64,000 nt of DNA, taken from positions 49,335 through 113,334 of the forward strand of contig VGVG01000004.1 of the NCBI GenBank assembly GCA_016874055.1. The letters are read 5' to 3'. This stretch comes from Gammaproteobacteria bacterium (GTDB lineage: Bacteria > Pseudomonadota > Gammaproteobacteria > Steroidobacterales > Steroidobacteraceae). The stretch's first letter is position 1; each line of letters starts with the position of its first letter. This document shows positions 1 through 64,000 of this stretch, piece after piece. The position numbers and the translations under genes are program-made. The notes below the pieces were generated by a model. That model saw only the letters and a program-made list of their open reading frames with translations. It had not been told where the DNA came from and did not search any database.

Positions 1-746
1 TTGTCGATACCGGCAGTTTTTGCGTGTCGCTTGATGAGATTCCAAAAGGCCTGACGCGTCATCGCCTCGCCGCGCCGCGTCGGGAACAAATGATCGGTGC
101 GCCGCGTACCGAGTATTTCCTGCCTTGCATTTTGCTCGAAACGTCTCAACCAATCGATGGCCTCGGCGCCGAGCGGTACAAGACGCTCGCGGTTACCCTT
201 GCCAATCACGCGTACCACACCCTGGTTAAGATTCACCTTCGCGTGACGAAGACTCACGAGTTCCGAGACGCGCAGTCCTGTTGCATAGAGCACCTCAAGC
301 ATCGTCCGATCGCGAAATCCAAGAGGATCCTCAACTCGTGGAGCACCCAGCAACAACTCGACGTCGTGCTCGCTTAGGGATTTCGGCAAAGGTCTACCAA
401 TACGGGGCATGGCGATCTCGGCAGTCGGGTCGTCGCGCCTCGTACCGTCTCTTACTTGCTGCCTAAAAAAACAACGAAACGCCGATAGTTGTCTCGCAGT
501 CGATCGCGGACGAGCGCCGGCACCAACGCGTACGGCGACGAAGTCGAGCAGATCGGTCCGTGTCGTCGTGTTGAGCGTCGATCCGCGTGCCTCAAGCCAC
601 CGCTGTAAGGCGAGTAGATCGGCGCGATAGGCGGCGAGCGTATTAGCGGCGAGGCCTCGCTCCATCCAGATCACGTCGAGAAAACGCAGGATGACCGGGT
701 CTGGAACGGCGACCGATTTCGTCTCGCTTCGTTGACTTTCTTTCAC
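1..746 (-). CDS. xerD: Tyrosine recombinase XerD, C-terminus off the window
   Basis: Site-specific tyrosine recombinase that, with XerC, resolves chromosome dimers at dif. This frame is not in the ORF track because it has no stop inside the window. Read on the minus strand it gives an N-terminal SAM-like core-binding region (ERGLAANTLAAYRADL), the linker PRIGRPLPKSLSE typical of XerD, then the start of the catalytic domain with the first catalytic Arg (ATGLRVSELVSL) and the Lys region (VIGKGNRERLVPLG). The His-x-x-Arg and Tyr residues lie beyond position 1. The GTG at 746 gives about 248 visible residues, so a normal protein of about 300 would lack about 50 here. It is divergent from plsC with about 40 bp between them. 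A phage integrase is less likely because the linker and length are XerD-like. Confidence 0.85.
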   Translation of the reverse strand, partial: MKESQRSETKSVAVPDPVILRFLDVIWMERGLAANTLAAYRADLLALQRWLEARGSTLNTTTRTDLLDFVAVRVGAGARPRSTARQLSAFRCFFRQQVRDGTRRDDPTAEIAMPRIGRPLPKSLSEHDVELLLGAPRVEDPLGFRDRTMLEVLYATGLRVSELVSLRHAKVNLNQGVVRVIGKGNRERLVPLGAEAIDWLRRFEQNARQEILGTRRTDHLFPTRRGEAMTRQAFWNLIKRHAKTAGID

Positions 747-787
747 GACAAACACAAGGATACCGCGCCTCGAGATCCGACACGCCC

Positions 788-1558
788 ATGATGCCCCTCA
801 ACCCCGATACCGTAGTACCGACGAGAGAGTCTTCGCTCGCCCTCCTGGGTCGGGTGTTTTACGGCTCGTGCTCTTGGCTGGTGTTCGTGACGATCACGCT
901 CGTGTTGTTGTTTCTGCTCATCGTCGTACCCGGGATCGACCGCCGAAGGCGCATGGCGGGTATGGCCTCACGCCTCATTCTGTGGTGCTGTGCAGTGCCG
1001 CTTACCGTCCGTGGTGCTAATTATCTTCCGTCCGGCCAGTGTGTAGTCGCCGCTAATCATGCGAGCTACATCGACGCGATTGTCATCAAGGCGGTACTGC
1101 CTGAGCGTTATACCTACGTCGTCAAACGCGAAATGGTGTCGGTGCCGCTCGCAGGACTTTTGTTACAGCGCCTCGGCACAGAATTCGTTGAGCGTTTTAA
1201 TCGACACAAGGGCTCTCTCGATGCCCGGCGGGTCTTACGTACTGCAACGAGCGGACAGTCGCTAGTCTTTTTCCCCGAAGGCACGTTCGAAGGCAAACCG
1301 GGGTTGCTCAAATTTCACAGCGGGGCCTTTAAGATCGCAGCTTACGCCGGCTGCCCCGTACTGCCCTGCGTAATCCTTGGCACCCGCGACATCCTCCCCA
1401 GCCCCAATTTTTTTCCGAAACTTGGCGCCATCGAGGTGCAACTGCTGCCGCCGATCACGGCCCCGGCAGGTCTAGAGCCTGAGGAGTCCGCGCGACTATT
1501 GCGCGAGCAGACTCGCGCCGCAATTCTCGAGCGCCTAAGTGAACCCGATCACGGCTAA
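788..1558 (+). CDS. plsC: 1-acyl-sn-glycerol-3-phosphate acyltransferase
   Basis: Transfers a fatty acyl group to lysophosphatidic acid to make phosphatidic acid at the inner membrane, the second acylation of phospholipid synthesis. The 256-residue product has a hydrophobic segment around residues 27-49, then the acyltransferase H-x4-D motif (NHASYID, His91/Asp96) and the substrate-binding block FFPEGTFEG near 161. Length fits the family. It has its own upstream gap, divergent from xerD, and is followed by about 90 bp before the thiolase gene, so it is probably a single-gene unit. Exact acyl preference cannot be read from the sequence; other LPLAT relatives such as ornithine-lipid acyltransferases are possible but less likely. 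Confidence 0.88.
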   Translation: MMPLNPDTVVPTRESSLALLGRVFYGSCSWLVFVTITLVLLFLLIVVPGIDRRRRMAGMASRLILWCCAVPLTVRGANYLPSGQCVVAANHASYIDAIVIKAVLPERYTYVVKREMVSVPLAGLLLQRLGTEFVERFNRHKGSLDARRVLRTATSGQSLVFFPEGTFEGKPGLLKFHSGAFKIAAYAGCPVLPCVILGTRDILPSPNFFPKLGAIEVQLLPPITAPAGLEPEESARLLREQTRAAILERLSEPDHG

Positions 1559-1650
1559 GCGGCGCGGTTTAACCTCTACATCGGTGAATCGGGAGCGTTT
1601 TCCCCTACACTTATAGCCCTTCCTTGTTTTAGGTTTTAAAAGAGTCTGCG

Positions 1651-2835
1651 ATGTCCGAGTCCGTCGTTCTCCTCTCCGCCCGCCGTACCCCAATCGGCGC
1701 CTTCCAGGGAGTCTTCGCGGGAACGACTGCCCCCGCGCTCGGCGCCGCAGCCCTCGCAGGAGCGGTGCAATCTTCGGGTCTTGCCGCCTCAGATATCCAA
1801 GAAGTGATCATGGGCTGCGTCCTGCCCGCTGGCCTTGGGCAGGCGCCAGCGCGCCAAGCCTCAATCGGTGCAGGCATCCCGAAATCCGTTCCGACCACCA
1901 CCATCAACAAAATGTGCGGCTCCGGAATGAAGGCGATCATGATGGCAATTGACCAGCTGCGCGCGGGTGAGTCTCAGGTGGTCGCTGCAGGCGGCCTCGA
2001 ATCGATGACCAATGCCCCCTTCCTGCTGCCGAAGGCACGGCAAGGTTATCGTATGGGTCATGGCGAGCTGCTCGATCATATGTTCACCGACGGCCTACAA
2101 AGCCCATGGGACGGACAGATGATGGGCGTGTTTGCCGAGAACACCGCCGGTCGCTACGGATTCACGCGTGCCGATCAAGACGCGTTTGCATCGATCTCGG
2201 TCACGCGCGCGCTGGCCGCCATCGAAAAAGGCGCGTTCCTCGCCGAAATCGCTCCGGTCACCGTCAAAGGTCGCAAAGGCGACACTTTGGTCGAACTCGA
2301 TGAAACGCCCTTCACCTGCGATCTTTTAAAGATTCCGCAACTCAAGCCCGCTTTCCGCAAAGACGGAACAGTCACTGCCGCAAGCTCCTCGTCCATCTCC
2401 GATGGCGCCGCAGCCGTCGTGCTCGCTGCGGAATCCTTCGCCAAATCACGCGGACTTAAGCCGCTTGCGCGTATCGTCGCGCAGGCGAGCCACGCGCAAG
2501 AACCCGAGTGGTTCACCACAGCTCCTGTCGGCGCGATTCAGAAGGTTCTGAAACGCGCAGGCTGGAACGCTTCGGATATCGATCTGTATGAAGTGAACGA
2601 AGCTTTCGCAGCAGTCGCGATGGCAGCAGCGAAGGACATCGGTATCTCGGCTGACAAGCTTAATGTGCATGGCGGTGCCTGTGCACTTGGTCACCCCGTC
2701 GGCGCGACGGGTGCACGCATCATCGCCACACTCGCACATGCGCTCGTACGCTATAACGGTCGCCGAGGCATCGCTGCACTTTGCATCGGTGGCGGTGAAG
2801 CCACGGCGATCGCTATCGAGAGGATGCACGCGTGA
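1651..2835 (+). CDS. Acetyl-CoA C-acetyltransferase (thiolase)
   Basis: Thiolase that condenses two acetyl-CoA to acetoacetyl-CoA or performs the reverse thiolysis. The 394 residues carry the complete catalytic set at classical biosynthetic-thiolase positions: Cys89 in NKMCGSGMKAI, His348 in CALGHPVGATG and Cys378 in ALCIGGGEA. Its stop overlaps the ETF-QO start by four bases, and an acetoacetyl-CoA synthetase follows, so this operon handles C4 acyl-CoA or ketone-body units and feeds acyl-CoA electrons to quinone. The upstream 90 bp contains AT-rich runs (ttttaggttttaaaagag) but I see no clear operator. Could be named atoB or phaA; the sequence does not decide. Confidence 0.9.
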   Translation: MSESVVLLSARRTPIGAFQGVFAGTTAPALGAAALAGAVQSSGLAASDIQEVIMGCVLPAGLGQAPARQASIGAGIPKSVPTTTINKMCGSGMKAIMMAIDQLRAGESQVVAAGGLESMTNAPFLLPKARQGYRMGHGELLDHMFTDGLQSPWDGQMMGVFAENTAGRYGFTRADQDAFASISVTRALAAIEKGAFLAEIAPVTVKGRKGDTLVELDETPFTCDLLKIPQLKPAFRKDGTVTAASSSSISDGAAAVVLAAESFAKSRGLKPLARIVAQASHAQEPEWFTTAPVGAIQKVLKRAGWNASDIDLYEVNEAFAAVAMAAAKDIGISADKLNVHGGACALGHPVGATGARIIATLAHALVRYNGRRGIAALCIGGGEATAIAIERMHA

Positions 2836-4445
2836 GCGAGGCTGTCGAACGCGATGTGATGGAGTATGACGTCCTGATCGTCGGGGGCGGTCCCGCGGGT
2901 CTTGCGTGCGCCGTTCGTCTTAAGCAAATTCGACCCGAGTTCACCGTGTGCGTGCTTGAAAAAGCCTCAACCATCGGTGCGCATTCTCTCTCAGGTGCGG
3001 TGCTTGAACCCGGGCCGCTCGATGCGCTACTCCCCGATTGGCGCAAACAGCCTCCCGGACTGTGCGTACCGGCGAAGCGCGACGAGTTCTCGCTACTCAC
3101 TCGCTCAGGTCGTATTCGCCTGCCAACACCACCGCAACAACGTAATGAAGGTAATTTTATCATCTCTCTAACTCTACTCATGCCGCAAATCGCAGCGCAT
3201 GCCGAGCAGCTCGGGGTCGACGTGTACCCCGGATTCGCTGCCGCCAAGCCGCTGTTCAACGAGGATGGCAGCGTCGCCGGTGTGCAGATCGGTGACATGG
3301 GGATCGAGAAGTCGGGCGAGATCGGTCCCAACTACGCACCGGGTCCAGAAGTACGCACGCGAGTGACCGTGCTCGCCGAAGGCTGTCGCGGGAGCATCAG
3401 CAAACAGCTCATCCAGCGTTATCAGCTCGATGCGGACTGCGACCCGCAGACTTACGGACTAGGCTTTAAAGAATTATGGCAACTGCCCGAAGGGCGCGTG
3501 GAGCCGGGACTGATCCAGCACTCGGTGGGCTGGCCCCTCGACTCTAAGACCTACGGTGGCAGCTTTGTTTATCACCTTGACAACAATCGCGTTTACGTCG
3601 GATACATTATAGGGCTTGATTACCGCGACCCGCGTCTCAAACCCTTCGAAGCCTTTCAGCAGTTCAAACATCACCCGAGCATTCGACCGCTGCTCGAAGG
3701 CGGAGAGATTGTTGCGGCAGGCGCGCGAACTATCGCTGCGGGTGGCTGGCAGTCGCTTCCCAAACTCGACATGCCAGGTGCGTTGCTCGTAGGCGATGCT
3801 GCGGGCACGCTCAACGTGGCAAAAATCAAGGGCATTCATCAGGCCATTCGTTGCGGCATGCTCGCCGCCGAGCATCTCGCCGAACACGAGTGTGCCACCG
3901 CCGGATTCGATGCGCGTTTTCGTGCTTCAGAGGGCGGTCGCGAGCTCAAATCTACTCGTAACATCAAGCCAGGTTTCAAGCGTGGGCTTTGGTTCGCGAT
4001 GGCGAACGGCGCCCTCGAGTCCATCACAGGCGGTCGCACGCCGTGGACACTGCGTAACACTGCCGCCTACGCCGAGACTCAGCGACTCAATGAATTCGAA
4101 TCACCCGATCGCGGCTGGGTGGAGCGTACGCTCGCGCCGCGTGACCGACTCGCCTCGGTATTCTTTGCTAATAACTCGCACGAGGAAAATCAGCCGATCC
4201 ATCTGAAGGTTCGTGATCCGAACCTCTGCGTGACGCGTTGTGCGCAGGAGTACGGTAACCCGTGTCAAAATTTTTGTCCGGCCAACGTCTATGAAATGGT
4301 GGACGATGACGCAGGTGGCAAGCGCCTGCAGATCAACTCGGCGAACTGCGTGCACTGTAAGGCCTGCGATATTAAGGATCCTTACCAGATCATCGATTGG
4401 ACGACGCCCGAGGGTGGCTCAGGGCCGATCTACCAGTCACTCTGA
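2832..4445 (+). CDS. Electron transfer flavoprotein-ubiquinone oxidoreductase
   Basis: Membrane-associated FAD/[4Fe-4S] enzyme that takes electrons from reduced ETF, charged by acyl-CoA and other dehydrogenases, and reduces ubiquinone. The 537-residue length matches the family. Residues about 12-30 form the FAD dinucleotide fold (IVGGGPAGLACA). The C-terminal ferredoxin-like part has the cluster cysteines in CVTRCAQEYGNPCQNFC and NCVHCKACDIKDP and ends in the family-typical WTTPEGGSGP. The GTG at 2832 overlaps the thiolase stop (GTGA); an ATG nine codons later is an alternative start. No etfAB genes are in the window, so its partner must be encoded elsewhere. Confidence 0.92.
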   Translation: MSEAVERDVMEYDVLIVGGGPAGLACAVRLKQIRPEFTVCVLEKASTIGAHSLSGAVLEPGPLDALLPDWRKQPPGLCVPAKRDEFSLLTRSGRIRLPTPPQQRNEGNFIISLTLLMPQIAAHAEQLGVDVYPGFAAAKPLFNEDGSVAGVQIGDMGIEKSGEIGPNYAPGPEVRTRVTVLAEGCRGSISKQLIQRYQLDADCDPQTYGLGFKELWQLPEGRVEPGLIQHSVGWPLDSKTYGGSFVYHLDNNRVYVGYIIGLDYRDPRLKPFEAFQQFKHHPSIRPLLEGGEIVAAGARTIAAGGWQSLPKLDMPGALLVGDAAGTLNVAKIKGIHQAIRCGMLAAEHLAEHECATAGFDARFRASEGGRELKSTRNIKPGFKRGLWFAMANGALESITGGRTPWTLRNTAAYAETQRLNEFESPDRGWVERTLAPRDRLASVFFANNSHEENQPIHLKVRDPNLCVTRCAQEYGNPCQNFCPANVYEMVDDDAGGKRLQINSANCVHCKACDIKDPYQIIDWTTPEGGSGPIYQSL

Positions 4446-4449
4446 CGCG

Positions 4450-6408
4450 ATGCCCGACCAACCTTCGTGGAGTCCTGGTGTAACGAGGCGGCAAGGGGCA
4501 AACCTGACGCGCTTTATCGGATGTCTCGCTGCGCGACGCGGCCTGCATTTCGAGGACTACGCTTCGCTGCACCGCTGGTCGATCGAGCAGCCTGACGCCT
4601 TCTGGTTCGAGCTCGCCCACTTCGTCGACATTTGTGCCGAGTGGGCCGAGGGACCCGTACTCGTCGACGGCGAAAAAATGCCAGGTGCTCGCTGGTTTCC
4701 CGGAGCACGCCTCAACTTCGCCGAAAACCTGCTGCACTTTCACGACGATCATCCCGCCCTCCTCGCCGTGAACGAGCGGGGGCAGCGCCGAACGCTCTCG
4801 TATCGGCAGCTTCATACTGAGGTTGGCCGCATCACCGCCGGGCTGCGCGAGGCGGGTGTAAAGCCTGGCGATCGTGTCGTGGGCTTCATGCCCAATCTCC
4901 CCGAGACGGTCGTCGCCATGCTCGCTGCGACGAGTCTGGGTGCGATCTGGTCATCGTGCTCGCCAGACTTTGGCATTGCGGGTGTACTCGATCGGTTTGG
5001 GCAAATCGCACCAAAGGTGCTGATCACCGCGGACGGTTATTTCTACGCGGGTAAAACCATCGACTCGCTGGGCGCCGTCAGTGGCGTTCTCGCCCAACTC
5101 TCATCTGTCACCACCGTGATTATTGTCCCATACGTCTCGGTCGAACCGGACCTTACACGTCTGCATTTTTTACCGACGCATCTGTGGTCCCGCTTCGGCA
5201 CATCGGGGGCGAAAGCCGCCTTCACACGTCTGCCATTCGATCATCCGCTCCTAGTGATGTATTCCTCGGGCACCACGGGAAAACCTAAGTGCATCGTGCA
5301 CGGCGCCGGTGGGACTCTGCTACAGCATCTCAAAGAGCACGAGTTACACGTCGATCTACGTCGACAGGATCGGTTTTTCTTCTTCACCACGTGTGGCTGG
5401 ATGATGTGGAATTGGCTCGTCAGTGGGCTCGCTGTCGGCGCGACACTCGTATTGTACGACGGCTCGCCGCTGTATCCCGATGAGGGCGTTTTGTGGCGTA
5501 TGGCCGAAGAAGAACACGTCACAATCTTTGGGACGAGCCCAAAATTCCTCGCTACGCTCAGTAAGGCAGGATACCGCCCGCGCGAACGCGTTACCTTACC
5601 CGCCCTGCGCACGCTCATCTCTACCGGTGCGCCGCTCGCGCCCGAGCAATTTGATTTTGTATATCGCGAGATCAAGTCGGATCTTCATCTCACCTCCATC
5701 TCGGGGGGTACCGATATCATTTCGTGTTTTTGCATTGGTGACCCGACCGGACCAGTTTATCGCGGAGAGCTGCAATGCGCGGGTCTCGGTATGGACATCG
5801 ACGTCGTCGACGACAGCGGACGCTCGCTCCCTGCGGACGAGAAAGGCGAGCTCGTCTGTCGACGCAGCTTTCCCTCTATGCCCGTCGGGTTCTGGGATGA
5901 CGAGGACGGCAGATGTTATCGAAAAGCGTATTTTGAACGCTTTCCGGGCATCTGGCATCACAGCGATTACGCAATGCGTACCTGTCACGGCGGCTTCGTG
6001 ATTCTGGGTCGCTCCGATGCCGTACTAAACCCAGGCGGCGTGCGCATCGGCACGGCCGAGATCTATCGACAAGTCGAAACGCTGCCCGAGGTACTGGAGT
6101 CGCTCTGCATCGGACAGGACTGGCAAGGAGACGTCCGCGTCGTACTTTTTCTGCGCCTGCGTGCCGGGGTGATACTCGATGAGCCGCTGCGTCAGAGAAT
6201 TCGTGACGTCATTCAAACCAACACCTCGCCGCGTCATGTGCCCGCTCGCATCATCGCCATCCCAGAGATTCCCCGAACCATCAACGGTAAGGTCGTCGAA
6301 CTTGCGGTACACAACATCATCCACGGCCGGCCGGTAACCAATACGCACGCGCTCGCTAACCCCGATTCATTGGAGCTCTTTAAAGATCTTCCGGAGCTTC
6401 GGACTTGA
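4450..6408 (+). CDS. Acetoacetyl-CoA synthetase
   Basis: ANL-superfamily ligase that activates acetoacetate to acetoacetyl-CoA using ATP. The track ORF begins at 4240, but its first 70 residues are out-of-frame ETF-QO sequence. The ATG at 4450, four bases after the ETF-QO stop, gives 652 residues, the usual size. Visible motifs are the P-loop-like YSSGTTGKPKCIVHG, the SGGTDI region after the adenine pocket, RFPGIWHHSDYA, GRSDAVLNPGGVRIG, and the C-terminal PRTINGKVVE with the acetylation-site Lys. Lies between ETF-QO and zapE with overlaps or tiny gaps, so probably cotranscribed with the thiolase for ketone-body or poly-hydroxybutyrate-derived acetoacetate use. Confidence 0.9.
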   Translation: MPDQPSWSPGVTRRQGANLTRFIGCLAARRGLHFEDYASLHRWSIEQPDAFWFELAHFVDICAEWAEGPVLVDGEKMPGARWFPGARLNFAENLLHFHDDHPALLAVNERGQRRTLSYRQLHTEVGRITAGLREAGVKPGDRVVGFMPNLPETVVAMLAATSLGAIWSSCSPDFGIAGVLDRFGQIAPKVLITADGYFYAGKTIDSLGAVSGVLAQLSSVTTVIIVPYVSVEPDLTRLHFLPTHLWSRFGTSGAKAAFTRLPFDHPLLVMYSSGTTGKPKCIVHGAGGTLLQHLKEHELHVDLRRQDRFFFFTTCGWMMWNWLVSGLAVGATLVLYDGSPLYPDEGVLWRMAEEEHVTIFGTSPKFLATLSKAGYRPRERVTLPALRTLISTGAPLAPEQFDFVYREIKSDLHLTSISGGTDIISCFCIGDPTGPVYRGELQCAGLGMDIDVVDDSGRSLPADEKGELVCRRSFPSMPVGFWDDEDGRCYRKAYFERFPGIWHHSDYAMRTCHGGFVILGRSDAVLNPGGVRIGTAEIYRQVETLPEVLESLCIGQDWQGDVRVVLFLRLRAGVILDEPLRQRIRDVIQTNTSPRHVPARIIAIPEIPRTINGKVVELAVHNIIHGRPVTNTHALANPDSLELFKDLPELRT

Positions 6409-7514
6409 GCGCCAAATCACGCTCACTTCACACACTCTACGAATCCGCGATCCAGACGAGCGGATTTCTCGTTGATCCGGCTCAACAGACGGCGATCGCA
6501 CAGCTTGAGCGATTACGCGCTGAGCTCAAAACGAGCGAGTCCAAGTCCACTATAAAAAAAATGGTTGGTCGACTCGTTAGATCAGCGCCAACCGCAAAGC
6601 CGCGAGGTGTCTATCTCTGGGGTAGCGCGGGACGCGGGAAAACTTGGCTCATGGATCTCTTTTTCGACAGCGAACCTGTGGCAGCCAAACGTCGTAGTCA
6701 CTTTTATCGATTCATGAAGGGCGTACACGACGGACTACGCCAGCATCGCGACGAGGTCGACGCCTTATCAGCGGTGGCTGCGGATATCGCAAACTCTGCG
6801 CAACTCATGTGCCTCGATGAGCTGCTCGTCAGCGATATCGCTGATGCCATGCTGCTCAGTGGACTATTCACGCGACTCATCGATCGAGGGGTCACGCTCG
6901 TCTTCACGTCGAACGTACCACCCTCGGATTTATATAAGAACGGCTTACAACGCCAAAGATTTCTCCCGGCTATCGAGCTGATCCAGCGTCACTGTGAAGT
7001 CGTTTTCGTCGAGGGTAATACCGACTACCGACTACGGCACCTCACGCGTGCCCCTATTTACCTCAGTAAGGATGATGCACAAACAGAGCAGGCCTTAAAC
7101 GAGATCTTTGAGAGACTCTCTGACGGCGCCGGCCGAGTCGGCGGAAGCGTCGATATTGAAGGTCGACCGATCCCAGTGATCCAGCATAGCGAAAACGTCG
7201 TCTGGTTCGATTTCGAGTCACTATGCGAAGGACCGCGCAGTCAGAATGACTACGTCGATATCGCCCGTGTATATCAATCGGTGCTGCTGTCCGATATTCC
7301 GATCTTTACTTGCGACAGCGAAGATGCTGCGCGAAGATTCATCTCGCTCATCGACGAATTCTATGACCGACGAGTCAAGTTAGTTATGTCAGCCGCTGTA
7401 GGACCGCTCGAACTATATCTGGGCGAACGGCTTCAATCCGAGTTTACTCGCACCACGAGCCGGCTGATCGAAATGCAGAGCGAGGCGTATCTCGCGAGCG
7501 AGCATCTCGGCTGA
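6405..7514 (+). CDS. zapE: AFG1/ZapE-family ATPase
   Basis: P-loop ATPase of the AFG1 family. In E. coli ZapE associates with the Z-ring and destabilises FtsZ polymers in late division. The 369-residue product has Walker A GSAGRGKT near residue 70, a Walker B-like LMCLDELLVSD near 140, and the sensor region VTLVFTSNVPPSDLYKNGLQR, all family hallmarks. The start is a TTG that overlaps the preceding TGA (TTGA), with no better ATG nearby. It ends nine bases before the convergent hslO remnant. Its place behind an acyl-CoA operon looks like simple cotranscription rather than a functional link. Confidence 0.87.
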   Translation: MSAKSRSLHTLYESAIQTSGFLVDPAQQTAIAQLERLRAELKTSESKSTIKKMVGRLVRSAPTAKPRGVYLWGSAGRGKTWLMDLFFDSEPVAAKRRSHFYRFMKGVHDGLRQHRDEVDALSAVAADIANSAQLMCLDELLVSDIADAMLLSGLFTRLIDRGVTLVFTSNVPPSDLYKNGLQRQRFLPAIELIQRHCEVVFVEGNTDYRLRHLTRAPIYLSKDDAQTEQALNEIFERLSDGAGRVGGSVDIEGRPIPVIQHSENVVWFDFESLCEGPRSQNDYVDIARVYQSVLLSDIPIFTCDSEDAARRFISLIDEFYDRRVKLVMSAAVGPLELYLGERLQSEFTRTTSRLIEMQSEAYLASEHLG

Positions 7515-7523
7515 GTTCGCGTC

Positions 7524-8477
7524 TCAATTGACGGCGCTCGATCCCGGAGCCTGGTCGGCTGCGGCACCGAAGAGCCGACTCACATCGACTGCATCGAAGC
7601 TCCAAGGTTTGCGACAGAACTCACAGGTCACCGTCACCTCGCCGCGCTCAGCCACGATGGCCTCGACTTCCGTCGCCCCAAGCGAGCGTAGCATGCCCTC
7701 AACGCGCTCCGTACTGCAGCGACAGCGAAAACCGACGGCGCACGAATCATGAATGCGCAGATCGAGCCCGGAAAAAGTTCGGCGCATAAGTTCTTCAGCG
7801 GAGCGAAAGAGAAGTTCGTCGCTCTGCACTCCGGCGATGGCCTCGCTCGCGGCAGAGAAGGTTCGATCGGCCTGCACTTCGAAATCGACGTCCTCACCAG
7901 CCACACCGCCATGACTCGGCATGCGTTGCACCAACAACCCAGCCGTACCAAAATTATCGGCACCGAGTATCACGCGCGTCGGTAACTGCTCGGAATTTTC
8001 GAAGTAGTGCTCGAGTGAGGCGGAGAGCGATCTGCTACCGATCGGCACGATTCCCTGGTAACGCGAAGCCTGCTTGCCAGTTTCGATGGTGACCATGATT
8101 GTACCCTCGCCTGCAAGCGCAACGAAGTCGGCGTCGTCCTTGATGCGCTCATGATCGAAACGCACCACACCGCGAACGAGAAAATCGTGGGTGCATTGGG
8201 CGACGAGCAAACGCACGCCGCCGCTCCCCTGTAACTGTAAAGTGAGTTCACCTTCAAACTAGAGCGTGGACGCCAACAAGACGGCTGCCGAGACAGCCTC
8301 ACCTAACAGACGTCTGACGGGCTCAGGGTAATCGGCGTGCTCGCGCAGGGAGAGCCACGCAGGCCCGAGTCGCACAAACTGTCCTCGAACGGATTGCTGT
8401 TCGACCACGAAACGCCGCACGAGGTCGATGCCCCGATGCTCGTCTTCGGATCGGTCACGGTGCGAATCGTCCTGCAT
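7524..8477 (-). pseudogene. hslO: Hsp33 chaperone gene split by an in-frame TAG
   Basis: Hsp33 is a redox-activated cytosolic holdase chaperone. Two track ORFs (8259-8477 and 7524-8216) lie in the same frame, separated only by an amber codon at 8261-8259 and 13 further sense codons. Read through, the protein is about 317 residues with the family's N-terminal SVRGQFVRLGPAWLSL and LLASTL-x-FEGELTLQLQG blocks, and the stop sits where homologues usually have Lys. The C-terminal zinc-switch cysteines are intact (CRC then CEFC). The upstream ATG overlaps the gatB stop (TGATG), so the gene was translationally coupled to gatB. No other lesion is visible, so the event is recent, an error, or suppressed. 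TAG is a genuine terminator in mreB, which argues against code reassignment. Confidence 0.87.
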
Positions 8478-9913
8478 CAGCCCGAAAGCTTCTTACGCAG
8501 CAGGTCGTTGAGCTGCGCCGGGTTGGCCTTGCTGCCCGTTGCTCTCATAACTTGCCCGACGAAAAACCCGAAGAGCTTGCCCTTGCCCGAACGATAATCG
8601 GCCAACTGACCCGGATTCTTTGCCATGACTTCTTCGATGGCTTTTTCGATGGCACCAGTGTCGGTGATTTGTCGAAGACCCTTCTCCTCGATGATCGCGT
8701 CGGCACTCTCGCCACTCGCCCACATCGCCTCGAAGACGTCTTTGGCGATCTTGCCAGAGATGGTCGCATCGACGATGCGCGTCACGAGGCCTGCGAGTGC
8801 GTCGGCATTGACCTTGGATTCGCCAATCTCGAGATTATCCTTGTTGAGGAACGCCGCAAGATCGCCCATCACCCAGTTTGCACAAAGCTTCGGATCACGA
8901 CCCACACCGCGGACAACGTCCTCGTAGAACGCACCGATCTCGCGGCTCGCCGTCAGTACTCCGGCGTCGTATTCGGATAAGTCGTAGTTGCGGACGAAGC
9001 GCGCCGCCTTCTCGTCCGGAAGCTCCGGTAACGATTCCTTTACCTTCGCAATTAAGGATTCGTCGATGACGAGCGGCAGAAGATCGGGATCGGGGAAGTA
9101 ACGGTAATCGTTGGCTTCTTCCTTGGAACGCATGGAGCGGGTCTCGCCCTTGTCCGAGTCGTAGAGGCGCGTCTCTTGAACTACCCTACGGCCTGATTCG
9201 AGTAATTTGATCTGACGCTCGACTTCGTAGTTGATAGCTTTCTCGACGAAGCGGAAAGAGTTGAGATTTTTGATCTCGGCGCGCGTACCAAATTTCTCGC
9301 TGCCTTTGCAGCGAACCGATACGTTGGCATCGCAACGGAACGAGCCTTCCTGCATATTACCGTCGCAGATATCGAGATAGCGTACAAGCGTGTGAACTTT
9401 CTTCATGTAGGCAACGGCTTCCTTCGCCGAGCGTAGATCGGGCTCACTGACGATTTCGATGAGTGGTGTGCCCGCACGGTTCAGGTCAATGCCGCTCATG
9501 CCGAGCATACCTTCGTGCAGCGACTTACCGGCGTCTTCCTCGAGATGCGCACGCGTGATCCCGATGCGTTTTCGAGTGCCATCGTCTAAGACGATGTCTA
9601 AGAATCCCCGTGCGACCACCGGCAGCTCGTACTGACTGATTTGATAACCTTTCGGCAGGTCGGGGTAAAAATAATTTTTTCGCGCAAATACCGAGTGCGG
9701 TGCAATACGGGCACCGATAGCGAGCCCAAAGCGCACAGCCATGCGAACCGCTTCGCCGTTGAGCACCGGTAAGACCCCCGGATAGCCGAGGTCGACAAGA
9801 TTCGCCTGACTGTTAGGCTCGGCCCCATAGGCAGTATCGGAACCCGAAAAAATCTTTGAGCGCGTGGCAAGCTGCGCGTGGATTTCGAGACCGATGACGG
9901 TTTCCCACTCCAT
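8477..9913 (-). CDS. gatB: Asp/Glu-tRNA amidotransferase subunit B
   Basis: Subunit of GatCAB, which converts Glu-tRNAGln to Gln-tRNAGln (and/or Asp-tRNAAsn to Asn-tRNAAsn). GatB holds the kinase-like active site and binds the tRNA. The 478 residues start with the characteristic [15 protein letters not shown] and contain SRSNT-equivalent early sequence, [19 protein letters not shown], the [15 protein letters not shown] block, and a YqeY-like helical tail. Length is normal. It follows gatA by a few bases and overlaps the start of the hslO remnant. A tRNA-Gln gene lies at 59.6 kb in the same window, but whether a glutaminyl-tRNA synthetase also exists cannot be seen here. Confidence 0.95.
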
Positions 9914-9921
9914 GGCGGACC

Positions 9922-11382
9922 TCAGGCGAACGCCGGTGGCGTCTTAAGATGCCAGTCGGTTTCCTGCTGGTAGCGGTGCGCAACATTGAGCATACACGCC
10001 TCAGAGAAATGAGGGCCGACGATCTGCAAACCTATGGGTAAACCATCGACAAAGCCGCAAGGGACGGACATGCCCGGCAGTCCCGCGAGGTTGGCACCGA
10101 TGGTGTAGATGTCATTGAGGTACATGGTGATCGGATCATCGCACTTTGCGCCGATGCGAAACGCCGGCGCCGGGGTGGTCGGCCCGACTAGCAAATCACA
10201 TTCTTTGAAGGCGTGGGCAAAGTCGGCGCTGATGAGCTGTCGAACGCGCTGAGCTTTGAGGTAGTAGGCGTCGTAATAGCCGGCTGAGAGCACGTAGGTG
10301 CCCGTCATGATGCGGCGCTTTACCTCGTCACCGAAGCCCTCACCGCGCGAGCTGCAGTAAAGATCGAGCAAGTTCTTAGGCGAATTGCAGCGATGACCGA
10401 AGCGCACGCCATCGAAACGCGCGAGGTTGGACGAACACTCCGCCGGCGCAACGACATAGTACGTCGGCACCGAGAGCGGCAGATTGGGACAACTGACCTC
10501 GCGTACCGTGGCGCCGAGTTTTTCATACACGGCGATGGCATTGCGGATGTGCTGTTCGGAGTTCGCATCGAGACCTTCGTCGAAAAATTCGCGTACGAGT
10601 CCGATGGTGAGCCCTTCGATCGAATCACCAAGCGTCGCAGTGTAGTCAGGTACAGGCGAATCCACGCTAGTGGAATCGAACGGATCGAAGCCCGACATAG
10701 GACCGAGCAACAGCGCGGCGTCCTCTGCGCTCACGGCGATGAGGCCCGCCTGATCGAGACTCGAGGCGAAGGCGATCATGCCGTACCGACTGCAGCGTCC
10801 GTAAGTGGGTTTTATGCCGGTGACGCCGCAGAGCGCTGCGGGCTGTCGAATGGAGCCACCAGTGTCCGTGGCGGTAGCGGCAGGTACGATTCGAGCGGCA
10901 ACCGATGCGGCTGACCCGCCCGACGAACCGCCGGGGACCATTTGCAGATCCCAGGGATTGTGAACCGGACCGAAGTAGCTCGTCTCGTTCGAGGAGCCCA
11001 TGGCGAACTCGTCCATGTTGAGTTTGCCGAGCATAACGGTGCCGGCGGCGCGCAGGCCGGAGACGACGGTGGCGTCATAGGGGGAAACGAAATTGCCGAG
11101 CATCTTCGAGCCGCAGGTCGTAAGAACGCCCTCGGTGCAGAAAATGTCCTTGTGAGCGATCGGCACACCGGTGAGGCGACCGGCCCGACCCGCCGCTCGC
11201 GCTGCATCGGCCTCGGCGGCGGTCTTGAGTGCCGATTCCCCCGTCACCGTGATAAACGAATTAAGCGAGGGTTGGGCGGCGGCGATGCGCTTAAGATAGG
11301 CGCGCGTAAGCTCAACGCTTGAGAACTTGCCGGTGGCGAGACCCTGGGCGAGCGCGGCTACTGTAGGAGCTGGGGCGCTCAT
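9922..11382 (-). CDS. gatA: Asp/Glu-tRNA amidotransferase subunit A
   Basis: Glutaminase subunit of GatCAB, an amidase-signature enzyme that releases ammonia and channels it to GatB. The 486 residues show the Ser-cisSer-Lys machinery: the Lys in [13 protein letters not shown], the Gly/Ser-rich [15 protein letters not shown] and the nucleophile region [15 protein letters not shown]. The typical [14 protein letters not shown] follows. Normal length. The start overlaps the gatC stop by four bases, giving the order gatC-gatA-gatB and tight coupling of the three subunits. Confidence 0.95.
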
Positions 11383-11669
11383 TCAATTACCTTCGGGACG
11401 AGATAAAGACCCGCTTCGACCGTCGGCGCATTGCGCTGGTAAACCTCCCGACGGTCGGTCTCCGCGACCTCATCAGTGCGCAGGCGCTGTGCAAGACCCG
11501 GCAAGGGGTGCGCCATGGGCTCGATTCCAACCGTTGGGGCGCGGTTGAGTTCGCTTACGAAGGCAACGATCTTGGAGAGCGAGTCGACGTAGACCGGAAT
11601 TTCGGCCTCGGTCAGTTTGAGGCGTGCGAGACGCGCAATGTTTTCGATGTCTGCTCGAGAGAGGCTCAT
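11379..11669 (-). CDS. gatC: Asp/Glu-tRNA amidotransferase subunit C
   Basis: Small subunit that wraps around GatA and stabilises the GatAB complex. The 96-residue product begins [22 protein letters not shown], the conserved GatC N-terminus, and has the [15 protein letters not shown] linker. It is the first gene of the gatCAB run and is divergent from mreB across about 108 bp, which must contain promoters for both directions. Confidence 0.93.
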
Positions 11670-11671
11670 AG

Positions 11672-13702
<2,031 letters not shown>

Positions 13703-13706
<4 letters not shown>

Positions 13707-14179
13707 TCAGCACCACCGTTCGCAGCCGATTAATTTTGTCGACGCTTGCCGCGTTCGTGCTGCAAGTCGTGCCGCTGCCATGGTGGCTCGCCGTGGTGCG
13801 TCCGCCGCTCTCGGTCATCACCGTGATCTTCTGGTCGCTGATCGCACCGCACATCGGTGGTATCAGGCTCGCTTTCTTGGTCGGTCTCGCGCTCGATGTC
13901 TATCACGGCGTCATCTTTGGTCAACACGCCCTCGCCCTATCGTTCGTCGCTTACGTCACAATTCGACAGCATCTCGTTGTGAGAAATAAGCCCATGTTCG
14001 AACAGACGCTGCTCGCAGCAGGTTTGTTGTTCGCCTTCGAGGCCATCACCTGGGCGGTCGACGGGTGGACCGGAAATGCCACGGGCGGCTGGACTCGCTG
14101 GTTGCCCGTCATCACCGGCGCTTTGCTTTGGCCCCTGACCGCAGCCTGGCAGGTGAGCGAGAATCGTGCTCATCGCTGA
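13703..14179 (+). CDS. mreD: Rod-shape determining protein MreD
   Basis: Polytopic inner-membrane protein of the elongasome that works with MreC. The 158 residues are mostly hydrophobic, with about five predicted membrane segments (LILSTLAAFVLQVVPLPWW and LAFLVGLALDVYHGVIFG are clear) and the family motif LDVYHGVIFGQHAL. The ATG overlaps the mreC stop (ATGA), a strong sign of coupling. Length matches gammaproteobacterial MreD. Confidence 0.9.
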
Positions 14180-14206
14180 CGAGTCGCCCTCTCAACACAG
14201 TCGGTC

Positions 14207-16156
14207 ATGAGTACCCACAGGCGAATCAAAGACTTTTGGCGCGAGCAGCGCATTTTCGAGCAGCGCGCTGTCGCTGCCTCGGTGATCGTGATTGCGCTGG
14301 CCGTCGTGCTCTTCGGGCGTCTGATCTGGCTGCAAATTGTGCATTACGATAAATACACGGATCTTGCACAAGGCAATCGCATTCGCATCGAGCCGCAGCC
14401 TGCGCCACGCGGCATCATCTATGACCGCAACGGTGCAATCCTTGCCGAGAACAAACCGGCTTATCAGCTCGAACTGATCCCGGAGGAAGTCCCAAATATC
14501 GATGCGTCACTGCGGGGACTCGTCGATATCGGTCTCATCGCCGAGGAAGATCGCGACGACGTTCGTCGTACCATCCGTTCACGCCGATCCTTCGACAGCG
14601 TGCCCATTCGCCTCTACCTCACCGATGAGGATATGGCGCGCTTTGCGGTCAAACGACACGACTTTCCGGGCGTCGACATCCGAACGCGCCTCGCGCGCAG
14701 TTACCCGCATGGCGAACTCGCCGTACACGCCCTCGGTCACGTTGGCTCCATTTCCGTAGCCGATCTCGCGCGTAGCGATCGAGAGCGATATGCGGGTAGC
14801 TCAACGATCGGTAAGATTGGCGTTGAGGCTGCCTTCGAAAACGTGCTGCGCGGTCGAAACGGTCAACGGGAAATCATGGTCAACGCTCGAGGTCGCTCGG
14901 TCGAAAAAGTCGGGGGTCTCAAGGCCACGCGTAACACGATCCCGGGTGATCCCGGCGGCGATTTGCTGCTTACGCTCGATCTGGAGGTACAGCGGGTCGC
15001 CGAGGATTCGGTGAGAGATCAGCGCGCGGCCATCGTCGCACTCGATCCGACCAACGGAGACGTACTGGCGCTCGTCAGCCGACCCGGATTTGATCCAAAC
15101 ATGTTTGCGCGTGGGCTAACACGCGTCGAATTCGATACGCTTACCAAAAATCCGGATCGGCCGCTATTTAATCGCGCGCTACGAGGTACCTATCCCCCAG
15201 GATCGACCATCAAACCAGTTGTCGCCCTCGCTGGACTCACTTACGGAGTAACCGACCCCCTAGCGCCTCACCACTGCGTAGGCTTTTTTTCCTTGCCGGG
15301 TAACCGTCATCGGTTCCGCGAACCGAAGCCGAAAGGCCATGGTTTCATCGACTTACGTGGTGCGATCGCCCAATCGTGCGACACTTACTTCTACAACATG
15401 TCGATTCGGCTCGGTGTACGACGCCTGCACAATTTTCTCTCCGAGTTCGGTCTCGGCCGACCCACCGGCATCGACATCGGCGGCGAGAGCGCGGGTATCC
15501 TCCCGTCGCCCGAATGGAAGCAGCGGGCGTTCCGCAAACGCAGCGACCAAGTTTGGTTTCCCGGCGAAACCGTGATCTTCGGCATCGGTCAGGGATATAT
15601 AACGAGTACGCCGATCCAGCTCGCGCAAATGACAGCGATCCTCGCAACCCGCGGTCAAAATTTTCAGCCACGGCTCGTCCGGGCACTGCGCGATCCGGAG
15701 ACCCAGAAGGTGACCGAAATTGCACCGAAGCCGTTACCAAAGCCGAATGCGGGTGAGCGGAAAGATTGGGATCGCGTCGTCGATGGCATGCTTGCTGTGA
15801 TGCAGGGCGGTACGGCCTCACGCGCAGCGGCCGATGCACCCTACACCATTGCCGGAAAAACTGGCACAGCTCAGGTTTTCACGGTGGCACAAAACCAGCG
15901 TTATAACGAAGCTGCCATCTCCGAGCGTTTGCGCGACCACGCTTGGTTCGTTGCGTTTGCACCGGTCGAGGCACCAAAGATATCGATTGCCGTCATCGTC
16001 GAGAACGGTCGTAGCGGTAGCGGCACGGCTGCGCCGATTGCTCGTAAGATCATGGATGCCTATCTGCTACGCAAGTTTCCGCCACCGCACAACGGCGGCA
16101 CGTCGACCTCGGCTCAGCGTGGCTCTATCCTTGACAGCGATTCTTCGGAGGAATGA
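14207..16156 (+). CDS. mrdA: Penicillin-binding protein 2 (transpeptidase)
   Basis: Class B PBP that crosslinks peptidoglycan during side-wall elongation. The 649 residues have a single N-terminal membrane anchor (about 22-46), a dimerisation/pedestal domain starting with APRGIIYDRNGAILAENKP, and a C-terminal transpeptidase domain with the catalytic SxxK in YPPGSTIKPVVA, SxN in AQSCDTYFYN, and KTG in IAGKTGTAQ. Family-typical length. It follows mreD by 27 bases and overlaps rodA by four, forming the PBP2-RodA synthase pair. Confidence 0.95.
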   Translation: MSTHRRIKDFWREQRIFEQRAVAASVIVIALAVVLFGRLIWLQIVHYDKYTDLAQGNRIRIEPQPAPRGIIYDRNGAILAENKPAYQLELIPEEVPNIDASLRGLVDIGLIAEEDRDDVRRTIRSRRSFDSVPIRLYLTDEDMARFAVKRHDFPGVDIRTRLARSYPHGELAVHALGHVGSISVADLARSDRERYAGSSTIGKIGVEAAFENVLRGRNGQREIMVNARGRSVEKVGGLKATRNTIPGDPGGDLLLTLDLEVQRVAEDSVRDQRAAIVALDPTNGDVLALVSRPGFDPNMFARGLTRVEFDTLTKNPDRPLFNRALRGTYPPGSTIKPVVALAGLTYGVTDPLAPHHCVGFFSLPGNRHRFREPKPKGHGFIDLRGAIAQSCDTYFYNMSIRLGVRRLHNFLSEFGLGRPTGIDIGGESAGILPSPEWKQRAFRKRSDQVWFPGETVIFGIGQGYITSTPIQLAQMTAILATRGQNFQPRLVRALRDPETQKVTEIAPKPLPKPNAGERKDWDRVVDGMLAVMQGGTASRAAADAPYTIAGKTGTAQVFTVAQNQRYNEAAISERLRDHAWFVAFAPVEAPKISIAVIVENGRSGSGTAAPIARKIMDAYLLRKFPPPHNGGTSTSAQRGSILDSDSSEE

Positions 16157-17286
16157 TGCTGCGAGAATCACTCAATAGCACCACTCAAAGAATACTGACG
16201 CGTACGGCCCGGCTGCTCGGCGGACTGCGTCTTGATGGCCCTCTACTCGCAGGGCTAGCCGCTATCGCCGTGTACGGTCAGTTCGTTTTGTACAGCACCT
16301 CCGGCGGCGATTGGGAATCTGCTCTTCGCGGTAGCACTCGTTTGGCCGTCGGTGCCGTCCTGATGTTGGCACTCGCGCAGTTACGCCCCGGATTTCTACG
16401 GCGTCTGACACCATGGCTATATGTTATCGGTCTCGTTCTGCTCATTTTGGTCGATGCGATCGGCTACGTGGGTAAGGGCGCGCAACGTTGGCTCGATCTT
16501 GGGCTCACTCGATTTCAGCCCTCCGAACTCATGAAGCTCGCCGTGCCCATGACCTGCGCTTGGATCTTGCGCGAGCGCCCTCTGCCGCCTAACCCGCGCA
16601 CACTCGGTCTACTCGCCGGAGTAATACTGATCCCGACTGCGCTCACGATCGTACAGCCCGATCTCGGGACGGGGCTGCTGATCTTGATGGGTGGACTCAT
16701 CGTGGTGCTATTCGCCGGCTTGCAAATCGGCTACATCGTAGCGCTCGGACTCGGCTGCATTACCGCAGCCGTAGTCGGTTGGTCTTTTCTGCATGATTAT
16801 CAACGGCAGCGAGTGCTGACGTTTTTAGATCCGCAAACTGACCCTTTGGGCTCGGGCTACCACATTATTCAGTCTATTATCGCCATCGGCTCCGGAGGAA
16901 TTTTCGGTAAGGGTTATCTACAGGGCTCTCAAAGTCAGCTCGAGTTTCTCCCGGAGCGAACGACCGATTTCGTATTCGCAGTGATTGGCGAGGAATTCGG
17001 CTTGTTGGGAGCGCTTGTGCTGATCGGCCTATACGTATTCGTAGTGCTGAGAGCGATCTTCCTCGCCTCGCAAATGAGAGACACCTTTGCGCGTCTCTTG
17101 GCCAGCAGCCTCGCCGCAACTTTTTTTGTTTATGTATTCATCAACGCGAGCATGGTCAGCGGTCTGCTACCCGTCGTTGGCGTGCCGCTGCCTCTCGTGA
17201 GTTATGGCGGAACATCGATGGTGACCCTGCTGGCTGGCTTCGGTATGCTCATGTCGTTGCACGCCAACCGCAAACTTGCCGCCTAA
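16153..17286 (+). CDS. rodA: SEDS peptidoglycan glycosyltransferase RodA
   Basis: SEDS-family lipid II polymerase that partners with PBP2 in the elongasome. The 377 residues are highly hydrophobic with about ten membrane segments. Family motifs include GKGAQRWLDLGLTRFQPSE, QPDLGTGLLILMGGLIV and the C-terminal GLLPVVGVPLPLVSYGGTS. It starts ATGATG overlapping the mrdA stop, and its TAA overlaps the mltB ATG. Confidence 0.95.
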   Translation: MMLRESLNSTTQRILTRTARLLGGLRLDGPLLAGLAAIAVYGQFVLYSTSGGDWESALRGSTRLAVGAVLMLALAQLRPGFLRRLTPWLYVIGLVLLILVDAIGYVGKGAQRWLDLGLTRFQPSELMKLAVPMTCAWILRERPLPPNPRTLGLLAGVILIPTALTIVQPDLGTGLLILMGGLIVVLFAGLQIGYIVALGLGCITAAVVGWSFLHDYQRQRVLTFLDPQTDPLGSGYHIIQSIIAIGSGGIFGKGYLQGSQSQLEFLPERTTDFVFAVIGEEFGLLGALVLIGLYVFVVLRAIFLASQMRDTFARLLASSLAATFFVYVFINASMVSGLLPVVGVPLPLVSYGGTSMVTLLAGFGMLMSLHANRKLAA

Positions 17287-18506
17287 TGACACATCCCAAC
17301 GGCGCCCGACACGCCCGCGTGTTCGCCCCGATCCTGTTCACGCTGATTGTACTGACAGCCTGCGTCGCGCCGCCCAAAAAAAACGCGATAAATCCGAATC
17401 AAGCGACTATCCCATCCATGGCCGAGACTGCGGCGGGAAGCGGAACGAGCAGCACGATCGCAGCGAGTGCACCGGGCGTGCCCAATCCTCCCACAGAGCC
17501 AACTCCGTTCAATTTAGAGCGCGAGGATATTCGTGCATTCATCGACGAAGTCTCAATGAAACACGGTATCGCCGATAGCGAAATTCGGGCTTTGCTCGCG
17601 CAGGGAATGTATCAACGGCGTATCATCGCCGCGATCAGTCGACCCGCTGAAACCGTGCTGCGCTGGTGGGAGTACAGCAATCGCCTCGTAACCCCGGAGC
17701 GTATCGCCCGTGGCGTAGAGTTTTCGAGAGAACAGCGCTCGCGGCTCGATGCCGCTCATGAAAACATGGGCGTTGCCTCTGCCTACATTGCAGCGATCAT
17801 CGGTATCGAAAGCAATTACGGACGAAACAAGGGGTCGTGGCGCGTTCTCGATGCGCTCATGACGCTCGGCTTCGATTATCCGCCTCGGGGCCGTTTTTTC
17901 CGCTCAGAACTCGAGCACTTCCTATTGCTCGTGCGCGAAGAGTCGCTAGACCCGCTAGCCACGCTCGGCTCTTACGCTGGAGCCATGGGCGCTCCGCAGT
18001 TCATGCCCTCGAGTTACCGGCGGTTTGCCGTTAACGGTACGCTCGACGGCGCGGTCGATCGACGACGCGATCTATTCATGCAATGGGACGACGTCATCAG
18101 CAGCGTCGCCAATTATTTGTCGGTCCATGGATGGGAGCGGGATGCGCCAGTCTTATTCGAGGGCGTGGGTAGTGCAGAGACACTTGCCACTGTGATGCCC
18201 ACTCTTGAGCACAGAAATCTCGATCTCAACAAGACGGCCGGCGGTGCGCGCAGTCTCGGGTTCACTCTCCCGGAGTCCATTGCCGATGACACGCGCGTGA
18301 TCCTCGTCCCAGCCGAGCTTGCCGATCGCCCGAACATACGCATTGGCCTAAAGAATTTCCACGTTATCACGCGTTATAACCGCAGCATCTTGTACGCGAT
18401 GGCCGTCAACGATCTCGCGACAGCCATTGAAGCCGAGCTCGCGCGTACCCCAGCATCCGTGTCAGCACCCGAGTCAGCGCCTTTCGGCAGCGGCCCGGCG
18501 CGATGA
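17286..18506 (+). CDS. mltB: Lytic murein transglycosylase B (lipoprotein)
   Basis: Outer-membrane lipoprotein that cleaves the MurNAc-GlcNAc bond to form 1,6-anhydro-MurNAc. The 406 residues have a lipobox-like VLTACVAPP near residue 25, a low-complexity Ser/Pro linker (about 35-75), then a family 103 SLT fold with the catalytic Glu in IIGIESNYGRNKG and the motif SYAGAMGAPQFMPSSY. Start overlaps the rodA stop (TAATG). Positioned between rodA and rlpA, as in many gammaproteobacteria. Confidence 0.92.
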   Translation: MTHPNGARHARVFAPILFTLIVLTACVAPPKKNAINPNQATIPSMAETAAGSGTSSTIAASAPGVPNPPTEPTPFNLEREDIRAFIDEVSMKHGIADSEIRALLAQGMYQRRIIAAISRPAETVLRWWEYSNRLVTPERIARGVEFSREQRSRLDAAHENMGVASAYIAAIIGIESNYGRNKGSWRVLDALMTLGFDYPPRGRFFRSELEHFLLLVREESLDPLATLGSYAGAMGAPQFMPSSYRRFAVNGTLDGAVDRRRDLFMQWDDVISSVANYLSVHGWERDAPVLFEGVGSAETLATVMPTLEHRNLDLNKTAGGARSLGFTLPESIADDTRVILVPAELADRPNIRIGLKNFHVITRYNRSILYAMAVNDLATAIEAELARTPASVSAPESAPFGSGPAR

Positions 18507-19405
18507 TGCGCAGACTTGTTCTACTCCTCGCACTGAGCGCCCTGCTCCTTCAGGGCTGCACGCTGCTTCGTCGCCCACCTGAGCCGAGCGCTCGGCCCGC
18601 CGCAAGCTTGCCAAAACGGACTCCGCGAAATCTCGATTCCATCCCCGATGCGGTCCCGCGCAAGGAACCGCGGAGCCGTTACGGCAACCCAGAGACCTAT
18701 GAGGTTTTTGGTCGTACGTATCGCGTTCAGCGCAACGCTAAAGGGCACGTCGAGCGCGGTGTTGCCTCGTGGTACGGCCCGGGTTTTCATGCCGAGCGCA
18801 CCTCGAGCGGTGAGTCCTACGACATGTATGCGATGACCGCTGCGCACAAGACGCTACCCATTCCGGTTTACGCTCGTGTGACCAATCTCGAGAATGGTCT
18901 CTCGGTCGTCGTTCGCATCAACGATCGAGGCCCGTTCGTCGGCGATCGCATCATAGATCTCTCCTACACCGCTGCTCATAAGCTCGATATGACTCGCAAA
19001 GGAACGGCGATGGTCGAGGTACGGGTGATCGAACCAGGTGACGACTCATCGCCGCCCCCGCTGCCGCGACCCATCGTGACGACCAGCACTGCAGGTTCGA
19101 CCGCTCCTGCGGGCTCGGGCGTAGGCGTGACGCCGTCCGCGCGGCTCAACCCGCAGGCAGCAATCGGCGTGAGTTCACGGTTCCTGCAGGCAGGTTCGTT
19201 CTCTGCGCGTGAAAATGCCGAAGCGATGAGGCAACGCCTCGCCGACTCCGGCATCCGCAATACACTCGTTCGCGAGGCGCTGATCGGCGATCGAACGGTG
19301 TACCGCGTGCAAGTCGGGCCGCTCGCAGGCGGCCTCGAAGCCGATGACATGATCGAGCGGCTGCGGATCGCCGGCATTCCCGATGCCCGTCCCGCGCACG
19401 AATAA
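18503..19405 (+). CDS. rlpA: RlpA-like septal lipoprotein with SPOR domain
   Basis: RlpA family. In Pseudomonas RlpA is a lytic transglycosylase acting on naked glycan; in E. coli it lacks that activity. The 300 residues begin with a lipoprotein signal (LLLALSALLLQGC), then the double-psi beta-barrel with GVASWYGPGFHAERTSSGE and VRINDRGPFVGDRIIDLS (the His and Asp candidates for catalysis are present), a Ser/Pro/Gly linker and a C-terminal SPOR domain from about 220. Start overlaps the mltB stop by four bases. About 55 bp separate it from dacA. Confidence 0.9.
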   Translation: MMRRLVLLLALSALLLQGCTLLRRPPEPSARPAASLPKRTPRNLDSIPDAVPRKEPRSRYGNPETYEVFGRTYRVQRNAKGHVERGVASWYGPGFHAERTSSGESYDMYAMTAAHKTLPIPVYARVTNLENGLSVVVRINDRGPFVGDRIIDLSYTAAHKLDMTRKGTAMVEVRVIEPGDDSSPPPLPRPIVTTSTAGSTAPAGSGVGVTPSARLNPQAAIGVSSRFLQAGSFSARENAEAMRQRLADSGIRNTLVREALIGDRTVYRVQVGPLAGGLEADDMIERLRIAGIPDARPAHE

Positions 19406-19460
19406 CGCGTTTACAATCCCATCTAACGATTCTTAAGCTCGCCTTTGCGGGAGTCCCATC

Positions 19461-20609
19461 TTGCCGTTCACGTCTCGTCTCACCGCCGCCGTTCTCACGC
19501 TCTTTTCCTGCGCCGTCGCCCGCGTCGATGCAAACGTGCTGCCTGTCCCACCGCCACCCGGCATCGAAGCCGAGTCGTGGATCCTCATTGATCAGGTATC
19601 TGGTCGGCGCCTTGCGGGCGGAAATGAAGACCTCCGTGTTGAGCCGGCCAGCATTACCAAGTTGATGACGGCATACGTCGCCTTTCGTGCGCTCTCCGAG
19701 GGACGACTGAAACTTGAGGAGACCGTAACCATAAGCGAGCGCGCATGGCGTGCAGAAGGTTCACGTACCTTTCTTCAGGTGGGCGACAAGGTGCCCGTCG
19801 AAGTGTTGTTGCAAGGCATGATCGTGCAATCAGGCAATGACGCGACCATCGCCATCGCCGAGCGACTTGCAGGCTCAGAGCAAACCTTTGCGCGAGTGAT
19901 GACGGAACAGGCCAAGGCGCTTGGCATGACCAATTCGAGTTTCGCCAACGCCACAGGGCTTCCCGATCCGACCCTCTACACGACCGCCCGCGATATCACG
20001 ATCCTTGCGCGCGCAATCATTCGCGATTTTCCTCAGTACTATCGCTGGCACTCTCAGAGAGAATTCGTCTGGAACAACATTCGTCAAGGGAATCGTAACA
20101 GTCTGCTCTATCTCGACCCGAGCGTCGACGGTATCAAGACTGGTCACACCGATAGCGCTGGCTACTGTCTCGTTAGCTCAGCGCAGCGCGATGGTACCCG
20201 CATGATCTCGGCCGTTTTTGGGACCGAATCACCCAAGATCCGCGAGCAGGCGAGTGCAGCTTTACTCAACTATGGTTTTGCGTTCTACAAAACCGTCACG
20301 CTGCGCAAAGCCGGCGAGACAGTGCTCCAACCGCGCGTGTTCAAAGGTACCGAACAATACGTCGCGGTATCACCGCAGACTGATGTGGGCGTTACCGTCA
20401 CGCGAGGTAATACGAGCAAGTTACGCGTGGCCACCTCGCTCGACGAACCTCTCGTCGCGCCCCTCAAGGCGGGTCAGAGCGTCGGTGAAATCACCGTTTC
20501 TGACGGTAACACGATCATTCGTCGCGTGCCGCTCGTGGTTAGTCGCGAAGTCCCTGCGGGCGGAATCATCACGCGGGCATGGGATACGGTTTCACTCTGG
20601 CTCAGGTGA
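19461..20609 (+). CDS. dacA: D-alanyl-D-alanine carboxypeptidase (PBP5/6 type)
   Basis: Periplasmic class C low-molecular-weight PBP that trims the terminal D-Ala from muropeptides. The 382 residues start with a signal peptide (about 1-25, ending VDANVLP). They contain all three serine-acylase motifs: SITK (PASITKLMTAYVAF), SGN (QSGNDATIAIAE) and KTG (VDGIKTGHTDSAGY). The C-terminal beta domain ends in an amphipathic helix (ITRAWDTVSLWLR) that anchors the protein to the membrane. The TTG start has a gggag element upstream. Followed within four bases by a D-amino acid aminotransferase gene. Confidence 0.93.
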   Translation: MPFTSRLTAAVLTLFSCAVARVDANVLPVPPPPGIEAESWILIDQVSGRRLAGGNEDLRVEPASITKLMTAYVAFRALSEGRLKLEETVTISERAWRAEGSRTFLQVGDKVPVEVLLQGMIVQSGNDATIAIAERLAGSEQTFARVMTEQAKALGMTNSSFANATGLPDPTLYTTARDITILARAIIRDFPQYYRWHSQREFVWNNIRQGNRNSLLYLDPSVDGIKTGHTDSAGYCLVSSAQRDGTRMISAVFGTESPKIREQASAALLNYGFAFYKTVTLRKAGETVLQPRVFKGTEQYVAVSPQTDVGVTVTRGNTSKLRVATSLDEPLVAPLKAGQSVGEITVSDGNTIIRRVPLVVSREVPAGGIITRAWDTVSLWLR

Positions 20610-20612
20610 TTT

Positions 20613-21485
20613 ATGGGCACCACTTTTCCTATTTGCTATCTCGACGGCGTCTGGCTCCCCATCAGTAGTGCCCGTATCTCGCCACTCGATCGTAGTTTTC
20701 TTTTCGGTGACGGTATTTACGAGGTCATACCTGTTTTTGCAGGGCGACCGTTTCGGTTCGTCGAACACTTCGACCGTCTCTCCCGCAGTTGCAAGGCACT
20801 CCGTATGAAAGATCCTCTCGGCCAGAACGGTTGGCGAGCGATCGTCCGCGGCTTGATGGAGCGCAATGGCGGCGGTGATATGTACGTTTACGTGCAGGTA
20901 TCGCGGGGTGCGGATACCGGCCGATCACACGCGCCGCTTCCGGACGTTCCGCCCACAGTTTTCGGTTTCGCAGCGCCCCTGCCTCATCCTTCGGTCGAGC
21001 AGCTAGCGAGAGGCCTCTCCTGCGTGACGGCACCCGACATTCGCTGGGGACGCTGCGACATCAAATCGGTCGCACTACTCGGCAACGTGCTGCAGCGCCA
21101 ACTCGGCTGTGATGCTGGCGCCGACGAAACCATCCTGTTGCGTGATGGCTGGATGATGGAGGCCACCGCCTCCACGGTGCATGTCGTGTCGAACGGCATT
21201 ATCACGACGCCTCCCAATTCAAACGACATCCTTCCTGGCATCACGCGCAGCGTAGTCGAGGAGCTTGCCCAGCGTCTCGGCATTCCCTGCGAGACGCGTG
21301 CCGTCAAAGAATCGGAAATGCGACAGGCAGACGAAGTATGGATAGCCTCGGCCACCCGCAATGTTTCGGCTGTGACCCGCATCGATGGTCAGTTCGTCGG
21401 CTCTGGAAAGCCCGGGCCGCTGTGGTCGCGCATATGGGACGGTTTCAACGCGCTGCAGTGCGAACTTGCCGGGCAGCCCTGGTAA
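20613..21485 (+). CDS. dat: D-amino acid aminotransferase (class IV PLP enzyme)
   Basis: Fold-type IV PLP transaminase that interconverts D-Ala and D-Glu via keto acids. The 290 residues carry PISSARISPLDRSFLFGDGIYE at the start, the likely PLP Lys in WGRCDIKSVALLGN, and the cofactor-phosphate loop TPPNSNDILPGITR. Its place directly after D-Ala carboxypeptidase suggests reuse of released D-Ala. Branched-chain aminotransferase or aminodeoxychorismate lyase are related alternatives, but the SLLGNVL-type region and the context favour D-amino acid transaminase. Confidence 0.85.
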   Translation: MGTTFPICYLDGVWLPISSARISPLDRSFLFGDGIYEVIPVFAGRPFRFVEHFDRLSRSCKALRMKDPLGQNGWRAIVRGLMERNGGGDMYVYVQVSRGADTGRSHAPLPDVPPTVFGFAAPLPHPSVEQLARGLSCVTAPDIRWGRCDIKSVALLGNVLQRQLGCDAGADETILLRDGWMMEATASTVHVVSNGIITTPPNSNDILPGITRSVVEELAQRLGIPCETRAVKESEMRQADEVWIASATRNVSAVTRIDGQFVGSGKPGPLWSRIWDGFNALQCELAGQPW

Positions 21486-21498
21486 CCGAGTAGCGCTC

Positions 21499-21807
21499 AT
21501 GTCTGGACAACTCGATAAAGGCGAACGCGGCGGTTCCGGCGATGCGCACGCGGCGGGCCCCCTCGTCTTTCCCAGCGACTATCCGATCAAGGTCCTAGGA
21601 CGAAGCGAGCGTAGCTTGCGGATGCGTATCGATACCGTCGTGCTGCAATATGCTCCCGAGCTGTCACCGGACCGGATTAGCGAACGAGCAAGCGGCGCCG
21701 GAAACTTCACCTCGATCACCTACGTGATCATTGCACAGAGCCGCGAACAGGTGACAGCACTTGTCGGCGCCCTGGTGGCAACCAAGGGCGTCTTAATGGT
21801 GATCTGA
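21499..21807 (+). CDS. YbeD/DUF493-family protein
   Basis: Small DUF493 protein with a ferredoxin-like ACT-type fold, often encoded between dacA and lipB; the biochemical role is not established. The track ORF starts at 21385, but the ATG at 21499, 14 bases after the dat stop, gives 102 residues with FPSDYPIKVLGRSE, the RASGAGNFTSITYVIIA core and a C-terminal TKGVLMVI, matching family ends. The first 25 residues are polar and poorly conserved. In E. coli lipB follows on the same strand; here folE-lipB-lipA lie on the opposite strand and converge on this gene with a 4-bp gap. Confidence 0.85.
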   Translation: MSGQLDKGERGGSGDAHAAGPLVFPSDYPIKVLGRSERSLRMRIDTVVLQYAPELSPDRISERASGAGNFTSITYVIIAQSREQVTALVGALVATKGVLMVI

Positions 21808-21811
21808 AAAA

Positions 21812-22390
21812 TCAGCGTCCGATCAATGATAGAAATTCTCGCCGCGTGTCTGCGTTCGTCTTGATCGACCCGCGCAAGGCGGAGGTGACCGTCGCCGTGC
21901 CCGTATGACGAACGCCACGGGACTCCACGCACATGTGGCGACACTCGATAACGACGGCGACACCAAGAGGTTGCAGGTGGGTGTCGAGCGCATCGGCAAT
22001 CTGGTTGGTCAATCGCTCCTGCACTTGCAGACGTCGTGCAAAAATTTCGACGAGGCGGGAAATTTTTGAGAGTCCGAGGATTCGCTGGTCAGGTACGTAG
22101 CCCACATAAACCTTACCGAAGAACGGCGCGAGGTGGTGTTCACAAAGAGAATACACCGGAATGTCGCGCACAATGACCATCTCGTCCACGCTTTGTGCGC
22201 CATCTTCAAACGACTTGAGAATGTCCTCCGGTCGCTCTCGATAGCCCCGGGTGTATTCCTCCCAGGCCTTCAGAAAGCGCTCAGGTGTTTCGAGCAAGCC
22301 TTCACGGTCGGGGTCCTCGCCGATGAAGGCGAGCAGACGACGAACGATTTCGATTTCTTTCTTTGAACGACTCGACTTTGGAGGCGTCAT
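21812..22390 (-). CDS. folE: GTP cyclohydrolase I
   Basis: Converts GTP to 7,8-dihydroneopterin triphosphate, the first step of folate synthesis. The 192 residues show the zinc site ([18 protein letters not shown] and [10 protein letters not shown]) and the family motif [21 protein letters not shown]. Normal length. Its ATG overlaps the lipB stop (ATGA), so it is coupled to lipB. The window also has folA, thyA, phhB, fau and the glycine cleavage system, making one-carbon and pterin metabolism a recurring theme. Confidence 0.93.
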
Positions 22391-23022
22391 GGGACAGTCC
22401 TCGACAGCAGCCTTTGAAGCACCTCAACCAAATCTGCGGCCACACGCTCTAGATTATTTGGCGCATCGAGCGCAGCAAGCTGAGTGATCGCGAGCCCCTC
22501 ATAGCCGCAAGGATTGATACGTTGAAACGGCTCCAAGTTCATGTCGACGTTCAACGCGATGCCATGGTAGCTCGCACCGCGACGTATCCGGATGCCGACA
22601 CTGGCGATTTTGGCGCCCTGCACATAAACTCCTGGCGCCTTCGGCCGCCGAGTGGCCGAAATACCGTAGCTCGCCACACACTCGATTACTGATTGCTCGA
22701 GCGCGGTGACGAGATCGCGTACGCCAAGTCTCGCTCGTCTTAGATCGATGAGCGGATAAACAACCACCTGACCTGGCCCATGATAGGTCACCTGCCCGCC
22801 TCGATCCACCTTGATGACAGGAGTGTCCCCGGCCGCTAGCACGTGGGCCGGATCGCCGTTCATTCCCAGCGTAAAGACCGGATCGTGCTCAAGCACCCAA
22901 AGTTCATCGCGCGTGGTAGGGCCGCGCTCGTCGGTGAATCGTTGCATCGCATGCCAAGTCGGCAGGTACGCCACGCGTCCAAGCTTACGGACGAGCGGAG
23001 GCGTTAGCGGCAAGAGCGGCAT
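22387..23022 (-). CDS. lipB: Octanoyl-[ACP]:protein N-octanoyltransferase
   Basis: Transfers octanoyl from acyl carrier protein to lipoyl domains such as GcvH. Motifs are [22 protein letters not shown], the catalytic Lys in [17 protein letters not shown], and the Cys in [10 protein letters not shown]. The track ORF starts at a GTG (23064); I prefer the ATG at 23022 ([10 protein letters not shown]), giving 211 residues. It still overlaps the 3' end of lipA by about 38 bases. Sits in a lipA-lipB-folE order on the minus strand. Its product is needed for the gcvH target encoded at 47 kb. Confidence 0.9.
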
Positions 23023-24037
23023 TATCGAGTCCGGCGTTATTACCGGCGAGCGCCTGCTCGGCACGATAACTCGAACGAACGAGCGGTCCAGAAACGCATT
23101 CGCGGAATCCGCGTTGGAGCGCCCAGTTACGATACTGGTCGAACTGCTCCGGCGTAATGAATCGCGCGACCGGTAAATGATTGACTGTAGGCTGCAAGTA
23201 CTGTCCGAGCGTCACTAAGTCGACGTCATACGCGCGTAGATTGTCGAGGGTTTCGATGATTTCGTGGTCGGTCTCGCCAAGACCCAACATAAGACTAGTC
23301 TTAGTGAGTACATCGGGACGATGACGCTTGGCATGAGCGAGGACGCGCAGCGTTTGTTCGTAGCCCGCACGAGGATCACGAACAGGGTGCGTCAGCCGCC
23401 GAACAGTTTCGATATTTTGCGCGAATACCTTGAGTCCCGAATCGACGACGGTTTCGACATCGGACAGCACACCCTGGAAATCAGGCGTCAGTGCCTCGAC
23501 AGCAGTCTGCGGCGAAATTTCTTTAATTGCTCGGACGGCGGCGGCGAAATGAGCAGCACCACCATCGGCAAGATCGTCGCGATTGACGGAGGTGAGCACG
23601 ACATAGCGCAATTTCATGAGCACGACCGTACGAGCCGTGTTGCGAGGCTCTTGAAGATCAATCCATCCTCGCGGGTTGCCAGTGTCGACGGCACAGAACC
23701 GACATGCGCGAGTACATACCTCACCCATTAGCATGATGGTCGCCGTACCGGCGTTCCAGCACTCACCGATGTTTGGGCACTTCGCCTCTTCGCACACCGT
23801 AGCCAGACGGTGCTCGCGTACCGTGCGACGCACGAAATCGTAGTTCTCGCCGCTGGCGAGCGGAGCCTTCAACCAGCTGGGCTTACCACCCGGCACTCGA
23901 GTCGGTGCTGCGGCTGTAGCCTTAATGCCATCGCGAATGGCCGCAAAGCCCTGGGCGGTGCGGTATTTCTCACCGCTACGCACAACCGGCACGGGTACGG
24001 CAATTTCGATCGTCTCGTTAGGGCGTTCGTTGCTCAT
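22985..24037 (-). CDS. lipA: Lipoyl synthase (radical SAM)
   Basis: Radical-SAM enzyme that inserts two sulfurs into octanoylated lipoyl domains. Two iron-sulfur sites are visible: the auxiliary cluster [12 protein letters not shown] and the radical-SAM CTRACRFC, plus the conserved C-terminal RSSYRAE. I choose the ATG at 24037 over the GTG two codons upstream, giving 350 residues. The tail after RSSYRAE is Ala/Asn-rich and overlaps the lipB start. Divergence and spacing make this the first gene of lipA-lipB-folE; murU lies just upstream on the same strand with about 20 bp between. Confidence 0.94.
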
Positions 24038-24058
24038 GGGCACAAGTGTACGCGAGCC

Positions 24059-24751
24059 TCAGCCGGTTGCGCCGCCGGCCAGTCGTCCGTCGAGTTCCCG
24101 CAGGCGCTCAGGCGTCGCGATATCGAACCAAAGTCCCTGATATAACCGACCGCGCAGTCGCCCTGCGGCAGCTGCCTCAAGCAGCAACGGTAGGAGTGGT
24201 CTTCGACCGGGCGTGTGACCGGCAAAAAATTGCGGGCGATAAACGGCGATGCCCGAGAAGGTATATCGAACGGGTCTATCTGCTGCGATGTCGAATCCAC
24301 CCCCCTCTCGTGCGAGTAAGGCGAAGTCTCCTCGAGGATGTTCCGGTGGATTCGGTGCTAAAATTAACAGTCCGAGTGCTTGCTCATCTAGCGCGGGCAG
24401 CCGCGAAAAATCGAAGTCGGTCCAGATATCGCCGTTAACGACCAGAAACGGCTCCAAGCCAAGCAAGGGTAACGCCTGGATGATGCCGCCCGCCGTCTCA
24501 AGTGCGCCCCCACGCTCGGCACTGTATTGAATGCGAACGCCGTAACGCTTACCGTCACCCAGCGCCTCGACGATGTACTCACCGAGCCACGCGTGGTTGA
24601 TGACGAGGTCACGGATTCCCGCTCGAGCGAGTGCAGCGAGATGCCACTCGATTAGAGACCGAGCACCGACCTCAAGGAGCGGCTTCGGTCGCCCATCGGT
24701 CAGCGGTCGCATACGCTCGCCGCGACCCGCCGCAAGAATCATCGCTTTCAT
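24059..24751 (-). CDS. murU: N-acetylmuramate-1-phosphate uridylyltransferase
   Basis: Sugar-nucleotidyltransferase of the anhydro-MurNAc recycling bypass that makes UDP-MurNAc from MurNAc-1-P and UTP. The 230 residues open with the nucleotidyltransferase signature MKAMILAAGRGERMRPLTDG and the Lys of RPKPLLEVGARSLIEWHL, and contain NGDIWTDFDF for metal binding. Directly downstream of the AmgK-type kinase and next to lptD, the same arrangement as in Pseudomonas, which supports MurU over other NTP transferases. The pathway bypasses de novo MurA and is linked to fosfomycin tolerance in organisms that have it. Confidence 0.87.
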   Translation of the reverse strand: MKAMILAAGRGERMRPLTDGRPKPLLEVGARSLIEWHLAALARAGIRDLVINHAWLGEYIVEALGDGKRYGVRIQYSAERGGALETAGGIIQALPLLGLEPFLVVNGDIWTDFDFSRLPALDEQALGLLILAPNPPEHPRGDFALLAREGGGFDIAADRPVRYTFSGIAVYRPQFFAGHTPGRRPLLPLLLEAAAAGRLRGRLYQGLWFDIATPERLRELDGRLAGGATG

Positions 24752-25788
24752 CAGATGCTGAGCTGACGAGCGCGAGAATTAGCCATGGCCAGCCGCGGAA
24801 CGATGTACTGTTCAAGCCACAAACCGAAATCCCGTAGTGCAACGTGACGTGCGGAGGCATCGCACAGGTATTCCAGCGTCAGCGGTAAGTCATCGAGATA
24901 ACTCGTCTTACCGTCCCGCCACCAGAGGCGCGCGAAGATGCCGAGAATCTTTATATGTCGCTGCACGCCGATGAGGTCGAACCAACGTAAGAACTCTCGA
25001 TCACTAGAGCCTGCAAGGTCCGATACGCCGCGTGTCAGCAAACCCTGTCGATAGGCCAGCACGTAACTCTCGATCTCGGTACGAGACCAAGCGATATAAC
25101 AATCGTTGAGCAAGGAGGCGAGGTCGTACCCCACGGGACCGGACAGCGCGTCCTGAAAATCGATGACCCCTATCTTGTCGTGGGGCAGCAGCATCAGGTT
25201 GCGCGAGTGGTAATCGCGATGGACGAAGACTGTTGGCTGGGCCAGCGCCTGATCAATTAGCCAAAGAAAAGTACACTCGAGCAACTCGCGCTCGGCGGGC
25301 TCTAGTGTAATTTGCAGGTGCCGAACGCAGAACCACTCAGGCATCAACTCGAGCTCGCGGCGCAGTGCTTCGGCATCGTAAGGCGGCAGCTCGCGCGCGG
25401 CCTCCCGTCCGCCGATCTGAATACGCGCCAGAGTATCTAACGCAGCCTGGTACAGTGCCGGCGCCCGGCCCGGCTTGCGCAATTCCAGCAAAAACGGTGT
25501 CGAGCCAAGATCCTCGAGCAGGACAAACCCCCTGCCGATATCGACCGCATGCACATCTGGAACGTGCACCCCCACCCCTTTCAGCAACCTCGCCACCCGC
25601 AGGTAGGGGCCAATGTCCTCCCGATCAGGTGGCGCATCCATGACCACACGAGTGCTGCCGTCGGGCAACCAGGCACGGAAATAACGCCGAAAACTGGCGT
25701 CTGCCGAGGCCGCCTCGATGCGAGCCGCACCGAAGTTCAGTTCGTGCTTTACCCAATGCGACAACAGTTCTAAGCGAGCATCCGACAA
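24751..25788 (-). CDS. amgK: N-acetylmuramate/N-acetylglucosamine kinase (AmgK type)
   Basis: Aminoglycoside-phosphotransferase-fold kinase that phosphorylates MurNAc at C1 for recycling. The catalytic loop is FVHRDYHSRNLMLL and the metal-binding motif is GVIDFQDALSGPVGYDLASLL. The track ORF extends to 25929 into the divergent lptD; a TTG at 25788 gives about 345 residues, the usual size, and leaves a 54-bp divergent promoter gap. Its stop overlaps the murU start. Other choline/aminoglycoside kinases share the fold, but the murU pairing decides. Confidence 0.85.
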   Translation of the reverse strand: MSDARLELLSHWVKHELNFGAARIEAASADASFRRYFRAWLPDGSTRVVMDAPPDREDIGPYLRVARLLKGVGVHVPDVHAVDIGRGFVLLEDLGSTPFLLELRKPGRAPALYQAALDTLARIQIGGREAARELPPYDAEALRRELELMPEWFCVRHLQITLEPAERELLECTFLWLIDQALAQPTVFVHRDYHSRNLMLLPHDKIGVIDFQDALSGPVGYDLASLLNDCYIAWSRTEIESYVLAYRQGLLTRGVSDLAGSSDREFLRWFDLIGVQRHIKILGIFARLWWRDGKTSYLDDLPLTLEYLCDASARHVALRDFGLWLEQYIVPRLAMANSRARQLSI

Positions 25789-25842
25789 GGGCTTGGTAAT
25801 CCACGGCCTAGTTTTAGCTACATTATAGTAAGGTCGCCAGCC

Positions 25843-28122
25843 ATGATCCCGCCGCGTCGCCTCGTCCGTTTGATAGCCTGCGCGGTATTGCTCGTAGGTA
25901 GCCTGCCCGGCTGGTCGGTACACTTTCAATGCAAACAGCTCGATCCCCCAACGCGATGCCCTGCGCCTTCAGCGGTGCGCGAAGCCTTCTCACGCAGTAG
26001 CGCTTTGCCCGAAGCAGGACTTGCGCCGACTCCCCCCGCGCAATCCAAGGCGGTCGATGCCGCGGTCGAGGTGTCGAGCGATGCAGCCACGCTCGGCATA
26101 ACCGGTGATGCCGCTCTCAGCGGACACGTCGCCATTCGCCAAGGCGAGCGAACGCTGAGCGCCGAAGATGTTTCCTACGATTCCACAGCGCGTGAGTTCT
26201 CGATACGAGGACTGTTACGCTTCGCCGATTCGGTGCTGCGCGTGGAGGGACGATCGGGCCGGTACGACCCAACTGGCGGCGCCGCCTTTGACGACACGCG
26301 TTTCGAGCTACCGGAGGAGCCCGCCCGCGGAGCCGCCGACTCGCTGGAGCTCGGAGTCGACGGCAAAGTCATTCTGTCAAAGGTGTGGTTCACCACCTGC
26401 CCTGAGGGCTCGCCCGACTGGCGAATTCGTGCCAGTCGTATCGAGCTCGACGCGCGCGCGCGTAGAGGCACGGGTCGTAATGCTGCTATCGACTTCAAGG
26501 GCGTACCGATTCTCTACCTACCTTATTTGTCCTTCCCTCTCGGGGACCAGAGAAAAAGCGGATTTCTTTTCCCAAACGTCGGCTACAGCTCACGAGGTGG
26601 CGCCGAAATCACTCTCCCGTACTACCTCAGCCTCGCGCCGAACTACGATCTGACGCTCGAACCCACGGTCTATGGTCGACGCGGCTTAGATTTCGGGATG
26701 CGTTTCCGCTACCTCACGATGCGTCATCGAGGTGAGCTACGCCTCAACGCACTGCAATCGGACAGCTTGAGTGAGACCAACCGTAACTGGGTGAGATTCC
26801 GTCACCGAAGTGAGCTGTCTGCAAACTGGAGATTTGACATCGATGCTCAGAGCGTGAGCGATACCGAATACTTCGAAGATTTCGCCTCCGGTACCGAAGG
26901 CACGAGCATCGCCTTCCTACGACGTAGTGCGCGGCTCGCTTACCGCAACGAGCATTGGCACCTGCGCGCCGAGGCCGAGCAATTTCAGACCATCGATCGA
27001 GCGCTCGATGTTCTCGATAGACCGTATGCGCGCCTTCCACGCTTTCAGGTAAGCGGCGACTGGATTACGAACGGACCACTCGCGATGCGTTTTGGATTCG
27101 ATAGCGAGGTAGTTAACTTCGATCGCACGGTCGGCGTTAAAGGCTGGCGTACCGACTTCGCACCCTGGGCGGGGCTCGATTTCGGATCGCCCGCGTATTA
27201 CCTGCGTCCGAGCACAGGCTGGCGGTACACCCGTTACGACCTCGACGGCGTCGCAGCCAAGACGGACGATCGCCTCTCGCGGTCGCTACCCTACGCCGTT
27301 CTCGATGCCGGAATCCGACTCGAACGCAATGGCATTGAAAGCTCACGTACGCGGATGATCCTAGAGCCTCGACTGCTTTATCTTTGGACGCCCTATCGAG
27401 ATCAGTATCAGCTACCGGTCTTCGACACGGCACTGTCCGATCTCGATTTCATACAACTCTTTCGGATCTCGCGCTACGTCGGTCCCGACCGAATTGCCGA
27501 TGCAAATCATGCAAGCATCGGCGTCACGTCGCGTATCTTTGATCGTCAGTCGGGACGTCAATTGCTTTCGGCTACCTTAGGACAAATCTATCGATTCGAA
27601 CGCCCGCGCGTGCAACTCCCTGGAGAGTTGTTCGTCGGCGAGGCACGCTCCGACCTCGTAGCGCAACTTGGAATATCTGCTTGGCAGAGCTGGAACGTTA
27701 GCTTTGGCGTGCAATGGGATAGTACGGAGAAAAATCAGCAGCGCAGCCACCTGCGGCTGCAGTATCGACCTGATTCTGATCGCGCGTTAAACCTCGCCTA
27801 CCGCTTCCAGCGCGATCGATTTGAGCAAGGCGAGCTGTCGGGCGCGTGGCCGATCGGTTCCCGCTGGAATGTGTATGGTCGTTATGTGTACGACCTCAAG
27901 GATCGCAGCAAGCTCGATCGTTTTACGGGAATCGAATACAAGTCGTGCTGCTGGCGTTTAAGACTGGTGGGTCGTCGCTTTGTATCGAGCCGAACCGGCG
28001 AGCGCGACACTGGAATCTACTTGCAGCTGGAACTCAATGGTCTCGCGAGTGCCGGAGGGTCGGCCGATGCTTTCCTCGAGGAGGCAATTCGGGGATACTC
28101 AGCCGGCGATCAAAGCCGCTAA
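25843..28122 (+). CDS. lptD: LPS-assembly protein LptD
   Basis: Outer-membrane beta-barrel that, with LptE, inserts lipopolysaccharide into the outer leaflet. The 759 residues have a signal peptide (about 1-25), an N-terminal OstA/beta-jellyroll domain (about 85-220) and a large barrel. Cysteines are placed as needed for the LptD disulfides: CKQLDPPTRC near the N-terminus, TTCPEG around 180, and the adjacent pair KSCCWRLRL near the C-terminus. Divergent from amgK, with an AT-rich gap (agctacattatagtaag) as likely promoter. First gene of lptD-surA-pdxA-rsmA-apaG-apaH. Confidence 0.93.
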   Translation: MIPPRRLVRLIACAVLLVGSLPGWSVHFQCKQLDPPTRCPAPSAVREAFSRSSALPEAGLAPTPPAQSKAVDAAVEVSSDAATLGITGDAALSGHVAIRQGERTLSAEDVSYDSTAREFSIRGLLRFADSVLRVEGRSGRYDPTGGAAFDDTRFELPEEPARGAADSLELGVDGKVILSKVWFTTCPEGSPDWRIRASRIELDARARRGTGRNAAIDFKGVPILYLPYLSFPLGDQRKSGFLFPNVGYSSRGGAEITLPYYLSLAPNYDLTLEPTVYGRRGLDFGMRFRYLTMRHRGELRLNALQSDSLSETNRNWVRFRHRSELSANWRFDIDAQSVSDTEYFEDFASGTEGTSIAFLRRSARLAYRNEHWHLRAEAEQFQTIDRALDVLDRPYARLPRFQVSGDWITNGPLAMRFGFDSEVVNFDRTVGVKGWRTDFAPWAGLDFGSPAYYLRPSTGWRYTRYDLDGVAAKTDDRLSRSLPYAVLDAGIRLERNGIESSRTRMILEPRLLYLWTPYRDQYQLPVFDTALSDLDFIQLFRISRYVGPDRIADANHASIGVTSRIFDRQSGRQLLSATLGQIYRFERPRVQLPGELFVGEARSDLVAQLGISAWQSWNVSFGVQWDSTEKNQQRSHLRLQYRPDSDRALNLAYRFQRDRFEQGELSGAWPIGSRWNVYGRYVYDLKDRSKLDRFTGIEYKSCCWRLRLVGRRFVSSRTGERDTGIYLQLELNGLASAGGSADAFLEEAIRGYSAGDQSR

Positions 28123-28147
28123 GTTTTTAGGATTTTCGGAAATCAAT

Positions 28148-29470
28148 ATGGCCCCTTCTGTACAACGTAATCTCACATTCCTCGCCTCCACATGTCTCGC
28201 GATGCTCGTGGCCACTTCGCCAGCTTTAGCACAGCGCTCGCTCTCTGATCGCGGCACTATGCTCGATCGCGTCGCAGCCGTCGTGAATGACGGAGTCGTG
28301 CTTGCCAGCGAACTCGAGGAGCAAGTGCAGGTGATCGCGGGTCGTTTGCAGTCTCAAGGACTCGAGATGCCGCCGCCTGGAGTACTGCGTCAACAAATAC
28401 TCGATCGGCTCATCCTTCAGGAAATTCAGATGCAGCGCGCCCAGCGTGCAGGCATTCGCATCGGCGACGAATCACTCAACCAGGCTCTCGCGGATGTTGC
28501 GCAGCGTAATGGCATCGCGCTCGTACAGTTCCCGTCGACCCTCGCGCAGCAGGGTATCGACTACATTTCCTATCGCGAGAGCGTCCGTCGAGAAATGACT
28601 CTTCAGGTGCTACGGCAACGCGACGTCATCCAGCGTATCAACGTATCGCCCCGTGAGCTCCAGCAATTCCTAGAGAAACAAAAGTCCCGACCTTCCGAGC
28701 TTAATGAGTACAACCTCTCACACATCCTCATCGCGGTACCTCAGGAAGCAACGTCCGCTCAGCTCGATCAGGCCGAGAGCCGCGCACAGAATGTCTTCCA
28801 GCGTGCGAGGAGTGGTGAAGATTTCACGAAGCTCGCCATCGCCTTCTCGAATAGTCAGACTGCGCTCGAGGGCGGCGCACTCGGCTGGCGTCGTGGTCCA
28901 GAAATTCCGACTGTGCTCGCCGATCTCGTGGTGAACCTCAAACCTGGCGAGGTCAGCGAACCACTACGCACTCCGTCGGGTTATCATATTGTACGTCTCA
29001 ACGAAATCCGTGGTGCTGATCAGCAGGTCGTCATCGAACAAACCCATGCTCGTCATATCTTGCTCAAGCCTACTGAGATTCAGGACGATGCCACGGTACA
29101 ACAACGACTGATCGATGTTCGCGATCGAATTCTTAAAGGTGAAGATTTCTCGGTGCTCGCCAAAACGCTCTCCGACGATCCGGGTTCGGCTGTTGATGGC
29201 GGCGATCTCGGCTGGACCGCCCCGGGCACGTTCGTTCCGGAGTTCGACGCAGCGCTGGGTCGTCTCACGCCCAACGAAATCAGCGAACCTTTCCGTACCC
29301 AGTTCGGCTGGCATATCGTCCAGCTTCTCGAACGCCGGCAGTTCGACAACACCGAAGAACTGCGTCGGCAGCGCGCCTTCATGCAGCTAAGAGAAAGTAA
29401 GGCAGACGAGGAAACCGAGCTCTGGCTGCGTCGGCTGCGCGATGAGGCGTATGTCGATATCAAGAGCTGA
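28148..29470 (+). CDS. surA: Periplasmic chaperone/peptidyl-prolyl isomerase SurA
   Basis: Periplasmic chaperone that delivers outer-membrane barrels, LptD among them, to the Bam machine. The track ORF begins inside lptD; the ATG at 28148 gives 440 residues with a signal peptide ending TSPALAQ. Order is an N-terminal SurA domain (DRVAAVVNDGVVLASELEEQV), two parvulin PPIase domains (LSHILIAVP near 195 and ARHILLKPTE near 305), and a C-terminal helix. Lies 25 bases after lptD. Its 3' end overlaps pdxA. Confidence 0.93.
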   Translation: MAPSVQRNLTFLASTCLAMLVATSPALAQRSLSDRGTMLDRVAAVVNDGVVLASELEEQVQVIAGRLQSQGLEMPPPGVLRQQILDRLILQEIQMQRAQRAGIRIGDESLNQALADVAQRNGIALVQFPSTLAQQGIDYISYRESVRREMTLQVLRQRDVIQRINVSPRELQQFLEKQKSRPSELNEYNLSHILIAVPQEATSAQLDQAESRAQNVFQRARSGEDFTKLAIAFSNSQTALEGGALGWRRGPEIPTVLADLVVNLKPGEVSEPLRTPSGYHIVRLNEIRGADQQVVIEQTHARHILLKPTEIQDDATVQQRLIDVRDRILKGEDFSVLAKTLSDDPGSAVDGGDLGWTAPGTFVPEFDAALGRLTPNEISEPFRTQFGWHIVQLLERRQFDNTEELRRQRAFMQLRESKADEETELWLRRLRDEAYVDIKS

Positions 29471-30413
29471 ATATCCGCGGATCATCATCACCTCGGGTGA
29501 GCCAGCGGGCATCGGCCCCGAGCTCTGCGCGCAACTTACGCGCGTCGATCTTCCGCCCTGCGAGTTGCATTGCCTCGTCGATCAATCTTTGCTCGAGACG
29601 CGTGCGCCTGCAGGGTCCAAGCTCGATCGATTGAAGATCGTGCATCGACCGCTAGCCGTCCCCTCGGTCGCCGGTACGCTCGATAGTCGTAACGCGGGTT
29701 ATGTGGTTCGTCTTCTTGACGATGCGTTGGAGAGCGTGAAAAACGGTGCCTGTGACGCCATGGTTACCGCACCCGTTCAAAAAAGCGTGATCGCCGCCTC
29801 GGGTGTGCCCTTCTCGGGTCACACCGAGTACCTCGCTGAACGCTGCGGCACACCTAAGCCTGTGATGATGCTGGTGGCGGGGGGGCTTCGGATCGCGCTC
29901 GCCACCACTCATCTGCCGCTTCGGCAAGTGCCCGACGCAATTACGCAGCCACTCGTGCTGCATATTTTGCGCATAATGCACGCCGATCTTAAAAATGCCT
30001 TCGGCATCAAAAACCCTCGTATTGCGGTCTGCGGTCTCAATCCTCACGCCGGAGAGGTGGGGCTACTCGGTGACGAGGAGATTCGGCAGATCAGCCCCGC
30101 CATCGAAGTAGCGCGTGCCGAAAATATCGACGTCGTCGGACCCATTCCGGCAGACACCGCGTTCGTACCGAGCCAGTTGGTAAAAGTCGATGCGTTTCTC
30201 GCTATGTTTCATGATCAAGGATTACCCGTGCTAAAGCACGCGGGCTTCGGTCACGCCGTCAACGTGACACTCGGTCTGCCGGTAATCCGAACGTCGGTGG
30301 ATCACGGCACTGCTCTATCGCTTGCAGGTACCGGACGCGCGGATGTCGGCAGCTTGCGAGCGGCCGTCGAACTCGCGGTTGATCTTACTTATCGACGACG
30401 CTCTAGCCACTGA
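29442..30413 (+). CDS. pdxA: 4-hydroxythreonine-4-phosphate dehydrogenase
   Basis: NAD-dependent, metal-requiring enzyme of pyridoxal 5'-phosphate synthesis. The family opening is IIITSGEPAGIGPEL. Metal ligands are the His in FSGHTEYLAERCG, the second His region GLNPHAGEVGLLGDEE, and FHDQGLPVLKH. About 320 residues; ATGs at 29442 or 29451 are both possible and either overlaps surA by about 20-30 bases. Cotranscribed between surA and rsmA, the standard gammaproteobacterial order. Confidence 0.93.
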   Translation: MRRMSISRAEYPRIIITSGEPAGIGPELCAQLTRVDLPPCELHCLVDQSLLETRAPAGSKLDRLKIVHRPLAVPSVAGTLDSRNAGYVVRLLDDALESVKNGACDAMVTAPVQKSVIAASGVPFSGHTEYLAERCGTPKPVMMLVAGGLRIALATTHLPLRQVPDAITQPLVLHILRIMHADLKNAFGIKNPRIAVCGLNPHAGEVGLLGDEEIRQISPAIEVARAENIDVVGPIPADTAFVPSQLVKVDAFLAMFHDQGLPVLKHAGFGHAVNVTLGLPVIRTSVDHGTALSLAGTGRADVGSLRAAVELAVDLTYRRRSSH

Positions 30414-30420
30414 GTCCACG

Positions 30421-31200
30421 GTGGTCCTCGCACGCAAACGCTTCGGTCAGAACTTTCTGCACGATCCAAATGTGATCGCGCAGATCGTCGAATCCATCGA
30501 CCCACAGCCCGGAGAGGCTCTCGTCGAGATCGGACCGGGTCAAGGTGCGTTGACCGAGCCGCTCCTCAAGCTCTGCGAAGAGTTTGATGCCATCGAAATC
30601 GATCGTGATCTCGCGGGAGAGCTACAGCAAAGATTCGGCGACCGTGGCCTTACGCTTCATGTGTGCGATGTGCTGGAATTCGATTTCGCGACGCTCGCCA
30701 AAGCGCGAGGTCAGAAGCTTCGGGTCATCGGTAACCTGCCGTATAACGTCTCGACTCCCCTGCTCTTTCACTTACTCGATCACCGCGCCTCCATTGTCGA
30801 TCTGCACGTCATGTTGCAGCGAGAGGTCATCGAGCGTATCTGCGCGGCACCGGGCGGTGGGGACTACGGTAGGCTCACCGTGATGCTCGCGCCTTGGTTG
30901 ACCGCCCAGCACCTCTTCGATGTCGGTCCCGGTGCGTTCCGTCCGGCACCGCAGGTCTGGTCGGCCGTTGCACGCCTCACCGTGCACGAAACACCGGCTT
31001 TCCCTGTCGATGCTCGCTACGCGCGAGTGGTGGCTGCTGCGTTCTCTAAGCGGCGAAAGACGCTGCGCAATACGCTGCACACCCTGCTCGATGCCGAAGC
31101 CATTGCCGCCTGCCACATCGATCCGGGTGCGCGACCCGAGACTTTGTCGCCGGCGGAGTTCGGTCGAGTTGCCAGCGCGGTACGCGAACCGCTAGTGTGA
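30421..31200 (+). CDS. rsmA: 16S rRNA dimethyladenosine transferase
   Basis: KsgA/RsmA dimethylates A1518 and A1519 of 16S rRNA late in 30S assembly. The track ORF starts at 30322 inside pdxA; homologues begin right before RKRFGQNFLHD, so the GTG at 30421 (VVLARKRFGQNF) is preferred, giving 259 residues. SAM motif I is LVEIGPGQGALTEPLL; the catalytic motif IV is VIGNLPYNVSTPLLFHL. The C-terminal domain contains FSKRRKTLRNTL. Its TGA overlaps the apaG start. Confidence 0.94.
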   Translation: MVLARKRFGQNFLHDPNVIAQIVESIDPQPGEALVEIGPGQGALTEPLLKLCEEFDAIEIDRDLAGELQQRFGDRGLTLHVCDVLEFDFATLAKARGQKLRVIGNLPYNVSTPLLFHLLDHRASIVDLHVMLQREVIERICAAPGGGDYGRLTVMLAPWLTAQHLFDVGPGAFRPAPQVWSAVARLTVHETPAFPVDARYARVVAAAFSKRRKTLRNTLHTLLDAEAIAACHIDPGARPETLSPAEFGRVASAVREPLV

Positions 31201-31583
31201 GCCAAATGCGCATCGATCATCACCTTGATATCAAAATCGAAACGATTTATCTCGAAGCTCAATCTGACCCTGACAGTCAGCGTTACGTATTCGGTTATAC
31301 AGTGACCATGCGAAACGAGGGACGCTTGCCTCTGAAGCTCATGACGCGCCATTGGGTCATCACCGACAGTAACGGCAAAGTTCAGGAGGTCCGTGGAGCA
31401 GGCGTCGTTGGCGAACAGCCGCACCTCGAACCTGGTCAAGGATTTCGCTACTCGAGCGGTGCCGTCATCGAAACTCCAGTCGGCACCATGCACGGTAGCT
31501 ACCAGATGCGCGGTGACGACGGTTTCCAATTCGATGCACCGATCCCCGCATTCCGACTGGCGATGCCAGGAGTGGTGCACTGA
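31197..31583 (+). CDS. apaG: ApaG (DUF525) protein
   Basis: Small beta-sandwich protein of unresolved role, almost always encoded between rsmA and apaH. The 128 residues show the family motifs YTVTMRNEGRLPLKLMTRHWVITD, EVRGAGVVGEQPHLEPG and the Gly-rich MHGSYQM. Start is either the GTG overlapping the rsmA stop (GTGA) or an ATG three codons on. Two bases separate it from apaH. Confidence 0.93.
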   Translation: MSQMRIDHHLDIKIETIYLEAQSDPDSQRYVFGYTVTMRNEGRLPLKLMTRHWVITDSNGKVQEVRGAGVVGEQPHLEPGQGFRYSSGAVIETPVGTMHGSYQMRGDDGFQFDAPIPAFRLAMPGVVH

Positions 31584-31585
31584 CC

Positions 31586-32422
31586 ATGGCTCGAATCGCA
31601 GTGGGTGACGTGCAAGGCTGCCTGCCCGAACTGCGACAACTGCTGAAGCAGGTCAATTTCCGCAGCGACCGTGACGAGGTCTGGTTTGTCGGAGATCTCG
31701 TAAATCGCGGCCCCGACTCCCTTGGAACCTTGCGCTTCGTCCGCGCGCTGGGTGACAACGCGCGCGTAGTTCTCGGCAACCACGATCTACACTTGCTCGC
31801 TGTGGCCACTAGTAGCAGCCGAAGATTGCGAGTCGACGATACCCTCGACGATATCCTCTCGGCAATAGACCGCGAGGCTCTACTCGAGTGGCTCATCACG
31901 CGACCGCTCGCAGTAAAAAAAGGATCTGATCTTATGGTGCATGCCGGAGTCGTGCCGCAATGGTCGGCCGAGGACGTCATGGGGCTCGCTGCCGAGGTCG
32001 AGCAGGCTCTACGAGCTGACCCCGCCAAACTGTTCGAGTCCATGTACGGCAATCGCCCCGATCGCTGGACCGTCACGCTCGAAGGCTTCGATCGCCTGTG
32101 GTTCATCATCAATGTACTGACTCGATTGAGATACTGCAGCGCCGATGGGCGCATCGATCTTAAAATGAAAGTTGCTCCGGGATCACAAGAGAGGGGTTGG
32201 ATTCCTTGGTTCGAAGCTCCCGAGCGTCGAACGTCGGGAATCCGCGTGATCTCGGGACACTGGTCCACACTTGGGCTCGTCGACCGTCCCGACCTGCTCA
32301 CGCTCGACACCGGTGGCGTGTGGGGCGGTGCGCTGACCGCCGCGGCCCTCGATTCCACCGCGCGCTGGTCCCTGCCCTGCAGAGGCTATAAGCGAGTTAA
32401 GATGTCTGTCTCATCCGACTAA
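31586..32422 (+). CDS. apaH: Symmetrical diadenosine tetraphosphatase
   Basis: Hydrolyses Ap4A to two ADP and removes Np4 caps from RNA in E. coli. The 278 residues have the metallophosphoesterase motifs GDVQGCLPEL, VGDLVNRGPDSL and GNHDLHLLAV, then the His motifs MVHAGVVPQW and SGHWSTLG. Normal length. Last gene of the lptD run; seven bases separate its stop from the fumarase start. Confidence 0.94.
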   Translation: MARIAVGDVQGCLPELRQLLKQVNFRSDRDEVWFVGDLVNRGPDSLGTLRFVRALGDNARVVLGNHDLHLLAVATSSSRRLRVDDTLDDILSAIDREALLEWLITRPLAVKKGSDLMVHAGVVPQWSAEDVMGLAAEVEQALRADPAKLFESMYGNRPDRWTVTLEGFDRLWFIINVLTRLRYCSADGRIDLKMKVAPGSQERGWIPWFEAPERRTSGIRVISGHWSTLGLVDRPDLLTLDTGGVWGGALTAAALDSTARWSLPCRGYKRVKMSVSSD

Positions 32423-32429
32423 CGAGCCC

Positions 32430-33959
32430 ATGACGATCATAAAACAGCAGGATGTCATCGCGAGCATCGCTGACGCCCTGCAATACATTTCCTACTACCA
32501 CCCGATGGACTACATCGAGTCGCTCGGTCGCGCCTACGAACTCGAAGAGGCGCCGGCCGCTCGTGATGCCATTGCACAGATTCTGACCAACTCGCGCATG
32601 TGCGCCGAGGGTCATCGCCCGATCTGCCAAGACACGGGCATTGTCATAGCCTTCGTGAAGGTCGGCATGAACGTCCGTTGGGATGCGACGCTCACGCTCA
32701 CCGACATGATAAACGAGGGTGTACGTCGCGCGTATCTCGACCCCGATAATACGCTCCGCGCGTCGATCGTGTCCGACCCTGCGTTCACTCGTAAAAATAC
32801 TCGCGATAACACTCCGGCCGTCGTACACGTCGAGATGGTGCCCGGCGATACGGTCGAGATCTCGGTGTCCGCCAAGGGTGGTGGCTCCGAGAACAAAGCC
32901 AAGTTCGTCATGCTGAATCCGAGCGACTCCATCGTCGACTGGGTGCTCAAGACGGTTCCGACCATGGGCGCAGGCTGGTGCCCGCCTGGCATGCTTGGCA
33001 TCGGCATCGGCGGCTCCGCCGAGAAAGCCATGGTGCTCGCCAAAGAATCGTTGATGGATCCCATCGACATGGCAGAGCTCAAGGCTCGAGGCCCTTGCAA
33101 CCCCATCGAGGAATTGCGCATCGAGCTGCACGACAAAGTAAATGCACTCGGTATCGGCGCGCAGGGTCTCGGGGGTCTCTCCACCGTGCTCGACGTGAAG
33201 ATTCTCGATTATCCGACCCATGCCTCCTCGAAGCCGGTGGCGATGATCCCGAACTGCGCCGCCACGCGGCATGTTCACGTCACTCTCGATCGCTCAGGCC
33301 CCTCGAAACTCGTACCGCCCGACCTGTTGCGCTGGCCCAAAGTCGACTGGAAGCCCTCGCCCGAGGCGCGTCACATCAATCTCGACACACTTACGCCGCA
33401 GGAGGTCGCCTCCTGGAGACCCGGCGAGCGACTGCTCCTCAACGGCAAGATGCTCACGGGCCGCGATGCTGCACACAAACGCATCGCCGACCTTTATGCG
33501 AGCGGCAAGTGCCTCCCGAAAGGCGTCGACTTTCGTAACCGAGTAATCTACTACGTCGGACCCGTCGATCCGGTGCGCGATGAAGTCGTAGGTCCCGCTG
33601 GCCCCACTACCGCGACCCGCATGGATAAGTTCACCGAGATGATGCTTGCCAACACCGGGCTTATCGCGATGGTCGGTAAAGCCGAGCGCGGCTCCGTCGG
33701 TATCAAGGCGATCCGCAAGTACAAGGCGGCGTATCTCATGGCCGTCGGTGGCGCCGCCTACCTCGTGTCCAAGGCGATCAAATCCTCACGCGTCGTCGCA
33801 TTCGCAGACCTCGGCATGGAGGCCATTCGTGAATTCGACGTCAAAGATATGCCGGTGACGGTCGCCGTCGATTCGCGCGGTACTTCGATACACCAAAGCG
33901 GTCCGGCTGAGTGGAGCCAGAGGATCGCAGCAGGTTCGATCCAGACGCGAGCGCGCTGA
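32430..33959 (+). CDS. Class I (iron-sulfur) fumarate hydratase
   Basis: [4Fe-4S] hydro-lyase of the TCA cycle converting fumarate and malate. The 509 residues contain RPICQDTGIVIAFVKVG (first cluster Cys) and the alpha/beta fusion typical of FumA-type single-chain enzymes, with the beta domain beginning near PTHASSKPVAMIPN and continuing GKMLTGRDAAHKRI and VGPAGPTTATRMDKFT. No class II fumC is in the window. Tartrate dehydratase is a relative, but the single-chain length supports fumarase. An apaH-fumarase order is plausible cotranscription. Confidence 0.9.
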   Translation: MTIIKQQDVIASIADALQYISYYHPMDYIESLGRAYELEEAPAARDAIAQILTNSRMCAEGHRPICQDTGIVIAFVKVGMNVRWDATLTLTDMINEGVRRAYLDPDNTLRASIVSDPAFTRKNTRDNTPAVVHVEMVPGDTVEISVSAKGGGSENKAKFVMLNPSDSIVDWVLKTVPTMGAGWCPPGMLGIGIGGSAEKAMVLAKESLMDPIDMAELKARGPCNPIEELRIELHDKVNALGIGAQGLGGLSTVLDVKILDYPTHASSKPVAMIPNCAATRHVHVTLDRSGPSKLVPPDLLRWPKVDWKPSPEARHINLDTLTPQEVASWRPGERLLLNGKMLTGRDAAHKRIADLYASGKCLPKGVDFRNRVIYYVGPVDPVRDEVVGPAGPTTATRMDKFTEMMLANTGLIAMVGKAERGSVGIKAIRKYKAAYLMAVGGAAYLVSKAIKSSRVVAFADLGMEAIREFDVKDMPVTVAVDSRGTSIHQSGPAEWSQRIAAGSIQTRAR

Positions 33960-33980
33960 TCACCTTTTGGCGTGGGCCAT

Positions 33981-34487
33981 TCAGCGACGCTGCATCGTGA
34001 TGAAACTCGTCGGATACTGATTCCGCTCATCGGCCGGATGCTCACTGCGAGCGATCTCCTGCCACACATCGGACGGCAGTGCGGGGAATATGGTGTCACC
34101 GTCGACTGCTGCATGAACCTGCGTCAGCTCTATCAGCTCGGCACGCGCAAGAGCGAGTGCATAGATCTCTGCCCCGCCGCTTATCATGATTTCTTCGACA
34201 TCACCCGCTGCCTCAATGGCGGCATCGAGGTTGCGGACCACGACAACGCCCGGTGACTCGACCGTGTAATCACTGCGGCGGGTCACGACCATGTTGGTTC
34301 GTCCCGGCAGCGGCCGGCCTAGAGACTCCCAGGTCTTGCGACCCATCACAACCGGGCGCCCGAGCGTGCGTTGCTTGAAGCGACGCAGATCTTCGGAGAG
34401 CTTCCAGGGTAATCCGCCCTCACGTCCAATCACGCCGTTGTCTGCGACGGCGACGATCAGAGTGAAGCGCGGCGTCCTGCCCGGCAT
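33981..34487 (-). CDS. folA: Dihydrofolate reductase
   Basis: NADPH-dependent reduction of dihydrofolate to tetrahydrofolate, needed to recycle the folate oxidised by ThyA. The 168 residues include the N-terminal FTLIVAVADNGVIGREGGLPW, the active-site Asp equivalent in KLSEDLRRFKQRTLG, the cofactor loop VVMGRKTWESLGRPLPGRTN, and IMISGGAEIYALAL. The ATG overlaps the SET-domain gene stop (TGATG). Operon order is lgt-thyA-SET-folA. Confidence 0.94.
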   Translation of the reverse strand: MPGRTPRFTLIVAVADNGVIGREGGLPWKLSEDLRRFKQRTLGRPVVMGRKTWESLGRPLPGRTNMVVTRRSDYTVESPGVVVVRNLDAAIEAAGDVEEIMISGGAEIYALALARAELIELTQVHAAVDGDTIFPALPSDVWQEIARSEHPADERNQYPTSFITMQRR

Positions 34488-35053
34488 CAGCGTCGCGAAG
34501 CCTTAGCCCGCCGCGACGAGGTCGAGCGCGACTGGGTCTTGGTGCGAGTCTTAGCGCGAGTCTTCGCCTTCTTCTTTTTACGCGGATCCTTGGCTGGCCA
34601 AAGCATCGTACCTCGGCATCTCGGAGAGCCACAGCGGCAGGCAAAGATTTCGTCGACGTTCGGCGGATCGTCTTTCTCGCGACCAATCTTGTAGTCGTAA
34701 CCCAGCTCTTCACCCTTCTCGATGACTCGGGTCGTCTCGATAAATACCCGGCGCTCCTGAATGACCGATTCACAATTGTCATCGCAGGAGTGGTTGATGA
34801 ACCGCGCATCGTTGCCACCGACGCCAGCGTCGATCACCGTCTTTTTATCGACTATGAACAGGAACGTATGGTTATCGTTCGGATCGTGATCGTCGTGGCG
34901 CGCATCGGCCTCGGCATGAGTGATACGGCCGCCGAGATACTCGATGACCCGCGTACCCCTCGGGATACGCTTAGCGGCAAACACACCTTTGCCATGAATT
35001 TTGGAATTGCGAACTTTGATCCAGGCGCTAGTGCGTATGACGGGTATCGGCAC
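34487..35053 (-). CDS. SET-domain protein lysine methyltransferase with basic tail
   Basis: SAM-dependent lysine methyltransferase fold, common in eukaryotes and patchy in bacteria. The 188 residues have the SET N-flank (NSKIHGKGVFAAKRIPRGT), the knot motifs RFINHSCDDNC and GEELGYDYKIG, and a post-SET zinc triad in CRCGSPRCRG, so all catalytic elements are present. The last 35 residues are almost pure Lys/Arg/Thr/Ser (KDPRKKKKAKTRAKTRTK), resembling a histone-H1 tail and probably binding nucleic acid or acting as a substrate. Translationally coupled to folA and downstream of thyA. The substrate is unknown. Confidence 0.88.
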   Translation of the reverse strand: MPIPVIRTSAWIKVRNSKIHGKGVFAAKRIPRGTRVIEYLGGRITHAEADARHDDHDPNDNHTFLFIVDKKTVIDAGVGGNDARFINHSCDDNCESVIQERRVFIETTRVIEKGEELGYDYKIGREKDDPPNVDEIFACRCGSPRCRGTMLWPAKDPRKKKKAKTRAKTRTKTQSRSTSSRRAKASRR

Positions 35054-35079
35054 GAGGGCTCTCTCTGGTTTAAAAAAGA

Positions 35080-35874
35080 TTAGACAGCCACCGGCGCTTT
35101 AATTGCCGGATGATGCTGATAATTCACGAATTCGAAATCGTCGAAGACGTAGTCGAAGAGCGACGGCGGTCGGCGACGGATCACGAGCTTGGGCAAGGGA
35201 TAGGGCTCGCGCGAGAGCTGCAGATCGGCCTGCTCGAGGTGATTGAGATAAAGGTGACAGTCGCCACCCGTCCATACGAAATCACCCACACTGAGATCGC
35301 ACTGCTCGGCGATAATGTGGGTCAGCAAGGCGTAGGAGGCGATATTGAACGGAGTGCCAAGGAAAATATCGGCGCTACGCTGATAAAGCTGGCACGACAA
35401 ACGCCCTTCGGCCACGTAAAACTGGAAGAACGCGTGACACGGCATGAGCGCCATCTTCGACAGCTCGCCGACATTCCATGCACTCACGATGATGCGACGA
35501 GAATTGGGCTGCATGCGCAGTTGCTTAAGCACCTCGGAGATCTGGTCGATCGATCCGCCATCGGGCGCGGACCAGGAGCGCCACTGCTTGCCGTAGACCG
35601 GACCTAGTTCTCCGTTGGCATCGGCCCATTCGTCCCAGATGTTGACGCCATTCGCGCGCAGATAAGCGATGTTGGTCTCGCCACGTAGAAACCACAGCAA
35701 TTCGTGCACCACCGACTTCAAATGGATTTTTTTGGTAGTGACGAGCGGAAAGCCCTCGCCAAGGTCAAAGCGCATCTGGTGACCAAACACCGACAGCGTG
35801 CCAGTGCCAGTACGATCGGTCTTGCGCGTCCCATGCTCACGCACGCGACGCATGAAATCGAGGTATTGCTTCAT
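35080..35874 (-). CDS. thyA: Thymidylate synthase
   Basis: Methylates dUMP to dTMP with 5,10-methylene-tetrahydrofolate. The track ORF to 36126 is a read-through of lgt; the true ATG at 35874 ([15 protein letters not shown]) gives 264 residues, the E. coli size. Catalytic Cys lies in [14 protein letters not shown], and [21 protein letters not shown] and [11 protein letters not shown] are also present. Start overlaps the lgt stop by four bases. Pairs functionally with folA, two genes downstream. Confidence 0.95.
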
Positions 35875-36680
35875 GGTGTGGGTCGTTCGATTGCGCGATT
35901 GCCCGACGCCGTACCGCTGCGATACGCGACCACCATCAGCGCGATACCCGCGACGAGCATCGGCAAGGTAAGCAGATGGCCCATGGTGAGCCAACCGCCT
36001 GCGAGGTGGCCGATGTGCGCATCGGGCAGTCGCCAGAACTCGACCGTGAGCCTGGCTACGGCATACATGATCAAGAAGAGACCCGAAGGTGCAAGGCGCG
36101 GTCGATCTTTGGTCGTGAACCACCAAAGTACGATGGCGAGCAAAACACCTTCAAGAACCGCTTCATAGAGTTGCGTCGGATGCCGCGCGACACCGTCGAC
36201 CATCATGGCCCACGGCACATCACTTTGCCGGCCCCACAATTCGCCGTTGACGAAGTTACCGATACGGACCGAAAAAATTCCAAACCCCGGCAAGGCTGCA
36301 GCGAAATCGAAAACGTCTGCGACATGGCGTTTACGCCGAATCGCAAACACTGTTAAGGCAACGAGCACACCGATGAGGCCGCCGTGGAACGACATACCGC
36401 CCTCGGTGATGCGCAGCGGGTACCACGGGTCTTGTTGCCAATAGTCGAGACCATAGAAAAAGACATATCCGAGACGCCCGCCAAGAATGACGCCGAGCAT
36501 GGCGTAGAAAAGAAAGTCGTCGACATCGACTGCGACCCACGACGAGCCCGGCTGCGCCACACGACGACGACCGAGCCACCACGCCGCTGCAAAAGCGATC
36601 AGATAAGTGAGGCCGTACCAACGCACCTTGAGTATGCCGATTTCGAGCGCGACAGGATCGAAGCCGGGATAATCGATCAT
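35871..36680 (-). CDS. lgt: Prolipoprotein diacylglyceryl transferase
   Basis: Inner-membrane enzyme that adds diacylglycerol from phosphatidylglycerol to the lipobox Cys of prolipoproteins. The 269 residues span about seven membrane helices and carry [30 protein letters not shown]-like sequence ([15 protein letters not shown]) and [12 protein letters not shown]. Its substrates include MltB and RlpA encoded earlier in the window. First gene of the lgt-thyA-SET-folA run. Confidence 0.95.
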
Positions 36681-36696
36681 CCGCTAATTTTAGCGG

Positions 36697-37924
36697 CTAA
36701 CTATGGGTCACACGGCAGAAAAATGCCTTGAGGTAACGGGTCTCGCGGATCGCTGGATGGCAGGGATGGCCGGGCGACTGTCCGCCTTCGTGCAGCACCT
36801 GTACGAATCGGTCGACGTGTCGTGCCGCCCCTTGGATGGCCGCGAGTAAATCGGCGGCGGCGAGGTGATGCGAGCAAGAGCAGCTCACCAGCAGCCCGTT
36901 CGGCTCGAGAATACGCAGAGCAAGCTGATTGAGCTTTCGATAGGCCGCCTGACCTTGCGGGATTTCCTTGCGTCGCTTGATGAAGGCTGGTGGATCGACG
37001 ATCACCGCGTCATACCGCTCCCCGGCTTCGGCGAGCGTTGCAAGCACATCGAAAACATCCCCACGATGTAGCACTGCAGTAAGCGAGGAATTGGCCGCGA
37101 CGTTCCGCTCGGCAAACGCTAGCGCCACGGCGGACGAATCGACACAACCCACCTCGCGCGTGCGCCGCAGGCTGCGGCCGTGACGGCCCATCCACCCGCG
37201 TAGCTGCAGACGTCGAGTACGCGCGCCCAACTTCAGGAAGCGCGACAAGAGGCTGCGGTTGAAACTCTGGTCGAAGAACCAACCGGTTTTCTGACCCCCG
37301 AGAAGCGCCACGGTAAAGGACAACTCGCACCCATTGGTGAGGCGCTCGATCACCGTGGTCTCATTGGGGATCGAACCCCAGGCGGCAGCGACGACCTCGG
37401 GCAAGCCCTCGAGCTTGCGTGCGCCTGAGTCGTTCTTCCAAACCAGTGTCGTAGGCGAGAGCACCTCACAAATTGCTGACTCGACCGCGCCACGCAGTCG
37501 TTCCATGCCGAGCGTTGCGATCTGGCCGACGACAAGATCACCGAAACGATCGAGCACAAGACCCGGCAAAGAATCGGCCCCCCCAAACACCCAGCGGTAA
37601 TACGGGCTCGAATAAATACTGTCCCGAAAAGCAAGCGCTTGACGGAGGCGTGAGGCGATCCAGCCTCGTCCCAAGGGCGACTCGCAATCTCGGGCAAGGA
37701 TGCGTGCGGCGATCAAGGTTGCAGGATTGAGATAACCCACACCCAGAGGGTGGTCGCAATCACTGACGATGCGCATCTGAGCGCCGGGCTCGAACACCGG
37801 CGAGCGGTGTCACCTCAGTATCTATCTCATTGCTGAACACCCACAAGTGGCCGGCGCGAAGACGGCGGTCTTCACCGCGACGCAAGCGCAGCTGGGGCAA
37901 AGTCGAACTGGAGGAGGAAGGCAA
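36697..37924 (-). pseudogene. RlmI-type 23S rRNA methyltransferase, three indels
   Basis: Family: PUA plus class I SAM methyltransferase making m5C in 23S rRNA. The track ORF (36697-37797) lacks its beginning. In another frame upstream, from a TTG near 37924 or 37902, is a PUA start (LRLRRGEDRRLRAGHLWVFSNEID) that joins the main frame only through one base change near 37798. Within the main frame, 21-22 residues at about 37158-37224 read TRRLQLRGWMGRHG, while the overlapping frame reads VLDVCSYAGGWAVTAA, the expected SAM motif I. A two-base loss in one GCGC run and a two-base gain in another explain this. Motif IV (VDPPAFIKRRK) and SCSCSHHL are intact. Either non-functional or a sequencing artefact. 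Confidence 0.8.
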
Positions 37925-37958
37925 AGGAAACGTCCAGACGAGTGGCCCGCCGCGGAGT

Positions 37959-38198
37959 TTAGCGGATCAGTACTTCGCCCCGGGGTGCTCGCTCGCGGCG
38001 TTCAACCATTTTAGAGTGCAAACCGTTGATGGCATCGGAGCCTGTGGTGACAAAGAGGAACGGGAAAAGGCCGTGTAGTAGACAGGCGATCCCGCCAAAC
38101 ACCATTCGGACCCCGAAACCGCTCGCTTGCCACAGGTGCCCGAGATAGGTCTCGCCCAAGGTGGCCGGATGTTCGGTGAAAGCGCGCAGCAATCTCAT
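37959..38198 (-). CDS. DUF6356-family small membrane protein
   Basis: Short protein family of unknown function. From the ATG at 38198 the product has 79 residues: an amphipathic start (FTEHPATLGETYLGHLWQA), one hydrophobic segment (GIACLLHGLFPFLFVTTGS), then a conserved helix (INGLHSKMVERRE). The TEHP-x-x-x-GETY motif and the HGLFPFLF-TTGS block are what I recognise from DUF6356. The track ORF extends to 38252 but the extension is Cys-rich and unlike the family. Divergent from the Lrp-like gene across an AT-rich gap, so the regulator may act here. Confidence 0.75.
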   Translation of the reverse strand: MRLLRAFTEHPATLGETYLGHLWQASGFGVRMVFGGIACLLHGLFPFLFVTTGSDAINGLHSKMVERRERAPRGEVLIR

Positions 38199-38309
38199 TA
38201 CAGGTAAAGATATCCCTCGCCGTGCGCAACACGATTTTAAATTTATAGACAAAAAAAAAGAAAGTGCAATAATATTGCTAATTAAGTAGTAAATAAGAAA
38301 TTTTGTTTC
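38199..38309. promoter_or_regulatory. AT-rich divergent promoter region, DUF6356/Lrp
   Basis: This 111-bp gap is strikingly A+T rich against its surroundings, with a run of nine A on the plus strand and the stretch gcaataatattgctaatta. The segment gcaataatattgc is a near-perfect inverted repeat (gcaata-a-tattgc), a plausible operator for the Lrp-type regulator that starts immediately downstream. Lrp/AsnC proteins commonly bind AT-rich inverted sites and autoregulate; the assignment here is inference. Confidence 0.55.
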
Positions 38310-38777
38310 ATGGATAGGCTAGATCGTAACATCCTCGATATTCTTCAAAAAGATGCGAGCCTAACGGCCGCCGAAGTAGCCGAGCGCGTCGGACTCTCGA
38401 AAACGCCCTGCTGGCGTCGCATCCAGCGCCTGCGCGACAGCGGCATCATCCGCAGAATCGTTGCCCTAATCGATTCGCGAGCTCTCAACGTAGGTACCAC
38501 CGTCTTCGTCACCATCAAAGCGCCGAGTCACAGCGCAGCGTGGTACGAGCGGTTTGCGAAAGTCGTACGCGATCTACCGGAGGTCACCGAACTTCACCGT
38601 ATGAGCGGCGACGTAGATTACTTGCTGCGCGTCGTGGTTCCCGATATCGAGGCTTACGATGCCGTCTACAAGCGTCTTATCGGCGCTCTGGAGATGCTCG
38701 ATGTCAGCGCGAGCTTTTCGCTCGAGACCATCAAGTCGACGACGGCCCTGCCACTGTCTTACGCCCGACTAGATTGA
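38310..38777 (+). CDS. Lrp/AsnC-family transcriptional regulator
   Basis: Feast/famine-type regulator. The 155 residues have an N-terminal winged helix-turn-helix (DRNILDILQKDASLTAAEVAERVGLSKTPCWRRIQRL) and a C-terminal RAM/ACT-like effector domain with MSGDVDYLLRVVVPDIEAYD. The SKTPCWRRI recognition helix resembles the subgroup that includes leucine-responsive and AsnC-type regulators. The effector is not determinable. Its 3' end overlaps the convergent HIT gene by about 19 bases. Upstream palindrome suggests autoregulation. Confidence 0.9.
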   Translation: MDRLDRNILDILQKDASLTAAEVAERVGLSKTPCWRRIQRLRDSGIIRRIVALIDSRALNVGTTVFVTIKAPSHSAAWYERFAKVVRDLPEVTELHRMSGDVDYLLRVVVPDIEAYDAVYKRLIGALEMLDVSASFSLETIKSTTALPLSYARLD

Positions 38778-39232
38778 TGCGTGCTCGACGCTAGGGAGGC
38801 GCAGACGGTTGCGAGCAGCGTAGCCTCACGCGCCGCGTCGAACACCGGCGCCGTATTCCAATCGTAGGCCCAAGGATGGGCCACATCGAGCGGTGATGGT
38901 TCGTCTCGGTAACGCGGGATAACGTGCGCATGTAGAGCGGGCTCGAGATTGCCAAACATCGCGTAATTGATGCGCAGAGCGCCCGTCGCTGCGATTAAAG
39001 CGTCGCCGAGACGGCCCATATCCGATAAAAACAGATCGCGAGCAGAAGACGATAAATCATTGAGCGTAGCCACGACCGGGTCGGGCAACAGTAAAGCATA
39101 GCCGCGCAAAAATTGACGCTCGCCGAACACAGCCCAGCCCGACGGCATCTTCGCGATGCGGGTGGGGTCGCGACCTTCGCGTAACGCCTCCACTCGTCGA
39201 TGAATTGCCGTTAAACCCGCAGGCGTGTTCAC
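38759..39232 (-). CDS. HIT-like domain protein
   Basis: Histidine-triad-like nucleotide hydrolase or transferase fold. From the GTG at 39232, which overlaps the stop of the shifted DUF486 frame (GTGA), the product has about 157 residues. It has MPSGWAVFGERQFLRGYALLLPDPVV, the conserved INYAMFGNLEPALHAHVIPRY and a variable tail. The motif HAHVIPRY keeps two of the usual triad histidines (H-x-H-x) but lacks a third in the same position, so catalytic type is uncertain. The start only makes sense if DUF486 is read with its frameshift, supporting both assignments. Confidence 0.75.
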   Translation of the reverse strand: MNTPAGLTAIHRRVEALREGRDPTRIAKMPSGWAVFGERQFLRGYALLLPDPVVATLNDLSSSARDLFLSDMGRLGDALIAATGALRINYAMFGNLEPALHAHVIPRYRDEPSPLDVAHPWAYDWNTAPVFDAAREATLLATVCASLASSTHQSSRA

Positions 39233-39575
39233 GATGGACTCCGAAAGATGAAATACACCGCGCTGAGTATGCAAAGACCCGCCAAAAGATAGTCGAGCTT
39301 GATCGGCTGTCGCATATAAAAATTGCAAACGGCACAAAAACGGTCAGCGTTACGACCTCTTGAACGATCTTCAGTTGTGCTAGCGTCAGCTCGGTGTAGC
39401 CAATACGGTTAGCTGGAACCTGTAAGAGATACTCGAACAGAGCGATACCCCAGCTAGCGAGGGCTGCGATCAACCATGGCTTATCGTTAAGATTTTTGAG
39501 GTGGGCGTACCACGCGAACGTCATGAAGACGTTGGATAGCACAAGCAACCCCACTGTCGTTAAAATCACTGGCAT
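39229..39575 (-). pseudogene. DUF486 (DMT-like) membrane protein, frameshifted in a T run
   Basis: Small four-helix membrane protein of the DUF486/DMT-like family, function unknown. The first 88 or so residues fit (PVILTTVGLLVLSNVFMTFAWYAHLK and LKIVQEVVTLTVFVPFAIF). The track frame then diverges into Ser/Arg-rich sequence. In the next frame the expected tail appears (YMRQPIKLDYLLAGLCILSAVYFIFR) and ends at 39229, overlapping the HIT start. Restoring one T in the five-T run at 39318-39322 (coding strand) repairs a normal protein of about 115 residues. A single homopolymer indel could be a sequencing error. Confidence 0.8.
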
Positions 39576-39579
39576 GGAT

Positions 39580-40191
39580 TCACTCCGTCACGACGCCGAG
39601 TGCCCGCAAAGCACCGACCGTCTCATTGTGGCCTGCATGAACGATGCCGTGCCAGCGTCGCACGCGGACCGCTTCGATATTTTCGCGGCGATCATCGATG
39701 AATACGGTTTCGGCGGGATTCAAGGAAAAACGCCGCTCAGTCTGAACGTAGATGTCGGGATGAGGCTTCATGACGCCCGCCTCGAAAGACGTCACCACAC
39801 CGTGTCCAAGCTCGTGTAACCGAAACCGTCGCTGCAACTCAACCCAATGCAGATCACCGACGTTGGACAGCAAGTAAACCTGATATCGGCTGCGTAGCCG
39901 CTCGGCGAGCCTGAACATCCTTGGCTGTGGATCGAACATGTCGGCCCACGCTGCCGCGACGAGCTCGGGTGACGGTCTTCTCGGCGCGAGATTCGCAATG
40001 TTGAACAGAAGCCCCGCCCCGTCGAGCCTACCGCTTTCGTGTTCGTTCAGATTGATGCGACTCATGACGTGCTCGAGATGTTCGACCTCGGCGCCGTGAG
40101 CACGAAGTAACTGTAAAAGCGGTGTCGGCGCCAAGTGCACCAATACCCAACCGATGTCGAACACAACGTTTTTGACGGTGTGCTCAGACAT
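39580..40191 (-). CDS. HAD-superfamily hydrolase (HAD-IA, YihX-like)
   Basis: HAD-fold phosphatase, substrate unknown. The 203 residues have motif I as VVFDIGWVLVHL (the second Asp of DxD is replaced by Trp-Val context: DIGWVL rather than DxDGT/DLGGVL), motif II LLSNVGDLHW, motif III Lys in FEAGVMKPHPDIY, and motif IV FIDDRRENIEAV. The DIGWVL opening matches the YihX-type DLGNVL variant, so activity is still likely. It sits between the dead ComB-like gene and DUF486, overlapping the former by eight bases. Confidence 0.85.
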   Translation of the reverse strand: MSEHTVKNVVFDIGWVLVHLAPTPLLQLLRAHGAEVEHLEHVMSRINLNEHESGRLDGAGLLFNIANLAPRRPSPELVAAAWADMFDPQPRMFRLAERLRSRYQVYLLSNVGDLHWVELQRRFRLHELGHGVVTSFEAGVMKPHPDIYVQTERRFSLNPAETVFIDDRRENIEAVRVRRWHGIVHAGHNETVGALRALGVVTE

Positions 40192-40776
40192 GGGTCGGCA
40201 CGGCGTATCGCAAGTCGTATCGTACGAGATCAGGGTGGCCCATCGAAGACGGATTCAGAAAGACCGCAAACGGCACGACATCACAGCGCGTACAGAGACC
40301 GAAGTCCGCCTCTGGCGCCCAACCCGCCCGGAGACCGAACGATTTAGCGATTGTCAGGGTACCTCGCAAACGAGCGGGCGAATTCGCGAAGGGAAACGAA
40401 TGACCCTGAAGCGCGTCAATCATTGCCCCACGAAAAAGATCATCATCCTCGCAACGCTCGCAAGCTTCGTACCCCATGGCGACGATCGTAACGTCCTCGC
40501 GTGGGAGGGAACGTACCGCGATGAATGTGGCGGATGAATTGACAAAAGCACCCGTGAACACATGGCTGACCGCGTGCGAGACGACCGTAAGACTTGGGTA
40601 CCTGCATGCATCGTTAGAATGATCGGACGCCCCTCTGGCTTCGCGACAAGTACTTCCGATGGCAAGTTACCTCAATCGAAACCCGGCAGCCGTCGCGCAT
40701 CCCGCTCGCCGGTCAGTAGCCACTCCGGATGCTGAACCTCGAGTGCACGCGCTTCCTCGACACCCTCAAGATGCAT
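40184..40776 (-). pseudogene. ComB-like 2-phosphosulfolactate phosphatase remnant
   Basis: The ComB family is a Mg-dependent phosphatase fold, used in coenzyme M synthesis in archaea and of unclear role in bacteria. Pieces in two frames reconstruct the C-terminal three quarters: MHLEGVEEARALE and WLLTGERDARRLPGFD, an in-frame TGA at 40674-40672, GNLPSEVLVAKPEGRPIILT, then a frame change near 40592 into VFTGAFVNSSATF and REDVTIVAMG with the acidic CEDDDLFRGAMID. About 55 N-terminal residues are missing: the remnant starts directly after the tsaC stop. Three independent lesions make this a true pseudogene. The 3' part alone appears as a 125-residue ORF and may mislead gene callers. Confidence 0.78.
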
Positions 40777-40790
40777 TGATGATGTCGCGG

Positions 40791-41732
40791 TCAAAGAAAC
40801 GCGGCAGCGGCACGGGATAAACGGTCACGAACGGCATCCCACTGCGGGGACTCCGGCACGGCCTCAACGAGAATACGAGAGGCGCCGACCTTATCGAGCC
40901 GGCGCAGCTCGGCGTACAACGCCCGACCGTACGTCGCGGGGTCGCTTCCCTGCGGGCACGCGAGAGTCGCGACTCGCTCGCCCCGCGCGCGGACTGTCGC
41001 TTCGGCAGTAGGCAGGGTACCGGCACCCACCAGCTCGAGCGGCGTCTGCGGCGCGTAGTGCTTCGCAGTGCTGCCCGGTACGCGAGGCGACCCCGCGCCC
41101 GCGCCCACTTCGATTGATTGGCCAAGCACGGTTTCAATTTCGGTACGCGAAATGGAGCCTGGCCGTAGCAGTCGCGGCGTCCCGTCGACGATTATAACGA
41201 TGGTCGATTCGAGACCGACCTCGCAGTCACCCCCCTCGAGCACGAGCAAATTTTCGAAAAACTCTTCGCGTACATGCACAGCGCGCGTCGGCGACACGCG
41301 TCCGTATCGATTGGCGGAGGGCGCGGCGATACCACCACCGAAAGCCGCGAGCAGTGCGCGCGCCACCGGATGCGAGGGCACACGAATCGCAACCGTATTT
41401 TGACCGCCGGTGAGGACATCAGAGACCTGCGACGAGCGCGGCAACACTAGTGTGAGTGGCCCCGGCCAAAATCGACCCGCCAGTTTCAGGGCCACCGGCG
41501 GGATGTCGGCGACCCAATATTTGAGCTCGTCGACGGACCCCACGTGCAGGATTAGCGGGTGCGTTGTAGGTCGTCCCTTAAGCGAATACACCTTGCGAAG
41601 AGCTTCGGGGTTACGAGCATCGGCGCCAAGGCCGTAGACGGTCTCAGTCGGAAAGGCCACGAGGTCACCCGCACGTAAGGCGGCGACAGCGGCCGCGATG
41701 TCGGGTGCTGCAGCACCGATTAAGGCGGACAT
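40791..41732 (-). CDS. tsaC: Threonylcarbamoyl-AMP synthase (Sua5 type)
   Basis: Makes threonylcarbamoyl-AMP from Thr, bicarbonate and ATP, the first step to t6A37 in ANN-decoding tRNAs. The 313 residues have the YrdC domain (DLVAFPTETVYGLGADARNP, KGRPTTHPLILHV, IAAPSANRYGRVSPT) followed by a Sua5 C-terminal domain after a linker (VPGSTAKHYAPQTPLEL), so this is the long Sua5 form rather than short TsaC. Normal and intact. The ComB-like remnant follows immediately. Confidence 0.9.
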   Translation of the reverse strand: MSALIGAAAPDIAAAVAALRAGDLVAFPTETVYGLGADARNPEALRKVYSLKGRPTTHPLILHVGSVDELKYWVADIPPVALKLAGRFWPGPLTLVLPRSSQVSDVLTGGQNTVAIRVPSHPVARALLAAFGGGIAAPSANRYGRVSPTRAVHVREEFFENLLVLEGGDCEVGLESTIVIIVDGTPRLLRPGSISRTEIETVLGQSIEVGAGAGSPRVPGSTAKHYAPQTPLELVGAGTLPTAEATVRARGERVATLACPQGSDPATYGRALYAELRRLDKVGASRILVEAVPESPQWDAVRDRLSRAAAAFL

Positions 41733-41742
41733 ACCCGAAAGT

Positions 41743-42708
41743 TTAGCCGACCGTTGGCCACTCGCGCGCCAATTGCAGCACGCTGAGCGGCGCGGAGCCC
41801 TCGGCCTTATTGTTGACGATGACGATGGCTTCCCGCCCCTGCCCCACTGCGCGCCGCAGGAGTGACAGAATGCGATGCCGCGACTCGGTATCGGGTTCGA
41901 CCAGGCGGTCGAAAGGAGCGTACGTCGCGCGGGCTTCCTCGTAGGTCCGATCGCGTCGCAGCAACCAACGAATCACCAGCGGATCCTCACCGGTATCGAA
42001 GGCAGCTTGCTCATCGACCATGGGCATACGTGGATGCGCTGCGAAGCCGTGTGCGACCTGATGACGCGCAAGGAGCTCGGCGAGATCCGGGCCGAGCATC
42101 GCCGCGTCACGCCACTCGACGGCATACCTCGCCTCTTTGGGAAGTGCGGACAGAAACGTATCGAGACGCTCGAGCAGTTCGCGTCGATACCGCAACACGC
42201 GATCGCCGAGCGGCGAAAACTGAAACAGGATAACGCCGAGCTTGCCACCGAGCAGACGCAGCGCAGGCTCGATCACATTACACGAAGCATAAACCGAATC
42301 GAGAAATACGTCTGGAACGCCTCGGAGATACTCCGGTCGATATGCGCTTTTCGGCAGCATCAACGCGGCATAGGCTTTGATCAAATACCGGAAATCGTCG
42401 CCGACAGCCTCCGCCATGCGCTGCAAGGTCTTGTCGTCGAGAGGTCGATAGTAGCTGTGGTCGACTCCAACGCTGCGCAGCAACGGATGGCGAGCGTACG
42501 CAGCGAGCCCTTCACGAGAGAGTTTCATTTCGTCGTAGTCGCCGCCGTAGACGATGCCTTGCCATCCAGGGAAGGACCACGTGGACGTCCCAAAACGCAC
42601 AGCTGCGGGAATCTTCGAGGCGAGCGCCAAAACTTCATTATTAACGGTCGCCTCAGCGACTTCGCCGCGCGCCGGTTTCTCGCCAAAGAAATCGACCTGT
42701 CCGCTCAA
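41743..42708 (-). CDS. DUF72-family protein (YecE-like)
   Basis: TIM-barrel-like family of unknown activity. The track ORF reaches 42843, but the TTG at 42708 overlapping the kinase stop (TTGA) begins LSGQVDFFGEKPARGE, a family-like start, giving 321 residues. Recognisable blocks are RFGTSTWSFPGWQGIVY, GVDHSYYRPL, GVILFQFSP, AVEWRDAAML and VNNKAEGSAPLSV. Coupled to the PfkB-family kinase upstream. No function can be inferred from context. Confidence 0.85.
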   Translation of the reverse strand: MSGQVDFFGEKPARGEVAEATVNNEVLALASKIPAAVRFGTSTWSFPGWQGIVYGGDYDEMKLSREGLAAYARHPLLRSVGVDHSYYRPLDDKTLQRMAEAVGDDFRYLIKAYAALMLPKSAYRPEYLRGVPDVFLDSVYASCNVIEPALRLLGGKLGVILFQFSPLGDRVLRYRRELLERLDTFLSALPKEARYAVEWRDAAMLGPDLAELLARHQVAHGFAAHPRMPMVDEQAAFDTGEDPLVIRWLLRRDRTYEEARATYAPFDRLVEPDTESRHRILSLLRRAVGQGREAIVIVNNKAEGSAPLSVLQLAREWPTVG

Positions 42709-43643
42709 GCCCCGAGCGCGACACCGAAGGCCTGTTTGTAGAAACGCGAGAACTCTTCGCGACCAAACCGGTGATTTTGCGTACCGTGATGGGCGATCTT
42801 GAGCGAGCCCATGAGCGAGGCGATGCGGCCCGTGGTAAGCCAATCGAATCCTCGCTGCAAGCCGAACAAAAGACCGCCGCGATACGCGTCACCGCAGCCC
42901 GTAGGATCGGCTATTTTTTCAGGTTGGACGGGCGGAATCTGATGCAAGACTCCATCGGCATGGATCTGCGAGCCCTCGGCGCCGCGCGTTACGATGATCG
43001 CCTTCACTTTGCCCGCAATCGTCTCGAGCGACCATCCGGTACGGTCGACCAGCAGACTCGCCTCGTAATCATTGACCGCGACCCAAGTCGCTTGGCCGAT
43101 CATGGTGCGCAGATCATCGGGTCCGAGAAGCGTCATCGCCTGACCCGGATCAAAGATGAAGGGGATGCCGTGCGCCGCGAACTGCGCTGCATGGTCGAGC
43201 ATACCGAGATGACTCTCGGGTGCGACGATGCCGAGCAGGAGTCCGCCATCCTTCGGCACCTTATTGACGTGCGCATGGTTCATTGCACCCGGATGGAAGG
43301 CCGTGATCTGGTTGTTGTCGGCGTCCGTCGTGATGTACGCCTGCGCGGTGTACTCGTCGTCGAGCTGACGGATGTGATCGAGCGGCAGGCCGTTGTCGAT
43401 CATCCATGCGCGATACGGCCCGAAATCCGAACCCACCGTCGCCATCACCTTGCCCTCGCCGCCGAGCAACTTGAGGTTGTAGGCGATGTTGCCAGCGCAT
43501 CCGCCGAAATTGCGGCGCAGACCCGGAACGAGGAATGCCACGTTGAGCATGTGGATGCGATCGGCGAGGATGTGATCTTTGAAATGTCCTTCGAAGACCA
43601 TCACCGTGTCGTAAGCCACCGAACCGCAAATAAGTGCCGTCAT
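42705..43643 (-). CDS. PfkB-family carbohydrate/nucleoside kinase
   Basis: Ribokinase-fold sugar or nucleoside kinase. The 312 residues have the substrate-binding RRNFGGCAGNIAYNLKLLGG near the N-terminus, the second motif with the catalytic Asp in DPTGCGDAYRGGLLFGL, and IIVTRGAEGSQIH. The NFGGCAGNIAY pattern resembles adenosine kinase-like bacterial members, but specificity is not established. Located between dgkA and DUF72 on the minus strand. Confidence 0.85.
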   Translation of the reverse strand: MTALICGSVAYDTVMVFEGHFKDHILADRIHMLNVAFLVPGLRRNFGGCAGNIAYNLKLLGGEGKVMATVGSDFGPYRAWMIDNGLPLDHIRQLDDEYTAQAYITTDADNNQITAFHPGAMNHAHVNKVPKDGGLLLGIVAPESHLGMLDHAAQFAAHGIPFIFDPGQAMTLLGPDDLRTMIGQATWVAVNDYEASLLVDRTGWSLETIAGKVKAIIVTRGAEGSQIHADGVLHQIPPVQPEKIADPTGCGDAYRGGLLFGLQRGFDWLTTGRIASLMGSLKIAHHGTQNHRFGREEFSRFYKQAFGVALGA

Positions 43644-43664
43644 GTCTTTCTCCGCAATCGATCG

Positions 43665-44036
43665 TTAGCGATCGAGCAATACCAGCACCCAAACGACTGC
43701 GAGCATCGCGAAGGACGTGAAAACCGCCGCAGAACATAAATCTTTGGCAAGCCCCGAGAGCTGATGATGCTCGAGGCCGATACGATCGATCGTTGCCTCG
43801 ATGCCGCTGTTGAGCAGTTCGACGATCAGAATGATGAAAATGGGGCCGACCAGCAGTGCCCGCTCGACCCCGTTCTTCCCAAGCCACAAACCGAGCGGGA
43901 ACAGCACGACACAGAGCGCGAGCTCCTGCCGGAATGCCGCCTCCCCGCGAACCGCGCCGACAAAACCCTTCCGGGTGTTGCCGAACGCGTTGAGGAGCCG
44001 GACGAGTCCGGTCGGTTTGTGTCTATCGGTTTTCAT
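43665..44036 (-). CDS. dgkA: Diacylglycerol kinase (prokaryotic DgkA)
   Basis: Small inner-membrane kinase that recycles diacylglycerol to phosphatidic acid. The ATG at 44036 overlaps the gcvPB stop (TGATG) and gives 123 residues, the usual DgkA length; the track start at 44063 adds nine unlikely residues. Three membrane helices are visible. The catalytic region is RGEAAFRQELAL, and the signature ELLNSGIEATIDRIGLEHH carries the Glu and Asp ligands. Probably translated from the glycine-cleavage transcript. Confidence 0.92.
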   Translation of the reverse strand: MKTDRHKPTGLVRLLNAFGNTRKGFVGAVRGEAAFRQELALCVVLFPLGLWLGKNGVERALLVGPIFIILIVELLNSGIEATIDRIGLEHHQLSGLAKDLCSAAVFTSFAMLAVVWVLVLLDR

Positions 44037-45541
44037 CAGGCTGCTGAGTCTACCGGCTTCCAAGTGAGCTCGAGCTGCTTGGCCGCGCGAACGTCATCGA
44101 GACGCCGTACCGGCATGGTGTAGGGCGCGCCTTTCAATTTCGTGGCATCGCTCGACGCCTCGCCGAGGATCGCCACCATGGCATCGATGAAGCCATCGAG
44201 TGTCTCGCGGCTCTCCGTCTCCGCCGGTTCGATGAGCAGACACTCGGGCACCAGCAAGGGGAAGTAAGTGGTCGGTGCGTGGAAACCGTAGTCGAGTAGT
44301 CGCTTGGCGATGTCCATGGCTGTGACGTTGAGCTCCTTCGCCTGGCGCTTCATCGTGATGATGAACTCGTGGCTCGCCCGTCGATTCGGGTAGGCAAGAT
44401 CGAAGCCGGCCGAGCTCAGTCGCGCCATGACGTAGTTGGCGTTGAGCGTGGCGAACTCGCCGACGCGGCTCATGCCCTCGCGACCAAGCATGCGCATGTA
44501 GATATACGCACGCAGCAGTACGCCCGTATTACCCATGAACGCCGAAAGTCGACCGATCGACTGCGGTCGATCGGTTTCGGCGAGCCAGCAATATCCCTCA
44601 CCCTCGCGACCAACCACAGGCACGGGAAGGAAAGGCTCGAGTCGGGTGCTCACGCCCACCGCGCCTGCACCCGGACCCCCGCCGCCGTGCGGCGTCGAGA
44701 AGGTCTTGTGCAAGTTCATGTGAATGACGTCGAAGCCCATATCACCCGGGCGGACTTTGCCGAGGATGGCGTTGAGATTGGCGCCATCGTAATAAAGCAG
44801 GCCACCATCACCGTGAACGATGCGCGCAACCTCTTCGATCTTACGCTCGAAGACACCGAGTGTGGATGGGTTGGTGAGCATGATGCCCGCCGTATTCGGA
44901 CCCACTGCTTTCTTGAGGGCCTCGATATCGACGTCGCCTTCGGCATCGACCGGGATCTCACGCACGATGCAACCACACATGGTCGCCGTCGCGGGATTCG
45001 TACCGTGGGCCGCCTCCGGAACGATTATCTCGTTGCGCACCAAATCGCCACGAGCGCGGTGATAGGCGCGGATCATCGCCACGCCAGCAAACTCACCGTG
45101 AGCGCCGGCCATGGGATTGAGCGACACGGCTTTCATGCCTGTCACTTTTTTGAGCATCTCTTGCAGTTCGAACATACACGAGAGGAACCCTTGACCCTGT
45201 GAATCGGGCGCAAGCGGATGCCGCGAAAGAAACTCCGGCAGCATCGCGTACTGATTGCAGGCCTTCGGGTTGTACTTCATCGTGCACGAACCGAGCGGAT
45301 AGAAGTTCGTGTCGATCGAGAAGTTGAGCTGCGAGAGACGGGTGAAGTGACGAACGACGTCGAGCTCACTCGCCTCGGGTAACATCGGCTTGCTCTTGCG
45401 ACACAGTGCCGCAGGCACTGCACCCAAAGCCTCTTTTGCGGCCGATGCCACGGCCCCGCGCAACGCCGGCGGATGCTGAGCTTCGGCGCCTCGGCCATCG
45501 CGCGAATATTCGAAAATCGATTTTTCTAACATTTGATTCAT
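44036..45541 (-). CDS. gcvPB: Glycine dehydrogenase (decarboxylating) subunit 2
   Basis: PLP-containing half of the split P-protein. With GcvPA it decarboxylates glycine and passes the aminomethyl group to lipoyl-GcvH. The PLP Lys is in [19 protein letters not shown]. Other blocks are [28 protein letters not shown] and [12 protein letters not shown] place the start at the ATG 45541, six bases after a GGAG, giving 501 residues. Split P-proteins are found in several gammaproteobacteria and Gram-positives, unlike the single-chain E. coli GcvP. Confidence 0.93.
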
Positions 45542-45565
45542 GACGTACTCCGGTGGCGTCCGCAC

Positions 45566-46948
45566 TCAGGCAGCGCGAACAGCCTGCAACGCCGAGCCGA
45601 GCGCGTTGGCATAGCGCTCGACATCGCCGTCGGTCTTGGTTTCGGTGGCGCAGACGAGGATGGCGGAGCCGAGCTCGGGGTAATCACCCGACAGATCTAC
45701 GCCGCCGAGGATGCCCTGCGACTCGAGCTCGCGCAGCACGGCAGCCGCCGGCCGATCGAGCAATAACACGCACTCATGAAAGCGCGGACCCGCGAAGGCC
45801 TGACGCACGCCACGCTGACGACCGAGCGCAGTGACGAGCTGATGCGTACGCGCCATGCTGGTCTCGGCCACTTGCGCGAGCCCCGCCGGTCCGATGAGGC
45901 TCATGTAGATGGTCGCCGCCGTCATCAACAAGCCCTGATTGGTGCAAATGTTGGACGTCGCCTTGCCACGACGAATGTGCTGCTCGCGTGCTTGCAGCGT
46001 GAGCGTATAACCGTGCCGGCCTTCGAGGTCGACGGTACGACCGACGATACGACCTGGCATGGAGCGCAAGTAGTCCATGCGCGTCGTCATGAAGCCGAAG
46101 TACGGGCCACCCGAAGAGAGCGGCACGCCAAGCGGCTGTCCCTCGCCGACGCAGATGTCCGCACCCTTGATGCCCCACTCGCCCGGCGGCTTGAGCAGCG
46201 CGAGCGAAGTCGGATTCACGGCGGCGATGACAAGCATGCCCTGCTCGTGCGCCCAGTCGGTGAGCGCATCAACGTCTTCGAGCTGACCAAAGAAATTGGG
46301 CTGCTGGATGACCATCGCGGCGATGTCTTGCCCAGCGAACGAAGCAAGCGCAGCGAAGTCGATACAGCCCGTCTCACGCTGATATGGCACAGTCTCGAAA
46401 CGCAGACCCTGATTGCCGGTCGTGCTGATGGCCACGCGGCGATAGTTGGGATTGACCGTCGAGGGGACGAGCACGCGCGGACTCTTCGACTTGCGATGGG
46501 CGCGAGCCGCCATGAGCGCAGCCTCGGCCACGGCGGAACCACCGTCATATAGCGACGCGTTTGAGACCTCCATACCTGTCAGACTAGAGATCATCGTCTG
46601 GTATTCGTGAATGAGCTGCAGCGTGCCTTGGCTCGCCTCAGCCTGATACGGCGTGTACGTGCTGTAGTACTCACCGCGCGTCGTGATCGTCCACACGGCC
46701 GACGGGATGTGATGCTCGTAAGCTCCTGCGCCGAGGAAGGACAGTGGACGGCCGTCTTGTCGAGCACGCTCGCTCATCAATCGACCGACCTCCATTTCGG
46801 AGAGGCCTTCGGGAATGCCGGCGAGACCTTGAGCTCGTAGGTTTTGCGGAATCTCGTCAAAGAGCTCTTCGATCGACTTCGCGCCGATCGTCGCCAGCAT
46901 CTCGCGGACGTCCGCTTCGGTATGCGGAATGAAAGGCATGTCAGCCAC
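45566..46948 (-). CDS. gcvPA: Glycine dehydrogenase (decarboxylating) subunit 1
   Basis: N-terminal half of the split P-protein, without the PLP Lys. The 460 residues begin [22 protein letters not shown] and contain [15 protein letters not shown], the [20 protein letters not shown] block and [18 protein letters not shown]. Normal length. Its start overlaps gcvH by eight bases and its stop lies about 25 bases before gcvPB. Order gcvT-gcvH-gcvPA-gcvPB is complete here except for the shared L-protein. Confidence 0.94.
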
Positions 46949-47336
46949 CCTCCGCAGTGAGTACAGCCGAGTATGCGTCTGCCGAGAGTAAACCCTCGAG
47001 CGCAGATGCCGAGGCCGGCTTCACGCGAATCAACCAACCCCTACCGTAACAGTCTTGGTTGATGAGTTCGGGCGTCGAGGCGAGCTCTGTATTACACTCA
47101 ACCACGGTGCAGGCAATGGGCGAGTAGACATCAGATGCCGCCTTAACTGATTCAACTACGGCGCAAGCCGCACCCGCCTCAAGTGCACGCCCGGCCTCAG
47201 GGACTTCGACAAATACGAGATCACCGAGTGCGTGCTGCGCGTGATCGGTGATGCCGATCTCGACGAGGCCGCTCGGCAACAGACGCGCCCACTCGTGGCT
47301 CTTAGCATATTTCAGGTCAGCGATGACTTGGCTCAT
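46941..47336 (-). CDS. gcvH: Glycine cleavage system H protein
   Basis: Lipoyl carrier that shuttles the aminomethyl intermediate between P, T and L proteins. The 131 residues show [15 protein letters not shown] at the start, [22 protein letters not shown], the lipoylated Lys in [15 protein letters not shown], and the C-terminal GWLIRVKPA. It is the expected client of LipB and LipA encoded at 22-24 kb. About 45 bases separate it from gcvT. Confidence 0.95.
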
Positions 47337-47381
47337 GGGGAAAGCTCCTGAATAAGGAAATCGTAGTTCTTCCTAATAAAG

Positions 47382-48482
47382 TCAGAGCGTGATCAGTACA
47401 CGTCCGTTTCGGACGAAGGGCAGCTTAACCACGCGTGCCGGCAGTAACTTGCCGCGGATGTCGACCTGCACAGACTGACCTGTGCCGGTTGGCACCCGGG
47501 CAAAAGCGATGGACCGCTCGAGCGTCGGAGAGAACGTGCCGCTCGTCACTTCGCCCTCTCCCACACCTCGGACGACGACTTTTTGACTTGTACGCAGCAC
47601 ACCTCGGTCTTCGAGAAACAGTCCGACGAGCTTGTGCGACGGACCACCCGCCGCTCTAATATCCATGAGGGCCTGACGACCCACAAAGTCGCGCGTCGCA
47701 GGATCGAAGGCCACGGTCCAGGTGAGGCCCGACTCGAGAGGATTGCGGGTTTCGTCCATGTCGTTGCCGAAAAGATTCAAACCCGCTTCGAGCCGCAGCG
47801 TGTCGCGCGCGCCGAGCCCGCAAGGGGCAACACCTGCCGCGACGAGTGCGCGCCACGTGGAGGGTGCTCTCTCGATGGGTAAAACCACCTCAAAACCATC
47901 TTCACCGGTATAGCCGGTGCGGGCGACGAACCACTCGCCGCACACGCGACCGTTGAAAGGCTCGAGAGCTAAGGTAGCGTCGCGATCTTTCGAATCAAGA
48001 AACTCAGCGACGACCGCGCGGGCCTTCGGGCCCTGCACGGCGATGATGCCCAGATCGACGCGTTCAATGACTTCGAGGTGCTGCGCCGACTCGCGTGCTT
48101 GAGCGCGCATCCAGGCGATATCGGAGTCTCGCGTTCCGGCGTTGACGACCACCCGAAACCACTGCTCGTTCATGAAGTAAACGATTAGATCGTCAATAAC
48201 CCCACCCGTCTCGTTGAGCATGCAGCTATATAGCGCCTTACCCTCGACCCGAAGCTTGTCGACGTCGTTGGCAAGCAGATAACGCAGGAACGCGCGGCTA
48301 TGGTGTCCGCGGATCTCGATGACGCACATGTGCGACACGTCGAACATGCCCGCATCGCATCGCACTCGATGGTGCTCCTCGATTTGCGAGCCGTAATTGA
48401 CTGGCATGTCCCAGCCACCGAAATCGACCATGCGAGCACCCTGCTCGACATGCAACCCGTAGAGAGGTGTCTTGCGCCCCAT
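47382..48482 (-). CDS. gcvT: Glycine cleavage system T protein (aminomethyltransferase)
   Basis: Transfers the methylene group from aminomethyl-lipoyl-GcvH to tetrahydrofolate, releasing ammonia. The 366 residues have [39 protein letters not shown], the Asp motif in [12 protein letters not shown], and [18 protein letters not shown]. Good Shine-Dalgarno (gaggaag) precedes the ATG. First gene of the operon, just downstream of the glycine riboswitch and terminator. Confidence 0.95.
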
Positions 48483-48518
48483 GCCGTCTTCCTCGAATCC
48501 GTGAGGTCACCGCCCGAC

Positions 48519-48557
48519 CAAAAAAAGAGCGGCAGGAGCCCGAAAGCCCCTGCCGCC
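48519..48557 (-). terminator. Intrinsic terminator, riboswitch expression platform
   Basis: On the minus strand an 8-bp GC stem (gcggcagg / cctgccgc) with extra inner pairing is followed by gctcttttttt, a standard rho-independent terminator. It lies between the second glycine aptamer and gcvT, so its formation is probably set by glycine binding. The stem directly abuts the end of aptamer 2 (acagaggggcggcagg), consistent with a transcriptional ON switch. Confidence 0.8.
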
Positions 48558-48768
48558 CCTCTGTCCATGGACCTGAGAGATCGGGCTCGTCTTATCCTTA
48601 GACGCGCCGCTCCCCTTCGGTGGACCGACCTCAACCCGCCGGGCAAAAGTCGATCGCTCTCCAGAATTCGCCTACGACCTGCGGTTCTTTTGCCTGAGCG
48701 TTTCCGGGCGGAAACTTGCGCCTTCGGCGCCCCACGGTGGGCCTGGGGTCTCTCCAGCGAGGTCGGGT
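48556..48768 (-). promoter_or_regulatory. Tandem glycine riboswitch upstream of gcvT
   Basis: Two glycine aptamers in tandem are visible on the minus strand. Aptamer 1 begins ggagagacccc and contains gccgaaggcgcaa and ggaaacgctcaggcaaaagaaccg; the internal ctggagagc marks the start of aptamer 2, which contains caccgaaggggagcgg and atctctcaggt and ends ggacagagggg. These are the conserved gcvT-element blocks. Glycine binding would raise expression of gcvT-gcvH-gcvPA-gcvPB(-dgkA). Divergent from the DUF885 gene; this and the terminator account for the 380-bp gap. Confidence 0.92.
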
Positions 48769-48865
48769 TACGCGAATGGAACGATAATAGCAGTGTCCGC
48801 GCCCCCGGGCGCGGAAAAATCGACCGTCGTAGACTGTCAACTCAAGGTTACCTGGAGATCCGTCC

Positions 48866-50653
48866 ATGCATAGTCGCCATCCCACCCTTACATTGCTCAT
48901 TGCCCTGGTTTTTGTGGCCCTGACACCTGGGATCACCGCGGCCTCGCCCACCACCGACGCCCAGCTTCGGACGTTGTTCGATACCACTTGGCAAAAAGAG
49001 CTGGAGGCCGAACCCCAGATGGCGAACTATCTGGGCGACAACCGGTACAACGACCGGTGGACCGACATGTCGGGGGCGGCGATCGAGCGCCGTCATCAAC
49101 ACGACCTGATCACGCTCGCAGCGCTCCGCGCCATTCCGCGCGCGTCACTTTCCCCGGCAGCCCAGCTCGATTACGATCTGTTCGAGCGCGAATACACCCA
49201 GCGCCTCGCCATCTGGCCGTTTAAGCCCCACCTGTACTCGATCAATCATCAGGGCGGCATTCAGACGCTGCACGAAGTCACCGAGCTGCTACAGTTCCGT
49301 ACAACCAAAGATTACGAAGATTGGATCGCTCGGCTCGAGGGTGTGGGCACACTGATCGACCAGCACATCACACTTCTCGAGCAAGCCGTGCGCGAAGGTC
49401 GGACGCAGCCGCGCGTGATCATGCAGCGCATCCCGTCGCAACTTGCCCTACAGAACGTTGCCAAGCCCGAGCAAAGTCCGTTCTGCGCACCCTTCACACG
49501 CTTTCCCGAGGAATTCGACGCTGCAACCCGCGCGCGGCTCACGTCAGCCGGTCGCGGCGCGATCGAGCGCGTGGTATTGCCCGCTTATGCACGCTTCACG
49601 AAAACGTTCAATGAAATCTATCTCCCGGCAACGCGTTCGACGGTGGGCATTTCCGACACACCGCAGGGTCGCGACTACTATCGCGAGCGCGTCACGTACC
49701 ACACAACGCTCAGCTCACTGACGGCGGACGAGATCCACGATATCGGACTCGCGGAGGTGCGTCGTATTCGTGCCGAGATGATGGCCGTCAAAGAAAAAGT
49801 GGGCTTCAAGGGCTCGTTGCAGGAGTTCTTCACCTTCCTGCGTACCGATCCGCAGTTCTACTACAAATCCTCACAAGAACTCTTTGAGGGGTACCTTGCC
49901 GTCTCGAAGCGTATCGACCCGAACCTCGTCCGTGTCTTCGGTAAGCTTCCGCGCACGCCCTATGGCGTGCGGCCGATTCCGATGACGAGTGCGCCCAACA
50001 CCACCACCGCGTACTATCAGGGACCCGCGGCGGACGGCACTCGTCCCGGCTTTTATTACGTGAATCTCTATCGCCCGGAGGTACGTCCCAAGTACGAGAT
50101 GGAAGTGCTCTCCATTCACGAGGCCGTACCGGGGCATCACCTGCAGATCGCGCTCGCCATGGAACAGGCGGCAAAGCCTGATTTCCGCCGTCACGCGGGC
50201 TACACCGCCTACGTCGAAGGTTGGGCGCTTTACTCCGAAAGTCTCGGCGAAGAACTCGGTCTCTATCAGGACCCCTACTCCAAGTTCGGTCAGCTGACCT
50301 ACGACATGTGGCGTGCCGTACGACTCGTCGTCGATACCGGCATACACGCCAAAGGCTGGACCCGCGAGCAAGCGATCGCGTTCTTCATCAATAATGCTGC
50401 GAAGACCGAGGCGGACATCGTCAATGAAGTCGACCGCTACATTTCTTGGCCTGGACAGGCCCTCGCCTATAAGATCGGGCAGCTACGTATCCAGGATCTT
50501 CGGCGCGAAGCAGAAACCACTCTCGGCAGCCACTTCAACGTCCGGGCCTTCCACGACACTGTGCTCGAGACGGGCGCCGTGCCGCTAGACCTCATGGAGA
50601 GCCATGTTCGCGCTTGGATCAATAAAGAAAAACTGCTGGACTCCTCACGATGA
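48866..50653 (+). CDS. Secreted DUF885 metallopeptidase-like protein
   Basis: DUF885 family, related to zinc metallopeptidases. The 595 residues have an N-terminal signal peptide (about 1-26, [20 protein letters not shown]), a long helical body, and the metal motif [13 protein letters not shown] (HExxxGHH type) with a downstream Glu in [18 protein letters not shown]. Likely a periplasmic or secreted peptidase; substrate unknown. Divergent from gcvT, and its stop overlaps ispG by four bases, which places the essential ispG in its transcript. Confidence 0.87.
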
Positions 50654-51888
50654 TCACGCGAAGAAAAAGCAACGCTGCCGTTGTCGGCGGCGTGAGGGTG
50701 GGCGGCGGAGCGCCCATCGTCGTGCAATCGATGACCGACACCGACACCGCCGACATCGAATCGACGGTCGCTCAGGTCCGCTCGCTCGCACGTGCAGGAT
50801 CGGAGCTCGTTCGAGTGACGGTGAACACGGAGGGGGCTGCCGCAGCCGTGCCTCACATTCGCGATCGACTCGACCGCGAGGGTGTGAAGGCTCCGCTCAT
50901 CGGCGACTTCCACTTCAACGGTCACAAGTTGCTCAAGGCGCACCCAGCCTGCGCCGAAGCACTCGCGAAGTACCGCATCAATCCGGGCAATGTCGGGCGC
51001 GGTAGCAAGCGGGATCCGCAGTTCGCCGAGATGATCGAGACGGCCTGTCAGTACACGAAGCCGATCCGCATTGGCGTGAACTGGGGCAGCCTCGACTCCG
51101 ATCTGCTAACAAGAATGATGGATGAAAACAATGCGCTGCCGAATCCGCGGACGGCCAACGCAGTCATGCGCTCGGCGGTGGTGGAGTCCTGCCTGCAGAG
51201 CGCGCGTCGTGCAGAAGAGCTCGGCCAGCCGCACGAAGCGATCGTGCTGTCCGCCAAGGTGAGCGGCGTGCAGGATCTCATCGCTATCTATTCCGATCTC
51301 GCCTCACGCTGCGACTATCCACTGCACATCGGGCTCACCGAGGCCGGGATGGGCAGCAAGGGTATCGTCGCCTCAACCGCGGGCATCAGCGTGCTGCTGC
51401 AGCAAGGCATCGGCGATACGGTCCGCGTGTCACTCACGCCGGAGCCCAACGGCGATCGAACTCTCGAAGTTATCATCGCGCAGGAAATCTTACAGACCGT
51501 AGGCTTGCGCTCCTTCGTGCCGATGGTGATCGCCTGCCCCGGTTGCGGTCGTACGACAAGCACGTACTTTCAGGAACTCGCCAAGTCGATCCAGTCGCAC
51601 ATTCGTCACCGCATGCCCGAGTGGCGCAAGACGTACGACGGCGTCGAGATGATGAACGTCGCCGTGATGGGCTGTGTCGTTAACGGACCTGGTGAAAGCA
51701 AACATGCGAATATCGGCATTAGCCTACCGGGTACGGGCGAGCGTCCGGTGGCTCCGGTGTACGAGGATGGCGAGAAGACCGTCACGCTTAAAGGTGATTA
51801 CATCGCCGAAGAATTCCAACAACTTGTGGAGACCTATGTCGCACGCAAGTATCCGCGCTGCGATGGAGCCTCTGCATCACAGACCTGA
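50650..51888 (+). CDS. ispG: (E)-4-hydroxy-3-methylbut-2-enyl-diphosphate synthase
   Basis: [4Fe-4S] enzyme of the MEP isoprenoid pathway converting MEcPP to HMBPP. The 412 residues have [30 protein letters not shown] at the start, a TIM barrel with [12 protein letters not shown], and the cluster cysteines in [10 protein letters not shown] and [19 protein letters not shown]. Length suits the two-domain bacterial form with a slightly long body. It feeds ubiquinone side-chain synthesis, matching the ubi genes downstream. Confidence 0.95.
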
Positions 51889-51897
51889 GGAACGAAT

Positions 51898-52233
51898 ATG
51901 AGTAACTCTCTCACCGAGAAAAAATGTCTACCATGCGAAGGTGGCGTGCCACCGCTTTCCAAGATCGACTGCGAACACCTGCTCGGACAGCTCGCACCGG
52001 AATGGCGCCTCTCGCCCGATGGCCGCGAGCTAAAGCGCGAGTGGTCGTTCAAAGATTTTTATCGGACCATGAGCTTCGTTAACGCCGTTGCGCACGTTGC
52101 CAACAGCGAGGATCATCATCCGGATCTCGCCATCGGCTACAACTACTGCCGGCTGCGTTTCAGCACGCATGCGGTGAACGGACTCACCGAAAACGACTTC
52201 ATCTGCGCTGCAAAACTCGATCGGCTAGGCTGA
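51898..52233 (+). CDS. phhB: Pterin-4a-carbinolamine dehydratase
   Basis: Dehydrates 4a-hydroxytetrahydropterin; partner of phenylalanine hydroxylase in many bacteria. The 111 residues show KKCLPCEGGVPPLS at the start and the catalytic EDHHPDLAIGYNYCRLRFSTHAVNGLTENDF, with both His in DHHPD. Nine bases after ispG, so probably cotranscribed. No phhA is in this window. Converges on the ubiI-like gene with a 14-bp gap. Confidence 0.92.
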   Translation: MSNSLTEKKCLPCEGGVPPLSKIDCEHLLGQLAPEWRLSPDGRELKREWSFKDFYRTMSFVNAVAHVANSEDHHPDLAIGYNYCRLRFSTHAVNGLTENDFICAAKLDRLG

Positions 52234-52247
52234 AGCGGATCGCCTGT

Positions 52248-53480
52248 TCAACCGCGTCGGGCAATGTCGGGTAAATCGCCTGCCAGCCCCAGCGCGCGCT
52301 CGGCGAACGGTCGTCGCAACACGGCACTGCGACCCACGAACCCGAGCCCGCGCCGCAGCCATCGCTCGGGTCCATCACCACCAAAGGCTAAAAAGCGATT
52401 AAAAAGATCCATCGCAAGACTCATAACCTCGTTGTCGCTCTTGCGCCAGCGCTCGTAACGACGCAGCACCCGAAGCGCACCTGGATCCTCACGTTCACGC
52501 GATGCTTCATCGAGCTGCTGCACGAGCGCAGCAGCATCGAGCAACCCGAGATTGACGCCCTGTCCTGCGAGCGGATGAACGATGTGCGCAGCATCGCCGA
52601 CGAGCGCGCAGCGTTCGCGCACGTAATGCGGTGCACTAACGCGCCGCAACGGAAAACTCCGACGCTCGCTCGCCAAAGAAAGATTACCGAGCACACCCAT
52701 GCTCGCCGCCGTGAGCCCAGCGTTGAAAGTCATTGCCTCGGCGGCAAGTAGCGCTTCGGCGCGATCTCGGGGCAGTGACCAGACGAGGGAGCTTTGTCCA
52801 TTCGCGAGCGGCAACAACGCCAGCGTCCCCTCGCCGAGAAAGCGCTGCCACGCCGTCGACTCGTGCGATCTCTCGCTCGCCAAGTTGGCGATAATGGCTA
52901 GCTGTCCGTACTCCTGCGCCTCGACGTCGAAGCCTGCAGCGCGCCGTACGACCGACCGACCACCGTCCGCGCCGATGACTAACTTGATAGACACCGTACC
53001 GATCGAAGTCGACAGCTCGACGCTGCAATCGGTGAAGTGAAGATCGTGCACGAGCGCAGCTCGCGCCTCGCCGCCTGCGCCGATGAAGGCCGTGAGTCCC
53101 GCGCGCTGTAAGGCTTCGTTGCTGGCGATACGCCCAAGATCGGGCTCACCCAACTCAGCGGCATCAAAAGTCAGCGAGCCCTCGCCACGTGGGTCGGTAT
53201 CGCGCGGCCAAACGTGCATGCGCTCGTATGCGCAGAGCGCCGAGGGCGTCTGTAATAAAGGCTCCCACGCCCCTGCAGCTTTGAGGATGCGCTCGCTTGC
53301 CCGGGAGAGTGCGAAGAATCGAAGATCCGTCGTATTGGCTGGCATGGCGAGATCAGGTAGCTCGCGTTCGAGCAACAACACCCGCGGCGAATAGACGCTC
53401 CGACGCAAGAGCGCGCCGAGCACCGCACCGACGGGACCACCACCCACGATGGCGATGTCGAAGCTCGTTTCGGCGCTCAC
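52248..53480 (-). CDS. UbiH/UbiI/UbiF-family FAD hydroxylase
   Basis: FAD-dependent aromatic hydroxylase of ubiquinone synthesis. Motifs are the dinucleotide fold DIAIVGGGPVGAVLGALL, the second FAD motif LVIGADGGRSVVRRAAG, and CALVGDAAHIVHPLAGQGVNLGLLDA. The GTG at 53480 overlaps the ubiH stop (GTGA), giving 410 residues; the track start adds 18 Arg/Ser-rich residues. Which ring position it hydroxylates (C5 or C6) cannot be read from sequence. Second of two paralogous hydroxylases side by side. Confidence 0.88.
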   Translation of the reverse strand: MSAETSFDIAIVGGGPVGAVLGALLRRSVYSPRVLLLERELPDLAMPANTTDLRFFALSRASERILKAAGAWEPLLQTPSALCAYERMHVWPRDTDPRGEGSLTFDAAELGEPDLGRIASNEALQRAGLTAFIGAGGEARAALVHDLHFTDCSVELSTSIGTVSIKLVIGADGGRSVVRRAAGFDVEAQEYGQLAIIANLASERSHESTAWQRFLGEGTLALLPLANGQSSLVWSLPRDRAEALLAAEAMTFNAGLTAASMGVLGNLSLASERRSFPLRRVSAPHYVRERCALVGDAAHIVHPLAGQGVNLGLLDAAALVQQLDEASREREDPGALRVLRRYERWRKSDNEVMSLAMDLFNRFLAFGGDGPERWLRRGLGFVGRSAVLRRPFAERALGLAGDLPDIARRG

Positions 53481-54709
53481 AACATCACTCCGAGACCGCG
53501 ACCGAGGCGCGGCGTACGCCCAGCAAATCCCCAACTGAGTCGCGACAGTGCCTGTTTGGCAGTCGGCGACAGATCAAATAGCAGCAGACTGAGATCGCGA
53601 AGGAGAGGCACGCCGGGACGGGTATCGCCGAACAGTTTCACGAGCCCATCGGTGAATCGCGTGACGCCCTCACGATCTGCCGAGCGACGTGAGGCGAACT
53701 CCTGCAGTACTTGCGAGGCTCCGACATCAGCGGCTCGTCCGTGACGACGGGCGACTTCGGCGAGTAACTCCGCGAGCGTCGCGGCATCTCGCAGTCCGAG
53801 ATTGAAACCTTGACCCGCTACGGGATGCAGACCCTGCGCTGCATTACCGATGAGTACGACGCGTTGACCCGTAAGAGTCTCAGCACGCGACAGACGCAGC
53901 GGATACGCATTACGCTTGCCGACGGAGAGCAGACTGCCGATACGCCATCCGAATTCGCGTTGAAGCGCGGCGAGATAATCCTCATCAGTAAAGGCCAGCA
54001 CGCGCTCGGCGGCCTCTGGCGCAAGCGTCCACACTACGCCATACGCACCATCGAAGAGCGGCAGCACCGCGAACGGCCCCTGCGCCGTAAAGCGCTCGTA
54101 AGCAGTGCCGTCGGCCGAACGCGAGCTGCGCACGTGGCTCACGATGGCGACCTGTCGATAATCTTCAATCGACGCGGCGAGTCCTGCTGCCGCGCGCACC
54201 TTTGAGTCGGCACCATCGGCCGCCACCACGAGGCGTGCTCGCAGCAGAGAAGCTGCAGGCTCGGTCGCGAGTTCAACACCCTGCTCATGCAGCACCACGC
54301 CCGTGCATTTTGCCGGCATTCGCAGGTCGAGGTTCGGAAGATTGGAAATGGCCGATCGCAACGCCGTACCGAGCATTCGATTGGTCACCACGTACCCGAA
54401 GGCCTCGATGCCGCACTCATTCGCCTCGAGTCGAGCAAATCCGAAACGTCCCGCATCGGAAACGTGTATCCGACGGATGGGCGCAGCCCGCAAGGTCACC
54501 TGTGACCAAATGCCGAGCGCCTCAAAACTGCGACGCGTGCCATTGCCTAAGGCTGTCGTTCGATCATCAAAACTCGGTTGTGCGTTGGCATCGGGTGCCA
54601 CTACCTCGATGAGAGCTGTTTTAAGTCCCGTCGGAGCGAGCGCAAGCGCGAGGCTTGCGCCGACCAATCCACCGCCTATGATCGCGACATCTACCTCAGA
54701 CTCGCTCAC
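53477..54709 (-). CDS. ubiH: 2-octaprenyl-6-methoxyphenol hydroxylase (UbiH-like)
   Basis: FAD monooxygenase of the ubiquinone pathway (C1 hydroxylation in E. coli). The 410 residues have DVAIIGGGLVGASLALAL, DDRTTALGNGTRRSFEALGIW, VVAADGADSKVRAAAG and VVLIGNAAQGLHPVAGQGFNLGLRD. Starts four bases into the pepP stop. The order pepP-ubiH-ubiI-like matches E. coli and Pseudomonas and supports the name. Confidence 0.88.
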   Translation of the reverse strand: MSESEVDVAIIGGGLVGASLALALAPTGLKTALIEVVAPDANAQPSFDDRTTALGNGTRRSFEALGIWSQVTLRAAPIRRIHVSDAGRFGFARLEANECGIEAFGYVVTNRMLGTALRSAISNLPNLDLRMPAKCTGVVLHEQGVELATEPAASLLRARLVVAADGADSKVRAAAGLAASIEDYRQVAIVSHVRSSRSADGTAYERFTAQGPFAVLPLFDGAYGVVWTLAPEAAERVLAFTDEDYLAALQREFGWRIGSLLSVGKRNAYPLRLSRAETLTGQRVVLIGNAAQGLHPVAGQGFNLGLRDAATLAELLAEVARRHGRAADVGASQVLQEFASRRSADREGVTRFTDGLVKLFGDTRPGVPLLRDLSLLLFDLSPTAKQALSRLSWGFAGRTPRLGRGLGVML

Positions 54710-56148
54710 GCCGCCGCCATCAGAGTTTCGATCGCCGACGGATCTTTGGGTGCGCCATGCGTCAGCACTTCGTGTCCCTCGCGCGTGACGAGTACGTCGT
54801 CCTCGATGCGAATGCCGATGTTACGAAACTCCGGCGGAACGCCACGTGTGCCTGAAGGAATGTACAGCCCCGGCTCGATGGTAAGCACCATGCCCGCCTC
54901 GAGTTGTCGCCAAGCTTTGCCGATCTTGTAGTCGCCGACATCGTGCACATCCATGCCGAGCCAATGCCCGGTCTTATGCATGAAGAACCTCAGATACGCC
55001 ATCGATTTAACGAGTGAGGTCACCCGTCCCTTTAGAAGTCCGAGGCGAACCATACCCGCCGTCAGCACCTGCACCGCTACCTCATGCGGGCGATTCCAGT
55101 CGTTACCAGGACGCACAGCATCGATGGCGGCGAGATTGGCCTCAAGAATCACCTCGTACGCAGCGCGCTGTGCGGGAGAAAAACGCCCGTTAACCGGGAA
55201 GGTACGCGTGATGTCCGAGGCGTAGCACTCGTACTCGCAGCCCGCATCGATCAGCAGTAGTTCGCCATCGCGAAGCTCCCCAGCGTTCTCACGGTAATGC
55301 AGGATGCAGCCATTCGCGCCGCCACCGACGATGGGCAAATAGGAAATATCGGCTCGCGCCCGATGGAACTCGTGCAGGATTTCGGCAGCAACCTCGTATT
55401 CAAAGCGTCCGGGCTCGCAAAAGCGCATCGCCCGAACATGTGCCCTCGCAGCGATCCGCGACGCCTCGCGCATCTGCTCAATCTCACCACGACTTTTGTA
55501 GAGCCGCATATCGCGCAATACGTGCTCGAGCGCAACTATCTCGTGCGGGGCGTGTCGACCCTGCTTCGCCTGAGCACGCAGTCCATTGACCCAGCCAACG
55601 ACGCGTCGGTCGAACTCGCGATTGACTCCGACGGTATAGAAAATTTTCTCTCGCCCCTCCATCAGGCCAGGGAGAATCTCGTCAATATCGCCGATCGGAA
55701 ACGCGTCATCAGCTCCGAAGTCCCGCCGTGCACCGCTCGGCCCCGAACGCCGCCCGTCCCAAGTCTCTCGTTGCGGATCACGAGCACGTACGAAAAGCAG
55801 ATATTCCCCGTGGGGTCTCCCGGGAATGAGTACCGCCACAGACTCCGGTTCTGGGAACCCGGTAAGATAATGGAAGTTGCTGTCTTGTCGGTATGCGTAC
55901 TCTACGTCGTTGTTGCGCAGATGAACGGGGGCTGCCGGCACGATCGCGATTGAGTCTCGACCCATGGTCTTCATAAGATGGCGTCGCCGTCGGGCAAACT
56001 CGTCGCGACCAATCGGGGGTGTCTTAACGGAGGGAGGGGCAAGCGCGGTTACCGCGGCCACTTTCGGTGCGGAAGTGCTCCTCGACGATCGGTAAGCCTT
56101 GGTGCTCAGCGACTTAGTGGATCGAGGGCGGCTTGTCATCTGCATCAC
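54706..56148 (-). CDS. pepP: Xaa-Pro aminopeptidase P
   Basis: Mn-dependent aminopeptidase removing N-terminal residues next to Pro. The creatinase-fold metal ligands are visible: LLIDAGCEYECYASDITRTFP (two Asp), FFMHKTGHWLGMDVHDVG (His), TIEPGLYIP (Glu) and IRIEDDVLVT (Glu). The body from GRDEFARRRRHLMKTMG matches E. coli PepP. The first 45 residues are Ser/Thr/Arg-rich and overlap ygfB by 35 bases, so the true start may be the GTG at 56061 (about 452 residues). Confidence 0.92.
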   Translation of the reverse strand: MMQMTSRPRSTKSLSTKAYRSSRSTSAPKVAAVTALAPPSVKTPPIGRDEFARRRRHLMKTMGRDSIAIVPAAPVHLRNNDVEYAYRQDSNFHYLTGFPEPESVAVLIPGRPHGEYLLFVRARDPQRETWDGRRSGPSGARRDFGADDAFPIGDIDEILPGLMEGREKIFYTVGVNREFDRRVVGWVNGLRAQAKQGRHAPHEIVALEHVLRDMRLYKSRGEIEQMREASRIAARAHVRAMRFCEPGRFEYEVAAEILHEFHRARADISYLPIVGGGANGCILHYRENAGELRDGELLLIDAGCEYECYASDITRTFPVNGRFSPAQRAAYEVILEANLAAIDAVRPGNDWNRPHEVAVQVLTAGMVRLGLLKGRVTSLVKSMAYLRFFMHKTGHWLGMDVHDVGDYKIGKAWRQLEAGMVLTIEPGLYIPSGTRGVPPEFRNIGIRIEDDVLVTREGHEVLTHGAPKDPSAIETLMAAA

Positions 56149-56686
56149 TCCCCGCTGCTATGGCCTCGCGAGCTCCAGCTAACTCATCATGCAGCAGCTG
56201 GACTCCGATGCGCACGAACTCGACCAGCTCGGAGTACGCCTGCTCGTTGCCTTCCATCGACTCGTCCGCGTCCACGTCTATACGCGTCATGGCAGTCATG
56301 TCGCGAACGATTTCTCCCACCTGCTCCGGCAGCTGCTCGATGTCGGGGATGGGGTTTGACCCAAGGCCATAAAGAAAGCCCTGGCACCATTGACCGAGCG
56401 CTGACGCGCGGGCGGCCACCGGCTCGTCGTCATCGGGCAACAGGGGGTGAAACTCTAGCTGACCCGACTCAAGTGCGTATCGGGTCCATTCGTACACGGC
56501 GAGAATGGAGGTCTCGGCGGCGCCGACAACTCCTTCTGGGAAGACCTCTTGAAGCCAGTCTTGGAAAGAGACACTCGAGTTCGAGCAGAGTGCCCCAGCA
56601 AGGGTTCCGTGAGCCTCGGGTAGATCGGTGAGCGCCCGGGTTCCGGCGAGTTGACGTTCGAGATCCCGGAAGTCAGGTGCTACCAT
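56114..56686 (-). CDS. UPF0149/YgfB-family protein
   Basis: YecA/YgfB-like helical family, found next to pepP across gammaproteobacteria; YgfB in Pseudomonas is linked to beta-lactamase regulation. The 190 residues from the ATG at 56686 (MVAPDFRDLERQLAG) include SPAEAHGTLAGALC-type sequence (LPEAHGTLAGALCSN), WCQGFLYGLG and the C-terminal AYSELVEFVRIGVQLLHDEL. The track start adds ten hydrophobic residues that are probably not translated. Divergent from the TIGR02449-like/zapA pair. Confidence 0.87.
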   Translation of the reverse strand: MVAPDFRDLERQLAGTRALTDLPEAHGTLAGALCSNSSVSFQDWLQEVFPEGVVGAAETSILAVYEWTRYALESGQLEFHPLLPDDDEPVAARASALGQWCQGFLYGLGSNPIPDIEQLPEQVGEIVRDMTAMTRIDVDADESMEGNEQAYSELVEFVRIGVQLLHDELAGAREAIAAGSDADDKPPSIH

Positions 56687-56754
56687 GAGCAAAATTATGC
56701 CAAAGACCAAGATCACGCATTGATCAGAACCGTTTGCAGCCTATAATTTTGTGC

Positions 56755-56991
56755 ATGACTGATAAGGCAAGCTATAAAGTCTCTCTGGACGCCGAAATCC
56801 GTCGTCTCGAAAAACAGGTGGACGAACTCCTCTATTCGCTCGAAGCCCTGCGTGAAGAGAACCGAGCACTCCGTCAGCGTCATGAAAGCCTCTCGAGCGA
56901 GCGCGCATCACTCATGCAGCGTAACGAGCAGGTGCGCACCCGAGTCGAGGCTATGATCGGACGTCTCAAAAATCTCGAGCACGGGGCTTGA
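56755..56991 (+). CDS. TIGR02449-like coiled-coil protein
   Basis: Small coiled-coil protein, usually encoded just before zapA in gammaproteobacteria and presumed to act with it in cell division, resembling ZapB in form; function not shown. From the ATG at 56755 it has 78 residues, almost all one heptad coil (DAEIRRLEKQVDELLYSLEAL, REENRALRQRHESL). The track start seven codons earlier falls in the promoter. Its TGA overlaps the TTG of zapA. Confidence 0.83.
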   Translation: MTDKASYKVSLDAEIRRLEKQVDELLYSLEALREENRALRQRHESLSSERASLMQRNEQVRTRVEAMIGRLKNLEHGA

Positions 56992-57311
56992 GCCCAGCTG
57001 AAAAAGACGCCTCCCGCGTCAGCATCCGCATCCTCGAGCGAGAATACCTCATCGCCTGCCCGCCCCATGAACGCAAAGCGCTGCTCGACGCCGCCGAGCT
57101 CCTCAACGTCAAGATGGGGGAGATTCGCGACTCTGGAAAACTCGTTAGCTTAGACCGCATCGCGGTGATGGCCGCCCTAAACCTCGCCAACGAAGTTCTG
57201 AAGTCTCAGATTAAAGACCGCCGAGGAGACTCGAAGGCTGGTATGCGCGTGCGTGCGTTGCGCGAACGCATCGACGGCGCTCTTAAGCCTAGTCGCAAGC
57301 TCGATAATTGA
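56988..57311 (+). CDS. zapA: Cell division protein ZapA
   Basis: FtsZ-ring crosslinker. The 107 residues contain VSIRILEREYLIACPPHERKALLDAAELLNVKMGEIRDSG and the helix LDRIAVMAALNLANEVL, the standard ZapA layout. Start is TTG overlapping the upstream stop (TTGA). Followed by 6S RNA and fau, the conserved gammaproteobacterial order. Functionally it meets zapE, encoded at 6.4 kb. Confidence 0.92.
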   Translation: MSPAEKDASRVSIRILEREYLIACPPHERKALLDAAELLNVKMGEIRDSGKLVSLDRIAVMAALNLANEVLKSQIKDRRGDSKAGMRVRALRERIDGALKPSRKLDN

Positions 57312-57365
57312 AGTCCGCGTTCCTACGCATACTCAAGCTAGGGAACCTGATGTAAAGTGCAACGG

Positions 57366-57550
57366 CGTTACCTGCAGTGTTCGACAGCGAATCGGGATAC
57401 CTCTCGACCCTAAGTTTGAACGCCCAGGGGCATCCGGACTTGCTGTCAGCATTGTGCATGTCCGCCCTCGAGCGGAAAGCCTTACCTGACGTAGTCCGCC
57501 CCACTTGTTGCTCTGTGTCGAGAGCAACGGTTCGCACCGGCACAGGCGGG
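57366..57550 (+). ncRNA. ssrS: 6S RNA
   Basis: RNA polymerase-sequestering RNA that mimics an open promoter. It lies between zapA and fau, the conserved site. Recognisable blocks: a 5' end resembling cctgcagtgttcg, the 5' bubble strand with cctctcgaccc and gtttgaacgcccaggggcatcc, the 3' strand agcggaaagccttacc, and a closing end gcaccggcacagg. A strong hairpin (gttgctct-gtgtcg-agagcaac) lies near the 3' end, and a poly-T stretch (tctttttttt) follows at about 57560. The ends are approximate; I could not fold it. Confidence 0.75.
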
Positions 57551-57588
57551 TGACGTCTCTTCTTTTTTTTCCGTCGGAGGGCCCCGTA

Positions 57589-58179
57589 GTGACCGAGCGT
57601 CGCTCATTGCGCAAAGCTTTGCGCGCAGCGCGAGCGGGGCTTTCCCCTCTCGAACGGCGCCACGCTGCGGAGCGCATCGCCGACCTCATCGCAAAAACGC
57701 TCTGGCTCAAACCCGGCATCCGAGTGGCGCTCTACGCCGCCCTCCCCGAAGAAATCGACACCTCGCCGCTCATCGCACTCGCTGCCCGGCGCAGCGCAAC
57801 GATCTTCCTCCCGCGCATCGAAAACGATCGTGCCCGCCGCATGACGTTCGCCCGACCCGGCACTCATCGTCGATATAACCGCTATGGCATTCCTGAACCC
57901 GCCACCAGCGAGCGCATCGCTCCTTGGGCGCTACAAATCATTTTTGCACCCTTGGTCGGCTTTGACACACGCGGTAATCGTATTGGTATGGGCGCTGGAT
58001 TCTATGATCGGGCGCTCGCCTTCCGTCGTTACCGTCACCACTGGTTTGGACCGCGCCTAATCGGCATCGCCCACTCCTGCCAGCAGGTGGAAGCCCTCGA
58101 TCCATTACCTTCGGACACTCCTCTCGACGCCGTCGTAACCGAGCGCGAGATTCATGTTTTTCGCGGAGAAAATCGATGA
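57589..58179 (+). CDS. fau: 5-formyltetrahydrofolate cyclo-ligase
   Basis: Converts 5-formyl-THF to 5,10-methenyl-THF with ATP. The track ORF runs through the 6S RNA; a GTG at 57589 preceded by cggagg gives 196 residues beginning TERRSLRKALRAARAGLSP. The conserved ATP/substrate motif is NRIGMGAGFYDRAL, and PLVGFDTRGNR precedes it. In E. coli the gene is read from the 6S transcript and is linked to persister formation. Its stop overlaps the EVE gene start. Confidence 0.9.
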   Translation: MTERRSLRKALRAARAGLSPLERRHAAERIADLIAKTLWLKPGIRVALYAALPEEIDTSPLIALAARRSATIFLPRIENDRARRMTFARPGTHRRYNRYGIPEPATSERIAPWALQIIFAPLVGFDTRGNRIGMGAGFYDRALAFRRYRHHWFGPRLIGIAHSCQQVEALDPLPSDTPLDAVVTEREIHVFRGENR

Positions 58180-58646
58180 ATCATTGGCTGATGAAAACCG
58201 AACCTTCCACTTTCAGCATCGACGATCTCGCCAAGGCTCCAAAGCGCACCACCTGCTGGGACGGCGTGCGCAACTATCAGGTCCGCAACATGCTGCGTGA
58301 CCAATTAGCGGTCGGAGATCTCGCTTTCATGTACCACTCGAGTTGCGAGGTTCCGGGTATAGTCGGCGTGATGAAGGTGGTGAGTAAGGGCTACCCCGAC
58401 TTCACCGCTCTCGATCGAAAGCATACGCACTACGACCCCGACTCAAACCCTAAAAAACCGCGTTGGTACATGGTCGATGTACGTCTCGAACAGCGTTTTC
58501 CAAAGGTGATTTCGCTCGGTGAACTTCGTGCGCATGCGAGCGGTAAGTTGCACGAGCTGCTAATCCTCAAACGCGGCAACCGACTTTCGATCACTCCGGT
58601 GAGCTCTGCAGAGTGGGGCTTCATCCACTTGCTCGCAACGTCGTGA
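58176..58646 (+). CDS. EVE-domain protein
   Basis: PUA-like EVE fold, thought to bind modified bases in nucleic acid; many are fused to defence nucleases but this one is stand-alone. The 156 residues contain NHWLMKTEPSTFSIDDLAK, TCWDGVRNYQVRNMLRD, GDLAFMYHSSCEVPGIVGVMKV and KRGNRLSITPVS, all conserved. Overlaps the fau stop by four bases. Often found next to fau/zapA in gammaproteobacteria. Confidence 0.92.
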   Translation: MNHWLMKTEPSTFSIDDLAKAPKRTTCWDGVRNYQVRNMLRDQLAVGDLAFMYHSSCEVPGIVGVMKVVSKGYPDFTALDRKHTHYDPDSNPKKPRWYMVDVRLEQRFPKVISLGELRAHASGKLHELLILKRGNRLSITPVSSAEWGFIHLLATS

Positions 58647-58669
58647 AGCTTTCCGCAAGACCCCCTTGC

Positions 58670-58697
58670 TTGTTTTTTACAATCGCATGTATATACT
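58670..58697 (+). promoter_or_regulatory. Sigma70-like promoter for the 15-residue ORF
   Basis: TTGTTT at 58670-58675 and TATACT at 58692-58697 are spaced by 16 bp, close to consensus, giving a predicted start near 58704 and a 5' leader of about 27 nt. The tract is more A/T-rich than its neighbours. It lies after the EVE stop and drives only the tiny ORF before a terminator. Confidence 0.6.
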
Positions 58698-58730
58698 CCC
58701 CCTCGGACTAACCCGTAACTGGAGGATCTC

Positions 58731-58778
58731 ATGGCCAAGAAAAAGGCTCATCATAAGAAAGCCGCCAAGAAGAAATAA
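58731..58778 (+). CDS. 15-residue Lys-rich peptide MAKKKAHHKKAAKKK
   Basis: Too short for the ORF track. An excellent Shine-Dalgarno (actggaggatctc) lies directly before the ATG, a near-consensus promoter lies about 35 bp upstream, and an intrinsic terminator follows. The product has nine Lys and two His in 15 residues, the rest Ala plus Met, so it is strongly basic and suited to nucleic-acid, ribosome or membrane binding. Codons are a mix of aag and aaa, not a simple repeat, which argues for selection on the protein. I do not recognise a family. It could instead be the leader part of a small RNA. Experimental support is needed. Confidence 0.6.
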   Translation: MAKKKAHHKKAAKKK

Positions 58779-58842
58779 GATCTTCGGGATCTTTGGTGGG
58801 TGAGGACGTTAATCTCGCCCGCTACTTCTGGATAAGACCGAG

Positions 58843-58872
58843 GATGCCCGCTTGCGCGGGCATCTTCGTTTT
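58843..58872 (+). terminator. Intrinsic terminator after the tiny ORF
   Basis: A nine-base perfect stem (gatgcccgc / gcgggcatc) with a ttgc loop is followed by ttcgtttt. It closes a transcript of about 165 nt starting at the promoter near 58700 and containing only the 15-codon ORF. It overlaps the start of the longer track ORF for rpiA, supporting the later rpiA start at 58906. Confidence 0.75.
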
Positions 58873-58905
58873 GGGACTCCGAAATACCTGTATCCTCCGT
58901 CGAGT

Positions 58906-59571
58906 ATGCCGATGAACACTGCAGTGAACGGAAAGCTCGCCGCAGCGCGTGCAGCGTTGCAATACCTCGAAGACGACATCATCGTCGGTGTAGGTACCGG
59001 CTCGACGGTCAACCTTTTCATTGATGAACTTGCTGCCCGTCGCGAGCGGATCCGCGGGGCTGTATCCAGTTCGGAAGCTTCCACCGCTAGAATGCGGGCG
59101 GCGGGCATCGAGGTCCTCGAGCTCAATCGGACCGGCGACCTTCCCCTCTACGTGGACGGGGCCGACGAGACCGACGGCTATCGTCGGCTAATCAAAGGCG
59201 GCGGAGCCGCACTCACCCGCGAGAAAGTCGTCGCCGCAGCGTCACGAAAATTTGTGTGCATCGTCGATGAGTCAAAAGTGGTCGATATACTCGGTCGATT
59301 TCCCCTGCCCGTCGAGGTGATTCCGATGGCGCGCTCCTACGTGGCACGGCAACTCGTAAGGCTCGGGGGTCGGCCGGTTTGGCGAGAAAACGTCACTACT
59401 GACAACGGCAACCAGATCCTCGATGTGCATGGTTTACGCATCCTCGACCCACCCACACTCGAGGCGGCCATCAACGGTATTGCGGGGGTCGTGACCTGCG
59501 GTCTGTTCGCTCACCGGCCCGCCGATGTGGTGCTAATCGGCGGACCGAATACAGTCCGTCGCCTCGAGTGA
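58906..59571 (+). CDS. rpiA: Ribose-5-phosphate isomerase A
   Basis: Interconverts ribose-5-P and ribulose-5-P in the pentose phosphate pathway. From the ATG at 58906 ([21 protein letters not shown]) the product has 221 residues. Conserved blocks are [48 protein letters not shown] (catalytic Asp and Glu) and [12 protein letters not shown]. The track start at 58852 lies inside a terminator. Complements rpe at 62 kb. Confidence 0.93.
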
Positions 59572-59590
59572 AACACCCGGTCCCGAAAAT

Positions 59591-59619
59591 AAAAAGACCC
59601 GCATCGCTGCGGGCCTTTT
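59591..59619. terminator. Bidirectional terminator, rpiA / tRNA-Gln
   Basis: The hairpin cccgc-atcgct-gcggg is flanked by aaaaaga on the left and ccttttc on the right, so it can end rpiA on the plus strand and the tRNA-Gln transcript on the minus strand (gcgggtctttttatttt). The 50-bp gap between these genes is fully used by it. Confidence 0.75.
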
Positions 59620-59623
59620 CATG

Positions 59624-59697
59624 TGGCTGGGGGACTAGGATTCGAACCTAGGTAAACGGAGTCAGAGTCCGTTGTCCTACCGCTAGACGATCCCCCA
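59624..59697 (-). tRNA. tRNA-Gln (CTG anticodon)
   Basis: Cloverleaf readable by eye on the minus strand: acceptor tggggga / tccccca with encoded gCCA, D arm tctagcggtagga, anticodon arm acgga-ctCTGac-tccgt, and T arm cctagGTTCGAATcctag. The loop gives anticodon CTG, decoding CAG. The U1-A72 first pair is typical of bacterial tRNA-Gln. With gatCAB in the window, this tRNA may be charged indirectly through Glu-tRNAGln. Located between rpiA and rpsI. Confidence 0.95.
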
Positions 59698-59738
59698 AGA
59701 ACCAGTGGTCGTGACGGCAGTACGTGTTGACCGGTATG

Positions 59739-60128
59739 TTAACGCTTCGAGTATTGCGGGCCGCGACGCGCCTTACGGCGGCCGACCTTCTTGCGCTCGA
59801 CTTCGCGGGCGTCGCGGGTCACGAACCCAGCAGCACGGAGCGAGGTGCGCAGCGTTTCGTCGTAATCGATCAAGGCGCGGGTGATGCCGTGTCGGATCGC
59901 ACCGGCTTGGCCAGTGGTACCGCCGCCGGCAACGGTGACGTCCACATCGAAGCGGCCATTTAGACCCGTCAGCCCAAGCGGCTGACGGACAATCATTCGA
60001 TCGGTCTCACGACCGAAGAACTTTTCGATCGAGCGAGCGTTAATAGTAATCTTTCCAGTGCCCGGCCTCAGGAAAACTCGGGCGGAAGAGGTCTTGCGCC
60101 GGCCGGTGCCGTAGCTGGTGGTGGGCAT
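59739..60128 (-). CDS. rpsI: 30S ribosomal protein S9
   Basis: Small-subunit protein whose basic C-terminal tail reaches the P-site tRNA. The 129 residues have [39 protein letters not shown] and the invariant end [13 protein letters not shown]. Follows rplM by 27 bases as the standard L13-S9 operon. Confidence 0.96.
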
Positions 60129-60155
60129 ATTAAAGGTACCTGCAAGGTCAATCGG

Positions 60156-60584
60156 TTAAATGTGGAGGGGCTTCGGCTGCTGGGCCGAGTGCGGGTGCTT
60201 TTCGCCCGCGAAGACGTGCAACTTACGGAACATGCTGCGACCAAGTACGGTCTTTGGCAGCATGCCTTTGACGGCGATCTGCAACACGCGCTCCGGATGC
60301 TCTTTAAGAAGCTTCTCGAAGGTGATCGACTTGATGCCGCCGATCGCACCGGTGTGGTGGTAGTAGACCTTATCAGTCATTTTCGCGCCGGAGACGCGGA
60401 CCTGCTCCGCGTTGACCACGATGATGTGATCGCCCAAGTCGACATGCGGACTGTAATTCGCCCTGTGCTTGCCCTTGAGGCGCAGTGCGATTGCTGAGGC
60501 GAGACGGCCCAGGGTTTTGCCCTTAGCGTCAACGAGATACCAGTCTCCGCGAACAGTCGCGGGATTCGCAAAAACAGTGCTCAT
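60156..60584 (-). CDS. rplM: 50S ribosomal protein L13
   Basis: Early-assembly large-subunit protein. The ATG at 60584 ([26 protein letters not shown]) gives 142 residues, as in E. coli; the track start adds twelve codons of leader. Conserved: [39 protein letters not shown] and [17 protein letters not shown]. The roughly 250-bp gap to coq7 must hold the divergent promoters; it contains the palindrome cccctagggg at 60721-60730. Confidence 0.96.
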
Positions 60585-60838
60585 CCGAGGTCTCCGGCTG
60601 CGACTGACCTCGCCTCCCATGGAGGGGGCCCCGACAGTCTCGAAAAGGGCGCTGGAGTGTACTTAAGCCGACACCGCTTTGCAAAACCCCCGCCTCCGCA
60701 GGGTCAGGCTCCTCAAGAATCCCCTAGGGGTCAATTTACCGGGTACCCGTAAGCCGACCCCCATCCCCAGAAAATAACCGCTTATTTAGAGTCGGCTGCC
60801 CTCTGGTTGGGGCTCGGGAGGCGATAATAAAATTGCGC

Positions 60839-61486
60839 ATGAGTTCCAATACCCTATTCGATCGCCTTCTCGTTAGCGTCGACCGAGCCTTGCGGTCCGT
60901 GCTCGCGACCCCAACGGCGGCTCGGCCCATTCCCACGCCAGCCGGCGGAACCGCCGCACCCGATGCGTCTCTTAGCGAGGCGGAGCGTCGAGAATCGGCC
61001 AACCTCATGCGCGTTAACCACTCGGGCGAGGTCGCCGCCCAAGCCCTCTATCACGGGCAGGCGCTCTTCGCATGGCGACCAGAGGTCCGCGATATGCTGC
61101 TGCGAGCCGCTCGCGAGGAAGCCGATCACTTGGCCTGGTGTGACCAGCGCCTGCGCGAACTCGGTTCGCGCCCGAGTGTGCTTGGCCCGCTTTGGTATGT
61201 CGGATCCTTTGCCATTGGTGCATCGGTCGCCGTGGTAAGCGATACGGTCAGCCTCGGTTTTGTCAGCGAAACGGAGAAACAGGTGGAAGGTCACATCGAC
61301 TCGCACCTCGATAAACTGCCGGCCAACGATGAACGCAGCCGAGCGGTGCTCGAGCAGATGCGCGCCGATGAAATTGCACACGGTGCCGCAGCACGAAACG
61401 CCGGCGGCGTCGATCTTCCACCTCCCGTGAAATCCGCGATGCGCGCCACGGCGCGCGTCATGACCAGGGCCAGTTACTGGCTCTGA
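60839..61486 (+). CDS. coq7: Ubiquinone biosynthesis hydroxylase Coq7
   Basis: Di-iron monooxygenase that hydroxylates the C6 position of the demethoxy-ubiquinone ring, used instead of UbiF in many proteobacteria. From the ATG at 60839 it has 215 residues. Iron ligands are spread as expected: [45 protein letters not shown] and [12 protein letters not shown]. Its presence means the neighbouring UbiH/I-family enzymes probably cover the other two positions. A crp/vfr-type remnant follows. Confidence 0.94.
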
Positions 61487-61609
61487 TTCACGCTAAAGAT
61501 TGCCTCCACGAACTCACTCGCAACGAGGCGACGCGTCGAGACATCCTCGATGTAACGCGTCCTGGAGTAATAACCACAGCGTGTGGTGCCCTCGCGCACT
61601 CCTCCAGGT

Positions 61610-62135
61610 CACTCGGGTGCTGTACCGGATGTCTTGTTTTACCAGCACTCCGAATCGGTCGAGTTACTGATCGGGAGGGAGCACGACAAGACACTGGTGC
61701 TCGGGTATTTCGGCAAGGGTGGATTTTTTGGCGAGATGGGTCTTCTTGAAGCGACGCTCGGTCGGGAGTCTACATACGCACCTGCGGCCGAACCGAAATC
61801 GCCGACATGGCGCACTCGCGCCTCCGTCCGACAGCCGTCTCCATTCCAGTGCCCTCCGCGAGAGTTCGCGGCGCCAGTTGCGGCAGGCCTCAAACGCGCA
61901 AGCCGCAAATTGTGCGATCTTCTGTTCATCGACGTAAGTGGTCGCATCCTGCGAGCCCTCGGCGAACTTTGCGAACAGCCCGATGTGCTGACTCATCCGG
62001 AGGGCATGCAGACCCGCGTATCGCGTTAGGAGCTCGTACGTATCGTCGGTTACTCGAGCGAAAATACAGGGCGCGTGCTCGTGGGAATACCGTGGTGATG
62101 CTCGGCGTGCGTCTGGCCCGCCTACTCGCCGCGCA
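61610..62135 (+). pseudogene. Crp/Vfr-family regulator, heavily degraded
   Basis: Three frames together spell a cyclic-AMP receptor-type regulator. Frame A: ESVELLIGREHDKTLVLGYFGKGGFFGEMGLLEA (cNMP domain, phosphate cassette lost). Frame B from about 61770: VYIRTCGRTEIADMAHSRLR. Frame A again from about 61870: LKRASRKLCDLLFIDVSGRIL and CEQPDVLTHPEGMQTRVSR, then TAG at 62027-62029 where Crp/Vfr has the Gln of RQE, followed by ELVRIVGYSS (helix-turn-helix). A gap of about ten codons precedes RARGNTVVMLGVR, the usual C-terminus. The start and first 50 residues are unrecognisable. At least three frameshifts, a nonsense codon and a deletion make this certain decay. The interval 61487-62144 holds no other gene. 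Confidence 0.85.
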
Positions 62136-62144
62136 GGCGGGTGC

Positions 62145-62828
62145 TCAGCCGGCGGCAGCGATGGCCCCGCGCATGGCTCGAACCGTCGCGGCGTAATCGG
62201 TGCTGCCGAAGATCGAGGAGCCTGCAACGAAGGTGTCGGCACCAGCGGCCGCCACGGCCCCGATGTTTTCGGCCTTGATACCACCGTCGACCTCGAGCCG
62301 AATGTCGCGCCCCGACGCGTCGATACGTCGACGTACTTCGCTTATCTTTGACAATGTCGACGTAATGAACTGCTGGCCAGCGAAGCCCGGATTCACCGAC
62401 ATGACCAATACCATGTCAGTTTTTTTAAGGGTGTGATCTAGCCAGTCGAGTGGCGTTGCCGGGTTGAGTACGAGACCCGGCTTACATCCGTGCTCACGAA
62501 TCAGCGCGATTGTTCGATCGACATGCTCACTCGCCTCCGGATGGAAGGTGATCCAGGTCGCACCCGCACGCGCGAAGTCAGGTACGAGTCGATCGACCGG
62601 CCTCACCATGAGATGCACATCGATTGGCGCTTTGACTCCATGCTTGCGCAGCGCCTCGCAGACCAGCGGCCCGATGGTGAGATTCGGGACGTAGTGGTTA
62701 TCCATGACGTCGAAGTGGATGAGGTCGGCACCCGCGGCAAGGACGGCGTCAACCTCAGCTCCCAATCGAGCGAAGTTGGCGGAGAGAATGGAGGGCGCGA
62801 TCCAAGCTGCGCGGGCACGATCGGTCAA
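62145..62828 (-). CDS. rpe: Ribulose-phosphate 3-epimerase
   Basis: Interconverts ribulose-5-P and xylulose-5-P. The 227 residues have [34 protein letters not shown] (metal His and Asp), [26 protein letters not shown] and the phosphate loop DGGIKAEN and FVAGSSIFG. Normal length. The start overlaps the djlA stop by four bases. With rpiA it restores the non-oxidative pentose phosphate interconversions. Confidence 0.95.
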
Positions 62829-63937
62829 GATTTATCTCCCAGGGACTCGCGGATCAGATTATAGGCTTCGATGATGAGCTGAGTTTGTTGCTGGGCAAAG
62901 TCGAGCATCGACTCGGGCAAACCATTGGCCTTCAACTTATCCGGATGATGACGGGAAAGCTGTCTGCGATATGAGCGAGTGATCTCCACCATGGATCCGC
63001 CGGGCAACACGCCGGGTACCTGATAGGCCTCCTGCAGCGTCATGCGCACAATCTCGAGTGGGGCGCGTTCTTGCGAACCTATCTTGCCGGAGTGCCCCGT
63101 CGTCGCGCGCTCGCCACCTGCACCACCCGTTTGCTGAGGCGAACTCTCGGACTCCGAGGTGTCTTCGGCAGGCCGATTACAGTCGACTGCATCGCTACAA
63201 TTACCCCATGCGCGATAACGGATGCGTAGTACCGCCTCGACCTGTGCAAACTCCAATCCACCAACACCGAGCATTGCCGCCAGTTTGTTGAGAAGTGGTC
63301 GCGAGAGTCCCTGAAGGTCGCTCCCACCAATCGCCGCACGAATCTGAATCTCGAGGAAGGTACGCAACAAGTCGGGGCGTCCTGCGCAGACGCGACGTAG
63401 TGCCATTAGCGCGCGCTCTTCGTCGTACTCCGTGAGCTTGCCGGCGTTGAAATGGGCGATCGCATGCGCCACTTGCAGATCATCGAGAGCGAAGTCCTTC
63501 ATCACGGCGCGGGCCGCGCGGATGGCACTTTCAGAAACACGACCGTCGCACTTAGCAACTTTCCCCATCACTTCGAAGGTGGTCCGAAAAAATTGCGAGG
63601 ATACGGCCTTCGGGTCTTCGACCGATGGGCCTTCGTCTGTATCCGTGGTCGTCTCCGCATCGGCCGTAAACGGATCGGAATCTTCGACGTAATGGATCTT
63701 GCTCTCCCGAGCTTTAAAAGGCATCGGGCGATGCCGGCGACGCTGCGTTCGACCTCGAGTGTTAGATTGAATCGGGGCGTCAGGCTCGACGGGGCGTGAG
63801 GAGGGGTCTGCGAGACGGTCATCGACGAGGTGCCCTGCAAGCACGCCAAGGGCCTCACCCACGGGGCCACCCACTAGTGGACTGTAACGACTGATCTGGA
63901 AGGATCGATTCGCCGTGTTGGATCGAAGTATTTCCAT
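62825..63937 (-). CDS. djlA: DjlA-type J-domain protein with replaced N-terminus
   Basis: Membrane-anchored DnaK co-chaperone with a TerB-like domain and a C-terminal J domain. TerB part: [26 protein letters not shown] and [15 protein letters not shown] domain: [33 protein letters not shown] with intact HPD. The native N-terminal membrane segment survives only from [18 protein letters not shown]; the 22 codons before it, including the ATG at 63937, are out-of-frame transposase sequence. The original start was therefore lost. The ORF stays open, so a chimeric protein with half its anchor could still be made. Confidence 0.8.
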
Positions 63938-64000
63938 TTCACGGTTTTGGGGGCCTTGTTGTAGTGGCGGATATAGCGCATGAGTTTTCGCTTCAGGTCA
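63874..64000 (-). mobile_element. 3' end of an IS630-like transposase, runs off the window
   Basis: On the minus strand an open frame entering at 64000 reads DLKRKLMRYIRHYNKAPKTV and [11 protein letters not shown] before TAG at 63874. This is the C-terminal signature of IS630/DDE-endonuclease transposases as I recognise it. The frame is absent from the ORF track because its start is outside. The element edge is at ccactagtgg, and CTAG is the known IS630 target, so the junction with djlA is probably the insertion point. The rest of the element and its other inverted repeat are not in the window. Confidence 0.65.

Follow-up and report, generated by a model that had tools for sequence, protein, structure and literature searches.

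A conserved 15-residue lysine-rich peptide gene upstream of rpiA in Steroidobacteraceae that seems to be a shrunken form of a bacterial histone H1-like protein

A small gene between an EVE-domain gene and rpiA in a 64,000-nucleotide stretch of Steroidobacteraceae DNA (contig VGVG01000004.1 of assembly GCA_016874055.1, hereafter the window) encodes a 15-residue lysine-rich peptide, which from comparison of its locus across families seems to be a shrunken form of a 94-195-residue bacterial histone H1-like protein. The best explanation, to which we assign a probability of roughly 0.65, is that the conserved gene encodes a histone H1-like tail in minimal form, and that this small polycation would bind nucleic acid or polyphosphate. 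The peptide is H1-like, but Hc2 and BpH1 exceed it in length by an order of magnitude; its gene is among the smallest stand-alone genes with traceable ancestry, and is a conserved gene much smaller than those that standard annotation is built to report. That the unit is coding and also orthologous to long lysine-rich proteins appears close to certain.

Table 1. Elements of the peptide unit and neighbouring genes, in window positions.
Feature	Position	Strand	Details
zapA		+	before 6S RNA; named from sequence and position
6S RNA	57366-57556	+	Rfam RF00013, 62 bits; between zapA and 5-FCL gene
5-formyl-THF cyclo-ligase (5-FCL) gene		+	after 6S RNA; named from sequence and position
EVE-domain gene	58176-58646	+	PF01878; upstream of peptide unit
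Peptide unit	58670-58872	+	between EVE gene and rpiA
-35-like element	58670-58675	+	TTGTTT; from sequence; inside conserved stretch TTGCTTGTTTTTT starting at 58666
-10 element	58692-58697	+	TATACT within TGTATATACT; from sequence and relatives
Predicted 5'UTR	58704-58730	+	GGACTAACC, highly conserved; transcription start inferred
Leader segment	58704-58715	+	CGGACTAACCCG
Shine-Dalgarno	58721-58725	+	GGAGG; from sequence; GGAG kept in leader-bearing relatives
Small ORF	58731-58778	+	MAKKKAHHKKAAKKK; ATG at 58731, TAA at 58776-58778; 15 aa
Lys codons AAGAAG	58767-58775	+	can pair with CTTCT
Hairpin P1	58777-58793	+	AAGATC-TTCGG-GATCTT; overlaps stop codon; 17 genus members
Hairpin P2	58794-58824	+	12 pairs, 7-nt loop
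CTTCT	58825-58829	+	after P2; nearly invariant in genus
Terminator hairpin	58840-58867	+	GAGGATGCCCGC-TTGC-GCGGGCATCTTC; 12 GC-rich pairs, then GTTTT (GTTTTGGG)
rpiA	58906-59571	+	family search; downstream of peptide unit

The features of the unit and its surroundings are listed in Table 1. The order zapA, 6S RNA and 5-FCL gene is the classic gammaproteobacterial arrangement. The promoter of the peptide gene, with a 16-nt spacer between TTGTTT and TATACT, matches the sigma-70 consensus at 8 of 12 positions and was not called in a strict promoter scan of the window, and its initial description as near-consensus was therefore overstated. On the family level, TTGCTTG(T/C) is found at a constant distance from the -10 element in nearly all Steroidobacteraceae loci, and the pattern TTG-N16-20-TATATACT occurs a single time in the window's own genome, at the peptide gene promoter. 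The first part of the leader is conserved more than promoter function requires. The proposed ribosome-binding site was borne out, both by its sequence and by its retention in relatives. Control by CsrA/RsmA through GGA motifs was considered and set aside, the first GGA being missing from some long-form families.

The initial annotation had correctly read an ORF of 16 codons from ATG to TAA, i.e. 15 sense codons and a stop; its lysine content of 60% was a miscount, the actual figure being 53% (8 of 15 residues). A DNA search of 60 relatives recovered the unit, whole or partial, in 32, and the complete units in same-genus and same-family loci all contain a Lys/Ala ORF behind a common leader. A contig pattern scan for TGTATATACT-gap-CGGACTAA returned at least 120 stretches, and the matches listed derive mostly from Steroidobacteraceae, Steroidobacter, Peristeroidobacter or Proteobacteria MAGs. 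Among these listed matches all complete ORFs behind the leader were in frame (106/106), with peptides of 14-27 residues, plus one of 61, and with length differences of whole codons. Listed matches that did not show a complete ORF fell at a contig or locus end (L110), in other phyla as chance matches, or at a scaffold gap (L152). The latter was rejected as an exception with leader and no ORF, since the gap lies inside the ORF; the leader matches in Flavobacteria, Clostridia and Dysgonamonadaceae come without the -35 stretch and the ORF and look like chance.

Differences between the short-form ORFs are mostly synonymous, with pN/pS of 0.09 for the 16-residue class, 0 for the 17-residue class, 0.18 for the 21-residue class and 0.38 for the 22-residue class. 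Promoter, leader, ORF and hairpin recur together at one locus across Steroidobacteraceae, and this recurrence, together with the dominance of synonymous differences, exceeds what chance would give. A real transcription unit for a tiny basic peptide, as first proposed, is thus upheld. Two of the checks named at the outset point the same way: synonymous-site variation preserves the peptide, and the pattern expected of a noncoding RNA, with promoter and terminator kept and the frame lost in relatives, was not seen among the listed matches, where a Lys/Ala peptide appears wherever the ORF could be read to its end.

The origin of the peptide is indicated by the corresponding locus in other families of the same order. 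At least ten sister families have the same order, EVE gene, X and rpiA, where X is a lysine-rich repeat protein of 94-195 residues (families f2, f3, f4, f5, f6, f9, f10, f11, f14 and f16). Such long-form loci (e.g. L056, L046 and L188) have the same -10 element, a related leader, an RBS and, where read, a hairpin of the GCCCGC/GCGGGC type, and their products are orthologues of the 15-residue peptide. For 14 long forms, the 90 bases immediately upstream of the start codon were compared by alignment with short-form leaders, and 11 of the 14 scored above the best of 200 shuffles. A 108-residue form is found after the 5-FCL gene in another order (L207). Since long forms occur in the sister families as well as in that order, they are by parsimony likelier to be ancestral, and the short peptide a contraction. 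The repeat region would then have contracted at the base of Steroidobacteraceae, leaving a few units of the (A/S/T)KKK type. A search with profile A2 found long H1-like proteins elsewhere in none of 40 Steroidobacteraceae genomes, which is moderate evidence for their absence, as the profile recovered only 8 of 12 known positives. A 61-residue form with AKAKVKTK-type repeats in the window's genus (genome G009, L019 1567-1752) looks like a re-expansion. Similar-looking proteins with lysine-rich N-termini from other orders were set aside as mostly HU-like and unrelated to the peptide; L209-L213, from other orders of the class, are HU-like and carry an additional Lys/Ala-rich stretch at the N-terminus (MAAKKKAAKKK...).

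The initial remark that no described family was known for the peptide is not supported, because its sister-family orthologues at the same locus are histone H1-like lysine-rich repeat proteins of Hc2/AlgP-type composition, some of them above the PF07382 (HC2) cut-off. In one search the long forms at this locus in three genomes (G037, G052 and G053) exceeded that cut-off; in another, long orthologues scored below it. The 61-residue form gave no match to PF07382, the 15-residue window peptide is below the 20-residue minimum of the profile search, and a search of NCBIfam placed no family above cut-off for the lysine-rich proteins. Text searches of the literature open without subscription, using the peptide strings or Steroidobacter together with small protein, returned no relevant paper.

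The closest known systems are Hc2 (HctB) of Chlamydia and BpH1 of Bordetella (PF07382; NCBIfam NF038052/NF038053). Short Lys/Ala-rich repeats are common to both and to the peptide locus, the length varies by repeat number, and the peptide and its orthologues have the same repeat composition without a globular domain. On the other hand, Hc2 comprises 165-237 and BpH1 182-206 residues (PMC2848022), a typical range of about 165-240 that neither the window peptide nor its family (14-27 residues, one of 61) reaches. The C-terminal KPAA tail of Pseudomonas AlgP/PhaF is likewise H1-like, of low complexity and cationic, albeit part of a larger protein whose N-terminal domain is helical, and built from KPAA instead of (A/S/T)KKK units. 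H1-like tails of Hc2 and AlgP are reported to bind DNA or to associate with polyphosphate granules (PMC2848022, PMC9239181), and the AlgP tail binds DNA and is needed for granule spacing (PMC9239181).

The peptide would be abundantly expressed and, by analogy, would bind electrostatically and without sequence specificity to polyphosphate or to nucleic acid, whether in the nucleoid or as RNA, as is reported for the long H1-like proteins. We find such a polyanion-binding mechanism, whether the partner is DNA, RNA or polyphosphate, reasonably probable, and the earlier suggestion of binding to rRNA, DNA or polyphosphate was a sensible guess. A 15-mer with a charge of about +8 may bind only weakly at cellular ionic strength, however, so that a function by analogy with proteins of 100-200 residues is uncertain. 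At this single locus, and with promoters of one kind, orthologues occur naturally in graded lengths between 195 and 14 residues, so that one can test directly how much of an H1-like tail function requires. A type I toxin peptide was rejected: there is no hydrophobic membrane-spanning segment, Met and Ala being the sole hydrophobic residues.

The 3' part of the transcript bears on whether the RNA has a role in addition to its peptide. Compared with shuffled sequences, the 181-nt transcript has a fold that is better by 4 SD. In P1, 95 of 102 cells are paired over 17 sequences and both sides have changed at three of the six pairs, while 2000 arm shuffles, which ignore relatedness, gave at most 93/102. 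P2 is constant in shape and varied in sequence within the window's genus, and a strong hairpin resembling P2 but of different sequence is present in many other genera. The CTTCT that follows P2 can pair with the Lys codons indicated in Table 1, and the stop codon would then lie within a closed multibranch structure.

The fold of the transcript, P1 and P2 are in line with a dual-function transcript, in which the peptide is made and P1, P2 and the terminator also act as a small RNA. Against this, the RNA structure is not conserved wherever the ORF is: several peptide-bearing genera lack P1 and P2 and have just 17-27 unstructured nucleotides from the stop codon to the terminator hairpin, so that the peptide is what stays constant and the 3' structure is what varies. 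The shuffle controls for P1 do not account for relatedness, P1 and P2 may merely protect the mRNA 3' end, and in an Rfam search of the window (E up to 5) only the 6S RNA and tRNA were above the cut-offs, with no family at its gathering score for the peptide transcript. The dual-function idea of the initial annotation thus draws some support from the compensatory changes in the window's genus and loses it in genera without the hairpins; we judge it unlikely, and any second role of the RNA would be lineage-specific. A more elaborate scenario, in which a protamine-like 15-residue peptide is repeat-contracted from a 94-195-residue H1-like protein and encoded by a family core gene, and in which the structured 3'UTR of its transcript has in some genera acquired regulation as a further role, is put forward only tentatively and with considerable doubt.

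The unit was also described as stand-alone and as ending in a perfect GC hairpin terminator. The 12-pair GC hairpin is there, with GCCCGC-loop-GCGGGC in nearly all loci; its U-tract is short and weak (the tail is most often GTTTCTGG, with an average of 3.7 T in 8), and the hairpin was not called in a strict terminator scan of the window. It is probably leaky, so that a fraction of transcripts would extend into rpiA. The distance from the hairpin tail to rpiA has a median of 39 bases across loci, and in the window rpiA starts 34 bases past 58872. The unit is stand-alone only in part: it has its own promoter and hairpin, and rpiA follows with almost no room for a promoter. Read-through is the simpler reading, since a separate rpiA promoter would overlap the hairpin, and rpiA probably depends on read-through from the peptide unit.

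Read-through raises the question of a lysine leader peptide, where ribosome stalling at the Lys codons would decide whether transcription passes the hairpin into rpiA. As with amino-acid leader peptides, the ORF is short, is dominated by a single amino acid (8 of 15 codons for Lys) and is followed by hairpins, and the rpiA start, about 34 nt past the hairpin with little promoter room, would fit. The downstream gene, however, is rpiA, which is no lysine-biosynthesis gene, where an attenuator would be expected to precede a gene that makes or transports the amino acid; orthologous ORFs of up to 195 codons are far too long, and no conserved, mutually exclusive antiterminator was found, the 17-27 nt between stop and hairpin in several genera being too short for one. 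We consider attenuation very improbable.

A functionless, decaying remnant of a longer H1-like gene is equally improbable. In its favour, the peptide is far shorter than its orthologues, and the whole unit has been lost from one same-genus MAG (G020), leaving EVE-57 bp-rpiA. Nevertheless, of 150 sampled genomes of Steroidobacteraceae 114 contain the leader pattern, as do 86 of the 95 good-quality ones, nearly always once per genome (a small number of duplicates seem to reflect overlapping contigs), and the gene is under purifying selection with a conserved promoter. The absence of the unit from G020, and from a genome of another family (G055), counts against the favoured reading in so far as it is dispensable somewhere. 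Least credible is a noncoding RNA with a fortuitous ORF, which could invoke the structured transcript but on the sequence comparisons is already contradicted by the in-frame ORFs among the listed matches, their whole-codon length changes and mostly synonymous differences, the conserved Shine-Dalgarno and the long protein-coding orthologues.

The order of EVE or 5-FCL gene, peptide gene and rpiA is conserved, even after loss of the EVE gene. In the g34 genomes (L217-L222) the EVE gene is absent, and the peptide gene is retained between the 5-FCL gene and rpiA.
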